From NCBI GenBank assembly GCA_035533755.1, contig DATLTC010000067.1, forward strand, positions 1 to 64,000: a DNA stretch of 64,000 nt, written 5' to 3'. The stretch is from Gemmatimonadaceae bacterium. GTDB taxonomy: Bacteria > Gemmatimonadota > Gemmatimonadetes > Gemmatimonadales > Gemmatimonadaceae. Made by a program: the position numbers and the translations under genes. Positions 1 through 64,000 of the stretch are shown here, one piece after another. A model generated the notes under the pieces. That model worked only from the letters and a program-made list of their open reading frames with translations, had not been told where the DNA came from and ran no database searches. How positions within the stretch are numbered: position 1 is the first letter of the stretch; each line of letters opens with the position of its first letter.

Positions 1-1305
1 GCGTCGCGCGTGCGGCGTTTCACCCGGCGCCGAGCCGGGGCCCACAGGCACGTGGGCCACGAACTGCGCGATGTCCACCACCGCCACGCCGCCGCGGGCC
101 CGCGCGGCGGGGTTGCGCAGCACGAGCTGCGGGCGCCATGCCTCGTGGGCGCCACGCGCATGCTCGGGGTCGTGGCCGGCGAGCGCCGCGATCGCGTCGT
201 CGCGCAGTCCCTCGGCCTGGGCGCCGGCTTCATCCAGGTGGGCATCGAACGCTCGCGCCACGGCGTCGGTGGAGCACCCGCAGAGCGTGTCGTGCGGATG
301 GCCGAGGAGCAGTTCGCGCCACGCCGCGAGGACGAGCGCCCGGCCCGCTCCGCTACGCTGCCGCGCCGCGAGCGCCGTCCACGGCTCCACCTCGCGGACG
401 AGGAGTCGCGCGATCCGCGCCGCGCGCCGCTTCTGGTGCGCCCGCGTGGCCAGGGTGCCCTGCAGCGTCCACGCATATCCGTAGGAATCGCGCAATTCGC
501 CGTGGATCTCGGGCAGGCGCGCCGCGCCCGCGGCGTCGCGGGCCGCGCCGGCGAACGCGCCGAGTGAGCTGGGGCTCACCGTCGTCGGCGCCGCGACCCC
601 GGCGAGCGCCGTGATGGCCGCCGAGAGGTCACGCTGGCGCGCGTGATGGTCGGCGCCGTTGAGGAGCAGTACGACGCCGATCCGCGCACGCGGTTTGAGT
701 TCATCCCGGATATTCCGCCACCGCGTGGCGGCCGCGGCAGCATCCACCGGCAGGTCGGCGCCGAATTCGTACCCGCTGCGCGGCAGATGGTACAGCAGCG
801 CGCGCTCGCCCGAGGGCGCCGCCCACCAGCAGGCGTCGCCGTCCGGCCACCGGCGGCTGCCGAAGCCGCGCCAGACCACGACCATATCGAGCCCGAATCC
901 GCGCGCCAGGCTGGGCAGTGCCGCCGGGTGCCCGAACGAATCCGGGCAGTAGAGCACCGGCGGCGCCTCGGCCCGCAGGGCGCGCAGCGTTCGGCGCCCC
1001 TGGAGCAAGTTGCGCACGAGCGTCTCACCGTTCGGGATCAGCTCGTCGGACAGCACGAACCAGGGCCCGGCCTCGAGGGCCCGGCTCCGCAGGAGCGCCG
1101 CGAGTTCGGCGGCGCGCTCGGGACGCACGGCCAGGTAGTCGTCCAGCACCACCGTCTGGCCGTCGAGGAGGAAGCTGGCGCCGTCGCGCGGGGGATCGTC
1201 GAGCAGCTCGTCCACCAGCGCCACCAGGCGCTGCCGGAACCGCCCCGCAGGGTGGTACCACTCGCGATCCCAGTGGGTGTGCGAGACGAGGTGGACGGTG
1301 AGCAT
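1..1305 (-). CDS. Glycoside hydrolase family 38 alpha-mannosidase, 5' part (cut by window edge)
   Basis: Reading leftward from the ATG at 1305-1303, 435 codons stay open to the window edge, so only the N-terminal part is present. The protein begins MLTVHLVSHTHWDREWY. HTHWDREW is the GH38 signature, and its first His and Asp are zinc ligands in characterised members. YCPDSFGHPAALP follows near residue 120 and supplies the expected catalytic Asp in the D-x-F-G-H context. LLLNGADHHARQ and a later LLGHPHDTLCGCSTDAV match the end of the catalytic barrel and the GH38 middle domain. No signal peptide is visible, so a cytoplasmic enzyme trimming alpha-mannosides is likely. The leader just upstream carries an 8-nt repeat array (1315-1353). 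The family assignment is firm; the exact substrate is not known. Confidence 0.88.
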   Translation of the reverse strand, partial: MLTVHLVSHTHWDREWYHPAGRFRQRLVALVDELLDDPPRDGASFLLDGQTVVLDDYLAVRPERAAELAALLRSRALEAGPWFVLSDELIPNGETLVRNLLQGRRTLRALRAEAPPVLYCPDSFGHPAALPSLARGFGLDMVVVWRGFGSRRWPDGDACWWAAPSGERALLYHLPRSGYEFGADLPVDAAAAATRWRNIRDELKPRARIGVVLLLNGADHHARQRDLSAAITALAGVAAPTTVSPSSLGAFAGAARDAAGAARLPEIHGELRDSYGYAWTLQGTLATRAHQKRRAARIARLLVREVEPWTALAARQRSGAGRALVLAAWRELLLGHPHDTLCGCSTDAVARAFDAHLDEAGAQAEGLRDDAIAALAGHDPEHARGAHEAWRPQLVLRNPAARARGGVAVVDIAQFVAHVPVGPGSAPGETPHARR

Positions 1306-1314
1306 GCCAATAGA

Positions 1315-1353
1315 GACGGTAGGAGGGTAGGACGGTAGGAGGGTAGGACGGTC
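1315..1353. repeat. Array of the 8-nt repeat GGTAGGAC/GGTAGGAG
   Basis: Four 8-nt units run in phase from 1318 to 1349 (GGTAGGAG, GGTAGGAC, GGTAGGAG, GGTAGGAC) and end with a partial unit GGTC at 1350-1353. The array is in the short 5' leader of the GH38 gene, so its transcript would read as CCTACC-rich. Related arrays occur at 39725-39810 and 63257-63286. Confidence 0.8.
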
Positions 1354-1472
1354 AAACCAAGTTCACGCCGCGACCGCACGGGAACAAGCGACCCGGGTCT
1401 GCCCGTTGACCGCGGCCCGTGGACCCTTGAAGTTGAGAGGTTCGCTGCCCGGTCACTCTCACTCGGACGCTC

Positions 1473-2120
1473 ATGCACGAACTGCTCGATCTGTTCCACC
1501 GCATCACCAACGTCCGCGAGCTGATCGCGTGGGGTGGGTACGTGGGGCTGACGACGGTCATCTTCGCGGAAACCGGCCTGCTGGTGGGATTCTTCCTTCC
1601 CGGCGATTCGCTGATCGTCACCGCGGGCCTGTTCGCGGCGCTCGGGCAGTTCGACGTCTATCTGATGGGACTCCTCCTGTCGGCGGCGTCGATCATCGGC
1701 AACACGGTGGGGTACGGCATCGGGCGCGCCACCGGGCACGCGTTGTACGCGCGTCCCGATTCGCTGCTGTTCAAGCGCAAGCATCTGCTCAGGGCCCACG
1801 ACTTCTACGAGCGCCACGGCGGCGCCACGGTGCTCATCGCGCGGTTCATGCCCATCGTGCGCACGTTCGTGCCCGTGGTGGCCGGCGTGGCGAACATGAA
1901 CCTACGCCGCTACACGGTGTTCAACATCATCGGGGGGCTGGCCTGGATCTGGGGCATGCTCTTCATCGGGTATTTCCTGGGGCGCTACATTCCGGGAGTG
2001 GATCGCCACATCGACGTGGTGATCTTGATCGTGATCGGATTGTCGCTCACGCCAGGCGCCGTCGCGTGGTTGCGCGCACGCCGCCGGGCCGCCCCAGCGG
2101 ATATCGCACCGGACGCCTGA
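1473..2120 (+). CDS. DedA family inner-membrane protein
   Basis: The 215-residue product matches DedA (SNARE-associated) proteins in length and layout. An N-terminal helical region is followed by the family's conserved segment [15 protein letters not shown] (about residues 33-47) and later by [23 protein letters not shown] (split across residues 113-135), which contains the conserved F-x-P-x-x-R motif. Several long hydrophobic stretches and a basic C-terminal tail indicate an integral membrane protein. Family members act in lipid carrier (undecaprenyl-phosphate or phospholipid) flipping and membrane homeostasis; the substrate here cannot be read. The superoxide dismutase gene begins 17 nt downstream on the same strand, so the two are probably co-transcribed. 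Confidence 0.92.
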
Positions 2121-2137
2121 CGTCCAAGGAGATCGAT

Positions 2138-2734
2138 ATGGCCTTCACCCTGCCCGCCCTTCCGTACGCGAACAACGCCCTCGAGCCGCACGTCGACGCG
2201 CGAACGATGGAGATCCAGCACGACAAGCACCACGGCGCCTACGTGACCAACCTCAACGCCGCCGTGGACAAGGCGCCCGAGCTGCAGGGCAAGTCGCTCG
2301 ACGATCTGCTCAAGAATCTGAACGCCGTGCCGGAGGCGGTGCGCACCGCGGTGCGCAACAACGGCGGCGGCCACTGGAACCACGCGATGTTCTGGCAGAT
2401 CATGAGTCCCAAGGGAGGCGGCGAGCCCACCGGCAAGCTGGCCGACGCGATCAAGGGGTCGTTCGGCGATTTTGCCAAGTTCCAGGAGCAGTTCGCCGCC
2501 GCCGCGATGGGGCGGTTCGGTTCGGGCTGGGCCTGGATCGTGAAGGACGGGGCCAAGCTCGCCATCGTGAGCACGCCCAACCAGGACAATCCGCTCATGG
2601 ACGGCAAGCACGCCGTGATGGGCCTGGATGTCTGGGAGCACGCGTACTACCTGAACTACCAGAATCGGCGCGCCGACTACATCAAGGCGTGGTGGAACGT
2701 GGTGGACTGGCAGGCCGTGGCCGACCGCCTGTAG
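2138..2734 (+). CDS. sodA: Superoxide dismutase, Mn/Fe family, with a Gln at the first metal-ligand position
   Basis: The 198-residue product aligns along its whole length with Mn/Fe superoxide dismutases, which convert superoxide to hydrogen peroxide and oxygen. AAGGAG at 2126-2131 lies 6 nt before the ATG and fixes the start. Visible family motifs are [10 protein letters not shown] (residues 73-82), GRFGSGWAW (125-133), STPNQDNP (145-152) and [10 protein letters not shown] (162-171). These give ligands His82, Asp164 and His168, and a Mn-type Gln149. The first ligand is normally the first His of a [HH-x-KHH] motif; here the motif reads [11 protein letters not shown], with CAG (Gln27) at that position and His28 next to it. 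The rest of the active site, including His32 and Tyr35, is intact. No signal peptide is seen, so it is cytoplasmic. Whether the enzyme binds metal normally is open. Confidence 0.93.
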
Positions 2735-2750
2735 GCCGCCCCACGTCCGC

Positions 2751-2783
2751 AGCGCGCTGGCGCGGTCTCCGCGTCAGCGCGCT
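2751..2783. terminator. Bidirectional hairpin terminator between sod and the antiporter gene
   Basis: A 15-bp stem (2751-2765 with 2769-2783, one G-T pair) closes a 3-nt loop TCT. It begins 17 nt after the superoxide dismutase stop and overlaps the stop codon of the converging antiporter gene. Only a weak T run (TTTCGT) follows on the plus strand. The symmetric stem could serve both genes. Confidence 0.6.
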
Positions 2784-4039
2784 TTCGTATGTCGGGACGT
2801 GCCCGCCACGAGATCGTCGAGGCCGCCCTTGGCGGCCAGCCGCCGTTCCCGCGTCGCGGCCCGCCGCCCCAGCGCGGGGGGCGTGATGAACGTCGTCACG
2901 AGCACCATGAGCATGATCGCGCCGAACAATCCGGCGTCGATGCCGCCGGTGGCGAGCCCCATCTGCGCGAAGATCAACCCCACTTCGCCGCGCGGCACCA
3001 TGGCCACGCCCACGAGCAGCTTGTCGCCGCGGAACCACCAGGGCACGTAGCCCGCCAGCACCTTGCCTGCCACGCCGACGGCGATCAGCATGCCGCCCAC
3101 GAGCAACGCGTCGGCACTCATGAGGGCGCGCAGATTCACGGCCGCCCCCACGCTGGCAAAGAAGATCGGGACGAAGAACTGCCCGATGCGCGTGGTGGAC
3201 TCCCGCACCTCGCCCGCCTGCGGCAGGTCGTGGAGCACGAGGCCCGCGGCGAACGCGCCGATGATCATCGCCGAGCCCGCGAGGTGGGCGAGCCAGGCAA
3301 GAAAAAATGCGAATGCGATCGCCACCAGACCGAGTGCGCCGGAGGCCCGGATCCTCTCGGCCACGCGGAACACGGGCGGCGCCACGCGGCCGCCGACGAC
3401 CACGGCCAGCACCACGAACGCCCCCGCCACCCCCGCGATGCGGGCGATGCTCGTCACCGATGCGGAGCCCCCCTCGACGATGCCGGCCACCACGGCCAGG
3501 ATCACGAGCCCGATCACGTCGTCGATCACGGCCGCGCCCAGGACCACCCGTCCCTCGGTGGTCTCGAGCATGTCGAGTTCGGAGAGCACGCGCGCCGAGA
3601 TGCCCACCGAGGTGGCGCAGAGCGCGGCGCCGCACACCAGCGCCGGCACGTGCCCGAGCCCCAGCCACTCGGCGCCGAGGAACCCCGCGCCGAACGGCAT
3701 CGCGACGCCGGCGAATGCGACCGTGGTGGCCACGCCGCCGACCTTGACCAGCGACCGCACGTCCGTCTCGAGCCCGATCTCGAACAGCAGCAGGATGACG
3801 CCGATCTGCGACATCGCGGCGATGACGGCATCGGAGGCATGGACGATGCCCAGCACCGATCCGCCGAGCAATACACCGGCCACGAGCTCGCCGAGCACGG
3901 CCGGCTGTCCGAACCGCTGCGCGATCTCGCCGAGCACCTTGGTGCCCACGATGATCGCCATCAGCGCCGCGAGCAGATGGGCGACCGGGGATTCGGCGGC
4001 ACCCGCCCCGGCGGCGAGCACCGCGACGGGCAGGATCAC
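2774..4039 (-). CDS. Cation:proton antiporter, CPA2 (KefB-like) family
   Basis: The 421-residue integral membrane protein has about twelve hydrophobic segments and the Na+/H+ exchanger fold. The ion-binding pair is visible as VIDDVIG with Asp173-Asp174, and the family segment QPAVLGELVAGVLLG occurs near residues 45-60. The C-terminus is a short charged tail without a TrkA-N/RCK domain, so this is a core exchanger without the nucleotide-binding regulator of KefB/KefC. The start is GTG at 4039-4037, inside the speA stop as GTGA, so it is translationally coupled to speA. The coupling suggests the pair acts together in pH or polyamine homeostasis; that is inference. The transported cation (Na+ or K+) cannot be told. 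Confidence 0.9.
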   Translation of the reverse strand: MILPVAVLAAGAGAAESPVAHLLAALMAIIVGTKVLGEIAQRFGQPAVLGELVAGVLLGGSVLGIVHASDAVIAAMSQIGVILLLFEIGLETDVRSLVKVGGVATTVAFAGVAMPFGAGFLGAEWLGLGHVPALVCGAALCATSVGISARVLSELDMLETTEGRVVLGAAVIDDVIGLVILAVVAGIVEGGSASVTSIARIAGVAGAFVVLAVVVGGRVAPPVFRVAERIRASGALGLVAIAFAFFLAWLAHLAGSAMIIGAFAAGLVLHDLPQAGEVRESTTRIGQFFVPIFFASVGAAVNLRALMSADALLVGGMLIAVGVAGKVLAGYVPWWFRGDKLLVGVAMVPRGEVGLIFAQMGLATGGIDAGLFGAIMLMVLVTTFITPPALGRRAATRERRLAAKGGLDDLVAGTSRHTKAR

Positions 4040-6015
4040 TGCGCCGCCTCGCCCTCCAGATACGTGTAGCCCTCGAGACCGGCCACGTAGTCGGCGATGA
4101 AGGTGTTGGCCTCCTGCCGCGTGAGGTACTTGGCCGCGGCCACCTTGCGCCGGAACACCTGGAGGAGATCGGAGGCGCGGAACTGCACGTAGTCCAGCAC
4201 CTCGGTCACCGTATCGCCGTGCACGAGGTCGCTCACCTCGTAGCCGCCGTTGGGGCCCAGACGGACGTGCACGGCGTTGGTGTCGCCGAACAGGTTGTGC
4301 AGGTCGCCGAGAATTTCCTGGTACGCGCCGGTGAGGAACACGCCGAGCACATACGGCTCGCCGTCGCGGAACTCGTGGAGCTCCAGACTCGGCGCGCCGG
4401 TCTTCTCACCCACGAACCGGTCGATCTTGCCGTCGGAATCGCAGGTCACGTCCTGGATCGTGCCACGCCGGGTGGGCTCCTCGTCCAGCCGGTGGATGGG
4501 CATGATCGGGAACAGCTGGTCGATGGCCCAGCTGTCGGGCAGCGACTGGAAGAGCGAGAAGTTGCAGAAGTAGCGGTCGACGAGCGTGGACTCGAGGTCG
4601 CCCATGATGTCGTCGTAGGCGTCGCGATTCTGACGGCAGATGCGGGCGATGACGTTGATGGTGGCGAAATACGCCTGCTCGGCCAGGGCCCGCTCGCGCA
4701 ACGAAAGCACGCCGGAATTGAAGTACTCGTGCGCGCGATCCTTGTCGAAGGTGGCGTCGTGGAACACCTCCTTCACGCGCCGGCGCGACACGTTCTTGCG
4801 TGAGACGTCCTTGTGGTCGGCCACCATCTCGTGGAGGAGTTGATGGTCGTCGTCGGTGAGCGGGGGCAGCGGCTGCTCGGCCACCGACTCCACGTCGATC
4901 ACCTTGAGCAGGAGCAGCGCGTGGTGCGCGGTGAGGGCGCGCCCCGACTCGCTGATCACGTGCGGCATCGGCTGGTCGTGCTCGCGGCACGCTTCGGCCA
5001 GCGTGTAGATCACGTCGTTGGCGTACTCCTGGAGCGAGTAGTTCACGCTCGCGTCGGACGTGGAGTTGGTGCCGTCGTAATCCACGCCCAGCCCGCCGCC
5101 CACGTCCACGTGCGAGATGTCCACGCCCATCGACCGGAGCTCCACGTAGAAGCGGGCGATCTCCTGCAGCCCCGACTTGATGAATCGGATGTCGGTGATC
5201 TGCGAGCCGAGATGGAAGTGGATGAGCCGCAGGATGTCGAGGCGGCCGGCGGCGCGCAGCTTCTCCACGGCCTGCACGAGCTGGGCCGAGTTGAGGCCGA
5301 ACTTGGACTTCTCGCCGCCGCTCTCCGCCCACCGCCCGAATCCGCGCGACGCCAGCTTGATGCGGACGCCCGCCAGCGGCGTGACCTCCATCTCGTCGGC
5401 CACCTGCAGCAGCACGTCGATCTCGCTGGGCTGCTCGATGACGATGAACACCTGGTGGCCAAGCTTCTGGCCCATCAGGGCGAGGCGCATGAACTCCTCG
5501 TCCTTGTACCCGTTGCAGACGATCACGTGGTTGGTGTGCTCGGCCAGCCCCAGCACCGCCTGCAGCTCGGGCTTGCTGCCGCACTCGAGGCCCACGCCGT
5601 GGGCGGCCCCGAATTGCACGATCTCCTCCACCACGTGGCGCTGCTGGTTCACCTTGATCGGGTACACCGTGGTGTAGCCGCCCTGGTACCCGTACTCGTC
5701 GCGCGCCGCCTGGAAATGGCTGCCCAGCGCGTCGATGCGCGAGCGCAGGATGTCGGAGAAGCGCAGCAGCACCGGCAGCGCGATCCCCTGCTCTTCGAGG
5801 TCGAGCTCCAACTCGAAGAGATCCACCTCCTGGCCGGGCTGGGTCTTGTCGGGGCGGACCACGACGTGCCCCTTGGCATTGACGTCGAAGAAGCCGGCGC
5901 CCCAGCCCTCGATGTTGTAGAGCTGGCGCGCCGCCTCGATGGTCCAGCCGGTGGCAGGCGCGTTGGCGTCCGGAGGCGCCGACACGGGCGCCGAATCCGC
6001 GGTGTGAGTCCCCAT
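4036..6015 (-). CDS. speA: Biosynthetic arginine decarboxylase
   Basis: The 659-residue product has the length and architecture of SpeA, the PLP-dependent enzyme that turns arginine into agmatine, the first step of the agmatine route to putrescine. The PLP lysine is in TVYPIKVNQQRH (Lys121). HFHLGSQI, VDVGGGLGVDYDG and ISESGRAL mark the alanine-racemase-like barrel, and DVTCDSDGKIDRF (about residue 520) is the conserved C-terminal cysteine segment. The ATG at 6015 opens MGTHTADSAP with no signal peptide, so it is cytoplasmic here. A TATAAG-like box at 6031-6026 sits about 10 nt before the ATG, which would give an almost leaderless mRNA. pdxH, the PLP-supplying oxidase, lies 54 nt upstream on the same strand. 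The downstream antiporter overlaps by 4 nt. Confidence 0.96.
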   Translation of the reverse strand: MGTHTADSAPVSAPPDANAPATGWTIEAARQLYNIEGWGAGFFDVNAKGHVVVRPDKTQPGQEVDLFELELDLEEQGIALPVLLRFSDILRSRIDALGSHFQAARDEYGYQGGYTTVYPIKVNQQRHVVEEIVQFGAAHGVGLECGSKPELQAVLGLAEHTNHVIVCNGYKDEEFMRLALMGQKLGHQVFIVIEQPSEIDVLLQVADEMEVTPLAGVRIKLASRGFGRWAESGGEKSKFGLNSAQLVQAVEKLRAAGRLDILRLIHFHLGSQITDIRFIKSGLQEIARFYVELRSMGVDISHVDVGGGLGVDYDGTNSTSDASVNYSLQEYANDVIYTLAEACREHDQPMPHVISESGRALTAHHALLLLKVIDVESVAEQPLPPLTDDDHQLLHEMVADHKDVSRKNVSRRRVKEVFHDATFDKDRAHEYFNSGVLSLRERALAEQAYFATINVIARICRQNRDAYDDIMGDLESTLVDRYFCNFSLFQSLPDSWAIDQLFPIMPIHRLDEEPTRRGTIQDVTCDSDGKIDRFVGEKTGAPSLELHEFRDGEPYVLGVFLTGAYQEILGDLHNLFGDTNAVHVRLGPNGGYEVSDLVHGDTVTEVLDYVQFRASDLLQVFRRKVAAAKYLTRQEANTFIADYVAGLEGYTYLEGEAAQ

Positions 6016-6069
6016 AGACCGGAATCTTATAATGTCCGGCGGCCGCGTGCTACGGAGATTTTCGGTGGG

Positions 6070-6669
6070 CTACGGGAACAGCGGGCGCCGGGCCCAGCCG
6101 TCGCCCGCCCGGGTGTACACCTCGCGCTCGTGCAGCCGGCTCGGCATGGCGTGCCAGAATTCGATCCGGTCGGGCGCTACGCGGAACCCCGACCAGTACG
6201 GCGGGCGCGGAACCGGCCCATCGCCGAACTTCCTGGTGAACTCGGCCACCCGCACCGCGAGCAACCCATCCGTGGCCAGTTCGCGGCTCTGGGTGGACGC
6301 CCACGCCCCGATCTGGCTGCCCCGCTCCCGTGAGGCGAAGTACGCGTCGGCCTCGGCGTCGGTCACCGGAGCCGCCAGTCCCTCCACCCGCACCTGGCGC
6401 TCCATGGCCTGCCAGTGGAAGCAGAGCGCGGCATGCGGGTTGGCCGCGAGCTCGCGGCCCTTGCGGCTCTCGAAGTTGGTGTAGAACACGAAGCCGCGTT
6501 CGTCCACGTCCTTGAGCAGGAGGATGCGCACCGCGGGACGGCCCTGGGCGTCGGCCGTGCCGAGCGCGAACGCCGTGGGTTCGGGGAGCAGGGCGCGATC
6601 CAGCGCCTGCGCCTGGTCGAGCAGCGCGCGGAATCGCGTGAACGGTTCGGCAAAGGGAACGGTGATCAT
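6070..6669 (-). CDS. pdxH: Pyridoxamine 5'-phosphate oxidase
   Basis: From the ATG at 6669 the product is 199 residues ([10 protein letters not shown]...), close to the usual PdxH length. An in-frame start 27 codons earlier adds only a basic, non-conserved stretch overlapping the upstream hairpin region and is less likely. The enzyme oxidises pyridoxamine or pyridoxine 5'-phosphate to PLP using FMN. Visible family features are [18 protein letters not shown] (FMN-binding strand region), [19 protein letters not shown], the [14 protein letters not shown] region and the C-terminal RLHEREVY plus GWARRPLFP. It lies between the S9 peptidase gene and speA on the same strand; SpeA uses PLP, which may explain the proximity. 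Confidence 0.95.
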
Positions 6670-6712
6670 CGGCGGGCGCGGAGGCGAGAGGGAACGACAC
6701 CGAAACGTAAAC

Positions 6713-6745
6713 GGCGCGCGGCCCCGGGACGAGGGACCACGCGCC
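6713..6745 (-). terminator. Hairpin terminator after the S9 peptidase gene
   Basis: A 13-bp stem (6733-6745 with 6713-6725, three G-T pairs on the minus strand) encloses a 7-nt loop. On the minus strand it is followed by GTTTACGTTT. It lies 24 nt after the peptidase stop and just before pdxH, so it should separate the peptidase transcript from pdxH. Confidence 0.5.
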
Positions 6746-6768
6746 GCCACGCCAGGCGCCGACTCCGG

Positions 6769-9693
6769 CTACCGGTGCGCCGGAGCGCCACCCCCGTCAC
6801 CGCCGCTCGGCGCCGGCGGCACGCCCGCCGGATGGCCGAGCTGATCGCGCCCCTTCTGCAGATACGGGATCCCGTGGATCATCCACCCGGGCTCGGGGAA
6901 TCCGCGCAGGTGATAATCGAAGAACTCCTGCATGCGCATGGCGATGTCCATCTGGTTGGCGCGCTTGGTGGGATTGTGCTCGTCCCCGTTGTAGTCCACG
7001 AGGTACACCTCTTTGCCCAGACGGCGCAGCGCCACGTACATTTCGATTCCCTGATACCAGGGCACCGCGCCGTCGCCGTCATTGTGCATGATCAGGAGCG
7101 GCGTCTGGATGCGATCCACCCAGAACAGCGGCGAGTTCTCGAGGTAGCGCAGCGGCTCCTGCCAGATCGATCCTCCGATGCGGCTCTGCGTGTGCTCGTA
7201 CTGGAACGACCGGTTGAGCCCCGACTGCCAGCGGATGCCGCCGTAGGCGCTGAACATGTCGGCCACCGGCGCGCCGGCCATCGCCGCCTTGAACATGTGC
7301 GTCTGGGTGATCAGGTACGCCGTCTGGTACCCACCCCATGAGTGGCCCTGGATGCCGAGGGCGTTCGGATCCACGTAGCCGCGCGCCAGCAGCGCTTCCA
7401 CGCCCGGCACGATGGCCTTCATCGCGCTCGGCCCGGGATACCCGATCTCGTACGGGATGTCGGGCTCGAAGATCAGGTAGCCGTTGGACACGTAGTGCGT
7501 GGGGTTGATGATGTTCCGTCCGCCCGGCGGCACGTAGTGGTAGAGGTTGTCCGACAACCGCTCGTAGTAGTACGTGATCATCGGGTACTTCCGGGACGGA
7601 TCGAAGTTCTCGGGCTTGTAGAGAATGCCTTCCAACGGAATGCCGTCGGCGCTCGTCCAGTGCACGAGCTCCGCGGTGCCCCAGTTGAACTGCGCCTGCT
7701 GCGGGTTGGCGTCGGAGATCCTGGCGATCCGCGCCAGGTCGGTGCCCGTGTAGAGGTCGGGGAACTGCTCGAACGTGCCGCGCGTGACGACGAGTTCCTT
7801 GGCGTGCTTGGCCTGGATGGGCGTGCCGTAGTCCGCATCGGCCATCACGATCTTCGCGGGCGTGGCCCGCGCGCCCAGGTGCATCCAATAGAAGCCGGCG
7901 GCCTTGGTGTCCTCGTTGAACGCGCTGAGCAGCACCGGCTGGCGCGGATCGAGAAACGGATCGTCGCGGTCGAGATCCACCACCCGCAACCGCAGGTGCT
8001 CGCGCCGCCCCAGGGAGTCGGTGGCGACCACCGGAGCGCGCGCCCCCGTGGGGTCCACCTCCCAGACGTCGTAGCGATCGTACAGCAGCACCGTCCGGTC
8101 GTCCATGGTCCACCCACCGATGCCATACGCCGGCGCGATGTCGGGATGGTCGTCCATCTCGTCGTCGAACCGGTTGCCGTGCAGCGCGCCGGTGAGATCG
8201 GCGGTGCGTCCCGTGCCCAGGTCGTAGGCATACCAGTGGCCACCGTCCATGTACGTGATGAACTTGCCGCCCGCCGAGAGCGCGGCGCGCTCCCCGCGCA
8301 GGTCCTTCTTGACCAGCGTGCGCCGCCCCGTGGTGGCGTCCACCGCGTACACGTCGTTGCCGCCGTCGCCCCACATCGACTCGATGGCGTACGGCACGCC
8401 GCTCGTCTCCATGGCCACGCGGCCGTCCGGCGAGACCGTGGCGCTGGGCACCGAGTCGTCGGTGAGCTGCACCAGCTTCCTGGCGCCGATGTGATAGAGC
8501 ACGAGGAACGTCTTGTCACGGTCGCGCGCCGCGTCGGACTTCTGCTGCGGGATCAACTCCGCGTCCTTCCACGTCCAGAGATCGAAGATCGCCTTGTCGT
8601 ACAGCGAGTCGTGCGGCACGGTGTCCGGGCGGGGCGGCGCGACGCCGAATTCGATGGCGCTGCCGGTGCGCGTGAACGCCACCCGCCCGTAGTCGGCCAC
8701 CAGCAGGTCGCGTCCGAGCGTGCCCGCCGTGGCCACGGGCACCGGCTTGGCGTCCTTGAGCGGCGTGTAGTACAGCGTGAAGTGCGGATCCCTGGCCGCG
8801 TAGTCGTCGCGGTCGGACACGAACGCCACCTGGGCGCCGGCTCGATCGAAGGCCAGATCGCGATAGTCGCCCTTGCCCATCATCAAGGCGGTGGATGCGG
8901 CGGCGCCCGGCACGCGCACATACGCGCCGTCACCGGCGCCGTCGCGCGTGGACACGGCGTAGCCGAGCCACTTGGCGCTGTCGTCAAAGGCGTAGCTCGC
9001 CACGTGCTCGATCTCCGTCTGGGCACCGGTCACGAGATTGCGCAGCACCAGAGTGGAGCCCGGCGTCTTGCGACGCCCCCCGCTGGAATCCGCGGTCGCC
9101 CCACCGCGCCCGCCACGTCCGTTGGCGCCATTGCCGCCTGCGGCGGAATCGGCGTCCAGTTGATAGGCCAGCCAGTCTCCCGACGAGGACGGAAGCTGGA
9201 ACGACCGGACGTCGGCCACCGTCGTCACGTTGCCGGTGGCGAGATCCACGATCGCGAGCTTGGCCTTGGGTGGCGGCCCGGCGCGTCCTCCGCGCCCGCT
9301 GTGGCGCGCCGAGTCGAACGCCGCCATCGGTGCATACGTGAGCGCGACCGCGTACTTCGAGTTGGGCGCGATCTGCCCGCCCGGCACCCCGCCCCGCCCA
9401 CCGCGCCCGGTGGGCGCCGCGCCCGGCGTCATGACCGGCCGGCCGATGAACCCGCGCGGGAGACGATACTCCGTGGCGCCCGTGGTGGTGCGCAGCACGA
9501 GCTCCCCATCGCCCACCTGCGGCGTGAGCGAATACGCCACCCAGTGACCGTCGTTGGAGATCACCGTGCCGGTGATCGACATCCAATGGTCCCAGTCGGT
9601 GGGAGTGAGCAGCCGCTTGGGCGCCTGGGCGCCGAGCGCGGCGGCGGACGCGATGACGAGGACGGCGGCGAGGGGGAGGGAGACTCTTCGCAT
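6769..9693 (-). CDS. Secreted S9 family prolyl oligopeptidase-like serine peptidase
   Basis: From the ATG at 9693 the 974-residue precursor starts with a signal peptide (MRRVSLPLAAVLVIASAAALGAQ). An upstream in-frame start would add 50 residues before this leader and is unlikely. The N-terminal two thirds is a beta-propeller-like region with several PDG/YAVD repeats. The C-terminal alpha/beta hydrolase carries the nucleophile Ser785 in GHSWGGYQT, Asp872 or Asp874 in HNDGDGAVPW and His906 in GDEHNPT. The family hydrolyses short peptides, often after proline, here probably in the periplasm. Gly/Arg-rich insertions (GRGGRGG type) interrupt the N-terminal region three times and the C-terminus is Pro/Gly-rich; these are not part of the fold. 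A hairpin terminator follows. Confidence 0.93.
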   Translation of the reverse strand: MRRVSLPLAAVLVIASAAALGAQAPKRLLTPTDWDHWMSITGTVISNDGHWVAYSLTPQVGDGELVLRTTTGATEYRLPRGFIGRPVMTPGAAPTGRGGRGGVPGGQIAPNSKYAVALTYAPMAAFDSARHSGRGGRAGPPPKAKLAIVDLATGNVTTVADVRSFQLPSSSGDWLAYQLDADSAAGGNGANGRGGRGGATADSSGGRRKTPGSTLVLRNLVTGAQTEIEHVASYAFDDSAKWLGYAVSTRDGAGDGAYVRVPGAAASTALMMGKGDYRDLAFDRAGAQVAFVSDRDDYAARDPHFTLYYTPLKDAKPVPVATAGTLGRDLLVADYGRVAFTRTGSAIEFGVAPPRPDTVPHDSLYDKAIFDLWTWKDAELIPQQKSDAARDRDKTFLVLYHIGARKLVQLTDDSVPSATVSPDGRVAMETSGVPYAIESMWGDGGNDVYAVDATTGRRTLVKKDLRGERAALSAGGKFITYMDGGHWYAYDLGTGRTADLTGALHGNRFDDEMDDHPDIAPAYGIGGWTMDDRTVLLYDRYDVWEVDPTGARAPVVATDSLGRREHLRLRVVDLDRDDPFLDPRQPVLLSAFNEDTKAAGFYWMHLGARATPAKIVMADADYGTPIQAKHAKELVVTRGTFEQFPDLYTGTDLARIARISDANPQQAQFNWGTAELVHWTSADGIPLEGILYKPENFDPSRKYPMITYYYERLSDNLYHYVPPGGRNIINPTHYVSNGYLIFEPDIPYEIGYPGPSAMKAIVPGVEALLARGYVDPNALGIQGHSWGGYQTAYLITQTHMFKAAMAGAPVADMFSAYGGIRWQSGLNRSFQYEHTQSRIGGSIWQEPLRYLENSPLFWVDRIQTPLLIMHNDGDGAVPWYQGIEMYVALRRLGKEVYLVDYNGDEHNPTKRANQMDIAMRMQEFFDYHLRGFPEPGWMIHGIPYLQKGRDQLGHPAGVPPAPSGGDGGGAPAHR

Positions 9694-9841
9694 GACTCGG
9701 CGATCTCGCTGGTGGCAGGGATGGGGGAACGTGCCAGGACGCTGAGTAACGTCTCTCCGGGTACGCGCACTCGCCAGTGGGCGTTGGCCGGCGCCTCCGG
9801 GACGAGCGTAGATTTCGTGCACGCTTCCCTCCACCCACCCC

Positions 9842-11275
9842 ATGATCCTCAGACGCCTGTACGACGACGAGTTGGCGCAGGCCAGCTACCTGCTGGGCTG
9901 CGAAGCCACGCACGAGGCCATCGTCGTGGACCCCAACCTGAATCTTCAGATGTACCTCGACGCGGCGGCGAGCGAGGGACTCACGATCACGCACGTGACG
10001 GAAACCCACATCCACGCCGACTTCGTCTCGGGCGCGCGGGCGCTGGCCGCCGCCACCGGAGCGACGCTGCTGCTGTCAGGCGCCGGGGGGCCGGATTGGC
10101 GGTACGTCGTGGGACCACAGGACGCCATCCTGCTCCACGACGGCGACTCGATCACGATCGGCGGCATCCGCCTCGACGTGCTGCACACTCCCGGACACAC
10201 GCCGGAGCACCTGTCGTTCCTCGTGACGGACACCGCGGTGTCGGCCCAGCCGGTGGGGCTGCTCAGCGGCGACTTCATCTTCGTGGGCGACGTGGGCCGC
10301 CCCGATCTGCTCGAGCGCGCGGTGCACGTGGCCGGCACCATGGAGGCGTCGGCGCACCAGCTGTTCGCGTCGCTACGGCGGGTGAAGCCCCTGCCCGACC
10401 ATCTGCAGCTCTGGCCCGGACACGGCGCCGGCTCGGCGTGCGGCAAGGCGCTGGGCGCGATGCCGCAATCCACGCTCGGCTACGAGCGGCTCACCAACGC
10501 GGCGCTCCGCGAGCCCGACGAAGCGGCGTTCGTGCGCGACATCCTGTCGGCGCAACCCGAGCCGCCGCGCTACTTCGCGCGGATGAAGCGGGTGAATCGT
10601 GACGGCATACCCGCGGCCGCGGCCGGCGCCGCGACGCGCCAGCTCACCGCGGGCCAGGTGGACGACGCCATCGCCCACGGCGCCCTGGTGGTGGACACGC
10701 GCTCGTCGGCGGCGTTTCTGGCCGGCTTCGTACCCGGCGCGCTGTGCGTGCCAAAGTCCAAGGCGTTCACCAGCTATTTCGGCTCCGTGGCGCCGGAGGA
10801 GGCGCCGGTGGTGCTGCTGGTCGCCCATCCGGCCGACCTCGCGCCGCTGGTCCACCGCCTGCACCTCATCGGGTTCGATCGCGTGACCGGGTGGGCGGTG
10901 GCCGCGGACGTGCTGGACGCGCGGCGGCACGCCGGCCGCCCGGTGCCGCGGCTGGGCGCGGCCGACCTGCCCGAAGTGCGGCGCCGGCTGGCCACCCACC
11001 GGCCACCGCTACTGCTCGACGTGCGCAGCGCCGGCGAGCGAGTGTCGGGCGCCATTCCCGGCGCCGTCGGCGTGGCCCTCGGGGACCTGGCCGCCTGGGC
11101 CGACCGGCAACCGCGCGAGGGACCGGTGATCGTGCAGTGCCAGACCGGCACGCGGGCCGTGATTGGCGCGAGCGTGCTCGCGGCGCGAGGTTTTGTGGAC
11201 ATCACTCCGATGACCGGCGGTTACGACGCCTGGACGGCGGCCGGCCTGCCGGTGCTCACCCCCCCATCGCCCTGA
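9842..11275 (+). CDS. ETHE1-like persulfide dioxygenase fused to two rhodanese domains
   Basis: The 477-residue protein begins with a metallo-beta-lactamase-fold domain (residues 1-255). His56, His58 and Asp60 lie in THIHADF; further motifs are LHTPGHTPEH and LSGDFIFVGDVGRPDLL. These are typical of ETHE1/PDO persulfide dioxygenases, which oxidise glutathione persulfide to sulfite with a mononuclear iron. Two rhodanese domains follow (about 265-355 and 375-475). The second holds Cys433 in VQCQTGTRA and should be active. The first lacks a cysteine at its loop (VVLLVAHPADL) and is probably structural. Fused dioxygenase-rhodanese proteins act in sulfide or thiol detoxification. The gene is divergent from the S9 peptidase. 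Confidence 0.9.
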   Translation: MILRRLYDDELAQASYLLGCEATHEAIVVDPNLNLQMYLDAAASEGLTITHVTETHIHADFVSGARALAAATGATLLLSGAGGPDWRYVVGPQDAILLHDGDSITIGGIRLDVLHTPGHTPEHLSFLVTDTAVSAQPVGLLSGDFIFVGDVGRPDLLERAVHVAGTMEASAHQLFASLRRVKPLPDHLQLWPGHGAGSACGKALGAMPQSTLGYERLTNAALREPDEAAFVRDILSAQPEPPRYFARMKRVNRDGIPAAAAGAATRQLTAGQVDDAIAHGALVVDTRSSAAFLAGFVPGALCVPKSKAFTSYFGSVAPEEAPVVLLVAHPADLAPLVHRLHLIGFDRVTGWAVAADVLDARRHAGRPVPRLGAADLPEVRRRLATHRPPLLLDVRSAGERVSGAIPGAVGVALGDLAAWADRQPREGPVIVQCQTGTRAVIGASVLAARGFVDITPMTGGYDAWTAAGLPVLTPPSP

Positions 11276-11278
11276 CCC

Positions 11279-11437
11279 ATGGGTGACATCATGCGTCTCG
11301 CTCGCTCCGTGTCCCTGCTGCTCGCCGGCGCCACCACGGTGATGCTTCCCGGCACGACGCTTATCCCGGGCGTGATCGAAGCGCACTCGCACATGTGCTT
11401 GCATATGACGGACGGCGTGATCTACAAGCGGCCGTAG
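11279..11437 (+). pseudogene. Small ORF resembling an internally deleted amidohydrolase remnant
   Basis: A 52-codon frame opens at an ATG 3 nt after the persulfide dioxygenase stop. It encodes a hydrophobic, signal-like start followed by TTLIPGVIEAHSHM, which looks like the metal-binding segment (P-G-x-I-[DE]-x-H-x-H) near the N-terminus of imidazolonepropionase-type amidohydrolases. It then runs straight into MTDGVIYKRP, which looks like their usual C-terminal strand. The roughly 350 residues normally between these pieces are absent, so I read this as a decayed gene with an internal deletion. Its 3' end overlaps the end of the converging permease gene by 16 nt. A functional microprotein cannot be excluded. 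Confidence 0.4.
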
Positions 11438-12762
11438 GGCGCCGCCGCGCGGCGGGCGAACCAGAACCAGATCGGTCCCACGATCATCGCCACGGCGCTC
11501 CCGGCCACGGCCGGCACGCCGTAGGTGCCGTCGCGGAACGACGCGGCAATCACGAAGCCGAGGATCACCACCGGCGCCGACGCCAACGCGATCACGCCGC
11601 CGCGCGGCAGGGGGATGCGGAACGCGCCGCGCAGTTCAGGCTCCTTCCTGCGCAGCGCGATGAGGGCGCCGAACTCGAGGAAGAGCGCCAGCGAGTACAG
11701 CAGCACGTCGGCCACGACCAGCCGACCGAACGGCATGAGCACGAAGGCGGAGTAGCACACGGCGGCGGCGAGCACGGCGTTGCGGGGCGTGCCCCGCCGG
11801 TCCGTGACGGCCAGCGCGCGCGGCAGCAGCCCGTCCTGCGCCATGACGAACGGAATGCGCGAGTACGCCAGCAGCAGCGCGTTGAACAGGGCGAGCGCGC
11901 TCACCATCCCCGCCAGCGCCACCCAGTCGGCCAGGAACGGCCCCATCCGCCCTGCGGCGGCGCGCGCGATCTCGGGCCAGCCGCCGTCGCGCCACGTGGT
12001 CCAATCGGTGGCGCCGAGGGTGGACAGCAGCGGCGTCAGATAGCCGAGCACGACCAGCGGAAGCGCGATGGCCAGTGCGCGCGGATAGCTGCGCGTGGCG
12101 TCGCGCACCTCGCCCTGCACCGTGGAGGCGTTGTCCCACCCGATGTAGTTCCAGAGGGCGATCGAGAGGCCCACGGCCAGGCCCTGGGCGGGGTGCTGGC
12201 CCGGCACCGCAAACGGCACCCACGGCGTGTGCACCGCGTGCGGCAGCGCGGCCAGCGTGACGGCGAGGAACCCCGACACGATGAACACGCCGCTCACCAC
12301 CGACGCCCGCCCCACCCGGCCCGAGCCGAGCAGGTTGATGGCCGTGGCGCCCCAGATCACGGCCAGCGACACGAACCATTGCTGCTCGGGGGTGAGCGAG
12401 GGCGCGAAGTACCGGAGGTACTGTATGAACAGCAGCGGGTAGAGCGCCATGTCCACCAGCGAGTACATCCAGGTGAGCCAGCCGTTCTGGAACGCCCAGA
12501 AGCGCCCGAAGGCGCGGTCCACCCAACGGTAGTAGCCGCCCTCCTCGGGCAGCATGCTGGCCAGCTCGCCGACGATCAGCGCTTCGGGCAGCGACCAGAC
12601 GATGGGCACGAGCACGAGCATGAGGAGGGCCAGCCCCGGGCCCACCGAATGCACGAGCGTCTCGGTGGTGAACGGACCGCCCGAGACCGTGAAGTACAGG
12701 ATGAACACCAGCGGCAGGGTGCCGAGCGATCGGCGAAGCTTGGAGGAATCCGGAGACGGCAT
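11422..12762 (-). CDS. APC superfamily amino acid permease
   Basis: The 446-residue protein has about twelve hydrophobic helices and clear APC features: FTVSGGPFTTETLV in helix 1, with the helix-breaking glycines that bind the substrate backbone; GELASMLPEEGGYYRWVDRAFG after helix 2; and WNYIGWDNASTVQGEVRDATRSYPRAL at helix 6. It should import amino acids or amines across the inner membrane by proton or sodium symport. The closest relatives by eye are the plant PUT/bacterial polyamine and neutral amino acid branch, but substrate is uncertain. It is a stand-alone gene on the minus strand; the terminator of the SusCD operon lies in its upstream region. Confidence 0.9.
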   Translation of the reverse strand: MPSPDSSKLRRSLGTLPLVFILYFTVSGGPFTTETLVHSVGPGLALLMLVLVPIVWSLPEALIVGELASMLPEEGGYYRWVDRAFGRFWAFQNGWLTWMYSLVDMALYPLLFIQYLRYFAPSLTPEQQWFVSLAVIWGATAINLLGSGRVGRASVVSGVFIVSGFLAVTLAALPHAVHTPWVPFAVPGQHPAQGLAVGLSIALWNYIGWDNASTVQGEVRDATRSYPRALAIALPLVVLGYLTPLLSTLGATDWTTWRDGGWPEIARAAAGRMGPFLADWVALAGMVSALALFNALLLAYSRIPFVMAQDGLLPRALAVTDRRGTPRNAVLAAAVCYSAFVLMPFGRLVVADVLLYSLALFLEFGALIALRRKEPELRGAFRIPLPRGGVIALASAPVVILGFVIAASFRDGTYGVPAVAGSAVAMIVGPIWFWFARRAAAPYGRL

Positions 12763-12810
12763 GCCTGAAATTGCGCGGGGCGTGGGGTGTGCGGGAGGGG
12801 AGAAAACGAA

Positions 12811-12836
12811 GAGCCCCCCGATTGCTCGGGGGGCTC
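12811..12836 (-). terminator. Rho-independent terminator of the SusC-SusD operon
   Basis: An 11-bp perfect stem (GAGCCCCCCGA with TCGGGGGGCTC) with loop TTGC is followed on the minus strand by TTCGTTTTCT. It starts 28 nt after the SusD stop codon and before the permease start. Confidence 0.85.
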
Positions 12837-12864
12837 TCGTCTACACTGCTTCGGTCCGTCCGGT

Positions 12865-14433
12865 TTACGACCCGGCGCAGGCCGTCGCGTTGACGTACGT
12901 GGGAGCCGCGGTCGGCTTCGTATCCCAGTACATGCGGCTTCCGAAGTTATCCGGGCCCTGCCGCGCGATGGCGGCGTTGACGTTGGCCGCGTTGGTCGAG
13001 AGCTCCGTGGTGGAGTACTCGAAGCGACGCGGAACGTAGTTGATGATCGCGGCCGGACCAGCCTTCACGGTGCTCGGCACGCACGTCCGGCGCCACTCGG
13101 CCCAGGCGTTGGTACCATCGCTGTAGAGCGCCAGCCACTTCTGCGTGGCGATCTGCGTGAGGCCAGCCGCGCCGCCCTGGTAGGCCACGGCGGGCTGCGC
13201 CAGGTAGGTCGCGATGGCGACCGGATCAGTGACGCCCCATTGGTTCATCGAGGCCGTGATGCCGGCGTTGTAGAAGCCCGGCGCCTGCGATGCAGTGAGG
13301 CCGCCCAATCCACGCTCGGCCGCCTCGGCCTGCGTGAACGCCACCTCAGCGTACGTCATGATGTTGCTGGGGTAGGTCTTGCCGGCGCCGCCGTAGAATC
13401 CGTACGCCGTGGCGCCGGGGTAGAAGATCGCCCCAGGCCGCGAGGCGGTGTTGAAGTACGTGCCGGCGGTGGACGCATCGAGCCCGTTGGGCATTCCGGC
13501 ATACTTGGTCGGATCGGCCACCGTGGGCTGCGCGTAGATCGGAATGCGGGGGTCGTTGAGCCCCAGCATGATGTTCATCAACGTCTGCGACATGCGATGG
13601 TCATCGCGAGTCGAGAAGTTGTTGGCCCACGGGTTGTTGAACACGCCGTCGCCGGGCCACGCGAACGTCGCGTTGTCGGCGTTGGACGCGAACACGCCAC
13701 CCGGGGCGCTGAGGGCCGCCTTGATCTCGGCGCTGGCCGTGGCCGGATCGACGTTCACGATCCGCATGGCGTCACGCAGATGCAGGGAGTTGGCGAACTT
13801 CTCCCACGACGAGATGCTGCCACCGTAGATGGGATCGGCGCTGCCGAGCCCAGGATCGGTGGACGGGTCGCTGGCCAGGGCCGACGACACCGCCGACAGG
13901 GTCTTGAAGAAGGACGTGTAGATGTCCTTCTGCGCATCGTACGCCGGCGTGAGGCTGCCGCCGACCGAGTCGCCCGTGAGCGCCGCCGTGAAGGGGATGT
14001 CGCCCCACACGTCGGTCATGTAGCCGAACGCCCACGTCTGCATCACCGCCGCCGGGCCCCAAACGCCCGGTTGGCCGGCGGACTGGCCCTGCGCCACGAC
14101 CTTCTTGAGGTTCTCCAACTCGGCCGTGTAGGCCGCGTTGAACGTGCCCGTGGTGGAAGACGCCTGCAACCGCGCATAGCGATCTTCGTCCGGGTACTGC
14201 ACCTCGGACAGCTGCTGCGAGGTCCACTCGGTGCCGCGCAGATCGAGCACGCCGGTGCCGAGGTAACGGCCCACGGCATTCGCGGCCGCTTGCGTGAACA
14301 CGGCACCGGCCGGCGCCGAGGTAGGCGCGTTCGGGTTCCGGTTCACGTTGGTGATATTCTCATTGTTGCACGCCGTCGCGCCTACAAGCAGCGCGAACCC
14401 GGCGACAACCAATGTCTTTGATGGGTGCTTCAT
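12865..14433 (-). CDS. SusD/RagB-type outer-membrane lipoprotein
   Basis: From the ATG at 14433 the 522-residue protein starts with MKHPSKTLVVAGFALLVGATAC, a lipoprotein signal with the lipid cysteine at residue 22. The sequence after it (NNENITNVNRNPNAPTSA) is the usual opening of SusD-like proteins. TPR-like helices include WAFGYMTDVWGDIPFTAAL, ANSLHLRDAMRIVN and IMTYAEVAFTQAEAAERG, which are hallmarks of the SusD_2/RagB fold. The protein caps the TonB-dependent porin SusC and captures substrate at the cell surface. Its partner gene is 26 nt upstream. No glycan-degrading enzyme is adjacent, so the imported ligand may be peptide or another oligomer. Confidence 0.93.
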   Translation of the reverse strand: MKHPSKTLVVAGFALLVGATACNNENITNVNRNPNAPTSAPAGAVFTQAAANAVGRYLGTGVLDLRGTEWTSQQLSEVQYPDEDRYARLQASSTTGTFNAAYTAELENLKKVVAQGQSAGQPGVWGPAAVMQTWAFGYMTDVWGDIPFTAALTGDSVGGSLTPAYDAQKDIYTSFFKTLSAVSSALASDPSTDPGLGSADPIYGGSISSWEKFANSLHLRDAMRIVNVDPATASAEIKAALSAPGGVFASNADNATFAWPGDGVFNNPWANNFSTRDDHRMSQTLMNIMLGLNDPRIPIYAQPTVADPTKYAGMPNGLDASTAGTYFNTASRPGAIFYPGATAYGFYGGAGKTYPSNIMTYAEVAFTQAEAAERGLGGLTASQAPGFYNAGITASMNQWGVTDPVAIATYLAQPAVAYQGGAAGLTQIATQKWLALYSDGTNAWAEWRRTCVPSTVKAGPAAIINYVPRRFEYSTTELSTNAANVNAAIARQGPDNFGSRMYWDTKPTAAPTYVNATACAGS

Positions 14434-14459
14434 GTGGTTGGCTCTCCGGGAATGGACGG

Positions 14460-17400
14460 TCACGGAACGATCCGGACGTTGAAGCCCCAGCTCAGCGTGT
14501 TGGGCAGGTTGGCGAACTCCATGCCCAGGCCGGCCGTGCTCGACGCGTACGCGAACTCCGGATCGACGTTCGGGATCTTCTTGGACGCAAGCAGATTGCG
14601 GCCAACGAACGCGATGTTCACCGACTGCGCCCAGAACCGATGCGCCTGGTTCGGGGTCAGGTCGTATCCAAGGCGCAGTTCGCGGAGCTTGAGATACGTC
14701 GCGCTGTAGATGAACGCCTCGTTGATCGCGAACAGCGACTGGTAGTAGTCCTCGGCCGTGCGGTTCACGGTGTTGGGCTGACCAGTGTTGCCGTCGATAC
14801 CCTGCACCACCACGCCGGGCTTGTTCCAGTCGACTTCGCGGCCCTTGATGGTGCTGGCCAGCACGCCCGTGTACTGCCCGAACATGTTGGTCACGCTGAA
14901 GATGCTGCCGCCCACGTGGTAGTCGAGCAGGCCGCTGAGGGTCCAACGCTTGTACTTGAACTCGTTGTTCCAGCTGCCGATCCAGAGCGGATTCACGTTG
15001 CCGAGCACCTTACGCGGTCCAATCTGCGGCAGACCGTTGAGGGTGATCAGCTTGTGGGTCGCGCTATCGCGCAGGAAGGTGTAGCCGAACAGCGTGCCGT
15101 ACGGCTGGCCCACGCGGGCCTCGACGTTCTGGTACCAGCTGCTGTTCAACACGATCGTCGTGAGCCCCGGATAGAGCGAGACGACCTTGTTGGCGTTGGT
15201 GGAGTAGTTGAACGTCGCGTTCCACTGGAAATTGTTGGTCTGGATGGGCGTGACGTTGAGCTGGGCCTCGAAGCCGGCGTTGACGATCTTGCCGGCGTTG
15301 ATGGACTTGTTCGCGAAGCCGGTGGTCGGCGCGAGCGTCAGATTGATGATCTGGTTGCGCGTCGCCTTGCGGTAGTAGCTCATGTCCAGGCTGGCGCGAT
15401 CGTCGAACAGCCCGAGCTCGACACCGGCCTCACCGGACTGCGTGATTTCGGGCTTGAGCGTGGGGTTGGAGATCGTGCTGGAAATGCTGTACAACGGCAG
15501 GCCGGAGAACTTGGCCGACGAGCCGCTGTACGTGGTGGCCAGCTGATACGGCGAGGCATCGGCGCCCACCTGGGCCACCGATCCGCGCAGCTTGAAGTAG
15601 CTCAGGAAGCTGGACTTGAGCGACGGGATCATGTTGGTGAGCACCAACGACGTGTTGACCGAGGGATAGAAGTACGAATTGTGTCCCCGGGGCAGCGTGG
15701 ACGACCAGTCGTTGCGGGCCGTGCCTTCCACCGTCCACCAATCATCCCACGTGAACGAGGCCGAACCGTAGGCGCTGTTCACCTGAAGGTTCTGGATGTT
15801 CTGGTTAAGGGTCGGGGTGATGGCGGCGTTGGACACGTTGTAGATCCACGGCACCGAGATGCCGGCCGTGCTCTGCGACGTGTAGTTGTACTGCGAGAAC
15901 CGGCGGTTGGCGCCGGCGATCACGTTGACCGCGAGGTGCGAATTCATGGTCTTGCGGAGCGTGGCCAGAACTTCGCTGTTGTTCTCGTTCCATCCGGTTT
16001 GCTGGAATGCAAACGCACCCGAGTACGCCGGGTCGGCGAAGTTCAGATTGCCGCCCGCCCACTCCTGCGACTGGTTGTAGTTGTAGATGTCCGAACCCGT
16101 GCGGGCCGTGACATCGAGCCAGTCGGTGAGCTTGTACGTGGCCGACACGTTGCCGATCATGCGGTTGCGCACGTCGTGCTCGGGATTGTCGTACTGGATC
16201 CAGAACGGATTGTTGTGATAGTTGTAGTTCCAGTTGTACAGCGAGCCGTTCGGCTGATAGAACTCGTGCCGGAGGGCGTTCATGTCCACCTGGCGGCCGA
16301 ACCACACGTAGAGGCCTTCCAGGATGCCGACGTTGTAGCCGGTGCCGGGTCGGTTCAGCGCCTGATTGTTGATGTAGTTCAGGCTGGCGCTGGTGCTCAG
16401 GCGGCTGCTCACCTGGAGCTGGCCGGAGAGCGCGGCGCTGAACTTCTGGAACGAGTTATTCGGGATGTAGCCCTTGGAATCGTCGGTGCCGACGGATACG
16501 CGCGCGCTGGCGCGATCGGTGCCGCCGCTGAACGACAGGTTGTTGTCGAACGTGCCACCCGTCTGGAAGAAGCTGCTCACGTTGTTCGGATGAGCAACCC
16601 ACGGACAACCGGTGGGGCACGTGAACTGGTCGATGATCCGGCCATCGAGGCGGGGACCGAAGCTCTGGTCGTTACCGTCCTGGATGCCGCCACCCTGGCC
16701 GTCGACGAAGCTGAACTGACCGCCGGCGCCCTGGCCGTACAGGTTCTGGAAGGTGGGCGTGATCGAGGGCGTGTCGAAGGAGTAGCTCGACGTGTACGAC
16801 GTGTTCACCTTGCCGCCGCTCGCGGAGCCGGTCTTGGTGGTGATGAGGATGACGCCGTTGGCGGCGCGCGATCCGTACAGCGCCGCGGCGTTCGGGCCCT
16901 TGAGCACCGTCACCGAGGCGATGTCATCGGGGTTGAGGTCGTTGATGGCCGACCCGAAGTCGTAGGCGCCGTTCACGCTGCCGCCACGATCGGCCGTCGA
17001 CACCGGAACGCCGTCCACGATGAACAGCGGGGTGTTGTTGCCGCCGATGGAGTTCGAGCCGCGGATGGTGATGTTGGACGACCCGCCTTGGGTACCCGAG
17101 CCGGTGATCGTCACGCCCGCCACCTTGCCGGCGAGCTCGTTGACCACGTTGGCGTCGTGCGTACTGTTGAGCACGCCGCTCGACACCTGCTGCTGCGCGG
17201 TACCCAGTTGGCTCTTTTCCATCTGGACGCCGAGCGCGGTCACGACCACGCCCGACAGCACGTTGGGCAGCGTCGTGAGCACGAAGTCCTGCTCCACGGA
17301 GCCACCAGCCGCCAGCGTGACCTGCACGGTCTTGGGCGAGTAGCCCACGCGCCGCACGGTCACCGCCACCGAGCCGCTGGGCACTCGCGCGCCGGGGACC

Positions 17401-17600
17401 TGGATGGAGTAGAGGCCGCCGTCATCGGTGTATGCACCGATGCCCAGCGACGGGATGCTCACGCTCGCCAGGGGCAGCGGGGCGCCGTTATCCGACGTCA
17501 CGCGCCCGGTGATTCTGGCCGCACCCTGAGCGGACGCCGACGCTGCACAGAGCGCGAGACCCGCCGTTGCGGTGAGTAGTGTTCGAAGCAAACTCCTCAT
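14460..17600 (-). CDS. SusC/RagA family TonB-dependent outer-membrane transporter
   Basis: The start at 17600 follows GGAGGGGTGC and opens a signal peptide (MRSLLRTLLTATAGLALCAASASAQ); an upstream in-frame ATG has no such support. The 1046-residue precursor has a carboxypeptidase-regulatory-like domain (about 25-105, ITGRVTSDNGAPLPLASVSIP), a plug domain (about 120-235) with SNITIRGSNSIGGNNTPLFIVDGVP and DDIASVTVLKGPNAAALYGSRAANGVI, the SusC signature region, and then a long beta-barrel ending in VRIVP. It imports large nutrients using TonB energy, with SusD as lid. The 614-nt region upstream must hold the promoter. No ECF sigma or anti-sigma pair is adjacent, unlike many Bacteroidota loci. 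Confidence 0.95.
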   Translation of the reverse strand: MRSLLRTLLTATAGLALCAASASAQGAARITGRVTSDNGAPLPLASVSIPSLGIGAYTDDGGLYSIQVPGARVPSGSVAVTVRRVGYSPKTVQVTLAAGGSVEQDFVLTTLPNVLSGVVVTALGVQMEKSQLGTAQQQVSSGVLNSTHDANVVNELAGKVAGVTITGSGTQGGSSNITIRGSNSIGGNNTPLFIVDGVPVSTADRGGSVNGAYDFGSAINDLNPDDIASVTVLKGPNAAALYGSRAANGVILITTKTGSASGGKVNTSYTSSYSFDTPSITPTFQNLYGQGAGGQFSFVDGQGGGIQDGNDQSFGPRLDGRIIDQFTCPTGCPWVAHPNNVSSFFQTGGTFDNNLSFSGGTDRASARVSVGTDDSKGYIPNNSFQKFSAALSGQLQVSSRLSTSASLNYINNQALNRPGTGYNVGILEGLYVWFGRQVDMNALRHEFYQPNGSLYNWNYNYHNNPFWIQYDNPEHDVRNRMIGNVSATYKLTDWLDVTARTGSDIYNYNQSQEWAGGNLNFADPAYSGAFAFQQTGWNENNSEVLATLRKTMNSHLAVNVIAGANRRFSQYNYTSQSTAGISVPWIYNVSNAAITPTLNQNIQNLQVNSAYGSASFTWDDWWTVEGTARNDWSSTLPRGHNSYFYPSVNTSLVLTNMIPSLKSSFLSYFKLRGSVAQVGADASPYQLATTYSGSSAKFSGLPLYSISSTISNPTLKPEITQSGEAGVELGLFDDRASLDMSYYRKATRNQIINLTLAPTTGFANKSINAGKIVNAGFEAQLNVTPIQTNNFQWNATFNYSTNANKVVSLYPGLTTIVLNSSWYQNVEARVGQPYGTLFGYTFLRDSATHKLITLNGLPQIGPRKVLGNVNPLWIGSWNNEFKYKRWTLSGLLDYHVGGSIFSVTNMFGQYTGVLASTIKGREVDWNKPGVVVQGIDGNTGQPNTVNRTAEDYYQSLFAINEAFIYSATYLKLRELRLGYDLTPNQAHRFWAQSVNIAFVGRNLLASKKIPNVDPEFAYASSTAGLGMEFANLPNTLSWGFNVRIVP

Positions 17601-18214
17601 GCACCCCTCCGAGTGATGGGGTAGTGATTGAAAAGCGCAAACCACACGGAAGCCGTCGCCGGCCCGTGCGTGCGCTTACCCTTGCCGTTCAAGCGCTCTC
17701 GCGCGATCGGCAACCTGCCGGGAACCGCCGCCGTCATCAGCAATGCTGAATTCGGCGAAATTGTCCGATTCTCTGTCCGGCGTCTGAATGGTTTGTCATT
17801 CGACCAGTAAACCCCTGTGGTACAGTGCCCCGTCACAAAAAAGTGGGTGCGTCGTGGCACTCTTTACACATTCATCTAGTTGCGCCTTGGGGCACCCACA
17901 TTTGTCCGGGGCCAGTGGAGCGCCGGTCCAAATTATGTAAGTGCTTTTTCACCATGACGTTGTGGCGCAGAAAGTCGGCGCGAATCGCGATGATTTCGCC
18001 CCGCGGCTGGACGGCAGCCGGCAGATCCCGCAGCGGTGGCGAAATCGCAAATTCTGCCCCGAAATCCGGCAGTTGGCCGTTCAATATTCATACGGCCACC
18101 GATCTGGACTATATGTCATCGTGACCGATACCGGAGCTATTATGTCGGCTGCTCAGATAAGTGACACCGCAGAACGCGCCGATCGCCGGCCAATCAGGAC
18201 GCCACGCACCGATC
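17601..18214. other. Long intergenic region upstream of susC and downstream of paaZ
   Basis: This 614-nt stretch is visibly more AT-rich than its surroundings between about 17730 and 18170. It must contain the susC promoter on the minus strand. A CATAAT-like box near 17939-17934 (minus strand) is the best -10 candidate, but it has no good -35. A 9-nt inverted pair GATTTCGCC/GGCGAAATC lies near 17990-18040, and GTGGGTGC/GCACCCAC near 17850-17900. Short open frames here have no recognisable homology and poor codon usage; I see no supported gene. Confidence 0.5.
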
Positions 18215-20257
18215 TCAGGCCGCCTGACGGCGCACCAGCGTGAGGATCGTGTACAGCGCCACGGGTTCATCGTGCTGGTTGCGCACGTCCACGTCCCAGG
18301 CCACCACGCCCTGCGGGATCCCGCCGGCGGGCGTCTCCTTGGCCGTCTTCTGCTTGCAGGTGAGGCGCACCTGGATGGTGTCGCCGATGTACACCGGCTT
18401 CACGAACCGCAGGTTGTCCAGGCCGTAGTTGGCCAGCACGGGCCCGGGCGCCGGATCCACGAACAGGCCCGCCGCCGCCGAGACCACGAAGTAGCCGTGC
18501 ACCACGCGCTTGTCGAAGATCGAGGCGCGGGCCGCGTCGTCGTCCATGTGCGCGTAGAAGAAATCGCCGCTCAGCTCGGCGAACGCCATCACGTCCGCCT
18601 CGGTGATCGTGCGGCTGCCGGTGACGAGCGTCTCGCCGATCTCCAACTGCTCGAAATACTTCCGGAACGGATGCACGCCGCCGCGCCGCTGCTCGGCGCC
18701 CGGCATCCACTGGTCCATCACCTGCGTGAGCACGGTGGGCGAGCCCTGCACCGCCGTGCGCTGCATGTAGTGCAGCACGCCGCGCACCCCGCCCATCTCC
18801 TCGCCGCCGCCGGCACGCCCGGGGCCGCCGTGCACCAGGTTGGGCAGCGGCGATCCGTGCCCCGTGCTCTCCCTGGCGCTGGTGCGATCGAGCACCATGA
18901 TCCGGCCGTGATACGGGGCCACGCCCAGCACCACCTGCCGCGCCACGCCGCTGCTGGCGGTGAACAGCGAGCCGCACAGGCTGCCGCGCCCCAGTTTGGC
19001 CAGCTCGACGGCCTCCTCGAGGTTGGCGTACGGCATCACCGTATTCACGGGCCCGAACGCCTCGACGTCGTGCGGCTCGTGGTGCGCGAAGGGCGCGTCA
19101 CAGACCAGCAGGATGGGAGCGAAGAACGCCCCCTGGTCGCGGTCGGCGCCAACCACTTCGAAGTCGGACTCGCCGCCGTATACGAGCTCGCCCGCCTGGC
19201 GGAGCTGCGCCGTCTTCTCGCCCACGTCGCGCACCTGCCCGCGGCTGGCCAGCGGGCCCATGCGCACGCCCTCCACGCGCGGATCGCCGATCGTGACTTT
19301 TCCGAGCCGGGCACGCAGCGCGTTGACGACATCCTGCTCCATGCCGCGCGGCACGATGGTGCGGCGGATGGCGGTGCACTTCTGCCCCGCCTTCACGGTC
19401 ATCTCGCGCACCACTTCCTTGATGAAGAGATCGAACTCCTCCGTGCCCGGCGCCGCGTCGGGCCCGAGGATGGAGCAGTTGAGCGAGTCGGCCTCCATGT
19501 TGAACCGCACCGCGTGCTCGACGATGGCGGGACTCTCCTTGAGCATGCGCCCGGTGGCGGCCGATCCGGTGAACGCCACCGCGTCCTGGCATTCCAGGTG
19601 GGAGAGCAGATCGCCGGCGCTGCCGCAGATGAGCTGCAGCGCGCCGTCGGGGAGGATGCCGGACTCAATCATCGTACGGACCATCGCCTCGGTGAGGAAC
19701 GAGGTGACCGTGGCCGGCTTGACGATGGCCGGCATGCCGGCCAGAAACGTGGGGGCGAGCTTCTCTAGCATGCCCCAGCACGGGAAATTGAAGGCGTTGA
19801 TGTGCACGGCCACGCCCTCGAGCGGCACGCACAGGTGGCGGGCCACGAAGGTGCCGTGCTTGGACAGCGGCTCCATGGCGCCGTCCACGTAGAAGGTCTC
19901 GTTGGGAAAGTCGCGCCGGCCGCGGCTGCCATAGGCGAAGAAGGTGCCGATGCCGCCCTCGATGTCGATCCAGGAATCCTGCGTGGTAGCGCCGGTGGCG
20001 GCCGAGATCTCGTAGAAGCGGTCCTTGCGCTCCATCAGGTACTGCGCCATCGCCTTGAGCATGCGGGCGCGCTCGTGGAAGGTCATGGCGCGGAGCTTGG
20101 GGCCGCCCACGCGCCGCGCGTAGGCGGCCATCGCCTCGAAGTCCAGACCGCTGCTCGTGGCCTCGCCGATCTTCTCGCCGGTCACGGCGTGGAAGAGCTC
20201 GGTGGGCGTGCCGGTGCCGGTGATCCACTGGCCGAGCGCGTAGTTCTGCAGCTTCAT
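18215..20257 (-). CDS. paaZ: Bifunctional ring-opening enzyme PaaZ (oxepin-CoA hydrolase / semialdehyde dehydrogenase)
   Basis: From the ATG at 20257 the product is 680 residues, matching PaaZ. It opens oxepin-CoA by hydrolysis and oxidises the resulting semialdehyde to 3-oxo-5,6-dehydrosuberyl-CoA, the ring-cleavage step of aerobic phenylacetate degradation. The N-terminal aldehyde dehydrogenase (1-520) shows INAFNFPCWGMLEKLAP, VAFTGSAATG and the catalytic Cys in KAGQKCTAIRRT. The C-terminal MaoC-like hotdog hydratase (about 545-680) shows ADVMAFAELSGDFFYAHMD with the catalytic Asp and His. The start overlaps the paaY stop (ATGA), so it is the last gene of the paaGHIJYZ chain. Cytoplasmic. 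Confidence 0.97.
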   Translation of the reverse strand: MKLQNYALGQWITGTGTPTELFHAVTGEKIGEATSSGLDFEAMAAYARRVGGPKLRAMTFHERARMLKAMAQYLMERKDRFYEISAATGATTQDSWIDIEGGIGTFFAYGSRGRRDFPNETFYVDGAMEPLSKHGTFVARHLCVPLEGVAVHINAFNFPCWGMLEKLAPTFLAGMPAIVKPATVTSFLTEAMVRTMIESGILPDGALQLICGSAGDLLSHLECQDAVAFTGSAATGRMLKESPAIVEHAVRFNMEADSLNCSILGPDAAPGTEEFDLFIKEVVREMTVKAGQKCTAIRRTIVPRGMEQDVVNALRARLGKVTIGDPRVEGVRMGPLASRGQVRDVGEKTAQLRQAGELVYGGESDFEVVGADRDQGAFFAPILLVCDAPFAHHEPHDVEAFGPVNTVMPYANLEEAVELAKLGRGSLCGSLFTASSGVARQVVLGVAPYHGRIMVLDRTSARESTGHGSPLPNLVHGGPGRAGGGEEMGGVRGVLHYMQRTAVQGSPTVLTQVMDQWMPGAEQRRGGVHPFRKYFEQLEIGETLVTGSRTITEADVMAFAELSGDFFYAHMDDDAARASIFDKRVVHGYFVVSAAAGLFVDPAPGPVLANYGLDNLRFVKPVYIGDTIQVRLTCKQKTAKETPAGGIPQGVVAWDVDVRNQHDEPVALYTILTLVRRQAA

Positions 20258-20853
20258 GGGCGGTTCCTCGTCTCGTTCCACGTCCGGTAGTTGCGCTCCT
20301 GCTCCTGCCGGTCGGCGGGCACGTCGCGCAGCGGCTCGCAGGGCATCCACCCGGCGCGCATGCGCGCCGGCAGCGCGTGATAGACCCGCGTGCCGTCGGT
20401 CTTCCACGCCAGCATCTCGTCGGTCACGTCCTTCACGATGCGGGCCGGGTTGCCCACCACGACCTTGCGCGGCGGGATCTCCATGTTGGCGGGCACGAAG
20501 CAGAGCGCTCCCACGATGCAGCCGGCGCCGATCACGGCGTGGTCCATGACCACGGCGTTGATGCCGAGCAGCACGTTCTCCCCCAGGCGGCCGCCGTGCA
20601 GCACCGAACCGTGTCCCATGTGCGCGCTGTCGTCGAGCACGGCGGTGGCGCCCGGGAAGGCATGGATGGTGCAGTTCTCCTGAACGTTGCAGCCGTGTCC
20701 GATGACGACGCCGCCCCAATCGCCGCGAACGGCGGCGCCCGGTCCCACGTACACGTCGCGTCCGATGATCACGTTGCCGGTGACCGCCGCCTGCGGATGG
20801 ACGAACGCGGACTCGTGCACGACGGGAACGAACCCTTCGAACGCGTAGATCAC
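20254..20853 (-). CDS. paaY: PaaY hexapeptide-repeat thioesterase of phenylacetate degradation
   Basis: The 199-residue protein is a left-handed beta-helix of the gamma-carbonic anhydrase/PaaY family. Hexapeptide repeats run through VTGNVIIGRDVYVGPGAAVRG, then HAFPG, AHMGHGSVLHGG and AVIGAGCIVGA, with the metal-binding His residues in this set. PaaY hydrolyses dead-end CoA thioesters formed when the epoxide pathway stalls, protecting the CoA pool. The start is GTG at 20853, overlapping the thiolase stop as GTGA. Its C-terminus overlaps the paaZ start by 4 nt. The position between paaJ and paaZ supports PaaY over a generic carbonic anhydrase. Confidence 0.93.
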   Translation of the reverse strand: MIYAFEGFVPVVHESAFVHPQAAVTGNVIIGRDVYVGPGAAVRGDWGGVVIGHGCNVQENCTIHAFPGATAVLDDSAHMGHGSVLHGGRLGENVLLGINAVVMDHAVIGAGCIVGALCFVPANMEIPPRKVVVGNPARIVKDVTDEMLAWKTDGTRVYHALPARMRAGWMPCEPLRDVPADRQEQERNYRTWNETRNRP

Positions 20854-22061
20854 GCGCGCTCCAGCACCATCGCCATGCCCTGCCCCACGCCGATGCACAT
20901 GGTGCAGAGCGCGTAGCGGGTGTTGGTGCGCTCGAGTTCGCGCGTGGCGGTGAGCGCCAATCGGGCGCCCGACATGCCCAGCGGATGGCCGAGGGCGATG
21001 GCGCCGCCGTTGGGATTCACGCGCGGGTCGTCGTCGGCCAGGCCGAACTCGCGCAGGCAGGCGAGCGACTGCGCCGCGAAGGCTTCGTTCAGCTCGATGA
21101 CGTCCATCTGGTCGAGCGTGATACCAGCCAGGGCGAGGGCGCGCCGCGTGGACGGCACCGGCCCCATGCCCATGATGCGCGGCTCGACGCCGGCGGCGGC
21201 GGCGGCGACCACGCGGGCGCGGGGCGTGAACTGGAATTCCTTGACGGCGCGCTCCGAGGCGATGAGCAGCGCCGCGGCGCCGTCGTTGAGCCCCGAGGCG
21301 TTGCCGGCGGTGACCGTGCCCTTGCCGTCGGTGCGGAAGGCGGGGCGCAGCTTGGCCAGCCCCTCGCGCGTGGTCTCGGGGCGGATGAACTCGTCGTGCT
21401 CCACGCGCACCGGCGGGCCCTTGCGCTGCGCGATCTCCACGGGGGCGATCTCCACGGCCAGGCGCCCCGAGGCGCGCGCCGCGGCGGCCTTCTGCTGCGA
21501 CCGCGCGGCAAACGCATCCTGGTCGTCGCGCGACACGCCGAACTGCTCGGCCACGTTCTCCGCCGTCTGCCCCATGGAATCGGTGCCGTACCTGGCCTGC
21601 ATGAGGGGATTCACGAACCGCCAGCCCAGGCTCGTGTCGAACAGCTGCATGTCGCGGGCGAAGGGCTTGGCGCCCTTGGAGAGCACGTACGGGGCGCGGG
21701 TCATGCTCTCCACGCCGCCGGCCACGTAGAGGTCGCCCTCGCCGAGCTTCACGCCGCGGGCGGCGCTGGCCACGGCGCTGAGGCCGGAGGCGCAGAGGCG
21801 GTTGATGGTCTCGCCGGGCACGCTCACCGGCACGCCGGCCAGCAGCAGCGCCATGCGGGCCACATTGCGGTTGTCGTCGCCGGCCTGATTGGCGCACCCC
21901 AGGATCACGTCGGCGATGCGCGCCGGATCCACCGACGGATGGCGCGCCAGCAGCGCCGCGATCGCGTGGGCGGCCAGGTCGTCGGCCCGCACGTCGCTCA
22001 GCGCGCCGCCCAGCGTGCCGATGGGAGTGCGCAGGCCGTCGACGATGAAAGCGTCGGTCAT
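20850..22061 (-). CDS. paaJ: 3-oxoadipyl-CoA / 3-oxo-5,6-dehydrosuberyl-CoA thiolase
   Basis: This 403-residue type II thiolase has the full catalytic set: the acyl-carrying Cys in NRLCASGLSAV (about residue 90), His in ALGHPLGMSGARL and the second Cys in CTMCIGVGQGMA. DGLRTPIGTLGGALS at the N-terminus and ELNEAFAAQSLACLREF are typical of the PaaJ/PcaF group. It performs the two thiolytic steps of the phenylacetate pathway, releasing acetyl-CoA and finally succinyl-CoA. The ATG at 22061 overlaps the paaI stop (ATGA) and the stop overlaps the paaY start (GTGA). The gene context decides the PaaJ name over a general acetyl-CoA acetyltransferase. Confidence 0.95.
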   Translation of the reverse strand: MTDAFIVDGLRTPIGTLGGALSDVRADDLAAHAIAALLARHPSVDPARIADVILGCANQAGDDNRNVARMALLLAGVPVSVPGETINRLCASGLSAVASAARGVKLGEGDLYVAGGVESMTRAPYVLSKGAKPFARDMQLFDTSLGWRFVNPLMQARYGTDSMGQTAENVAEQFGVSRDDQDAFAARSQQKAAAARASGRLAVEIAPVEIAQRKGPPVRVEHDEFIRPETTREGLAKLRPAFRTDGKGTVTAGNASGLNDGAAALLIASERAVKEFQFTPRARVVAAAAAGVEPRIMGMGPVPSTRRALALAGITLDQMDVIELNEAFAAQSLACLREFGLADDDPRVNPNGGAIALGHPLGMSGARLALTATRELERTNTRYALCTMCIGVGQGMAMVLERA

Positions 22062-22510
22062 GGGGTGGCGGGTTGAGGGAGGTGCGATTGCCGGGTGCGG
22101 TACACGGTGCCCCGGAAGAGTGCCACGGCGACCCCGGCCTCGTTGCGCACGGTGACCGTGTAGAAGGCCACGCGATTGGCGGCGCTGTCCTCCACCGCGA
22201 TCGCGGTGAGGATGTTGCCGGGGTGCACCGCCACCGGATAGCCGATGCTGTTCTCGATGCTCACGGTGACGCGCCCGTTGGTGTTGGAGGCGAACGCGAG
22301 CGCGCTGTCGGCCAGCGAGTACACGATGCCGCCGTGCGACACGCCGAAGCCGTTCACCATCTCGCCGCGGACCTTCATGCGGAGCGAGCAGCGCCCGGGG
22401 GCGAGATCGATCAGCTCCACCCCCAGCCAGCGGCTGAACTCGTCGCGGGCCAGCATCCCGCGCACCACGGTCTCGGCGAGCGCCTGCTCCGCCGACCCGG
22501 CCGCGGTCAC
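22058..22510 (-). CDS. paaI: PaaI hotdog-fold acyl-CoA thioesterase
   Basis: The 150-residue protein is a single hotdog domain of the PaaI type. The motif VSHGGIVYSLADSALAFASNT holds the conserved HGG and the catalytic Asp. PaaI cleaves hydroxyphenylacetyl-CoA and related thioesters to rescue CoA during phenylacetate breakdown. The start is GTG at 22510, inside the paaH stop (GTGA), and the stop overlaps the paaJ start (ATGA). The coupling chain and neighbours make the PaaI role firm. Confidence 0.94.
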   Translation of the reverse strand: MTAAGSAEQALAETVVRGMLARDEFSRWLGVELIDLAPGRCSLRMKVRGEMVNGFGVSHGGIVYSLADSALAFASNTNGRVTVSIENSIGYPVAVHPGNILTAIAVEDSAANRVAFYTVTVRNEAGVAVALFRGTVYRTRQSHLPQPATP

Positions 22511-23703
22511 TGGAGAATTCTCCGCGCTTCCTTGGCGAGGCGCCGCAGGAGCGGGCTCGGCCGGTAGCGATCCTCGCCGTATTCTTCCTGGAGGGCGGTG
22601 ATGCGCTGGAGGACGGCGCGCACGCCGATCTCGTCGCCCCAGGCGAGCAGGCCCTTGGGGTAGTTCACGCCCGTCGTCATCGCCCGCTCGATGTCGGCGG
22701 CCGTGGCCACGCGCAGATGCAGCGCGTCGACGGCCTCATTGACCAGCATGGCGACGACCCGGTCCACGACGCGCTTGGCGAGCGCGGCGTCGCGGGTGGG
22801 AGTGGGAGCGGCGGCGCCGTCGCGGTAGTCGTAGTAGCCGCGCCGGGTCTTGCGGCCCAGCCGCCCCGCCTCGACCAGCCGCCGCTGGGTGAGCGCGGGA
22901 CGATAGCGGGGATCGTAGTACATGGCTTCGAACACCGAGCAGGTGACGGCGTAGTTCACGTCGTTGCCGATGAAGTCCATGAGCTCGAACGGGCCCATTT
23001 TGAAACCCGCGGTGTCGCGCAGGGCCCAGTCGATGGTGGCGTAATCGGCGATGCCCTCTTCGGCGATGCGCAGCGCTTCGCCGTAGAACGGGCGCGCGAT
23101 GCGATTGACGATGAATCCCGGCGTGTCGGCAGCGACGACGGTGGTCTTGCCCCACCCGTCGATGAACCGCCGGGCCTCGGCGGTGACCGCCGGATCGCTG
23201 GTGATGGCGCCGACGATCTCGACGAGCGGCATCACCGGAGCCGGATTGAAGAAGTGGATGCCCACGACGCGCCCGGCCTGCGTGCACGCCGAAGAGAGCG
23301 CGGCCACCGACAGGGACGATGTGTTGGTGGCCAGCACGGCGTCGGGCGCGACGACGCGTTCGAGGGCCGAGAACACGGCCTTCTTGAGGGTGAGGTCTTC
23401 GAGAATCGCCTCGACGACGAGCCCGCAGGGCGCGAACCGCGCCCACTCGGCCTCGCCGATTCCGGCCACCCATGTGACGCGGGCGAGCGCGGCGGCCGCC
23501 TGTTCGCGGCTGAGTGTGCCTTTGTCGACCTGGCGGGTGAGGGATGCGTCGAGCGCGGCGCGCGCACGATCGAGCGCGCCCGGAATCGCATCGGAGAGGA
23601 TGACGGAATGGCCGCGCGTGGCGGCCACCTGCGCGATCCCGGCGCCCATCGCGCCGGCGCCCACCACGCCCACTACCGTGTCGGCCCCGAGCGGCATGGT
23701 CAT
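22507..23703 (-). CDS. paaH: 3-hydroxyadipyl-CoA dehydrogenase
   Basis: The 398-residue protein has an NAD-binding 3HCDH_N domain (GVVGAGAMGAGIAQVAATRGH, residues 11-31, and GIHFFNPAPVMPLVEIV with the catalytic His). A 3HCDH domain (about 190-285, ADTPGFIVNRIARPFYGEAL and GPFELMDFIGNDVN) follows, and a second, shorter 3HCDH domain lies near the C-terminus (NEAVDALHLRVATAADIERAMTTGV, in part). This is the PaaH layout, a little shorter than the 475-residue E. coli protein. It oxidises 3-hydroxyadipyl-CoA to 3-oxoadipyl-CoA. The start overlaps the paaG stop (ATGA) and the stop overlaps the paaI start. Confidence 0.94.
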   Translation of the reverse strand: MTMPLGADTVVGVVGAGAMGAGIAQVAATRGHSVILSDAIPGALDRARAALDASLTRQVDKGTLSREQAAAALARVTWVAGIGEAEWARFAPCGLVVEAILEDLTLKKAVFSALERVVAPDAVLATNTSSLSVAALSSACTQAGRVVGIHFFNPAPVMPLVEIVGAITSDPAVTAEARRFIDGWGKTTVVAADTPGFIVNRIARPFYGEALRIAEEGIADYATIDWALRDTAGFKMGPFELMDFIGNDVNYAVTCSVFEAMYYDPRYRPALTQRRLVEAGRLGRKTRRGYYDYRDGAAAPTPTRDAALAKRVVDRVVAMLVNEAVDALHLRVATAADIERAMTTGVNYPKGLLAWGDEIGVRAVLQRITALQEEYGEDRYRPSPLLRRLAKEARRILQ

Positions 23704-24488
23704 TGCCCCGTGAAGTTTGGTTTGCGCTTTTCGAGAAAGGCGCGCACGCCTTCCTCGTAGTCTCTGGTGCGGCCCGCCTCGCGCTGCAGTTCCTCCTCGA
23801 ATTCGAGTTGCGAATCGAGGTCGTTTCCCAGCGAGCGGTTGAGCGCGCGCTTGGTGAGACCGAAGCCGCGCGTGGCCTGGGCGGCGAGATTCCGGGCGAG
23901 GCCGAGGGCGGTGTCGTGCAGCACGGAGTGCGGCACGACGTCGTGCACCATGCCCAGCTCCTTGGCGCGCGCGGCGGAGACCTTCTCGCCCAGCATCATC
24001 ATCGCGGTGGCGCGATGGAAGCCGACGAGCCGGGGCAGGAAGAACGTGCCCCCGGTGTCGGGGATGAGGCCGATCTTCGAGAAGCTCTGGATGAACGACG
24101 CCTCTTCGGCCGCGATGAGGATATCGCAGGCGAGGGCGAGGTTGGCGCCGGCGCCGGCGGCCACGCCGTTCACGGCGCAGATCACGGGCTTCTCGATGGC
24201 GCGGATGAGGCGGACGATCGGGTTGTATCCGTCGTGCACGATGTCGCCGAGGTCGGGGAGCGGACCGGCGGCGGGCACCGCCTCGCCCAGATCCTGGCCG
24301 GCGCAGAACGCGCGCCCGTTGCCGGTGAGCAGGATGGCCCGCACCATGGGGTCCTTGGCCAGCGCGCCGAGGGTGAGCTGGAGTTCCAGGGCCATGGCGC
24401 GGTTGAAGCTGTTCAGGACATCGGGGCGATCGAGGGTGATCGTCGCCACGCTTTCGCTGAGGGTGCAGGTGATGAACTGGTAGGCCAT
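23700..24488 (-). CDS. paaG: Ring-1,2-epoxyphenylacetyl-CoA isomerase
   Basis: From the ATG at 24488 the product is 262 residues, exactly the size of E. coli PaaG; a start 6 codons earlier is possible but not conserved. The crotonase fold shows RAFCAGQDLGEA (oxyanion-hole Gly), AVNGVAAGAGANLALACDI and SFSKIGLIPDTGGTFFLPRL, in which the Asp after PDTGG is the PaaG-type catalytic acid. It isomerises the epoxide to oxepin-CoA and also shifts double bonds later in the pathway. It is the first gene of the paaGHIJYZ chain. The 175-nt gap to the divergent E1 gene must hold both promoters. Confidence 0.95.
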   Translation of the reverse strand: MAYQFITCTLSESVATITLDRPDVLNSFNRAMALELQLTLGALAKDPMVRAILLTGNGRAFCAGQDLGEAVPAAGPLPDLGDIVHDGYNPIVRLIRAIEKPVICAVNGVAAGAGANLALACDILIAAEEASFIQSFSKIGLIPDTGGTFFLPRLVGFHRATAMMMLGEKVSAARAKELGMVHDVVPHSVLHDTALGLARNLAAQATRGFGLTKRALNRSLGNDLDSQLEFEEELQREAGRTRDYEEGVRAFLEKRKPNFTGQ

Positions 24489-24663
24489 CCGGGTCCTCGG
24501 GACCAAGGGGGTACGCCAGCGGCTAAAGATATCCGATCCGGGACGCGATGCGCACCAGACTCTCGCCTTCCGGGCGCGCTCCGTCCAGATTTGAGAGCGG
24601 AATTCTTCGGGAGCGGCCCCAGCCGCGATCCCGAGGGTGTGTCGTCAATCCGTGCGAGGTTCG

Positions 24664-26802
24664 ATGCCCACGAAGTCGCCGTCCAAGTCCGCTGCCGCCG
24701 CGCCAGGCGCGGCCGTCAATCCCAACTTCGATTGGCGGAAGATCGCCTACCACACGCTGGTGTCGCGCGCCCTCGACGACGTCGAGGAGACGACGAACAA
24801 GAATCGCGCGTCGGTGCCCAAGGATCACCTGGTGCTCTACCAGTTCTCGGCGCGCGGGCACGACATGGCGCAGGCGATTCTGGGTTCGCTGCTCACGGGC
24901 ACGCACGATGCGGCGGGCGCGTACTACCGGTCGCGGCCGCTGTTGCTCTCGATGGGCCTGGGGATCGAGGACGCGCTGGCCAGTCCGCTGGGCCGCTCGG
25001 GCGGGTTCAGCGACGGCCGCGATATCGGGGTGGTGTGCAACATGCCGCGGCGCAGCGGGCCGATGGTGCTGCCGATGTCGGGCGACGTGGGCTCGCAGTA
25101 CACGCCCGCGGCGGGCTGGGCGCAGGCCATCACCTACCACCGCGACACGCTCAACGACCGATCGTACGCGGGATGTCTTAGCGTGGCCCTCGGGGGCGAA
25201 GGCTCGGTGGCGACCAACGGGTTCTGGTCGGCGCTGACGATGGCCACGACGCTCAACCTGCCGATGCTGTTCTACATCGAAGACAACGGGCTGGGCATCT
25301 CCGTGAAGGGGCAGATGCAGACGCCGGGCGGCGACATCGCGAAAAACCTGGCCTCGTTCGGCAATCTGTTCGTGCGCGACGGCGACGGCACCGACCCCGC
25401 CGAAGCATCACGGCTGCTCGAGACCGTGACGGACCATGTGCGCGCAGGCCGGGGTCCGGCGCTGATCCGGCTCACCGTGCCGCGGCTGTGCAGCCATTCC
25501 GGCCCCGACAATCAGAAGGGATATCGCACGGCGGCCGAGATCGCGGCCGACGCGGCGCGCGATCCGCTGCCGCGGCTGCGCGACTATCTCGTGCCGGCGG
25601 TGATGTCGGCCGGAGACTGGAGCGCGCTCGAAGCCGACGTCGCGCGCGACGTGGACCGGGCGCTGGCCGGGGCGCGGGCTCGTCCGGCGCCCGCGCCGGA
25701 GACGGTGAAGCGGTTCCTGTACGCCGAGGCGCATCGGGACGGCGACCCCGAGACCGTGGGCGGGCTGTCGGACGCCGATCTCGCCGCGCTTGGCGGATCG
25801 GACACGCCGTCCGCCGACGGCGACATGGTGCGGTTTGCCGAGGCGGTGCGGCGCACGCTCAAGGCCGAGATGGCGCGCAATCCCAAGGTGCTGGTGTTCG
25901 GTGAGGACGTGGGGGTGAAGGGCGGCGTGCACCTGGTGACCGAAGGGCTGCAGAAGGCATTCGGGGCCGATCGGGTGTTCGACACCAGCCTCTCCGAAGA
26001 AGGCATCGTGGGGCGGGCCGTGGGCATGGCGATGGCGGGGCTGATGCCGGTGGCGGAAATCCAGTTCCGCAAGTATGCGGATCCGGCCACGGAGCAGCTC
26101 AACAACTGCGGCACCATGCGGTGGCGCACGGCCAACCAGTTCGCGGCGCCGATCGTGGTGCGCATGCCGGGCGGATTCGGGAAGGACGTGGGCGACCCGT
26201 GGCACAGCCTGAGCGACGAGGTGCGGTTCGCGCACGCCATCGGGTGGCAACTGGCCATGCCGTCCAACGCCGCCGACGCGGTGGGGCTGTTGCGGTCGGC
26301 GATGCGCGGCCGGAACCCGACCATCTTCTTCGAGCATCGGTCGCTGCTGATGACGAGCGACGGCAGCGCGCACTATCCGGGCGATGACTACGTGCTCCCG
26401 TTCGGCAAGGCGAACCGGCTGCGCGCCGGGGAGCGGATCACGGTGGTGAGTTGGGGCGCGATGGCGCTGCGGTGCGTGGAGGCCGTGGACCGGCTGGGGG
26501 CCGGGGCGGGCGTGGACCTGTACGATCTGCGGACGATCGCGCCCTGGGACCGCGATGCCATATTGGAATCCGTAACGCGGACCGGCCGGTGCCTGATCGT
26601 GCACGAAGACACGATCACGGCGGGGTTCGGCGCCGAGATCGCGGCGACGGTGGCGCGTGAGGCGTTCTGGCATCTGGATGCGCCGGTGGACCGGCTGGCG
26701 GTGGACGACGTGCCGATGCCGTACCACCCGGTGCTGCTGGACGCGGTGCTGCCCAGTGTGGAGGGGATCGCGGCGCGGATCGAGGCATTGCTGGCGACGT
26801 AG
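24664..26802 (+). CDS. Fused E1 alpha-beta subunit of a branched-chain-type 2-oxoacid dehydrogenase
   Basis: From the ATG at 24664 (MPTKSPSKS) the protein has 712 residues; an earlier in-frame ATG at 24637 is less likely. Residues about 25-345 form the thiamine-diphosphate E1 alpha part (YRSRPLLLSMGLG, SGDVGSQYTPAAGWAQA, GGEGSVATNGFWSALTMAT and IEDNGLGISV). Residues about 390-712 form the E1 beta part (NPKVLVFGEDVGVKGGVH, FDTSLSEEGIVGRAVG and EIQFRKYADPA). Such enzymes decarboxylate branched-chain or aryl 2-oxoacids and pass the acyl group to E2. No E2 or E3 is in the window. Its position between the two halves of the paa genes suggests phenylpyruvate to phenylacetyl-CoA as a reaction; that is inference. 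Confidence 0.9.
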   Translation: MPTKSPSKSAAAAPGAAVNPNFDWRKIAYHTLVSRALDDVEETTNKNRASVPKDHLVLYQFSARGHDMAQAILGSLLTGTHDAAGAYYRSRPLLLSMGLGIEDALASPLGRSGGFSDGRDIGVVCNMPRRSGPMVLPMSGDVGSQYTPAAGWAQAITYHRDTLNDRSYAGCLSVALGGEGSVATNGFWSALTMATTLNLPMLFYIEDNGLGISVKGQMQTPGGDIAKNLASFGNLFVRDGDGTDPAEASRLLETVTDHVRAGRGPALIRLTVPRLCSHSGPDNQKGYRTAAEIAADAARDPLPRLRDYLVPAVMSAGDWSALEADVARDVDRALAGARARPAPAPETVKRFLYAEAHRDGDPETVGGLSDADLAALGGSDTPSADGDMVRFAEAVRRTLKAEMARNPKVLVFGEDVGVKGGVHLVTEGLQKAFGADRVFDTSLSEEGIVGRAVGMAMAGLMPVAEIQFRKYADPATEQLNNCGTMRWRTANQFAAPIVVRMPGGFGKDVGDPWHSLSDEVRFAHAIGWQLAMPSNAADAVGLLRSAMRGRNPTIFFEHRSLLMTSDGSAHYPGDDYVLPFGKANRLRAGERITVVSWGAMALRCVEAVDRLGAGAGVDLYDLRTIAPWDRDAILESVTRTGRCLIVHEDTITAGFGAEIAATVAREAFWHLDAPVDRLAVDDVPMPYHPVLLDAVLPSVEGIAARIEALLAT

Positions 26803-26826
26803 CGCGGCCGTGGCCGGACAGATCGC

Positions 26827-27050
26827 ACGGCAACGGCAACAGCCTTGGACCACGATGAGGCGGATTGGACGGATTCAACGGATACGGCAACAGCAACAGC
26901 CTCAACTGCCAAACCACTGGGGGAACTGCTCCGCCATCCAGATCTCGATGGCGGAGCGGTTCCCCCGATTAGTGCAGTTGCAGTTGCAGTTTGATCCGTG
27001 GATTCGCCCAATCCGTCTAGTCGTAGTTCAAGGCAGTTGCCGTTGCCGTT
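26827..27050. repeat. Large imperfect palindrome with a central near-perfect hairpin
   Basis: The outer left arm (26827-26883) and the reverse complement of the outer right arm (26994-27050) match at about 48 of 57 positions, with one 1-nt gap. Both start ACGGCAACGGCAAC and share CGGATTGG and ACGGAT. Further in, GGCAACAGCAACAG-type repeats again face each other. The core is a 20-bp stem (26919-26938 with 26947-26966, one G-T pair) around an 8-nt loop. The element fills the space between the converging E1 and paaD genes and no protein frame is supported. It could be a bidirectional terminator, a MITE-like element, or the scar of a rearrangement. Confidence 0.75.
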
Positions 27051-27059
27051 CGCAGAAAC

Positions 27060-27560
27060 TCAGAACGGCTTGAACTCGTCGAACGGCTGGCTGCAGGCGT
27101 TGCAGAAGTGGATGGCCTTGCACGCGGTGGACCCGAATTCGCTCCGGCGCTCGGTATTCGCCGATCCGCAGTACGGGCACGCCACGGGCGCCGCGCGCCG
27201 AGTGAGGGCGATCAACCCGCCCTGATCGGCGGGGCCCGGCGGAGCGATGCCGAACCGGCGGAGCTTCTCACGAGCCTCGGCGGGAATCCAGTCGCTGGTC
27301 CACGCCGGTGCGTACACCGTCTGGAACTCCACCGCGGTGATGCCGTGGCCGGCGAGCGCGCCGCGCATGTCCTCTTCCATGGTGTGCATGGCGGGACAGC
27401 CGGAATACGTGGGGGTGATGGTGATCTTCACGCCGGCGTCGCCCACGTCCACATCGCGGATGATGCCGAGTTCGACCACGCTGAGCACCGGCACCTCGGG
27501 GTCCATCACCGTGCCGAGGATGCGCAGGACGTCGTCGCGACCCGGACGCGCGGCGTTCAC
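27060..27560 (-). CDS. paaD: PaaD, maturation factor of the phenylacetyl-CoA epoxidase
   Basis: The 166-residue protein has an N-terminal MIP18/DUF59 domain (DPEVPVLSVVELGIIRDV, TPTYSGCPAMHTMEEDM) and a C-terminal zinc-ribbon-like Cys set (ACPYCGSANTERRS, then CKAIHFCNACSQPF). This two-part layout is typical of PaaD, which helps assemble the metal or Fe-S centre of the PaaABCE complex. The start is GTG at 27560, overlapping the paaC stop as GTGA. The C-terminus F-D-E-F-K-P-F is the usual PaaD end. The large palindrome begins 10 nt beyond the stop. In E. coli paaE normally follows; here it does not. Confidence 0.95.
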   Translation of the reverse strand: MNAARPGRDDVLRILGTVMDPEVPVLSVVELGIIRDVDVGDAGVKITITPTYSGCPAMHTMEEDMRGALAGHGITAVEFQTVYAPAWTSDWIPAEAREKLRRFGIAPPGPADQGGLIALTRRAAPVACPYCGSANTERRSEFGSTACKAIHFCNACSQPFDEFKPF

Positions 27561-28348
27561 CAGCTGGCGCCGGGGTGCGAGCGGGCGACGATCTGCATTT
27601 CGGCCAGCAGGTGGCCGAGGTGCTCGCTGTGCCGGCCGCGGCGGCCGCCCGAGGCCATGGGTACGTTGCCGGGGAGCGTGAGCGTGGCGCGTTTCACCAC
27701 GTCGGCCACGATGTCGTGCCAGCGCGCGCGGATGGACTCGTGGTCCACGACGATGCCCTGGGCGGCCACGGCGGTGTCAATCGCGTCGGACTCGAACAGC
27801 TCGCCCGTGAACCGCCACAGCTCGTCGAGGGCGCGCTGCACGCGGGCGTGACTCTCCGCGGTTCCGTCGCCCAGGCGGAGCATCCACTCGCTGCTGTGCC
27901 GCAGGTGGTAGCGATCTTCCTTGAGACTCTTGGCGGCGAGCGCCGCGAGTTGCGGGTGGGCGCACCGCGCCAGGGCGTCGAGGGACAGCACGCTGTGAGC
28001 GTCGAACAGGAACTGGCGCACGACCGTGGCGCCGAAGTCGCCGTTGGGCTGCTCCACGAGCAGCGCGTTGCGGAAGTCATGCTCGTCGCGGAAGTACGCC
28101 AGCGCGTCCTCGTCGCGCCCCTTCCCTTCCACCTGGCCGGCCAGCGCCAACATCGCGCTGGCCTGGCCGATGAAATCGAGCGCGATGTTGGAGAGCGCGA
28201 TGTCCTCTTCGAGAATCGGGCCGTGTCCGCACCACTCGGAGAGCCGATGACCGAGCACGAGGCGGTCGTCGGCCATGCGCACGATGTACTCGAACAGCGG
28301 ATTGGCCACCGCCGTCGTGCGGGGAGCGGCGACGATGGGTTCGCTCAC
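27557..28348 (-). CDS. paaC: PaaC, structural subunit of the phenylacetyl-CoA epoxidase
   Basis: The 263-residue protein is a ferritin-like helical-bundle subunit of the PaaABC(D)E monooxygenase. Visible family segments are MADDRLVLGHRLSEWCGHGP, DIALSNIALDFIGQASAML and DEDALAYFRDEHDFRNALL. Later come SLKEDRYHLRHSSEWMLRLG and GRRGRHSEHLGHLLAEMQI near the C-terminus. PaaC lacks the complete diiron set and stabilises catalytic PaaA. The start is GTG at 28348 overlapping the paaB stop (GTGA); the stop overlaps the paaD start. Cytoplasmic. Confidence 0.96.
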   Translation of the reverse strand: MSEPIVAAPRTTAVANPLFEYIVRMADDRLVLGHRLSEWCGHGPILEEDIALSNIALDFIGQASAMLALAGQVEGKGRDEDALAYFRDEHDFRNALLVEQPNGDFGATVVRQFLFDAHSVLSLDALARCAHPQLAALAAKSLKEDRYHLRHSSEWMLRLGDGTAESHARVQRALDELWRFTGELFESDAIDTAVAAQGIVVDHESIRARWHDIVADVVKRATLTLPGNVPMASGGRRGRHSEHLGHLLAEMQIVARSHPGASW

Positions 28349-28659
28349 AGCCCGCGCACTCCGCGCGGCACCTTGTAGAACTGCGGATGCCGGTACGCCT
28401 TGTCGTTGCCGGGGTCGAAGAACGGGCCGGCGTCGCCCGGCATGGAGGCGACGATGGCGCTCGTGGGCACCACCCAGAGGCTGATCGCCTCGCCGCGGCG
28501 CGCATACACGTCACGGGCGTTCTGCAGCGCCTGCTCGGCGTCGGCGGCGTGCACGCTGCCGGCGTGCTCATGGGGCGCGCCCTGCTTGCTCTGGGTGAAC
28601 ACTTCCCAGAGCGGCCACTGGCTGTCGTCGGTCACGTCGGCGTTCGAATCGTTGGCCAT
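28345..28659 (-). CDS. paaB: PaaB, small bridging subunit of the phenylacetyl-CoA epoxidase
   Basis: From the ATG at 28659 the product is 104 residues, near the usual size of 95. WPLWEVFTQSKQGAPHEHAGSVHA and ARDVYARRGEAISLWVVP are the PaaB signature segments. PaaB links PaaAC heterodimers into the higher-order oxygenase complex. An upstream in-frame start would extend the protein into paaA and adds a non-conserved Pro-rich stretch, so I chose the later ATG, 10 nt after the paaA stop. The stop overlaps the paaC start by 4 nt. Confidence 0.95.
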   Translation of the reverse strand: MANDSNADVTDDSQWPLWEVFTQSKQGAPHEHAGSVHAADAEQALQNARDVYARRGEAISLWVVPTSAIVASMPGDAGPFFDPGNDKAYRHPQFYKVPRGVRGL

Positions 28660-28669
28660 GGTCGTGGGG

Positions 28670-29641
28670 TCAGGCGGCTTCGGTGCCCGTGGCGGCGCGA
28701 TGCTTGAGGGCATGGGCGGAGGCGGCGTCCCGCACCCAACGGCCGTTCTCGTGCGCGGCGCGCCGCGCCTCGAGGCGCTCGCGATTGCACGGCCCGTTGC
28801 CCTTGATCACCTCATAGAACTCGGTCCAGTCGATCTCGCCGAACTCCCAATCCTTGGTCGCTTCGTTGTATGTGAGATCGGGATCGGGCAGCGTGAGGTG
28901 GACCGCCTGCGCCTGCGGCACCGTGAGGTTCACGAAGCGCTGGCGGAGTTCGTCGTTGGTCTTGTGCTTGACCTTCCAGCGCAGCAGCTCGGCGGAGTTG
29001 GGCGAGTCCTTGTCGCTGGGGCCGAACATCATGAGCGACGGCCACCACCAGCGGTTCACCGACTCCTGCACCATGGCCTTCTGGGCGGGGGTGCCGTTGG
29101 CGAGCGTGGCGACGATCTCGTAGCCCTGGCGCTTGTGGAAGTTCTCTTCTTTGCAGATGCGGATCATGGCGCGCGCATAGGGTCCGTACGACGCCTTGGC
29201 CAGCACCGTCTGATTGACGATGGCGGCGCCGTCCACCAGCCACCCGATGACGCCCATGTCGGCCCAACTGAGCGTGGGGTAGTTGAAGATGCTGGAGTAC
29301 TTGGCGCGTCCGTCGAGAAGCTGATCCACGAGTTCGGTGCGATCGACGCCCAGCGTCTCGGTGCCGCAGTAGATGTACAGCCCGTGGCCGGCCTCGTCCT
29401 GCACCTTGGCGATGAGCGACATCTTGCGGCGGAGGCTGGGGGCGCGGGTGATCCAGTTGCCTTCGGGGAGCATGCCCACGATTTCGGAGTGGGCGTGCTG
29501 CGACATCATGCGCGTGAGCTGCTTGCGGTAGCGCTCCGGCATCCAGTCCTTGGGCTCGATGGACTCGCCGGCGGCGATGCGCGCCTCGAACTCCGAGAGC
29601 TTGACGGGATCTTCGGCGGTGGCCTGCGGCTTCTGGTCCAT
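28670..29641 (-). CDS. paaA: PaaA, catalytic diiron subunit of the phenylacetyl-CoA epoxidase
   Basis: The 323-residue protein is the oxygenase subunit that epoxidises phenylacetyl-CoA at the ring 1,2 position with O2. Diiron ligands are provided by helices containing [15 protein letters not shown] (E-x-x-H) and [15 protein letters not shown] (E-E-x-x-H), and the CoA-binding region [16 protein letters not shown] is present. [19 protein letters not shown] is the typical N-terminal segment. It is the first gene of the paaABCD block. The 87-nt gap to the divergent enoyl-CoA hydratase gene must contain its promoter. Electrons would come from PaaE, which is not encoded in this window. Confidence 0.97.
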
Positions 29642-29728
29642 GCGCTACTCCGGTTCGCGGGCGTCGTGTTAAATCTATGGGGCACCTTGACCTTGGACAA
29701 TCGAAGCGGGAGGGTATGTTCCGTGCCT

Positions 29729-30511
29729 ATGCATGCCAACGACCGCGCCGCCGTGGGCACCGCCGGCGACGTGACACTCGAGATATCCCACGGGATCGCG
29801 ACCGTCGCGTTCGGCCATCCCAAGGGGAATGCGCTGCCCGGGGCGCTGCTCCGGATGCTCGCGGTGCAGATCGCGGCCGCCGGCGCCGACCCTCGGGCCC
29901 AGGTGATCGTGCTGCGGAGCGAGGGCACGGGTCCGTTCTGCGCCGGCGCCTCGTTCGACGAACTGGCGGCCATCCAGGACGCGGAGTCGGGCAAGGAATT
30001 CTTCAGCGGGTTCGCGCGCGTGATCCTGGCGATGATCCGGGCGCCCAAGTTCATCGTGACGCGGGTGCACGGGAAGGTGGCCGGCGGCGGCGTGGGGCTG
30101 GTGGCCGCTTCGGACTTCAGCGTGGCCGTGCGCGCGGCATCGGCCAGACTCAGCGAACTGGCGGTGGGGATCGGGCCGTTCGTGGTGGGACCGGTGATCG
30201 AGCGGAAGATCGGGCTGGCCGCGTTCAGCGCGATGGCCGTGGACGCCGACTGGCGCGACGCGGCGTGGTGCGAGCGGCACGGGCTCTACTCGCGGGTGTA
30301 TGCGGATGCGGGGGAGATGGACGCGGGGCTCGACGCGCTGGTCGCGACGCTGGCCAAATCGAATCCCGACGCGATGGCACAGCTCAAGCGCGTGTTCTGG
30401 ACCGGCACCGAGGAGTGGGAACTGCTGCTCACCGAGCGCGCCGAGATGAGCGGGACGTTGGTGCTGTCGGAGTTCACGCGGAGCGCGATCGGGGCGTTCA
30501 AGAACCGATAG
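29729..30511 (+). CDS. Enoyl-CoA hydratase/isomerase family protein, divergent from paaA
   Basis: The 260-residue crotonase-fold protein shows the motif SEGTGPFCAGASFDELAAIQ (oxyanion-hole Ala-Gly) and RVHGKVAGGGVGLVAASDF. It opens with HGIATVAFGHPKGNALPGALL, a variant also seen in a PaaG/PaaF-like subgroup. The usual second catalytic Glu of hydratases is not clear, so isomerase activity is as likely as hydratase. A GGGAGGG box at 29708-29714 lies 14 nt before the chosen ATG and 8 nt before an alternative GTG at 29723. As the paa set here has no other paaF candidate, it may supply the dehydroadipyl-CoA hydration step. Confidence 0.82.
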   Translation: MHANDRAAVGTAGDVTLEISHGIATVAFGHPKGNALPGALLRMLAVQIAAAGADPRAQVIVLRSEGTGPFCAGASFDELAAIQDAESGKEFFSGFARVILAMIRAPKFIVTRVHGKVAGGGVGLVAASDFSVAVRAASARLSELAVGIGPFVVGPVIERKIGLAAFSAMAVDADWRDAAWCERHGLYSRVYADAGEMDAGLDALVATLAKSNPDAMAQLKRVFWTGTEEWELLLTERAEMSGTLVLSEFTRSAIGAFKNR

Positions 30512-30517
30512 ACGATG

Positions 30518-30556
30518 GGCGGAAGGCAGCGGGCAGACTACTGCCCACTGCCCGCC
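30518..30556. terminator. Bidirectional hairpin between converging genes
   Basis: Nested stems GGCAG/CTGCC and GGGCAG/CTGCCC around loop ACTA, extended by GGCG/CGCC, form a hairpin between the enoyl-CoA hydratase gene and the converging amino acid dehydrogenase gene. There is no clear T run on either side. Confidence 0.5.
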
Positions 30557-30575
30557 GCTTACTGCGGACGCTCCG

Positions 30576-31757
30576 TCAGTTCGCGTCCCCGTACAACCCG
30601 TGCACCGCGTCCTCGAACGACTCCTTGAAGCCGCCGGCCTTCACGCGTGACGTGGCTTCGAACCCCGCGGTGTCCAGCCGCTTGGCCGCCTCGAGCAGCG
30701 TGTGCACGTCGAACGGCACGCCCTCGAGGTGCGCCAGATACTCCTCCGCCGCGGTGAGATAGCCCATCATCCCGCCGAGCTCGGTGGGCGCGTACACCTT
30801 GCCGGCCGCGCGCAGGCGCTCCGCGTCCTTCGCATCTGGCATCACGAGGTTCTCCGACCCGCACACCACCCGCACGCGCGCGTTGCCGCAGATGGCCGAG
30901 ACGGCGGCCGACTCGAGCGTGCCGCCGGCGGCGTTCACGACCACGGCGTCCATGGGGACGGCCAGGAGCGCGTGCTCGTCTTCCGGCGCCCAGGTCTTGA
31001 TGCCCGTGGCCTCCAGTTCCTTGCGACGATCCGCACGCGCCTCGGCCACCAGCATGGTGGTGCCGTGCTCGCGCAGCCGCGCGATCATGTGCATGCCGAT
31101 GTTCCCCGCCCCGATCAGCCCTACGGTGGCGTTCGCGAGGTCGATGCCGAGGGCGCGGAGCATGCCCTTGAGCAGTTGGTAGTTGCCCTCGCCGGTGGGC
31201 CCGGACGTGTCGGCGATGACGCTCCCCTTGTACCGCGCGTTGAGGTAGGAGAGCGACGGCGTCTTGCCGTCGGACATGATGCCGTGGCCCAGGTCCTGGC
31301 CCGTGGTGAGGTAGAACCCGCCGCTGGCCTCCACATCCCTGAAGCACGACACGGCCCAATCGAGCAGCGCCTGGTCGCGTGGCTGGCCCACCCGCGCATC
31401 GGCCGTGGGTTGCAGCACGCACTTGCCGCCGCAGATGCGGGCGATGCTCTTGAGCGTGAGCGGTCCGCCCACGCGGATCACGCGCGACCAGTGGACCTTC
31501 TCCTCCATGCCCATGGCGAGGCCGATGGCCTCGTGGTCGGTGGTGAAGCCCGGTGAACTGACGCGCGAATCGGGCGCGATACGAAAACCGCCGAGCGAGA
31601 GCTTTTTCGAGCCCGGCTCGGCGTGGGTGGCGATGCTGAGGGTCCAGTTGTTGGCGGCGTCGTGGTAGCGATAGACCCAGACGTCGGGGTGCCTGGCCTG
31701 CGCCAGCTCGGGCACGATGGCCCGGGCTGCCACAGGTTGCAGAATTGTCTTATGCAT
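30576..31757 (-). CDS. Glu/Leu/Phe/Val dehydrogenase family protein (probable aromatic amino acid dehydrogenase)
   Basis: The 393-residue protein has the two-domain layout of Leu/Phe/Val dehydrogenases, though diverged. ICGGKCVLQP corresponds to the GGGK catalytic lysine segment, TGQDLGHGI to the D-V-G segment, and GPTGEGNYQLLKGM to the coenzyme-domain start. The Rossmann motif VGLIGAGNIGMHMIARL (about residues 215-231) is clear, and YAPTELGGMMGYLTAAEEYL stands where N-A-G-G-x is normal. The reaction would be NAD(P)-dependent oxidative deamination of an amino acid to its 2-oxoacid. Its place 18 nt downstream of hmgA, itself overlapping hppD, points to Phe or Tyr. Substrate is inferred. Confidence 0.75.
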   Translation of the reverse strand: MHKTILQPVAARAIVPELAQARHPDVWVYRYHDAANNWTLSIATHAEPGSKKLSLGGFRIAPDSRVSSPGFTTDHEAIGLAMGMEEKVHWSRVIRVGGPLTLKSIARICGGKCVLQPTADARVGQPRDQALLDWAVSCFRDVEASGGFYLTTGQDLGHGIMSDGKTPSLSYLNARYKGSVIADTSGPTGEGNYQLLKGMLRALGIDLANATVGLIGAGNIGMHMIARLREHGTTMLVAEARADRRKELEATGIKTWAPEDEHALLAVPMDAVVVNAAGGTLESAAVSAICGNARVRVVCGSENLVMPDAKDAERLRAAGKVYAPTELGGMMGYLTAAEEYLAHLEGVPFDVHTLLEAAKRLDTAGFEATSRVKAGGFKESFEDAVHGLYGDAN

Positions 31758-31775
31758 GTCTCGACCGAGAAGCGG

Positions 31776-32966
31776 TCAGGAAGTCGGTGGATTGAAGGCC
31801 GCGTGCTGGGCGTCGACCCAGCTCCGGAAGTACTCCGGGTCCTCGATGGGGAGCGCGGCTCTGGCAACCGTGAGCGGCCGGAAGCTGTCCATCATCACGG
31901 CCAACTCGTCGGTGTATTTGGCGCCGATCGAGGCCTCGGCGCGGCCCGGGTGGGGACCATGCGGGATCCCGTCGGGGTGGTGCGTGATGCTGCCGAACTC
32001 GATGCCCTTGCGGCTCATGAACTCGCTGGAGGCGTAGTACAGCACCTCGTCGGAATCCACGTTGCTGTGGTTGTACGGCGCCGGCACCGAGTTGGGATCG
32101 AAATCGTACGGGCGCGGGCAGAACGAGCAGATCACGAACCCGTCGCCCTCGAAGGTCTGGTGCACCGGAGGCGGCTGGTGCACGCGTCCCACGATCGGCT
32201 CGTAGTCGCGGATGTTGAACGCCCATGGATAGAAGTAGCCGTCCCAGCCCACGACATCGAGCGGATGGTGATCGATGACGTATTCGTTGAGCCCGTTGTA
32301 CTGCTTGACGAGTAGGCGGAAGTCGCCCTTCTCGTCGTGCGTGCGCAACTCCTCGGGAATGCGGATGTCGCGCTCGGAGTAGGGCGCGCCCTCCTTGAGC
32401 TGGCCGAACTCGTTGCGGTAGCGCTGCGGCGTGCGCACGTGGCCGCGGCTCTCGAACACCAGGAGCTTGGCCTGCTCGTCGGTGTTGAGCTGGTAGCGGT
32501 GCATGATGCCGCGGTGGATGACGACGTAGTCGCCCTCGCCGAAGGGGAGGTCGCCGAACTGCGTCTCGAGGACGCCGCTCCCCTTGGCGACGTACACCAC
32601 CTCGTCGCCCTGCGCATTGCGATAGAAGTGCTCGTCGCGCTCGGTGGGCTCCACGTACAGCATCGCGATGTCGCGGTTGAACAGGAGCGGCGTGCGGTCG
32701 AGCGTGGGACTGCCGTGCGGCTTGATGCCCGAGGTGCGGAAGTGACGGTGCTTGAGCGTATGGTCGGGATCGGGCTCGTATTTCATCTCGCGCAGCCGTT
32801 TGACCGACTTCACGGTGGTGGGCGGATACACGTGATACAGCAGCGCCGAGGTGCCGGTGAAGCCTTCGTGGCCCATCAACTGTTCGGCGTACAATCCGCC
32901 GTCCGGCTTGCGGAAGACGGTGTGCCGTTTGCGAGGGATCTGGCCCAGCGTATGGTAGAAGGGCAT
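31776..32966 (-). CDS. hmgA: Homogentisate 1,2-dioxygenase
   Basis: The 396-residue cupin-fold dioxygenase opens the homogentisate ring to maleylacetoacetate. The N-terminal segment (MPFYHTLGQIPRKRHT) and YVAKGSGVLETQFGDLPFGEGDYVVIHRG fit HmgA. So do NVDSDEVLYYASSEFMSRKG and HPDGIPHGPHPG, which provide the iron-binding Glu and His residues. VGWDGYFYPWAFNIRDYEPI is another family segment. The ATG at 32966 shares a base with the hppD stop (TGATG), so the two are translationally coupled. Maleylacetoacetate isomerase and fumarylacetoacetase genes are not in this window. Confidence 0.96.
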   Translation of the reverse strand: MPFYHTLGQIPRKRHTVFRKPDGGLYAEQLMGHEGFTGTSALLYHVYPPTTVKSVKRLREMKYEPDPDHTLKHRHFRTSGIKPHGSPTLDRTPLLFNRDIAMLYVEPTERDEHFYRNAQGDEVVYVAKGSGVLETQFGDLPFGEGDYVVIHRGIMHRYQLNTDEQAKLLVFESRGHVRTPQRYRNEFGQLKEGAPYSERDIRIPEELRTHDEKGDFRLLVKQYNGLNEYVIDHHPLDVVGWDGYFYPWAFNIRDYEPIVGRVHQPPPVHQTFEGDGFVICSFCPRPYDFDPNSVPAPYNHSNVDSDEVLYYASSEFMSRKGIEFGSITHHPDGIPHGPHPGRAEASIGAKYTDELAVMMDSFRPLTVARAALPIEDPEYFRSWVDAQHAAFNPPTS

Positions 32967-34090
32967 CAGAGGTTCCCGCGCAGTCCCTGCTCGCGCTCGA
33001 TGGCTTCGAACAGCGCCTTGAAATTGCCGGCGCCGAAGCTCTTGGCGCCCTTGCGCTGGATGATCTCGAAGAACACCGTGGGGCGGTCTTCCACGGGCTT
33101 GCTGAAGATCTGCAGCAGGTACCCCTCGTCGTCGCGGTCCACGAGGATGCCCAGCTCCTTGAGCGGCGCGATGTCCTCGTCGATGTGGCCCACGCGGTCG
33201 AGCACGGTGTCGTAATACGTGGACGGCACCGGGAGGAATTCCACGCCGTTCTTCTTGAGCTTGGAGACAGTCTTGACGATATCGCCGGTCTCCATGGCGA
33301 TGTGCTGCACGCCCGGGCCGCGGTAGAACTCCAGGTACTCGTCGATCTGCGACTTCTTGCGGCCGGCCGCCGGCTCGTTGAGCGGGAACTTGATGCGCCC
33401 GTTGCCGTTCGATACGACCTTGGACATCAACGCCGAGTACTCGGTGGTGATGGCCTTGTCGTCGAACGAGATCAGGTTGTAGAAGCCGAGCACGTTCTCG
33501 TAGAAGCCCACCCACTGGTTCATGGCGCCGAGTTCGACGTTGCCCACGCAGTGGTCCACGTACTTGAGGCCCACCGACCGACCCTGGTACGCGGGGTCGA
33601 CGGCCACGAATCCGGGCAGGAACGCGCCCTTGTACTTCTTGCGCTCCACCAGCGAATGGATGGTCTCGCCGTAGGTGCGAATCGCGGCGATCACCACCTC
33701 GCCGTGCTCGTCGCGGATGACCTCGGGCTCGCGCACCGACACGGCGCCGCGCTTGATGGCCTTGGCGTACGCGGTCTTGGCGTTGTTGACCCAGAGGGCC
33801 AGGTCCTTCACCCCGTCGCCGTGCTCGTGGACGTGACGGGCGACGTCGCCGTCGGGGCGGATGGCCGTGGTGAGCACGAACCGCACCTTGCCCTGCTGGA
33901 GCACGTAGCTGGCGCGGTCGCGCGTGCCGGTCTCGGGGCCGCGGTAGGCGACGAGCTTGAACCCGAAGGCGGCGCGGTAGTACAGGCTCGCCTGCTTGGC
34001 GTTGCCGACGTAGAACTCGATGTAGTCGGTTCCGTTGATCGGGAACGTATCATGCGCCTGAGCCGGCGCCGGAAGGGTCTGGGTGGCCAT
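32966..34090 (-). CDS. hppD: 4-hydroxyphenylpyruvate dioxygenase
   Basis: From the ATG at 34090 the product is 374 residues. Two VOC-fold halves are seen: the N-terminal half (about 15-165) and a catalytic C-terminal half. The iron ligands are in VDHCVGNV, PGVQHIAMET and FFEIIQRKGAKSFGAGNF, the last being the C-terminal gate helix. The enzyme converts 4-hydroxyphenylpyruvate to homogentisate, the step before HmgA. Order on the strand is hppD, hmgA, amino acid dehydrogenase. The 141-nt region to the divergent kinase gene holds the promoters. Confidence 0.97.
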   Translation of the reverse strand: MATQTLPAPAQAHDTFPINGTDYIEFYVGNAKQASLYYRAAFGFKLVAYRGPETGTRDRASYVLQQGKVRFVLTTAIRPDGDVARHVHEHGDGVKDLALWVNNAKTAYAKAIKRGAVSVREPEVIRDEHGEVVIAAIRTYGETIHSLVERKKYKGAFLPGFVAVDPAYQGRSVGLKYVDHCVGNVELGAMNQWVGFYENVLGFYNLISFDDKAITTEYSALMSKVVSNGNGRIKFPLNEPAAGRKKSQIDEYLEFYRGPGVQHIAMETGDIVKTVSKLKKNGVEFLPVPSTYYDTVLDRVGHIDEDIAPLKELGILVDRDDEGYLLQIFSKPVEDRPTVFFEIIQRKGAKSFGAGNFKALFEAIEREQGLRGNL

Positions 34091-34231
34091 ACACAGGTCC
34101 TCGCAGAAGAATGCCGCCGTGCGACGGTGATATGCGTCCAATCTAACGGACTCGCGCGCCACCGCGAGACAGGGCATGTTACATCCACCATCAACATCGG
34201 CCGGCGGCGCCGGTTCCGCCACCCACTCCCC

Positions 34232-35980
34232 ATGCCGTCTTCGCCCCCAGAGTTCGAAGCGTTCGCGCGCCTGCTCGCCGGGCAGTACTCCCTGGAGCGG
34301 GAGATCGGGCGCGGGGGGATGGGCATCGTGTACCTGGGCCGCGATCTCCGGCTCGACCGGCCCGTGGCCATCAAGACGCTGCCGCCCCACCTGGCGACCG
34401 ACGCGAAGATCCGCGACCGATTCCTGCGCGAGGCGCGCACGGCGGCGGCGCTGTCGCACCCGAACATCGTGCCCATCTACCGCGCCGACGAGATCGACGG
34501 GCAGGTGTTCTTCGTGATGGGATTCGTGGACGGCGAGTCGGTGGCCGAGCGCGTGCGAGCCCAGGGGCGGCTGGACCCGCGCGACGTGTTGCGCGCGATG
34601 CGGGACGTGGCGTCGGCGCTCGGCTACGCCCACGCGCACGGCGTGGTGCACCGGGACGTGAAGGCGGAGAACATTCTTCTCGACGCCGCCACCGGCCAGG
34701 CGATGGTGACGGACTTCGGCATCGCGCGGCTGGCCGAAGCCGCGCCGCTCACCGCCACCGGCCAACTGCTGGGCACGGTGTATTACATGAGCCCCGAGCA
34801 GGTGAGCGGCGATCCGTTGGATGGGCGGAGCGACTTGTATTCACTGGGCGTGGTGGGGTTCTTCGCGCTCTCCGGGCGGTTTCCCTTCAACGCCGAGTTG
34901 GCCTCGGCCGTGCTCGTGGCGCACGTGACCAAGGCGGCGCCCGCCCTGCTGACGGTGGATCCCGGCGCGCCGCGCGCCCTGGCGGAGATCATCGATCGCT
35001 GCCTGGCCAAGGATCCCGAAGCGCGGTTCCAGACGGGCGCGGAGCTGGCGGATGCGCTGCGCGCCGCGGAAGGCGAAGTGGCGCGGGACGCAGCGCGTGC
35101 GCCGGTGGTTGCGGGCGCCCCGACGGTGGTGTCGGACGAGGAAGCACAGGCCATCTGGGAGCGAGCCGCGGCGCTGCAGGCGATGACGGGCGTGCAGGCG
35201 CGACCGGTGGCCATCCCCCGAGCGCGCAACGCGGCGGCCGATGCGAACCGCACGTCGGGCTACCAACTGGCGGCGGTACGCAACGCGGCGGAGGAGGCCG
35301 GCATTCCGGCGCAGTACGTGGAGCACGCGATGGCGGAGCATGGGCTGGTGCGCACGCCTGATGGCGCGGCGGCCGTCGCCGTGCGGGTGAATGACGTGAG
35401 TCCCAAGCGGTCGCTGTTGGCGGGTTCGCCCACGAGCATCGAGTACGAAGCGGTGGTCGGCGCCGAGATGCCGGAGCGCGACTTCGACCTGTTGGTGGAC
35501 GTGATCCGGCGGCGGGTGGGTGAAGCGGGCGCCCTGACGTCGGTGGGCCGCTCGCTCACCTGGAACACGATGTCGCGGCAACGCGCAGTGCACGTCTCAG
35601 TGCTGTCGCGCGGCGGCAAGACCACGGTGCGCGTGGTGGAGAACCTGCGCCAGTTCGCGGGCGGACTGTTCGGCGGGATCATGGGCGGCGTGGGCGCCGG
35701 GTTCTTTGGCGTGGCGATGGGATTCGGCATGGGCAAGATGCACTCGCCGCTGCTGGCGTTCTCCATCGAGGCGGGCGCCGTGGTGCTGACCTACCTGGGA
35801 GCGCGCACTGCGTTCGTGCTGGCCAGCGGCAAGCGGCGGCGGACGATGCGCGCGCTGACCGAGGAGTTGGCCGAACAGGCGCGGGAGTCGATCGCGTCGA
35901 GCCCCGCACCGCTCGCGACGGTCGGGGCGTCGATGTTGAAACCGGTGCCGGGGCCGGCGCGTAGCTCCTCACAGCCATGA
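34232..35980 (+). CDS. Pkn-type serine/threonine kinase with C-terminal membrane segments (copy 1)
   Basis: The 582-residue protein has a kinase domain at about 19-275 with GRGGMGIVYLG, Lys48 in VAIKTL, VVHRDVKAENILL (catalytic Asp142) and DFG (161-163). It is followed by EAQAIWERAAALQAMTG, a short helical module (LAAVRNAAEEAGIPAQYVEHAM), an alpha/beta region beginning YEAVVGAEMPERDFDLLVDV, and two adjacent hydrophobic segments (about 470-530). The kinase part follows the bacterial PknB pattern; the regions after it I do not recognise. It overlaps the next gene, a close paralogue, by 4 nt (ATGA). Target proteins are unknown; its location inside the aromatic catabolism cluster is suggestive only. 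Confidence 0.93.
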   Translation: MPSSPPEFEAFARLLAGQYSLEREIGRGGMGIVYLGRDLRLDRPVAIKTLPPHLATDAKIRDRFLREARTAAALSHPNIVPIYRADEIDGQVFFVMGFVDGESVAERVRAQGRLDPRDVLRAMRDVASALGYAHAHGVVHRDVKAENILLDAATGQAMVTDFGIARLAEAAPLTATGQLLGTVYYMSPEQVSGDPLDGRSDLYSLGVVGFFALSGRFPFNAELASAVLVAHVTKAAPALLTVDPGAPRALAEIIDRCLAKDPEARFQTGAELADALRAAEGEVARDAARAPVVAGAPTVVSDEEAQAIWERAAALQAMTGVQARPVAIPRARNAAADANRTSGYQLAAVRNAAEEAGIPAQYVEHAMAEHGLVRTPDGAAAVAVRVNDVSPKRSLLAGSPTSIEYEAVVGAEMPERDFDLLVDVIRRRVGEAGALTSVGRSLTWNTMSRQRAVHVSVLSRGGKTTVRVVENLRQFAGGLFGGIMGGVGAGFFGVAMGFGMGKMHSPLLAFSIEAGAVVLTYLGARTAFVLASGKRRRTMRALTEELAEQARESIASSPAPLATVGASMLKPVPGPARSSSQP

Positions 35981-37700
35981 CATCCCAGAGTCCGGAGTTC
36001 GAGGCCTTCGCGCAGCTGCTGGCGGGGCAGTATGCGCTGGAGCGCGAGGTGGGACGCGGGGGCATGGGCATCGTGTACCTGGGCCGCGACCTCAAGCTCG
36101 ACCGCCCGGTGGCCATCAAGACGCTGCCGCCGCATCTGGCCACCGACGCGCAGATCCGCGAGCGCTTTCTCCGCGAGGCGCGCACGGCGGCGGCGCTGTC
36201 GCACCCCAACATCGTGCCCATCTACCGCGCCGACGAGATCGGCGGGCAGGTGTTCTTCGCCATGGGGTTCGTGGATGGCCCTTCGATGGCCGACCGCGTG
36301 CGGGACGCGCGCAGCCTCGACCCACGGGAAGTACTCCGCGAATTGCACGACGCCGCGCTCGCACTGGCGCACGCGCATGCGCACGGCGTGGTGCACCGCG
36401 ACGTGAAGGCCGAGAACATCCTGATCGACCAGCGTTCGGGACGCGCGATGGTCACCGACTTCGGCATCGCGCGGCTGGTGGAAGCCGTCCCGCTCACCGC
36501 CACCGGGCAGCTGCTGGGCACGGTGTACTACATGAGCCCCGAGCAGGTGCTGGGCGGCGCGCTGGACGGCCGGAGCGATCTCTACTCGCTGGGCGTGGTG
36601 GGGTTCTTTGCACTCGCCGGACGATTCCCGTTCGACGCCCCGCTGGCCTCCGCGGTGCTGGTGGCGCAGGTGAACACGGCGCCGCCGCCGCTGCTCACCA
36701 TGGCGCCCGGCGTGCCGCGCGCGCTGGCCGAGATCATCGATCGCTGCCTGGCCAAGGATCCGGAGACGCGGTACCAGACGGGCACCGAGTTGGCGGATGC
36801 GCTGCGCGCCGCGGAGGCGGAGGTGGCGCGCGACGCGGCGCGGGCGAGCGCGGCGTCGGCCGCTCCGGCGGTGGTGTCGGACGACGAGGCGCAGGCGATC
36901 TGGGCGCGCGCCGCGGCGCTGCAAGCGATGACCGGCGTGCAGCCGCGGCCGTTGCCCGTGCCCAAGCCACGCGATGCGGCGGCCGATGCCAGCCGCACGT
37001 CGGGGTTCGCGCTCGGGGCGGTGCGCGAGGCGGCGCTCGAAGCGGGGATCCCGGCGCAATACGTGGAGCATGCGATGGCCGAGCATGGGCTGGTGCGCGC
37101 GGCCGCCGCGCCGGCGTCACCGCTGGTGACGGTGACGGACGTGAGCCCGACGCCGTCGAGGCTGCTGGGCGCGCCGATGAACATCGAGTTCGAAGCCGTG
37201 GTGGGAGGAGAGACGGCGGAAGCGGACTTCGACCTGCTTGCCGACATCATTCGTCGCCGCATGGAGCAGGCGGGGGCAGTGTCTGCGGTGGGGCGCTCGC
37301 TCACCTGGACGTCGCTGGCGCGCAACCGGTCGGTGCACGTGTCCGTGGTGTCGCGCCATGGGAAGACCACGATCCGCGCGGCGGAGAATCTGGGAGCGCT
37401 GGCGCGTCAGGCACGGGTGATCGGGCTGGTCGGCGGCGCCTACCTGACGGCCGGCACGATCGGCATCTCGGCGCGCATGTTCGCGCTGGCCGGCAACTTG
37501 GGCATCGCGGGCGTGGTCGGATTCGCCGGCCTCACCTTTGGCGCCGTATTCGCGGCCGCGCGGTATTCGTACGGAACCAGCGCGCGCAAGCGCAAGGCCC
37601 GGCTGCGAAGGGTGGTCGACGAACTGTCCGAGCAGGTGCGCGAGTCGGCGGAAGCCACTGCCGCCGCGCTCAGCGCGGGCGGGCGGCCCAAGCTGACGCC

Positions 37701-37704
<4 letters not shown>
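35977..37704 (+). CDS. Pkn-type serine/threonine kinase with C-terminal membrane segments (copy 2)
   Basis: This 575-residue protein is a paralogue of the preceding kinase over its whole length. Gly-rich loop, Lys48, the HRDVKAEN and DFG motifs and the helical LGAVREAALEAGIPAQYVEHAM module are all in register. The alpha/beta region (FEAVVGGETAEADFDLLADI, then SLTWTSLARNRSVHVSV) is also conserved, while the membrane segments have diverged. The ATG lies inside the stop of copy 1, so the two are translated together, consistent with a hetero-pair that phosphorylates each other or shared targets. Its stop overlaps the end of the converging aacS gene by 3 nt. Confidence 0.93.
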
Positions 37705-39710
<2,006 letters not shown>

Positions 39711-39725
39711 TCTACGGATACGACA

Positions 39726-39810
39726 GTAGGACGGTAGGACGGTAGGACGGTCGTGGGTAACTGCGTTTCGCAGTCATCCGTCCGACCGTCCTACCCCCCT
39801 ACTGTCCTAC
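39726..39810. repeat. Long hairpin built from the 8-nt GGTAGGAC repeat
   Basis: Units AGTAGGAC, GGTAGGAC and GGTAGGAC at 39725-39748 end with GGTC. The reverse complement at 39783-39810 matches the 28-nt left arm at 25 of 28 positions. A small inner stem ACTGCG-TTT-CGCAGT (39760-39774) sits in the loop. The structure lies between the M28 peptidase gene's end and the aacS start on the minus strand. It may end the peptidase transcript, but its make-up from the dispersed repeat is unusual. Confidence 0.8.
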
Positions 39811-39841
39811 AATCGACCAGGCGCGCAGCTCCTGCCCTCGC

Positions 39842-41560
39842 CTACTTCAGTCGCGGGTTCGTGGATCTCGGCGCCTTCTCACACGACGGCCACGCGGGCG
39901 GACCGCCGCGACCGCGACCGAAGCCGCGTCCGAAGCCGCGCCCGCCGCCACGCGCAGCGGCGGTGATGGAGTCCTGGCGAGCCAGCGCCACGAGGTCCAC
40001 GCGTTGCCGCGTGATCTGCGTGGAATCCTCGGATGCCAAGTACACCAGCATGGCCGTGAGCGTGGCATTGGCGTGCAGATCGGGAAAGACGACCTTGTCA
40101 TAGGTGTCGCGATCCGTGTGCCAGGTGTAATTGCCGTAGTCCCAGCCCAGCGCGCCCAGGCCGAAGATCGGCGCGCCGGCGCAGCTGAACGAGAAGTCGT
40201 CGCTGCCGCCGCCGGCGGGCCGGCCCGGACTGGCGTCGTAGCCGGTCTGCGTCTTGAACTCCACCGGCACGGTGTTCATCCAGCGCGTGAGGTGCTCCGC
40301 CGCGTCGGGCAGCCCACCGGCGTTGATGCGCACGATGCGGCCGGTGCCGTTGTCCTGATTGAACAGCGCCTGCAGGCCCTTCATCACCTCGGGGTGATCC
40401 TCGGTGAACGCCTTGGAGCCGACTTCCCCCTCTTCCTCGCCGCTCCAATGACCGGCGATGATCGTGCGCTTGGGATGCGGGAGCACCTGGCGCAGGATGC
40501 GCATGGCCTCGAGCATGGTCAGCGTGCCGGTGCCGTTGTCGGTGGCGCCCGACGAGCCGTCCCACGAATCGAAGTGCGACGAGAGCACCACGTACTCGTC
40601 GGGGTGCTCGCTGCCCTTGACCATGGCGACGACGTTGAACACCGGCTGCTCGCCCAGCAGCTTGCCGTCCAGGTTGAGCCGCAGCTTGGGATGCTGATTG
40701 TGCTCGGCGAGCCGGAACACGAGGCCGTAGTCCTCGCAGGAGAGCGAGATGGCCGGCGTTCTGGTGTTGTACGTCTCGAAGATCTCGCGGGTGCCCCATC
40801 CATTCTTGGGACGCGAGGTGATGATCCCGCCGGCGCCGCCCTTTTCCAGACGCACGCCGAGCTCACCGCCGCCGAGCGCGAGGCTGTACCCCGTGCCGCG
40901 GACGTTGCGGCCGCCCCACTCGCGCGCCAACTCCTGGCGCACGGTGTCCATCTGCGCGGCCACCTCGGGCGCGGCGTTGGCCGCCCAATCGTCGGTGGGG
41001 CGGCACGTGGCCGGCGGCGCGTTCACGAGCACGAGCTTGCCCCTGGCGTGGGGCAACCACTTCACGAATTCGGCGCTATCGGCAAAGTGCGGCAGGATGA
41101 TCGGCTCGTACACGGCGTTCTTGCCGCCGGTCCCGGGGCTGTAGCCCACCATCGTGCCCTCGAGGGTGCGCACGCGCGGCGCGATGAGATCGATGTGCGA
41201 GGGGCCGCGGACCCACCCGCGCCAGGTGCCGTAGCGCTCTTCGCGGGCATCGATGCCCCACGACCGGTACGTCTTGACCAGCCAGTCCTGCGCGTGCTTG
41301 AGCTCGGGACCGCCCATCAGGCGCGGGCCGAGCGAATCGAACAGCACCTGCCCGAGCTGCTCGGTGTGCGAACTATCCATGCCAAGCGCCCAGATGCGCT
41401 TGATGATCGGGTCGTTGGTGGGAAAGGTGGGCGCCGAGGGCGCGAACACCGCCGAATTCTCCGGCGTCGCGCCGCCGCCGCCGAAGCCGCCGCGTTGGGC
41501 GGAGGCGAGCGCCGGGAGTATGAGCAGCGCCGCGGCTGCTGTGGACCATCGACGGGACAT
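39842..41560 (-). CDS. Secreted M28 family metallopeptidase
   Basis: From the ATG at 41560, with GGAGGG just upstream, the 572-residue precursor has a signal peptide (MSRRWSTAAAALLILPALASA). An earlier in-frame ATG is unlikely. A PA-domain-like insertion is present mid-protein. The M28 zinc-binding segments are SSHFDSWDGSSGATDNGTG (His and Asp), AGHWSGEEEGEVGSKAF (catalytic Glu-Glu) and NYTWHTDRDTYD (last His). It should be a di-zinc aminopeptidase or carboxypeptidase-like enzyme of the envelope. The C-terminal tail is Gly/Arg/Phe-rich (RGFGRGFGRGRGG) and the mature N-terminus is also Gly-rich. Confidence 0.92.
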   Translation of the reverse strand: MSRRWSTAAAALLILPALASAQRGGFGGGGATPENSAVFAPSAPTFPTNDPIIKRIWALGMDSSHTEQLGQVLFDSLGPRLMGGPELKHAQDWLVKTYRSWGIDAREERYGTWRGWVRGPSHIDLIAPRVRTLEGTMVGYSPGTGGKNAVYEPIILPHFADSAEFVKWLPHARGKLVLVNAPPATCRPTDDWAANAAPEVAAQMDTVRQELAREWGGRNVRGTGYSLALGGGELGVRLEKGGAGGIITSRPKNGWGTREIFETYNTRTPAISLSCEDYGLVFRLAEHNQHPKLRLNLDGKLLGEQPVFNVVAMVKGSEHPDEYVVLSSHFDSWDGSSGATDNGTGTLTMLEAMRILRQVLPHPKRTIIAGHWSGEEEGEVGSKAFTEDHPEVMKGLQALFNQDNGTGRIVRINAGGLPDAAEHLTRWMNTVPVEFKTQTGYDASPGRPAGGGSDDFSFSCAGAPIFGLGALGWDYGNYTWHTDRDTYDKVVFPDLHANATLTAMLVYLASEDSTQITRQRVDLVALARQDSITAAARGGGRGFGRGFGRGRGGPPAWPSCEKAPRSTNPRLK

Positions 41561-41595
41561 GCATCCCTCCTGGGGAGGATTGATTCGAACAAAAA

Positions 41596-41621
41596 CGGTC
41601 GCGGCGAACATGCCGCGACCG
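41596..41621 (-). terminator. Rho-independent terminator after the FKBP gene
   Basis: On the minus strand the stem CGGTCGCGGC/GCCGCGACCG with loop ATGTTC is followed by TTTTTGTT. It lies 36 nt after the FKBP stop and only 35 nt before the M28 peptidase ATG, so it is also in the leader of that gene unless the peptidase promoter is inside or downstream of the hairpin. Confidence 0.8.
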
Positions 41622-41657
41622 CACGCACCCGGTCAACCCCGATGCCCCGCCCGCCGG

Positions 41658-42110
41658 CTATGGAATGGCCACCAGGTCCACCGTGAACACGAGCGTGGAC
41701 TGCCGCGGAATCAGCGGCGGGTTGCCCACGGACCCGTAGCCGAGGGCCGACGGGATGACCAACTGGCGTCGTCCGCCCACCCGCATGCCCAGCAGGCCTT
41801 CGCGGAATCCGGGCACGGTGGTGGAGGTGAGAAGGCTCGTGTTCTGACCCGAGTCGAACAGCGTGCCGTCGGTCAGGTACCCGGAGTAGTTGACGTTGAC
41901 CGTGGTGTCCTTGGCCAGCAGCGTGCCGGTGCCGATGGTGATGTCCCGATAGTACAGCCCGTCGGGGGTCTTGGTCATCGCGGCGAGGTTCACGCCGAGG
42001 GAGGCCGCGTAGGTGTCCTTGGCGGGATCGCTCGGCGGTCCGAGTCCGGCAATCTCGCCGGTGCACGACATGAGGGACAGCGCCGCAAACAACAACAGGG
42101 AACGTCTCAT
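41658..42110 (-). CDS. FKBP-type peptidyl-prolyl isomerase lipoprotein
   Basis: The 150-residue protein begins with a lipoprotein signal (MRRSLLLFAALSLMSC, lipid cysteine at residue 16). A single FKBP domain occupies about residues 60-150: VNVNYSGYLTDGTLFDSG, PGFREGLLGMRVGGRRQLVIPSALGYGSVG and IPRQSTLVFTVDLVAI. It catalyses cis-trans isomerisation of prolyl bonds and assists folding of envelope proteins. A linker of about 45 residues separates lipid anchor and domain. It ends with its own terminator. Confidence 0.93.
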   Translation of the reverse strand: MRRSLLLFAALSLMSCTGEIAGLGPPSDPAKDTYAASLGVNLAAMTKTPDGLYYRDITIGTGTLLAKDTTVNVNYSGYLTDGTLFDSGQNTSLLTSTTVPGFREGLLGMRVGGRRQLVIPSALGYGSVGNPPLIPRQSTLVFTVDLVAIP

Positions 42111-42177
42111 CGATTGGTCTGGCGGTGTGAGAGGATGAACCTTGCCAACGAAAAATCGCCCAGGAGAGGGCGCGGCG

Positions 42178-44472
42178 CTACTTGGTTCGCACTAACGTGA
42201 GCTGGACGGCGCTGGGGAGGGGCGCGCCGCCGGCTCCGGACACCGAGACCACGCCCTCGCGGCCGTTGGCCACATGGAAGCGGAAGTACGACACCCCCAT
42301 GGCGCTGACGGTGACCGGCACCGCGACGCCGCTTACGAGCGAATGGTTCAACGGCGCCACATACGACCCGTGGGTGAGGGGGTACACCTCGCGCCAGTTC
42401 CAGCTGGGCTGCGTGTACTGCGGCGCGACGCCGTCCACGAAATCGTCGGTGAACACCGCGGTGGCCCAGTCCCGGAAGTAGGGGGTGGGATCGGTGCCCA
42501 GCACCTGCTGGAGATTGGCCATGCCCACGGTCTGCGAGTTCACGAGCTGATACCAGAAGTTGCCGTCGGTGGTGCGCGTGCGGTCGGCCAGGTAGCGCAG
42601 CAGCGACCAGATGGCGCCGCGGGTGGGCAGGTCATCGTCGCCGAGGAACTCGCCCAGCGGCCCGTGCGATTCGGTGACCGGCAGGAAGGTCTGGTAGCGT
42701 CCCTGATTGCCCCACATGAACTGGCCGAACGCGCTCCAGACCCGCGGGTCGGAGAGCGTGACGAGTCCGATGTTCTGGCGCGGCGCCAGTTGCGCCGACC
42801 GATAGAAGATCAGTTCCTCGGCGATGTGGCTGAGGCCCTCGTTGAGCCAGGTGTCCTCATCGACGATCGGCGAATGGATGATGTACATGCGGCGCGACGC
42901 GTTGATCAGGTGCTGGTACTCGTGGCCCACCGTGCTGACCACGATGTTGGCGACGTTGGCCTTGCTCTTGGAGAACGAGTTGCCGCCGTTGATGGTGCCG
43001 CCCGTGTCGGGCACCATCAGATAGAACATCTCGGCCACGTTGCTGCCGGGGCAGGCAACGCCCTGCGGACTAACGAGGGGCAGGAGGTCGCGCGAGTAAT
43101 AGAAGCCCAGCACGACCCCGTTGGCGGGGTTGGTGGTGAGCTGGTTCACGGCCTTGGTGAAGAAGATGATCGTGCGCCCGTTGTGGTCGATGTCCGACGG
43201 CGCGCCGAAGGCGGTGGTGTCCACCGGATTGACGAGCGTGTCCATGGCCACGGCGAACGACATGTACTCCGCGTCGGTGAACCCGCCCGACGGATTGGAC
43301 GTGTCGGACACGACGATGGCCGAGCTGCTGATGGCGGCGATGCGCCCCGTGGCCATGATGGGATTGGTGCAGTAATCGTTGGAGTTGGTGTTGAGCTGGA
43401 CCAGGTCGCCCACGTGGGCCGTGGCGGGGATCTGCTGCCGGCTCACGCCGGCGGGCGCCGCCGCGCCCGCGGCGCGCTGCCGCTGCATGTTGGCGTACCA
43501 GGCGCGCGCGCCGGCCACGTACTTGGGCATCTCCTCGTGCTCGCGCTGGCGGAGCGCGTATTCGAACTTGACGTCCGGCTGCAGCGGCAGCGTGGGGAGA
43601 GCCATCGCCGGCGCGGCCACACGGTTGGCCGCGAGGTTGGTGGTGGCCCCGATGGTGTCGATGCCGGTGGCGAGCACGTTGAGCGACGTGGTATTGCCCT
43701 GGGCCGTGCTGTTATAGAAGGCGACGAGCGCGAACTCCGAGCCCGCCTGATTGGACTGCACGCAGAACGAACTGCCCGGCAGACTCTTCACCACGTCGCC
43801 GGCCGCCATCGAGAGCGGCAACGCGCCGGAGATGAGCACGCTGTCCGGCGTGGCGCCCGTGCCCGCCGTGGCCACCACGTAGGCGCTGGCGGTGGTAATG
43901 AGCTTCACGAGACCGGTCTGCGCATCCACGGTGACGACCGCCGGATTGCGCGACACCCAGGTCACCGGGGCGGAAACCGAATTGCCGAACTGGTCCGCGG
44001 CGATGGCGCTCACCGTGCCGGTGGCTCCCTGGCACAGCGTGAGCGAATGCGTGACCGCCAGCACCTGCGCCAGCGGCCCCGGAGTGCCGGTGAGCGTGAA
44101 CGTGACCGTGGTGGTGACGCCCGATATCGAGGCCGTGACCTGATTGGCGCCGGCGATGGTGCCCACGGTGAAGGTGGCGCGGACGGTGCCGGTGGAGTCG
44201 GTGGTGGGCGACGCGGGCGTCACCACGCCGTTGCCGCTGGTCACGCTCCAGGTGACGCCCGCCCCTGGCACGGGGCGCGCCTGCGCGTCGGTGACGGTGA
44301 CGACGAGCGGGCTGGGGAGCAGCGTGGCCACGGTGGCCGTCTGGCCGTCACCCGACACAACGCGCAGCGTGGTCGGCGGCCCGGCACGATCGGGGCTGGT
44401 GGCGCCACCGCACGAGGCGAGCACCACGGCGGCGAGCAACGGACCGAGACGCGCGGGGGAAGTCGCACGCAT
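42178..44472 (-). CDS. Putative M30-like metallopeptidase lipoprotein with N-terminal Ig-like domains
   Basis: From the ATG at 44472 the 764-residue protein starts with a lipoprotein signal (MRATSPARLGPLLAAVVLASC). Two Ig-like (Big-type) repeats follow at about 35-125 and 130-215 (VPGAGVTWSVTSGNGVVTP; VTWVSRNPAVVTVDAQTG). The C-terminal half holds HEYQHLINASRR with the HExxH motif at 517-521 and WLNEGLSHIAEEL with the probable third ligand Glu545, a gluzincin arrangement like the M30/hyicolysin group. It should be a surface zinc protease. An in-frame start 22 codons upstream is possible but breaks the signal peptide. Family assignment is by motif spacing only. Confidence 0.78.
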   Translation of the reverse strand: MRATSPARLGPLLAAVVLASCGGATSPDRAGPPTTLRVVSGDGQTATVATLLPSPLVVTVTDAQARPVPGAGVTWSVTSGNGVVTPASPTTDSTGTVRATFTVGTIAGANQVTASISGVTTTVTFTLTGTPGPLAQVLAVTHSLTLCQGATGTVSAIAADQFGNSVSAPVTWVSRNPAVVTVDAQTGLVKLITTASAYVVATAGTGATPDSVLISGALPLSMAAGDVVKSLPGSSFCVQSNQAGSEFALVAFYNSTAQGNTTSLNVLATGIDTIGATTNLAANRVAAPAMALPTLPLQPDVKFEYALRQREHEEMPKYVAGARAWYANMQRQRAAGAAAPAGVSRQQIPATAHVGDLVQLNTNSNDYCTNPIMATGRIAAISSSAIVVSDTSNPSGGFTDAEYMSFAVAMDTLVNPVDTTAFGAPSDIDHNGRTIIFFTKAVNQLTTNPANGVVLGFYYSRDLLPLVSPQGVACPGSNVAEMFYLMVPDTGGTINGGNSFSKSKANVANIVVSTVGHEYQHLINASRRMYIIHSPIVDEDTWLNEGLSHIAEELIFYRSAQLAPRQNIGLVTLSDPRVWSAFGQFMWGNQGRYQTFLPVTESHGPLGEFLGDDDLPTRGAIWSLLRYLADRTRTTDGNFWYQLVNSQTVGMANLQQVLGTDPTPYFRDWATAVFTDDFVDGVAPQYTQPSWNWREVYPLTHGSYVAPLNHSLVSGVAVPVTVSAMGVSYFRFHVANGREGVVSVSGAGGAPLPSAVQLTLVRTK

Positions 44473-44539
44473 GAGTCGTACCGGAAGCGAGTGGAGGTGA
44501 ACGCGGGCGATCGAACGCCCCGCCAGAAGCTTGAACATC

Positions 44540-45763
44540 TTACCCCGCGCGAGCGGAGCGTTCCGCTCCGCCGATCAGCGTATCGCCGGCCTGTCGCGCG
44601 CACTCCGCCAGGATTGCGGCGCCACAGAAGATCGCCTCCTCCGCCGGTGCGAAGCGCGGCGAGTGCGCGGCCGTGGCTGGTCCACCGGGCTCACGCGCCC
44701 CGATGCGCAAGAAACAGCCTTCCATATGCTCCAGATAATGGGCAAAGTCCTCGCCGCCCATGTTCATGAATCCTAACGGTACCACACCGGTTTCGCCCAG
44801 CACGGCGGAGGCCGCAGCGCGGGCCCAAGCCGCGCCCCGCGCGGAGTTCACCAGGGGGGGCGTGCCGAGTTCGAGTTCGACCCGCGCTCCCAGCCCGTAA
44901 CTCGCCGCCACGGATTCTGCCATCCGGCGCACCTCGCCCAGCATCAACTCCCGGGACCTCGGCTCGACCGCGCGCACGGTGCCGCCCAGCACGGCGCGGT
45001 CGGGGATGACGTTGGGGGCGGTGCCGGCGTGGATGGACGCGACGGTCACCACGCCCGGGGTCGCGGGGTTGAGGCGCCGGGCCACGATCGTCTGCAGCGC
45101 CGTGATCAGCGCCGCGGCGCCGACCACGGGGTCGGCGGCCTCGTGGGGGCGCGCGGCGTGCGCGCCCTGGCCCGTGAGTTCGATGGTGAACGTGTCGGCC
45201 GACGCGGCCAACGGGCCCGCATCGGCCACCGCCTGCCCCACGTCGAACCGGCGATCCACGTGCCCGCCGAAGATGCACGCCACGCCGTCCAGCGCGCCGC
45301 TCTCGAGCATGGCCAGCGCGCCGCGCCCGATCTCCTCGGCAGGCTGCAGCACCACCAGCACGTCGCCGGCGGCGGGGTGCGCGGCAAGGAGGAGCGCCGC
45401 CCCCACGGCCCACGCGGCATGCACGTCGTGTCCGCAGGCGTGCATCACGCCGTCGCGCGTGGACGCGAACGGCAGCCCCGTGTTCTCATGAATGGGCAGC
45501 GCGTCGATGTCGCCGCGGATGGCCACCATGGGGGCGCGGCGGTCGCGCCCCGGGATGCGCGCCACGACGCCGGTGCCGGCCACGCGGCGCACGTCGGCGC
45601 CCGGAATGGCCGACAGCGCCCGATCGAGCCGCTCGGCGGTCTCGTGCTCGTGCAGCGCCAACTCCGGGTGGGCGTGGATCTCTCGACGCAGGCGCAGCAG
45701 CGTCTGGATCTGGTCGGGCGAGAAGCGCGCCGCCACGCCCGCCGGGAGCGCGAGCGCGCTCAC
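44540..45763 (-). CDS. M20D family amidohydrolase (probable N-acyl-L-amino acid hydrolase)
   Basis: The 407-residue protein has the M20D peptidase layout: HPELALHEHETAERL at the N-terminus, the metal segment HACGHDVHAAWAVGAA, VLQPAEEIGRGA, a dimerisation domain, and GFMNMGGEDFAHYLEHM near the end. Such enzymes remove acyl groups from amino acids (hippurate, N-acetyl or N-succinyl). The GTG start at 45763 overlaps the racemase stop (GTGA). Together with the N-acylamino acid racemase and the GNAT gene upstream it fits the N-succinyl-L-amino acid desuccinylase of the D- to L-amino acid conversion route; general aminoacylase activity is the alternative. Confidence 0.88.
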   Translation of the reverse strand: MSALALPAGVAARFSPDQIQTLLRLRREIHAHPELALHEHETAERLDRALSAIPGADVRRVAGTGVVARIPGRDRRAPMVAIRGDIDALPIHENTGLPFASTRDGVMHACGHDVHAAWAVGAALLLAAHPAAGDVLVVLQPAEEIGRGALAMLESGALDGVACIFGGHVDRRFDVGQAVADAGPLAASADTFTIELTGQGAHAARPHEAADPVVGAAALITALQTIVARRLNPATPGVVTVASIHAGTAPNVIPDRAVLGGTVRAVEPRSRELMLGEVRRMAESVAASYGLGARVELELGTPPLVNSARGAAWARAAASAVLGETGVVPLGFMNMGGEDFAHYLEHMEGCFLRIGAREPGGPATAAHSPRFAPAEEAIFCGAAILAECARQAGDTLIGGAERSARAG

Positions 45764-46884
45764 GCCGTGAATTCCTCGCGGCGCACGGTGAGGTCATCCA
45801 CGCGGCCGGTGTCCACGGTCACGCCGATTCCGGCGGCATGGAGCGGCACGTGCACCATGCCATCGCGGTCCATGGTCCACTCGGGCGTGACGATGTCGCG
45901 CTCCCAATACCGCGCGCTGGGCGACACGTCGCCGGGAAGCGAGAAGTTGGGCAGCGAGGCGAGCGCCACGTTGTGCGACCGGCCCACGCCGCTCTCGAAC
46001 ATGCCGCCGCACCAGACCGGCACGGCGTGCTGGAGGCAGAGGTCGTGGATGGCCTTGGACACCGCGAACCCGCCCACGCGGCCCGGCTTGATGTTGACGA
46101 TGCGGCCGGCGTCGAGCTCGATCATGTCGGCGGCGCGATCGACGCTGGTGATGGACTCGTCGAGGCAGATCGGCGTGGCGAGCACGCGCTGCAGCTTGGC
46201 GTGACGGAGCAGGTCCTCGCGGTCCAGGGGCTGCTCGATCATGATCAGGTTGAACGCATCCAGCTGCTTGAGGTGATCGGCGTCGCGCAGCGAATACGCG
46301 GAGTTGGCGTCGGCCATGAGGTGCAGCCCGGGACCCAGCTCCTCGCGCACGGCGCGCACGAACTCCACGTCGGAGCCCGGCTCGATCTTCATCTTGATCT
46401 TGCGGTAGCCCTGCGCCACGGCCTGCTTGGCCCGCGCGACCAGAGCGTCGGGATCGCGCTGGATGCCGATGGAGATCCCCGTGGGCACGCGGTCGCGGGT
46501 GCCGCCGAGAAGGCGCGACAGGGCGACGCCGCGCTGGCGCGCCGCCACGTCCCAGCAGCCCATCTCGACCGCCGCCTTGGCCATGTGGTGCCCGCGGATG
46601 TTCCGGTCGAGGGCGGCGAACACGTCGCCCGGCTCGGCGAACTCCACGCCGAGCACGCGGGCGGCCAGCCATTCGCGAATGGCATGCCAGGCGGTGTCGA
46701 TGGTCTCGGGGCTGTAGTTGGGCTGCTCGCCGGCCACGCACTCGCTCCAGCCCGTCACGCCGTCGGCGGTGTGCAACTCGAGCAGGCAGATGCGGCGCTC
46801 CGTGACCACGCCCGACGAGATGCGGAACGGCTCCTTGAGCGTGAGGCGGATCTCGCGGAGGGTGATGCGCTGGATGGAGAACAC
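45760..46884 (-). CDS. Enolase-superfamily N-acylamino acid racemase (NSAR/OSBS group)
   Basis: The 374-residue protein belongs to the o-succinylbenzoate synthase / N-succinylamino acid racemase group. The acid-base lysines are in RKIKMKIEPG (Lys164 and Lys166) and NIKPGRVGG (Lys266). Metal ligands are Asp192 (LMADANSAY), Glu217 (MIEQPLD) and Asp242 (CLDESI). PTGISIGI and the Gly-rich 290s loop are typical of the group. No menaquinone genes are nearby, so racemase activity is favoured over MenC. It is coupled to the M20 hydrolase by a GTGA overlap, and the GNAT gene ends upstream of it with a 24-nt gap. Confidence 0.88.
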   Translation of the reverse strand: MFSIQRITLREIRLTLKEPFRISSGVVTERRICLLELHTADGVTGWSECVAGEQPNYSPETIDTAWHAIREWLAARVLGVEFAEPGDVFAALDRNIRGHHMAKAAVEMGCWDVAARQRGVALSRLLGGTRDRVPTGISIGIQRDPDALVARAKQAVAQGYRKIKMKIEPGSDVEFVRAVREELGPGLHLMADANSAYSLRDADHLKQLDAFNLIMIEQPLDREDLLRHAKLQRVLATPICLDESITSVDRAADMIELDAGRIVNIKPGRVGGFAVSKAIHDLCLQHAVPVWCGGMFESGVGRSHNVALASLPNFSLPGDVSPSARYWERDIVTPEWTMDRDGMVHVPLHAAGIGVTVDTGRVDDLTVRREEFTA

Positions 46885-46908
46885 GGGGGACGCTCGGCGG
46901 TGGGGAGA

Positions 46909-47730
46909 TCAGACGGCGAACAGATAGTGGGCGCGATCGGCGGTGGGGGTGGCCGCGAATCCCGTTGCGCGGTACCCGGCGGCGAGCAGATGCTCGAACG
47001 CGGCGCGCGTGCTGGCGCGCCAGCGAGCGGCAGCGCCGAGATCGGCGGCCTGGAGGGCGCCGATGTCCGCCGGCACCTGCACGCGCAGCGCGGGAGCGCC
47101 GCCGGCGGCGAAGGCGCGCAGGATCTCGCCGCCCGGGTCGGGGTTGACGACCGGCGCGGCGCGGAACTTCGCGTCGTCGCGGGCCGCCGCGATCGCGGCG
47201 CGGCGGCGCGCCAGCTCCGCGGTGTCCAGGTCCCAGGCCACCACGAAGCGGTCGGTGCCGATGCCGCGATTGAGCGTGCTCCCCATGTCGCCGTACATGT
47301 CGCGCACGTATTCCACCACGCGCACACCGAACACGTTGAAGTTCAGGTGCGCGTTGCGGGCCACGAGCGGATCGTAGGTCCAGTACATGACGTGGGCGCC
47401 GAGGCCGGCGACGGCGGCGCGCTGGAAGTCCTTGAGTCGCCGGCCCAGCCCGAGGTTCTGCGCGTCGGCGCGGACGGCGAGCATGTGCGACCAGTGCACG
47501 ATGCGCCCCTGCTCCACGCCCGTGAGCCCGAACACGAATCCGAGCAACGCGCCATCGGCCGCGAAGGCACCGGCGGACACGCCGCCCACGCGCTGGCCGA
47601 TCTTGAGGATCGTGGCCGACGTGACGTCGGTGAGCCCGCGGCCCCACGTCTCGTATTGCAGGTCGACGGCGGCGCGATAGTCGTCGAGCGAGGCGAGGGC
47701 GCGGATGGTGATGCCGGAGGTATCGGACAT
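46909..47730 (-). CDS. GNAT superfamily acyltransferase (COG3375-like), partner of the racemase
   Basis: From the ATG at 47730 the protein has 273 residues; an earlier in-frame ATG adds only ten. The GNAT acyl-CoA fold is visible in RADAQNLGLGRRLKDFQRAAV (the R/Q-x-x-G-x-G/A CoA loop), preceded by LTDVTSATILKIGQRVGG and followed by YWTYDPLVARNAHLNFNVFG, a segment typical of this group. Members next to NSAR genes N-succinylate D-amino acids in the Geobacillus pathway. The first gene of the three-gene minus-strand set GNAT, racemase, M20 hydrolase. Confidence 0.85.
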   Translation of the reverse strand: MSDTSGITIRALASLDDYRAAVDLQYETWGRGLTDVTSATILKIGQRVGGVSAGAFAADGALLGFVFGLTGVEQGRIVHWSHMLAVRADAQNLGLGRRLKDFQRAAVAGLGAHVMYWTYDPLVARNAHLNFNVFGVRVVEYVRDMYGDMGSTLNRGIGTDRFVVAWDLDTAELARRRAAIAAARDDAKFRAAPVVNPDPGGEILRAFAAGGAPALRVQVPADIGALQAADLGAAARWRASTRAAFEHLLAAGYRATGFAATPTADRAHYLFAV

Positions 47731-47808
47731 TGAGGATCGGCGGAGGCGGGCGGGTGGCATGAAGCTACGGCGCGCGCGGCCGCGGCACCACGACGCAGGC
47801 TCAACACA

Positions 47809-49860
47809 TCACGTGACGGCCGTCACGTCCAGATTCAGCACCTGGAACGGCGCCAGGCGGAAGGCGTGCTCGCGTCCGGCCTGAATCGCGAACGGCGGCT
47901 GCCCGCGATCGGCCGACCATGGGCTGCGGGCGGTATAGCGGCGCGCGGCACCGTCGGGCAGCTCGAACGCCTGCGCCGGATCGAGCGCGATGGTCTGCCA
48001 CCGATCGCTGGGGTTGCGCAGGGTGAGCGTGGCCCCGGCCGGGGACCAGGCGGCCCATCCGTACGGTTCCAGATTGGCCGGATCGCCGCCCACCCAGTGC
48101 GTGTCGCGGAGCGCCTCGGCATTCCGCCGCGACCAGTTGGCGCTCTCGGCGAGCGTGTTCCAGTTGTCGGCGGTGAGGTTGGACGGCGTGACGTACATCT
48201 CCTGCAACTGCGTGCCGTTGCCGAAGTAGACGCGGATCTCGTCGTTGAAGTCGCCGCCGGGATCGTCCATGAGGTGGTTGGCGTGCTTCGCGTAGATGAG
48301 CCCGTGGAGCATGAGCGAGTTGAGCGGGTAGAGGGCGCCCCGCTTGACCACGTGCTCGTGCGTGTCGGCGTCGCGGTACGTCATCCACTGCTGGCGCCAG
48401 GTGCCGACGCCGGCGAACGAGTGGTCTTCCCCGCCCCGCCAGATCGAATCCGCGTAGCGCAGCCAGAAGGGCGACGGATACGTGCCCGTGGTGAGGTTCA
48501 CATAGAGGTCGGGCTTCACGGCGCGCAGATCGCCGATGAGGGCGATGGCGGCGTCGAAGTCGCTGTCGAACTGGCTGCCGGGAATCACCGTGGACGCGTT
48601 GCCGGTGCCGTCGATCTTGAACTGGTTCACGCCGTATTTGCGGATGAACTCCACGCACGTGTCGTGGAACCGTTGGTAGTACTTGGGGCCGGACAGCGCG
48701 AATCCCCCCTTGTTGGTCTCGAACCCCTGGGCCTCGCCGTACTTGAGTCGATCCTTCTGAGGCTGGCCGTATCCGCCCCACGGCGACAGCCACACGCCGG
48801 GCGCGGCGCCGTATCTGGCCGCCTCGGTGCGCAGGTTGGTGAAGCCGTGCGGGAAGCCGGGCCCGAATCCCCAGAGGGTCTTGGGGTCGTCCCAGCCGTC
48901 GTCGAACAGGAACGACGACAGCACCACGCCGCGCTTGCGATGCAGTTCCTGGCCGAACGCGTCGATCACGGCCAGCGCTTCGGCCTCGGAATACTTGGAG
49001 AAGTAGCCGATGTCGTACCAGGAGTTGTAGTGCAGGAACGTGCGATACGGGTGCGCGCGCTCACGCTCCACGTACGCCAGAAAGTCGCGCCGCAGCTGGC
49101 CAGTGCGCACGGCGCCGATCACCGACGACACGGCAAAGGCCGCGCCCGGCCGGACCGGCAGTTCGCGGGGCAGCGTGCACGTCACGTGGTCGCCGTCCAC
49201 GGCGCTCAGCGACAGCGGATGCTCGAACCCCACATACCAGTCGTCGAACACGACCGGGCTGCCCTTGACCGTCCCGGTGACGGTCGCGCGGGGCGCGTGC
49301 AGGTCCACCAGCGTGATGGCGCGCACGGGGACCGGAGCGCCGAGGGCGCGCAGGGTGATCTCCTGGCGCAGGTAGCGCGAGCCGTCGCGCAGCACGGCGC
49401 GCCAGGTGGCCTCGAGCGTGCCGGCGGCGTCGCGGAGGACGACGGTGACCTGCTGTCCGCCCACGCGCTCGGCCATGCGCGACGCCGCCGGGCTGGCGCG
49501 CAGCGGCTCGGTGCGGGGCGGCGCCACGACGTGCATCTCGTCCGCCGACAGCCGCGTGCCGTCGGCCATGGCGAGCGAGAACACGGTGGCCGGCGGAGTG
49601 AACGCGCGGTTGTTGACCCGGTCGTCCACGCGCACGGCACGGAGCCGCCCGTCGGCCACGGTCCAGGTGCCGCGGATGGCGCTGTTGCCCAGGGTGAGAT
49701 CGCCGGCGCGCAGCGACGCGACGGCGGGGAGCGCTTCGGCGTCCAGGCGGGCGGCGGCTCCGGCGCGGAGCAGCCGCTGGAGCCCGGGCGAGGAGACGGC
49801 GGCGCCGAGTCCGAGCGCGGCGCTGCGCGCGAGAAAGTCACGACGGGAGAGATCAGACAT
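47809..49860 (-). CDS. Tat-exported clan GH-D glycoside hydrolase (GH36-like)
   Basis: The start at 49860 gives MSDLSRRDFLARSAALGLG, a clear twin-arginine signal; an earlier ATG is less likely. The 683-residue precursor has an N-terminal beta-sandwich (to about 270), a TIM-barrel and a C-terminal beta domain. The barrel shows YNSWYDIGYFSKYSE, SFLFDDGWDD, GVWLSPWGGYG, VNQFKIDGTGN (probable nucleophile Asp) and IWRGGEDHSF (probable acid/base region). This arrangement fits alpha-galactosidase-like enzymes of the GH36 group often annotated as enterotoxin-like. Substrate is likely an alpha-galactoside or related glycan outside the cytoplasm. It stands alone on the minus strand. Confidence 0.78.
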   Translation of the reverse strand: MSDLSRRDFLARSAALGLGAAVSSPGLQRLLRAGAAARLDAEALPAVASLRAGDLTLGNSAIRGTWTVADGRLRAVRVDDRVNNRAFTPPATVFSLAMADGTRLSADEMHVVAPPRTEPLRASPAASRMAERVGGQQVTVVLRDAAGTLEATWRAVLRDGSRYLRQEITLRALGAPVPVRAITLVDLHAPRATVTGTVKGSPVVFDDWYVGFEHPLSLSAVDGDHVTCTLPRELPVRPGAAFAVSSVIGAVRTGQLRRDFLAYVERERAHPYRTFLHYNSWYDIGYFSKYSEAEALAVIDAFGQELHRKRGVVLSSFLFDDGWDDPKTLWGFGPGFPHGFTNLRTEAARYGAAPGVWLSPWGGYGQPQKDRLKYGEAQGFETNKGGFALSGPKYYQRFHDTCVEFIRKYGVNQFKIDGTGNASTVIPGSQFDSDFDAAIALIGDLRAVKPDLYVNLTTGTYPSPFWLRYADSIWRGGEDHSFAGVGTWRQQWMTYRDADTHEHVVKRGALYPLNSLMLHGLIYAKHANHLMDDPGGDFNDEIRVYFGNGTQLQEMYVTPSNLTADNWNTLAESANWSRRNAEALRDTHWVGGDPANLEPYGWAAWSPAGATLTLRNPSDRWQTIALDPAQAFELPDGAARRYTARSPWSADRGQPPFAIQAGREHAFRLAPFQVLNLDVTAVT

Positions 49861-49929
49861 GACGGGAAAGTTGACGGTGGGCCGTGGCAATCAGGCGGTG
49901 GACGGTGGGCGGTGCCGATCGGCGTCCGC

Positions 49930-51570
49930 TCACGGGTTCGGATCGTGGAGCACTCTCTTCACCGCCTCGCCCAGCGATTCGATGGAGAACGGTTTCTGGA
50001 GGAACCCCGTGCCGGGGCGCAACATGCCGTGTTGGCCGATGGCCTCGTCGGTGTATCCCGACACGAAGAGCACGCGCAACGCGGGAAAGGTGGCGGCGAG
50101 CTGGCCGGCGAGCTCACGCCCATTCATGCGCGGCATGAGCAGGTCGGTGACGAGCAGGTCGATCACCGGCCCGCCGCGGGCGACGATGGCGAGCGCCTCG
50201 TCGCCGTCGGCCGCGGCGACCACGGTGTAACCCAGTCGCTCGAGGACGCGGCACGTGATGCGGCGCACGGCGTCCTCGTCCTCCACGACGAGCACCGTCC
50301 GGTGGCCGTCGCCGGCCGGGGCGCGCACGGCGGCAGTGGACAGCGGCGTGGCGCGTCCGGCGCGCGGGAGCAGGATGCGGAACGTCGTTCCACGACCGGG
50401 CGCCGACTCGACCGTGATGAAGCCGTTGCTCTGGCGGATGATCCCGTAGACCATGGACAGGCCGAGCCCCGTGCCCTCGGGAGCCGGCTTGGTGGTGAAG
50501 AACGGCTCGAACACCCGGGCCCGGGTGATGGCGTCCATACCTGTTCCCGTATCGCGCACCAGGAGCTCGGCGTAATCCCCCGCCGGGATGGTGAGCGCGT
50601 CGGCCGACGCGTCCTCCCGCAACGTCACGTTCTGCGTGGACAGGAGGAGCGTGCCGCCGGCGGGCATCGCGTCGCGGGCGTTGACGGCCAGGTTCATGAT
50701 CACCTGCTCCACCTGGCCGGGATCCACGCGCACGGGCCAGGTGGTGGGGGCGAGCTGCGTCTGCAGTTCGATGTCCTCGCCGATCACGCGGCCGAGCAGC
50801 ATCCGGACGCGCTCCACGACGTCGTGGAGCGGCACGATCTCGATGCGCATCACCTGCTGCCGGCTGAACGCGAGGAGCTGCCGGGTGAGCGCCGCGGCGC
50901 GATCGGCGGACCGGCGGATATCCTGCACGTCGGCCGTCGCGTCGGCGTCGTCGCGCAGGCGCTCGAGCAGGAGTTCGGAGTAGCCGATGATCGACGTGAG
51001 CACGTTGTTGAAGTCGTGGGCGACGCCCCCCGCCAGGCGGCCCACCGCCTCCATCTTCTGGGCGTGCCGCAGCTCATGCTCCAATTGCACGCGTTCGCTC
51101 ACGTCGCTGATGGTGGAGACGCGCACCGGGCGGCCGTCCACGATCGTGTCTCGCGACCAGACGTCGACGCGGAACACGGACCCGTCCTTGCGACGGTGGC
51201 GCACCGCCGATGCCTTCCAGAACCCGTGCGGCATGGCGGCGAGCACCTTCCGCACCTCCGCGTGGTCTTCCGGCGGCCGGACCTCCAGCACCGACAGGCC
51301 GATGAATTCTTCGCGAGAATAGCCGTACTGCTCCACGGCCGCCTGGTTCACGGCCACGATGCGGTGCGACTGGGCATCGAACATCAGGACCGGCAGCGCC
51401 ACCGACTCGTAGATCTGCCGGTACCAGTCCGCCGATGCGGGAGTTCCGGGATCCTGCAACGGGCTCTGATCGGACGAACGATCAGCGGTAGGTCTGGACA
51501 GAAGCGCCTCGTGAACGCGTGCCGTGAATGTGCCGCGCCCCGGACGGCCAGGGGCGGCGGCCGGCGGCAT
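49930..51570 (-). CDS. Hybrid PAS sensor histidine kinase with receiver domain
   Basis: The 546-residue protein has a PAS domain (about 50-160), a histidine kinase with His185 in [11 protein letters not shown], the ATPase motifs [17 protein letters not shown] and [12 protein letters not shown], and a C-terminal receiver (about 420-546) with acceptor Asp476 in [12 protein letters not shown] and Lys in FLQKPF. No membrane segment is evident, so the sensor is probably soluble. The first ATG at 51570 adds about 45 non-conserved residues before the PAS domain, and a later start is possible. No response regulator gene is adjacent. Regulation of the nearby copper operon is possible but unsupported. 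Confidence 0.93.
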
Positions 51571-51674
51571 GTCAGCCGGCAGCGCCCTGTCGCGCGACAG
51601 CGGCGTCGCTCAGAAGATTTATCATGAAGGCCCGATGCGGCGCTAGCCCCTCGGCGCGCGGGCGGCGCCCCGGA

Positions 51675-54600
51675 TCAGGGCACGGGCGCCGTGGGCAGGG
51701 TCCGTTCCTTCCACCACGCGTACAGCACCGGGATCACGATCAGCGTGAGCAGCGTGCTCGAGATCATGCCGCCGATCATGGGCGCCGCGATGCGGCGCAT
51801 GACGCTCGCGCCGGTGCCGTGGCCCCAGAAGATCGGGAGCAGGCCGGCCATGATCGCGGTCACCGTCATCATCTTGGGGCGCACCCGCTCCACGGCGCCC
51901 TCGATGATCGCCGCGTAGAGATCGTGCGCCGTGGGCGGTTCACCGCGCTTCTGGTGCGCGCTCCACGCGTGGTTGAGGTAGATGAGCATGATCACCCCCG
52001 TCTCGGCGGCCACGCCGGCGAGCGCCGTGAACCCGATGGCCACCGCCACCGACCAGTTGTAGCCGAGCAGCCAGACCAGCCAGAGCCCGCCGACGAGCGC
52101 GAAGGGCAGCGACGCCATCACCAACAGCGTGTCGCCCACCGTGCGGAAGTTGAGGAAGAGCAGCAGGAAGATGATCCCGAGCGTGGCCGGAATCACGATC
52201 GTCATCCGCGCCGCGGCGCTCTGCATGTATTCGTACTGCCCGCTCCAGACCAGCCGATACCCCGGCGGCAGCACCACCGCCCGATCCACGGCGCGCTGCG
52301 CGTCGCGCACATAGCCGCCGATGTCGCGCCCCGTGACGTCGATGTACACCCACGCCGTGGGCATCGCGCCCTCGGTGCGCACGACCATCGGCCCCGCCTC
52401 TTCGCGGATCGTGGCCACCTGCCCCAGCGGCACCTGGGCCACGCGCCCGACGGCGGCCGGCGCGCCGCCCATGGCACCGCCCGAGGTGTCGGTGGCCGCG
52501 CCGCCCGCCACCGGCACCAGCACCTGCGCCAGGCGCTCGGGGGTGTCGCGCAGTTCCTGCGGATAGCGCACGCGCACGTCGTAGCGCTCGCGCCCCTCCA
52601 CCGTCTGGGTCACGGTCATGCCACCGACGGCCGCCGCGATCACCGTCTGGATGTCGCCCACGTTCAGCCCGTAGCGCGCCGCCGCCGCGCGATCGATCTG
52701 GATGTCCAGATAGTACCCCGACACCGCGCGCTCGGCGAAGGCGCTACGCGTGCCGGGCACCGTGCGCACCACGCGCTCGACCTCCTCGCCGATGCGCTGC
52801 AGGGTGGCCAGATCGGGGCCGAAGACCTTCACGCCCACCGGCGTCCGGATGCCGGTCGACGTCATGTCGATGCGGTTCTTGATCGGCATCGTCCACGCAT
52901 TCACCACGCCCGGGATCCGGAGCGCCGAATCCATGGCCGCGACCAGCCGGTCCTCGGTCATGCCGGCGGGCCATTGCGCGGTGGGCTTCAGCGTGATCGT
53001 GGTCTCGCTCATGTCGAGTCCGGCGGGATCGGTGGCCGTGTTGGCGCGTCCGGCCTTGCCCCACACCTGCGCCACTTCGGGAAACCGCATGAGGATCGCG
53101 TCCTCGATGCGCAACAGTTCCTGCGCCCGCGCCACGCTGATCCCGGGCATCGTGGTGGGCATGTAGAGCAGCGTGCCCTCATCCAGCGGCGGCATGAACT
53201 CGCTGCCCATGCGCGACCAGGGAATCCAACTGAGCGCCAGCACGGCCAGCGCCACCGTCACCACGACCCCGCGATATCGGAGCACGGCGTCGATGACCGG
53301 GCGGTACAGCCGGATGAGCCAGGCGTTGAGCGGGTTGGCGCGCTCGCGGAACAGCCGGCCGCGAATGAACAACCCCATCGTCACCGGCACGAGCGTGACC
53401 GAGAGCAGGCTGGCCGCCGCCATGGCGAACGTCTTGGTGAACGCCAGCGGCCGGAACAGCCGTCCCTCCTGGCCCCCGAGGGCGAACACGGGGAGGAACG
53501 ACACCGTGATGATGAGCAGCGAGAAGAAGAGCGACGGGCCGACCTCGCGCGCCGCCTCGAGCGCCACGGTCCACCGCTGCGCCGCGGTGAGCGACCGCGT
53601 GTCGAACGTGCGCCCGCCGTCGTCGCCGCTCTGGGCCACCACCGCGCGCTCGAGATGCTTGTGCATGTTCTCGATCATCACGATGGCGGCGTCGATCATC
53701 GCCCCCACGGCGATGGCGATGCCGCCCAGGCTCATGATGTCGGCCCCCACCCCGGCCAGCCGCATGGCGACGAACCCCAGCAGGATGCCCACCGGGAGCG
53801 TGAGGATGGCCACCAGCGCCGACTGCGCGTGCAGCAGGAAGAGCAGGCACACGAGCGCCACGACGATGCACTCCTCGAGCAGCGTGCCGCGTAACGTGGC
53901 GATGGCGCGCAGGATCAGGTCGCTCCGGTCGTACACCGGGCGCACCACGACGCCGCGCGGCAGGGTCTTCTCCACCTCGGCCAGCCGCTGCTTGACGGCG
54001 CGGATCGTGGTGAGCGCGTTCTGCCCGAAGCGCATGATGACGATGCCGCCCACGGCGTCGCCGCGCCCATCGAGGTCGGTGACCCCGCGGCGCACGGCGG
54101 GCCCCACGCTCACGCGCGCCAGGTCGGCCACCGAGATCGGCGTGCCTCCGGCCGTGGCGCCCACCACCACCTTCTCGATATCGCCGATCGATTTGAGATA
54201 GCCGAGCCCGCGCACCATGTACTCGCGCTCCGAGAGCTCCATCACCATCGCCCCCACGTCGCCGTTCGCGTTCCGGATGGCGCTCATCACGCGCGTGATG
54301 GGAATGCCATAGGCGAGCAGCTTGGCGGGGTCCACGTCCACCTGATACTGCTTCTCGAATCCGCCCACCGACGCCACCTCGGACACGCCGGGCACGGCGG
54401 TGAGCGCATAGCGCAGCGTCCAGTCCTGCAGGCTGCGCATGTCGGCCAGCGACAGCCGGCCGGTGGTGTCCTCGAGCGCGTACTGATACACCCAGCCGAG
54501 GCCGGTGGCATCGGGGCCCAGCGTGGGCGTGACCGTAGCCGGCAGCTTGCGTTTCAGGCCGCTCAGGTATTCGAGCACGCGCGTGCGGGCCCAGTACAGA

Positions 54601-54905
54601 TCGGTGCCGTCGTCGAAGATGATGTACACGAACGACACGCCGAAGAACGAGTACCCGCGCACCGTGCGCGCGCCCGGCACTTTGAGCATCTCGGCGGCGA
54701 TGGGATACGTGACCTGATCCTCGACGATGCGGGGCGCCTGGCCCTCGTAGTCGGTCTGGACGATCACCTGCACGTCGCTGAGATCGGGCAGCGCGTCGAG
54801 CGGCGTCATCCGCACGGCCCAGATGCCCACCAGCACCGCGGCCACGGTGCCTACGAGCACGAGGAACGGATTGCGCACCGACCATCCGATGATCCATTTC
54901 AGCAT
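51675..54905 (-). CDS. cusA: CusA-type heavy-metal RND efflux pump
   Basis: The 1076-residue inner-membrane pump has the heavy-metal RND layout: N-terminal helix, porter loops, six helices including GGIAIAVGAMIDAAIVMIEN and GFTALAGVAAETGVIMLIY, and a second porter part. MIGWSVRNPFLVLVGT-like opening and LDALPDLSDVQVIVQTDYEG are characteristic of CusA/CzcA. The porter loops are Met-rich, matching the Cu(I)/Ag(I) group rather than Zn/Co. It exports the metal with proton motive force through CusB and CusC. GGAG lies before the ATG and the cusB stop is 9 nt upstream. It is the last gene of the cusCBA operon. Confidence 0.95.
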   Translation of the reverse strand: MLKWIIGWSVRNPFLVLVGTVAAVLVGIWAVRMTPLDALPDLSDVQVIVQTDYEGQAPRIVEDQVTYPIAAEMLKVPGARTVRGYSFFGVSFVYIIFDDGTDLYWARTRVLEYLSGLKRKLPATVTPTLGPDATGLGWVYQYALEDTTGRLSLADMRSLQDWTLRYALTAVPGVSEVASVGGFEKQYQVDVDPAKLLAYGIPITRVMSAIRNANGDVGAMVMELSEREYMVRGLGYLKSIGDIEKVVVGATAGGTPISVADLARVSVGPAVRRGVTDLDGRGDAVGGIVIMRFGQNALTTIRAVKQRLAEVEKTLPRGVVVRPVYDRSDLILRAIATLRGTLLEECIVVALVCLLFLLHAQSALVAILTLPVGILLGFVAMRLAGVGADIMSLGGIAIAVGAMIDAAIVMIENMHKHLERAVVAQSGDDGGRTFDTRSLTAAQRWTVALEAAREVGPSLFFSLLIITVSFLPVFALGGQEGRLFRPLAFTKTFAMAAASLLSVTLVPVTMGLFIRGRLFRERANPLNAWLIRLYRPVIDAVLRYRGVVVTVALAVLALSWIPWSRMGSEFMPPLDEGTLLYMPTTMPGISVARAQELLRIEDAILMRFPEVAQVWGKAGRANTATDPAGLDMSETTITLKPTAQWPAGMTEDRLVAAMDSALRIPGVVNAWTMPIKNRIDMTSTGIRTPVGVKVFGPDLATLQRIGEEVERVVRTVPGTRSAFAERAVSGYYLDIQIDRAAAARYGLNVGDIQTVIAAAVGGMTVTQTVEGRERYDVRVRYPQELRDTPERLAQVLVPVAGGAATDTSGGAMGGAPAAVGRVAQVPLGQVATIREEAGPMVVRTEGAMPTAWVYIDVTGRDIGGYVRDAQRAVDRAVVLPPGYRLVWSGQYEYMQSAAARMTIVIPATLGIIFLLLFLNFRTVGDTLLVMASLPFALVGGLWLVWLLGYNWSVAVAIGFTALAGVAAETGVIMLIYLNHAWSAHQKRGEPPTAHDLYAAIIEGAVERVRPKMMTVTAIMAGLLPIFWGHGTGASVMRRIAAPMIGGMISSTLLTLIVIPVLYAWWKERTLPTAPVP

Positions 54906-54914
54906 CGTGGTCTC

Positions 54915-56219
54915 CTAATGGTGGTCGTGCGGCGTGGGCGCCTTCATGCCGGGCATCCCGGGCATGTCGGGCGCGGTGTCGGGCCTGGCCGCCTTGCCGG
55001 CCTTCGCCGCCGGCGCGACGTCCATTCCCGGCATGTTCCCCATCCCGCCCAGCGCCTCGTCCAGATTCGACTCGGCATCGATGAGGAACGTGGCCGAGGT
55101 GACCACGGTGTCGCCGAGGCTCAACCCGGCGAGCACGGCGATCCGGTCGTCGCCGGCGAGCCCGAGCGTGACGTCCCGGGCCTCGAGCATGCCGTCGGGA
55201 CGCTTCACGAACACGATGTTGCGTTCGCCGGTGGAGAGCACCGCCGCGCGCGGCACGCTGAGCGTGTTGGGCGCCCCGCGGATGGTCATCCGCAGCGTGG
55301 CGAACATGCCCGGCTTGAGGGCGAGCCCGGGATTGGTGAGCTCCACGCGCACGCTCGCGGTGCGGGTCTCGGCATTGAGCGTGGGCGCGATGAACGTGAT
55401 CCGTCCTGTCCGGGTCACGCCCGGCAGCGCCTCGAAGCTGGCGTCCACCGTCTGACCCAGCCGCACGCCGGGCAGATCGCGCTCGAACACCTCGCCCTCG
55501 ATCCACACGCGGCTCAGATCCACCACCCGGTACAACGCGTCGCCCGCCATGATGCGCTGGCCGGCCACCACCGACTTGTCCACCACCACGCCGCTCACCG
55601 GCGAGCGCAGCGTGAGATTCTTGCGCACGACGCCGGTGGATTCCACCTGCGCGATCTCGGCGGCCGGGATATCCCAGTACGACAGGCGCCGGCGGGCGCC
55701 GCTCACCAACTCGGCGGCGCCCCGCTGGGCGTCGGCCGTGCCGTGCGACACGCCCGCCTGCAACCGCTTGGCGAGCACCAACTCCTCCTCGGCGGCCACG
55801 GCCATCGGCGCGTAGATCGTGAGCGTGGGCTCGCCGCGGCGCACCGGCTGACCCGTGAAGTTGACGTACAGCGAGTCCACCCAGCCGTCGAGCCTGGAGG
55901 AGATGGTCGAGACCCGCCGCTCGTCGTACGCCACCTGCCCCACGGTGCGCACTTCGTGGTCCACCGGCGTCATGGTGGCGGCGGCGTACGTGACCCCGAT
56001 GCGATGGGCTTCGGCCGGCGTGAGCATGACGGGCTGCTGGGCCGCGGCGCCGACTGCAGTGTCGGCGGCCGCCATCGCCGGGGCGGGCGTGGGTGCGGGT
56101 TCCGGACGGCGTCCTCCGAAGTAGGCCGCGACCACCGCCGCCGCCACCACGAGCGCTCCCGCGATCCATCCGAGCGGCGCGCGCCACCGGGACCGGCGCG
56201 CGTTCGAGTTGTCCGTCAT
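54915..56219 (-). CDS. cusB: CusB-type periplasmic adaptor with Met/His-rich tail
   Basis: The 434-residue membrane-fusion protein starts with an N-terminal anchor helix (about 18-35) and shows the beta-barrel and lipoyl parts typical of CusB (SRLDGWVDSLYVNFTGQPVRRGE; RSPVSGVVVDKSVVAGQRI; NPGLALKPGMFATLRM). The C-terminus is a metal-binding tail with MGNMPGMD and MPGMPGMKAPTPHDHH. It links CusA to the outer-membrane channel and may hand over Cu(I)/Ag(I) through its methionines. The ATG overlaps the cusC stop (ATGA). Confidence 0.94.
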   Translation of the reverse strand: MTDNSNARRSRWRAPLGWIAGALVVAAAVVAAYFGGRRPEPAPTPAPAMAAADTAVGAAAQQPVMLTPAEAHRIGVTYAAATMTPVDHEVRTVGQVAYDERRVSTISSRLDGWVDSLYVNFTGQPVRRGEPTLTIYAPMAVAAEEELVLAKRLQAGVSHGTADAQRGAAELVSGARRRLSYWDIPAAEIAQVESTGVVRKNLTLRSPVSGVVVDKSVVAGQRIMAGDALYRVVDLSRVWIEGEVFERDLPGVRLGQTVDASFEALPGVTRTGRITFIAPTLNAETRTASVRVELTNPGLALKPGMFATLRMTIRGAPNTLSVPRAAVLSTGERNIVFVKRPDGMLEARDVTLGLAGDDRIAVLAGLSLGDTVVTSATFLIDAESNLDEALGGMGNMPGMDVAPAAKAGKAARPDTAPDMPGMPGMKAPTPHDHH

Positions 56220-57568
56220 CGATCACCTCCGGCCGCCGGCACGGCGGTCGAGTCTGCGTTCATGAGATCGCGGGCCACCAGCGCCTCTAGGTCGGCCCAG
56301 GCTTTGCCCTCGTCGGCCTGGAGCGTGTACAGCGCCTGCTGGTACCGGTTCACCGCCATGCGGTCGTCGAGCACCGTCGTGAAGTCCACCTGTCCCACCC
56401 GGTAGCTGGCGAGGGCGGACGTGGCCGCCGCATCGGCCTGCGGAATGACCGTGAAGCGATAGAGCGCGGCCAGCCGCCGCGCGCGCATGAGGGCGGCGTA
56501 CGCCCCGATCACCGCGGCGCGGGTGTCGGCCTGCGTCACGCGGAGTTCCGCGCTGTTCATGGCCAACATCGCCGCCGCCGCTTCTCGCGCCTTGTCCTGC
56601 CGCGAGCGCGCGAACACGGGGATGGACGCGCCGACCATGAGGCTGCCCATGAACGTGTTGGTCATGCCGGCGGTGGGCCGGGCCAACTGGACGCCCACCG
56701 CGAGATCGGGCCATACGTCGCGGTCGGCGAGCGCGCGTTGACGGTCGGAGGCCGTGACCGCCGCTTCGCCGGCCCGCACATCGGGCCGGTCGCGCAGCGC
56801 GAGCCCGACGAGCGAATCCATCGGGGGGACGTCGACCGGGAACGCCGGCAACACGGGCGACGGCACCGTCGCATCGGCGTCGCGATCGAGTTGGGCATTG
56901 AATTGCGCGGCGGTGCCCTGTCGCATGGCCACCAGGCGCAGCGTGTCCTCGCTCATCCGCGCCAGCTCCACCTGCGCGCGGAGCACGTCGGCCTGCTGCG
57001 CCTGCCCCACGCGATAGAGCGCCTGCGCCGTGGCTTCGATGTCGGCGAGCAGCGCCGTGGTGCGGCGCGCCACGGCCAGCTGTTGGTCCGATTCATAGAG
57101 CGCGTAGAACGCTCCGGCGAGTTCGCGATGCGCGGTCCACAACGCCCCGTCGGCCCGGCGCCGCGACAGCTCGCCCTCGGCGCGGGCCGCCTGTCCGGCG
57201 AGCGCGAGTTTGCCCGGCAGCGGGATCATCTGCATGACCTGCAGCTGGATCATGCCCAGCGGGTCCATCGGGCTCAGACCGGGCAGCGCGTAGTTCATGA
57301 ATCCGAGTTGCACTTGCGGGTCGGGCGGGAGCGACGCGGAGGGAATCATCGCCGCCGTGGCGTCGGCGAAGGCGCGCGCAGCGGCCACGCCCGGATTCCG
57401 GGTGGCCAGCGCGCGGTAGGCGTCGCCGAGCCGCAGCACGGTGTCGGCGCCGATGCCCTGCGCCGCGGCGTCCGCCGGCGTGACGAGGCCGATCGCGGCA
57501 TTGAAGAGGAACACCGCGGTCGCCGCGCGGCACGCGCGACGCCGGATGCGCCGCAGGATGGCTTGCAT
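56216..57568 (-). CDS. cusC: TolC-family outer-membrane efflux channel (CusC-like)
   Basis: The 450-residue protein has a signal peptide ending near residue 36 (TPADAAAQG) and the TolC/CusC fold of two repeated helical halves: RLGDAYRALATRNPGVAAARA and ELRVTQADTRAAVIGAYAALMRARR. SALASYRVGQVDFTTVLDDR is the classic efflux-channel segment near the C-terminus. It forms the exit duct for CusBA. A Met cluster (QLQVMQMIPLPG) is found near residue 105. It opens the cusCBA operon on the minus strand. Confidence 0.9.
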   Translation of the reverse strand: MQAILRRIRRRACRAATAVFLFNAAIGLVTPADAAAQGIGADTVLRLGDAYRALATRNPGVAAARAFADATAAMIPSASLPPDPQVQLGFMNYALPGLSPMDPLGMIQLQVMQMIPLPGKLALAGQAARAEGELSRRRADGALWTAHRELAGAFYALYESDQQLAVARRTTALLADIEATAQALYRVGQAQQADVLRAQVELARMSEDTLRLVAMRQGTAAQFNAQLDRDADATVPSPVLPAFPVDVPPMDSLVGLALRDRPDVRAGEAAVTASDRQRALADRDVWPDLAVGVQLARPTAGMTNTFMGSLMVGASIPVFARSRQDKAREAAAAMLAMNSAELRVTQADTRAAVIGAYAALMRARRLAALYRFTVIPQADAAATSALASYRVGQVDFTTVLDDRMAVNRYQQALYTLQADEGKAWADLEALVARDLMNADSTAVPAAGGDR

Positions 57569-57674
57569 GATGATTGTTCTCCGCTTGGCGCCCGGGTTCG
57601 AAACCAGGACGCGTCCACCACGTGCCCACGATGCGAGATGCGCCGCGGGCGGTTGTCCGCTCAGGTGTGGTGGA

Positions 57675-58049
57675 TCAGGCGCGCGGAGGGGGAGGCTCGG
57701 GAGCGCGCACGATGCTCCGCAGCGTCTGCACGCGCATCACCTGCGCGCCGTTCACGACGGGCCACAGGGGCGACGGGGCAGCGACCGACGACGCGAGCGC
57801 GGTGACGCCGCACACGCCCATCGCGGCGCAGGCGCCGCAGGGCATGGACGACGGACATGGCGCGCCGTGCGATCCGCCCGGGACCGTCGCGGCCGGGCTA
57901 CCGGGCGCCGGGGCCATTCCGCCCATCGCGCCCATGTCATTCGCGTTCATCGGACACGCACACGGCCCCGCCGCCGCCAACCCAAGACCCTGGGTGCAGG
58001 CGAAGACGAGCATGAGTGCAATGGCACGGCGAACGCGGCGTGGATGCAT
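57675..58049 (-). CDS. Small exported Cys/Met-rich protein upstream of the cus operon
   Basis: From the ATG at 58049 the protein has 124 residues; a TTG three codons earlier is a weaker start. A signal peptide (MHPRRVRRAIALMLVFACTQGLGLAAAG) is followed by a short mature region with CACPMNANDMGAMGGM, HGAPCPSSMPCG and CAAMGVCG, and a Pro-rich end. The density of Cys, Met and His is that of a soft-metal binding protein, though I do not recognise a named family. It precedes cusC on the same strand with a 106-nt gap, so a role in periplasmic copper or silver handling is plausible. Confidence 0.65.
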   Translation of the reverse strand: MHPRRVRRAIALMLVFACTQGLGLAAAGPCACPMNANDMGAMGGMAPAPGSPAATVPGGSHGAPCPSSMPCGACAAMGVCGVTALASSVAAPSPLWPVVNGAQVMRVQTLRSIVRAPEPPPPRA

Positions 58050-58265
58050 GGCTGACAATCAATATGGTGGATCCGCGTGCGCGATGTCAGGGAATCTCCG
58101 GTGGATGGTCGGGGAGTTTCCGCGACGCCCGACGCCCCGATCCCCGACTGCGCCCGGATCGCCCATGTCCATACGTGCTGGCAACTGATCGTCCATCGGT
58201 TGCATGGGACTCGCGGGCCGGCGTCGGCTCCTCCGATCCCGCCACCACTCGAGAGGATGAATTCG

Positions 58266-58805
58266 ATGCCTCGCTCGTCCGTATCGTTCCTGATTGCCGT
58301 CGCCGCGGTGGTGGCTTCCGCGTGCAGCGGGGGTTCGTCGTCCACGTCCACCACCGCGCCGCCGAGCGCGACGGCCACCGAAGTCCGCGCCGTGGTTCCG
58401 GCCGGCGGCGCCACCGGGGTGAACCCCTCGGCGCCGATCGTGCTCTCGTTCACGCATGCCATGCAGACCGGCATGGCGGCATACGTGTCGCTTCATGAGG
58501 GCACGCTCACCGGCGCGACGGTAGCGGGAGTGGCCACCTGGTCCACCGACCGGATGACCCTGACCTTCACCCCCACCACGGCCCTCAAGGCGCACACCAC
58601 GTACGTGCTACATATGGGCGGCGGGATGGTGGACGCGAACGGCAAGACGGTGGACCTGAGCACCTGTCCGCAGTTCGGCGGCCAGCTCGCGACCGGGCAG
58701 ATGATGGGTGGCGGCGGGATGATGAACGGCGGCGAGATGGGTCAGGGGTGGCAGACGCCCGGCGGGGCCGGCTATGGCATGGAGTTCACGTTCACCACGG
58801 CGTAG
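58266..58805 (+). CDS. Lipoprotein with Ig-like (Big_5) domain and Met-rich tail
   Basis: The 179-residue protein starts at the ATG at 58266, 9 nt after GAGAGG; an ATG three codons earlier is too close to that site. The lipoprotein signal (MPRSSVSFLIAVAAVVASAC) is followed by a Ser/Thr linker and one SbsA-type Ig-like domain (about 40-145: PAGGATGVNPSAPIVLSFTHAM, then TLTFTPTTALKAHTTYVLHM). The C-terminus is Met/Gly-rich (QMMGGGGMMNGGEMGQG). It is divergent from the Cys/Met-rich gene, sharing a 216-nt upstream region, and may be part of the same metal response. Confidence 0.8.
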   Translation: MPRSSVSFLIAVAAVVASACSGGSSSTSTTAPPSATATEVRAVVPAGGATGVNPSAPIVLSFTHAMQTGMAAYVSLHEGTLTGATVAGVATWSTDRMTLTFTPTTALKAHTTYVLHMGGGMVDANGKTVDLSTCPQFGGQLATGQMMGGGGMMNGGEMGQGWQTPGGAGYGMEFTFTTA

Positions 58806-58863
58806 CGCGCTGGGGGGAAGGCGCCGGACGAGGGGTCGGCGACCGGCTGAACGACAAAGACTA

Positions 58864-58883
58864 GGCCCGGCGGGTGCCGGGCC
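58864..58883. other. Perfect hairpin before otsAB
   Basis: An 8-bp perfect stem GGCCCGGC/GCCGGGCC with loop GGGT lies between the Ig-like lipoprotein gene and the otsAB start. There is no T run after it, so it may slow or end transcription only weakly, or act in the otsAB leader. Confidence 0.45.
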
Positions 58884-58911
58884 GCCGCCGGATGGTCTAG
58901 CTTGGGACGGC

Positions 58912-61161
58912 ATGGACCATGAATCCCGATCTCGGACACGGGACAGGCGGGAGGTCGCCGTCGACCGGCTCGTGTTGGTGAGCAACCGGCTGCCGTTCCG
59001 CGCCGAGCGCCGTGGCAATGCGGTGACGCTCACGCGGTCGCCGGGCGGGCTGGTGAGCGCCATCGAGCCGGTGCTCCACGAACGCGGCGGGGTATGGATC
59101 GGGTGGCCCGGAATCGGCCGGGAGGAGCTGGAAGCCGCAGGCGGGCTGAGCCTGCCGCGAGCCAAGGGCGTGCGTTACGAGGCGGTGCCGCTCACCGCTC
59201 ATGAGGTGTCGCTCTACTACGCCGGATTCTCCAACCGCACGCTGTGGCCGCTGTTCCACTACTTCGTGGGGCGCACGGCGATCGACGCGAGCACGTGGCG
59301 CGTGTACGACGCGATCAACCAGCGATTCGCGGAGACGGCGGCGCCGTTCGCCAGGGCCGGCGAGCTGGTGTGGGTGCAGGATTACCAGTTGCTGCGCACG
59401 CCGCACCACCTGCGGCAACTCGTACCCGGCGCGCGCATCGCGTCGTTCCTTCACATCCCATTCCCGGCGACCGACGTGTTCCGCGTCCTCCCGTGGTCGC
59501 GGGATCTGCTCCGCGGCATGCTGGCCGCCGACGTGGTGGGCTTCCAGGTGGACAGCTACGCCGATCACTTCCTGACGAGCGCGGCGCGTCTGCTCGGGTG
59601 TGAAACGGACCGCAACGCGCGCCTCGTGCGCTTCGAGGGGCGCACCGTGACCGTGGTCGCGAATCCGATCAGCATCGACGCGGATCTCGTGGCCTCGCTC
59701 GCTCAGGCCACCGGTCCTCGGACCAGGAACGCCGCGCGGGTACGCGACATCCTCGGCGTGGACCGGCTGGACTACACCAAGGGCGTGCACGAGCGGCTGC
59801 TCGCGGTGGAGCGGCTGCTCGAGCGGTGGCCCGAATACCGCGGCCGGATCGTGTTCACGCAGCTCCTCGTGCCGAGCCGAGAACGCGTGGCCGAGTACTC
59901 GCAGCTCAAGCGGGAGATCGACGAGACCGTAGGCCGCATCAACGGCCGCTTCTCGCAGGCCGGCTGGACGCCGATCCGCTATCTGGTGCGGTCGTTGCCG
60001 CCCGAGGAGTTGGTGCCGCTGTATCGCGCCGCCGACGTGGCGCTGGTGACGCCGCTCCGGGACGGCATGAATCTGGTGGCCAAGGAATACGTGATGGCGC
60101 AGGCCACGCTGAGCGGCGTGCTCGTGCTGTCGGAGATGGCGGGGGCGGCCGAGGAGTTGCAGGAAGCGGTGGTGGTGAATCCGTTCGACGTCGACGCGGT
60201 GGCGGAGGGGCTGCACCGGGCCCTCTCGATGCACGAGCACGAGCGGCGCTCGCGCATGTCGGCGTTGCGTGACCGCGTGCGCACGCACGACGTGCACGCG
60301 TGGCTGCGCGGGTTCCTGGCCTCGGCCGACGGCGCCGCCGGCCGCGAGGCATCGCAGGAGTCGCCGGTGGACCAGGTGCGCAGGAGCCTCGCCCCGTGGC
60401 TCGCCGCGCGGCCGGCCACCGTGCTCTTCCTGGACTATGACGGCACCCTCACACCGATCGTCGACCGGCCGGAGGATGCCGATCTGTCGGCGCGCACCCG
60501 CGCCGTGCTGCTGCGCGCGGCGCGCAATCCAGCCCTGGAGGTGGTGATCGTATCCGGACGCGCGCTCGAAGACGTGCGTGAGCGCGTGGGCGTGCCGGGC
60601 ATCACCTACGTGGGCGACCACGGATTCCAGATCGACGGCCCGGGGCTGTCGCTGCACCACGAGGGGCTGGAGCGGTATCGTGACGCGCTGGATCGCACGG
60701 TGGTGGAACTCGAGGGCCTGGGCGTGCCCGGCTCTCAGATCAAGCGCAAGCCGGCCACGATCAGCTACCACGTACGCCACGTGGCCGTGGACGACCGCGA
60801 CGACGCCGAGCAGGCCGCGGTGCGGATCATGCGCCGGTACCGGCTGCGGGTCACGCGCGGCAAGCGGGTGGTGGAAGCTCGCCCGCCCGTGGATTGGCAC
60901 AAAGGCCAGGCGGTGCTGTACGTCCTCATGCACCGCTACGGCGCCGACTGGCCGGCCCGCGTACGGGCCCTCTACATCGGAGACGACGTGACGGACGAGG
61001 ACGCTTTCGCGTCGCTGCGCGGCATCGGCCGCTCGATTCGCGTGGGGGCGGGCGCGACTCCCGGCCCGACGAACGCGGAGTACCGCCTGCCCGACCCCGC
61101 CGACGTGGTGCAGCTCGTGCGATGGCTCGCGGCGGGTGGATTCGGCGGCACGCGTTCCTGA
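58912..61161 (+). CDS. otsAB: Fused trehalose-6-phosphate synthase / trehalose-6-phosphate phosphatase
   Basis: The 749-residue protein joins an N-terminal GT20 synthase (about 18-475) and a C-terminal HAD phosphatase (about 495-745). The synthase shows [31 protein letters not shown] and [19 protein letters not shown], in part, and [14 protein letters not shown]. The phosphatase nucleophile region is [11 protein letters not shown] with Asp508 and Asp510, and [10 protein letters not shown] is the metal-binding segment. One polypeptide thus makes trehalose from UDP-glucose and glucose-6-phosphate in the cytoplasm for osmotic and desiccation stress. The GH15 gene starts 14 nt after its stop, so the two form an operon. 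Confidence 0.96.
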
Positions 61162-61175
61162 CCCACCCCCGACGC

Positions 61176-63023
61176 ATGCACGAGATCCGCATCGGCGACC
61201 ACGGCATCATCGGCGACCTGCACACGGCGGCGCTGGTCGGCCTCGACGGCACGATCGACTGGTGGTGCACGCCGCGCTTCGATTCGCCGAGCATCTTTGC
61301 CGCGCTGCTCGACGCCGAACGCGGCGGACACTGGCGCATCGCGCCGGACGCCGGGCTCGCGCCGTGGACGGCCGGCCAGCGCTACGTGCCACGCACGAAT
61401 GTGCTGGTGACCACGTTCCAGTCGGACCAGGGCACCGTCGAGCTCACCGACTTCATGCCCGTGGGGCCGGCGCGCGGACCGGCCCCGGAGATCCACCGGC
61501 GCGTGCGGTGCGTGCGCGGCTCGGCCCGCATGGACGTGTCGTACGCGCCGCGGTTCGGCTACGCGCAACGACAACCCGTGTTCGTCCTTCGGCGCCACGG
61601 GCTCATGGCCTGGGATGGCTACGACGACGTGCTGTCGCTTTCGGGGCCCGCCGACGTCGAGTGGAACATGGACGGGCACACGGCGACGATGGCGCTCGAC
61701 CTGCGGGCCGGGATGTCGGCCTGGTTCGTCCTTCGGGCCGACGACGACGAGGTGCATCCCGTGAGGGACTACCGTCCGTCGCAGAAACTCGAGATGACCA
61801 AGCGCTGGTGGACGCAGTGGGCGTCGCAACTCGTGTACGACGGCCCCTACGGCGACGCGGTGGAGCGGAGTGCGCTGGCGCTCAAGCTCTGCTCGTACCA
61901 TCCGTCGGGGGCGATCGTGGCCGCGCCAACCACCTCGCTCCCGGAATCGCATGGTGGGCACCGCAACTGGGACTACCGTTACGCCTGGCTGCGCGACTCG
62001 GCGTTCGTGGTGTACGCGCTGGACCGGCTGGGATTCGACGGCGAGGTGGTGGCGTTTCTCGATTTCCTCAAGCGCGTGGCACGCCGCCGCACGAGCCAGC
62101 ACATCCAGATCATGTACGGCATCGACGGCCGGCGCGACCTGCCCGAGTCGACCCTCGCTCACTTGCGCGGCTACCACGGCGCGTCACCGGTCCGCATCGG
62201 CAATGCGGCGGCCACGCAGTTTCAGCTCGACGTGTACGGGGAGCTGCTCGAGACCGCGAGCATCTGGGCCCGCCATCACCCGCTGAGCGAGGGCCTGTGG
62301 AAGGTCCTGCGCGATCTCGTCGACTGGACGGCGCATCACTGGCGCGAACCGGATTTCAGCATCTGGGAGGCGCGGCAGGTACCCAAGCACTACGTGTACA
62401 GCAAGGTCATGGCGTGGACCGCGGTGGACCGCGGGATCAGCATCGCCCGGACGTGCGGACTCACCGCCGACGTCGACGGCTGGCGGAAGGCCGCCGACGA
62501 GATCCACGCCGACGTGCTGGAGCGCGGGTGGGATGCCGAACGGCAGACGTTCGTGCAGGCGTACGGCGAGCGCCAGCTCGACGCCGCGCTGCTCGTGATT
62601 CCTAAAGTGCGCTTCCTCCCCGCCGACGACCCCCGCGTGCGCAGCACGGTGCAGGCGGTGCGGCGCGAGTTGGGGGCGGGCGCGCCCGATCTGCTCTACC
62701 GCTATCGCTCGGAGGACGGACTGTCGGGCGACGAGGGCGCATTCATCGTCTGCTCGTTCTGGCTTGCCCAGGACCTGGCGCTTGGCGGAGATCTGGACGC
62801 CGGCGAGCAACTGTTCCGCGACCTGTTGCGGCGAGTGAACCACGTCGGCCTGATGGCCGAGGAGATCGATCCGCACACCGGAGAGCAGCTGGGCAACTTT
62901 CCACAGGCCCTGTCCCACGCCGCGCTTCTCAACACGGCATACATCCTCGAGCGCATGCGGGCCAGACTCGGCGCCGCGGCGCCGGTGCGTGACGCGCCAC
63001 CGGACCAGGGAACCATTGTCTGA
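61176..63023 (+). CDS. GH15 family glucoamylase/trehalase-like enzyme
   Basis: The 615-residue protein belongs to the bacterial GH15 group. It opens GDHGIIGDLHTAALVGLDGTIDWWC (family N-terminal beta-sandwich). The (alpha/alpha)6 barrel shows NWDYRYAWLRDSAF, EPDFSIWEARQ with the probable catalytic Glu, YSKVMAWTAVDRG and GLMAEEIDPHTGEQLGNFPQALSH with the second Glu. Members next to otsAB are either trehalases or malto-oligosaccharide glucoamylases. No signal peptide is seen. The close spacing to otsAB suggests control of trehalose or glucan levels in the same cell compartment. Confidence 0.9.
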   Translation: MHEIRIGDHGIIGDLHTAALVGLDGTIDWWCTPRFDSPSIFAALLDAERGGHWRIAPDAGLAPWTAGQRYVPRTNVLVTTFQSDQGTVELTDFMPVGPARGPAPEIHRRVRCVRGSARMDVSYAPRFGYAQRQPVFVLRRHGLMAWDGYDDVLSLSGPADVEWNMDGHTATMALDLRAGMSAWFVLRADDDEVHPVRDYRPSQKLEMTKRWWTQWASQLVYDGPYGDAVERSALALKLCSYHPSGAIVAAPTTSLPESHGGHRNWDYRYAWLRDSAFVVYALDRLGFDGEVVAFLDFLKRVARRRTSQHIQIMYGIDGRRDLPESTLAHLRGYHGASPVRIGNAAATQFQLDVYGELLETASIWARHHPLSEGLWKVLRDLVDWTAHHWREPDFSIWEARQVPKHYVYSKVMAWTAVDRGISIARTCGLTADVDGWRKAADEIHADVLERGWDAERQTFVQAYGERQLDAALLVIPKVRFLPADDPRVRSTVQAVRRELGAGAPDLLYRYRSEDGLSGDEGAFIVCSFWLAQDLALGGDLDAGEQLFRDLLRRVNHVGLMAEEIDPHTGEQLGNFPQALSHAALLNTAYILERMRARLGAAAPVRDAPPDQGTIV

Positions 63024-63119
63024 CGCCGGACTTTGCGTTATACCCGGTGAGCGGGATGAGCGTCCGCAGATGCATTTCCACTCCTCACCAGGCGCGGCGC
63101 GGCCGCGCGGAGCAGCACC

Positions 63120-64000
63120 ATGCGCAAGTGGAGCCGGCGGGACGTACTGAAAAGTGGCGTGATCGCCGCCGGCGGCGCGTTGCTCGGCGGCAAGGTGGGC
63201 CGGTTGGACGGAATGACGGTGGACGCCGATCCGCCGTTGTCGGTCTTGTCCTCCAACCCCCCTACCGCCCTACCGTCCTACCCCCCAAACACCCGCGACC
63301 GCCTGCTCCTCGACTTCGACTGGCGCTTTCACCTGGGGCACGCCAACGACCCAACGCAGGACTTCGGGTTCGGCGAGGGCGACGATGGCATCTTCGCCAA
63401 GACCGGCCGCATGTTCGCGCCGGCGCGCCCCAACTTCGACGCCAGCGCGTGGACCACCGTGGATCTGCCGCACGACTGGGCGGTGGAGCTGCCGTTCGTG
63501 GACGCGCCGACGCTCATGTCGCACGGGTTCAAGCCGCTCGGCCGCGACTACCCGGCCACGAGCATCGGATGGTATCGCAAGGTGTTCGCGATCCCGGCGG
63601 CCGACCAGGGGCGCCGGCTGTCGCTGGAGTTCGACGGCGTGTATCGCAACGCCATCGTCACGCTCAACGGGGCGTATCTCACCACCGCATTCAGCGGCTA
63701 CGCGCCGTTCCGCGTGGACATCACCGACTTCGCCAACGTCGGCGGCGACAACGTGCTCGTGGTGCGCGTGGACGCCACCGAGAACGAGGGCTGGTTCTAC
63801 GAGGGCGCGGGCATCTACCGGCACGTGTGGCTGGTGAAGACGCACCCGGTGCACGTGCCGCAGTGGGGCACGTACGTGACCAGCGACGTGAAGGGCGCGC
63901 GGGCGCGCGTGCGGCTGGAGACCGAGGTCGCCAACGAGAGCGACGCCGACGCGACCTGCCGCGTGGTGTCGCGCATCGTCGACGCGTCGGGCGCCGTGCG
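63120..64000 (+). CDS. Tat-exported GH2 beta-galactosidase-like protein, 5' part (cut by window edge)
   Basis: The ATG at 63120 opens MRKWSRRDVLKSGVIAAGG, a twin-arginine signal, and 293 codons remain open to the window edge. After a short Pro-rich linker come the GH2 sugar-binding domain features: LLLDFDWRFHLG, TTVDLPHDWAVE, ATSIGWYRKVF, LEFDGVYRNAIVTLNG and NEGWFYEGAGIYRHVWLV. The catalytic barrel lies beyond the edge. The linker (residues 47-56) is encoded by an array of the 8-nt repeat seen elsewhere. The product should act on beta-galactosides in the envelope or outside. Confidence 0.9.
   Translation, partial: MRKWSRRDVLKSGVIAAGGALLGGKVGRLDGMTVDADPPLSVLSSNPPTALPSYPPNTRDRLLLDFDWRFHLGHANDPTQDFGFGEGDDGIFAKTGRMFAPARPNFDASAWTTVDLPHDWAVELPFVDAPTLMSHGFKPLGRDYPATSIGWYRKVFAIPAADQGRRLSLEFDGVYRNAIVTLNGAYLTTAFSGYAPFRVDITDFANVGGDNVLVVRVDATENEGWFYEGAGIYRHVWLVKTHPVHVPQWGTYVTSDVKGARARVRLETEVANESDADATCRVVSRIVDASGAV
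63257..63286. repeat. 8-nt repeat array inside the GH2 coding sequence
   Basis: Three 8-nt units CCTACCGC, CCTACCGT and CCTACCCC at 63261-63284 are the complement of the GGTAGGAC-type unit and are flanked by C runs. They lie within codons 47-56 of the beta-galactosidase gene and encode a Pro/Thr/Ser linker just after the Tat signal. The unit length is not a multiple of three, so each copy is read in a different frame. Confidence 0.8.

Follow-up and report, generated by a model that had tools for sequence, protein, structure and literature searches.

An imperfect palindrome of 229 letters, which reads nearly identically on both strands, fills the spacer between two convergent stop codons at 26802 on the plus strand and 27060 on the minus strand (Table 1). 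It lies in a window of 64,000 nucleotides from the 103-contig draft GCA_035533755.1 (the source genome, G000), which was compared with the three congeners G001, G002 and G003. Gene contexts were determined by a home-made in-frame hexamer gene caller. The PaaD-like protein on the right has orthologs of 78-91% identity in the congeners, with that of G002 at 91%.

Table 1. Features at the convergent junction (positions within the window)
Feature	Position	Strand	Basis and remarks
E1-like gene, left convergent neighbour	24663..26802	+	ORF and hexamer gene calls; function as in the preliminary description
Full-length imperfect palindrome, type C element	26824..27052		Repeat search, fold and fold-back score
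Left outer arm: GGCAAC-type units, then GGCGGATTGGACGGATTCA	26824..26877		81% complementary, ungapped, to 26999-27052 (54 nt)
Left inner arm: ACGGATACGGCAACAGCAACAGC and following bases, opposite GCAGTTGCAGTTGCAG on the right	26878..26918		Fold
Core stem GGGGGAACTGCTCCGCCATCCAGA / TCTCGATGGCGGAGCGGTTCCCCC	26919..26966		Arms 26919-26942 and 26943-26966, 24 nt, 92%, no spacer
Right inner arm, GCAGTT units	26967..26998		Fold
Right outer arm, terminal GTTGCCGTTGCCGTTCG	26999..27052		Complementarity to left outer arm
PaaD-like gene, right convergent neighbour	27060..27560	-	166 aa; stop adjoins the element

The preliminary description, made from the sequence alone, had recognised a palindrome at 26827-27050, and it is real with slightly wider limits: it scores 87 as a fold-back, and none of 2,000 shuffles exceeded 21. 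Its outer arms, described as about 57 nt matching at roughly 84%, measure 54 nt and are 81% complementary without gaps. In the gapped fold-back of the whole element, 91 of the 108 paired columns are Watson-Crick pairs (84%). A core stem closes the centre as described, though it is longer than the 20 bp given, and the inner GGCAAC/GTTGCA tracts indeed face each other in the fold. Folding of both strands, which had been suggested as a check, gave -162.8 kcal/mol for the plus strand (shuffle mean -96.1, z = -12.3) and -154.1 kcal/mol for the minus strand (z = -10.7). The element is the longest inverted repeat within the 64-kb window, and only three palindromes in the first 1.04 Mb of the survey rank above it.

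No open reading frame is supported in the element, in agreement with the earlier reading, and no sigma-70-like site was seen there. Rfam returned no covariance-model match at E <= 1, and no T-tailed terminator hairpin (GC-rich hairpin plus T run) was found within 26600-27250. An assembly artefact or a chance inverted repeat is hardly credible as an explanation: palindromes are difficult to assemble and the source genome is a 103-contig draft, but the fold-back score lies far above the shuffles and related elements are present at orthologous sites of independent genomes.

A dispersed family of fold-back repeats

The fold-back survey, begun with 1.04 Mb and extended to 1.66 Mb of unmasked source-genome sequence, covered about half of the assembly, many small contigs being read as N. 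The longest palindromes in the surveyed 1.66 Mb belong to few families. Types A and C are full-length palindromes of 170-260 bp, with arms composed of GGAT-N5 and GCAAC-N units. Type A possesses GGATGCTCC-GGATTGGAC units, an outer motif GGGCATCMAGAAC and a core resembling GGGGGCTTCGGCGGGGAGATCT, and type C is the type of the window element. A second family, type B, consists of hairpins of about 85 bp with GTAGGACG units and was found at 39 places, 33 of them with a clear fold-back.

Second copies, whose presence the preliminary description had left to be checked, were found by DNA search: diverged full-length copies lie on contigs C68, C3 and C36 of the source genome, and a solo arm on C46. 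The core 17-mer GGAACTGCTCCGCCATC is perfect in the C68 copy and has one mismatch in the C3 copy, and copies have their full-length sequence in common, the core and the outer motif included. The rearrangement scar of the preliminary description, taken as a single event, is rejected in view of these copies, although arms do seem to rearrange with one another, to judge from the sequence comparisons below. Three elements of G001 are intermediate, with arms like those of type C but ends and core like those of type A. A profile of these three matches both type A and the window element (E 2e-4 in 1.66 Mb), while a profile from type A only reaches the window element at E 0.04, below significance. Since the intermediate profile matches both types, there is moderate support for placing types A and C in one putative superfamily.

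Pattern matches to type A are also abundant in another genus of the family, with 97 in G017, and C-like pattern matches are present in G021 and G108. At the G017 loci L346, L350 and L353 several type A matches form large palindromes, and G017 is the richest place for a search for a mobiliser. Three G021 loci (L355, L359 and L362), from another genus as well, carry arrays of units like AATCCGTG/CACGGATT that face each other and in part resemble type C arms.

Within the window, a type B hairpin (GTAGGACG units, core ACTGCG/CGCAGT) lies at 39721-39815 between two co-directional genes, and weaker type B matches were found at 63168-63306, overlapping a called gene start, and at 1319-1376, between divergent genes. 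Elsewhere in the source genome, a singleton palindrome of 156 bp with AGCT-based 7-nt units (L324 14516-14671, contig C10) is unlike types A to C. In the source genome (L273 2740-2900) and in G002 (L284), one and the same site carries a solo GTAGGACG array and, after it, 7-nt units of AACTGCG/AACTGCC. A scan of species genomes with a core 15-mer returned at least 117 scattered stretches; three with Gemmatimonadetes titles that were inspected are non-palindromic, and no family members were gained. A literature search by sequence strings yielded no relevant paper.

Turnover at orthologous sites and placement behind stop codons

The window junction is element-free in two congeners, with a spacer of about 35 bp in G002 and a short ordinary hairpin in G001, so the palindrome is polymorphic within the genus. 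The short spacer of G002 retains GCAACAGCAAC, which G001 does not have; because of this remnant, both a loss in G002 and a gain in the source lineage are possible. Presence and absence recur at other sites. At C57 an element is found in the source genome and G002, near-abutting stops in G003 and a short spacer in G001. At the L186 site the source genome has a short spacer and G001 a palindrome about 260 bp long. The C68 site carries a full C element in the source genome and only the right half in G002, where the left half was lost. The earlier proposal of a MITE-like element is thus supported by dispersed diverged copies, by presence and absence at orthologous sites and by the lack of a supported reading frame.

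Elements of different type may also occupy one site. At C45 the source genome has type A, G001 an A/C chimera, G003 a hairpin of ACTGCC-type 7-nt units and G002 a plain spacer of about 77 bp. At L367 of G003, orthologous to L244 2782-2969 of the source genome, a hairpin of ACTGCC-type 7-nt units stands where the source genome has a type A palindrome. At C26 a type A element in the source genome corresponds to C-type arms in G001, with a core partly in common, GGCGAACCGA-CTCTCCCC...GCCCCC. It had been suggested that the core was placed within an older inverted repeat; the C26 site displays the reverse, a partly conserved core with changed arms.

Slippage and template switching could also have enlarged an ordinary terminator hairpin at its site without insertion of a mobile element, and the likeness between sites would then be a convergence of simple units. 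The arms do consist of short tandem units, congeners have ordinary hairpins or other types of unit at the same sites, and template switching is able to create stems (PMC8794818). Such growth is nevertheless quite improbable, as the copies are alike over their full length, core and outer motif included, and the near-abutting stops of G003 at C57 leave no room for a seed hairpin.

Most elements lie within about 15 nt downstream of stop codons. The 43 intergenic elements comprise 25 in co-directional, 13 in convergent and 5 in divergent gaps, where element-free intergenic length predicts 24.0, 4.3 and 14.6, respectively (p = 8e-6; p = 0.02 for the same counts against the number of gaps). Convergent gaps are therefore enriched and divergent gaps depleted in elements. 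In co-directional gaps the upstream stop is the nearer gene boundary for 21 of 25 elements (p = 0.0009), with medians of 8 and 40 nt. The facing gene at C57 appears to run into the element and to terminate inside its arm. REPs are likewise found mostly in convergent or co-directional gaps, within 20 bp of 3' ends (PMC3733652).

A mobilising enzyme was sought with PF01797, the Y1/RAYT transposase family: none was found in any of the four genomes of the genus, which are drafts 80-98% complete, and positive controls were included. Flanking direct repeats are at chance level for target-site duplication in 11 elements, whose boundaries are fuzzy, and arm searches of the source assembly returned element places with no obvious autonomous partner. 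Insertion is consequently deduced from presence and absence. SbcD, considered as a candidate reason for the tolerance of palindromes, gave partial matches in three genomes and fell below the cut-off in the source genome.

Paired changes and exchange of arms

Compensatory changes in stems are usually taken as proof of a selected RNA. Covarying stem changes, proposed earlier as a check, were examined in 15 aligned A/C elements, in which 91.7% of cells are paired in a 21-pair consensus. Both sides of a pair are changed in 25 cells, more than in any of 500 shuffles (mean 8.6), and such double changes outnumber the single-sided wobble changes (10 cells). The covariation score is 0.267, compared with at most 0.060 when slid; these controls are indicative only, since the alignment tested also supplied the structure and its sequences are relatives of one another. 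Read in the sense direction of co-directional genes, the elements show 64 G.U against 50 A.C cells (binomial p 0.22, signed-rank p 0.049).

Similarity between the two arms of one element exceeds that of corresponding arms in different elements, with values of 0.75 vs 0.64 for type B, 0.74 vs 0.64 for type A and 0.71 vs 0.65 for type C. Three ortholog pairs from the source genome and G002 were further compared from outside to inside, where X denotes a column in which the left arm of the source genome matches the right arm of G002 and C a collinear one. The patterns are XXXXXXXXCCCCC, XXXCCXXCCCCC and CCCCXXXXXX, each resting on 10-13 informative columns from draft assemblies. The first and third pairs switch cleanly, which indicates a putative segment inversion with a breakpoint within the arms; an assembly error across inverted repeats is a possible alternative source of such differences in arm orientation. 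Because double changes occur without a significant G.U bias and left and right arms are exchanged between orthologs, the upkeep of pairing points to recombination or templated correction of arms at the DNA level, and not to selection on RNA alone. In known cases, a template switch from one inverted repeat to the other makes the arms uniform and inverts the spacer (PMC8604942), and such switching also preserves stems (PMC8794818).

A functional RNA hairpin in the first place, that is, a bidirectional terminator or a stabiliser of the mRNA 3' ends of the convergent pair with pairing selected in RNA, is unlikely. The element adjoins two convergent stop codons, its family is enriched at 3' ends, the fold is very stable, and the covariation and the borderline G.U excess (the signed-rank result) would fit as well. 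Against these stand the missing T-tail, the non-significant binomial test, the lack of an element at the same junction in G002 and G001, the C68 ortholog of G002 without its left half, and the fact that mobile REPs are placed likewise (PMC3733652). A specific structured RNA, one of the candidates of the preliminary description, is left unsupported by the G.U and A.C counts, the lack of an Rfam match and the lack of a T-tailed terminator; a hairpin at transcript ends is still allowed by the 3'-end position.

Segment 26824-27052 is probably a member of a dispersed repeat family of the REPIN/MITE kind, fold-back in structure and non-autonomous, which is situated behind stops and above all behind convergent ones. 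The repeat family, its presence and absence at orthologous sites, its adjacency to stops, the both-sided paired changes and the exchange of arm segments between orthologs are direct observations. Its position and structure would permit a terminator or mRNA-end role, but on balance the evidence favours a DNA-level repeat with copied and exchanged arms. Copies of the dispersed repeat would spread by enzymatic insertion and would persist at 3' ends, where harm is least. A hairpin or cruciform at an inserted copy may then provoke a replication template switch between the arms, or arm recombination, and such switching would homogenise and swap the arms and so keep the palindrome. If transcribed, a hairpin would form at both convergent mRNA ends and, as a plausible side effect, may shield them or aid the end of transcription.

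It is also possible, though doubtful, that DNA template switching or inversion maintains the palindromes and gives them new arms, with no dedicated transposase in the genus, the core staying while arms are replaced or exchanged in concert. This is suggested by type A in the source genome against type C in G001 at one site, and by the arms swapped between the source genome and G002.

Relation to known repeats

The family resembles the REP, REPIN and BIME elements, which are GTAG- or CGTC-tagged dispersed extragenic palindromes often in facing pairs (PMC3733652, PMC3116915), and shares their extragenic placement by 3' ends and their rarity between divergent genes. However, REP units measure 20-40 bp with an unpaired GTAG/CGTC end, whereas types A and C are untagged fold-backs of 170-260 bp whose arms consist of 6-9 nt units. 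The units of type B start with GTAG, as in GTAG-tagged REPs, but the GTAG lies inside the paired arms. Moreover, REPs and REPINs are mobilised by RAYTs, and no RAYT was found here in four genomes of the genus.

MITEs and the ERIC, RUP and BOX repeats are short, non-coding inverted-repeat sequences with insertion polymorphism (PMC2229807), like this family, which differs in target-site duplication at chance level, in the absence of a parent insertion sequence among our searches and in a concerted turnover of its arms. Quasipalindromes shaped by template switching display arm homogenisation and inversion of inner segments (PMC8604942, PMC8794818), as between the orthologs here, but they have been described for short single sites and not for a dispersed family of long palindromes. 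Against known REP- and MITE-type repeats, the best reading is a new large fold-back variant whose halves change together.

The STRR sequences of cyanobacteria are intergenic tandem units of a fixed length of about 7 nt. They form direct arrays, whereas the arrays here are facing, mirrored arms.

Many copies, orthologous sites and arm swaps found within one genus provide a way to tell selection on RNA from copying of arms at the DNA level. The existence of REP-like elements without a RAYT also bears on how such repeats spread.
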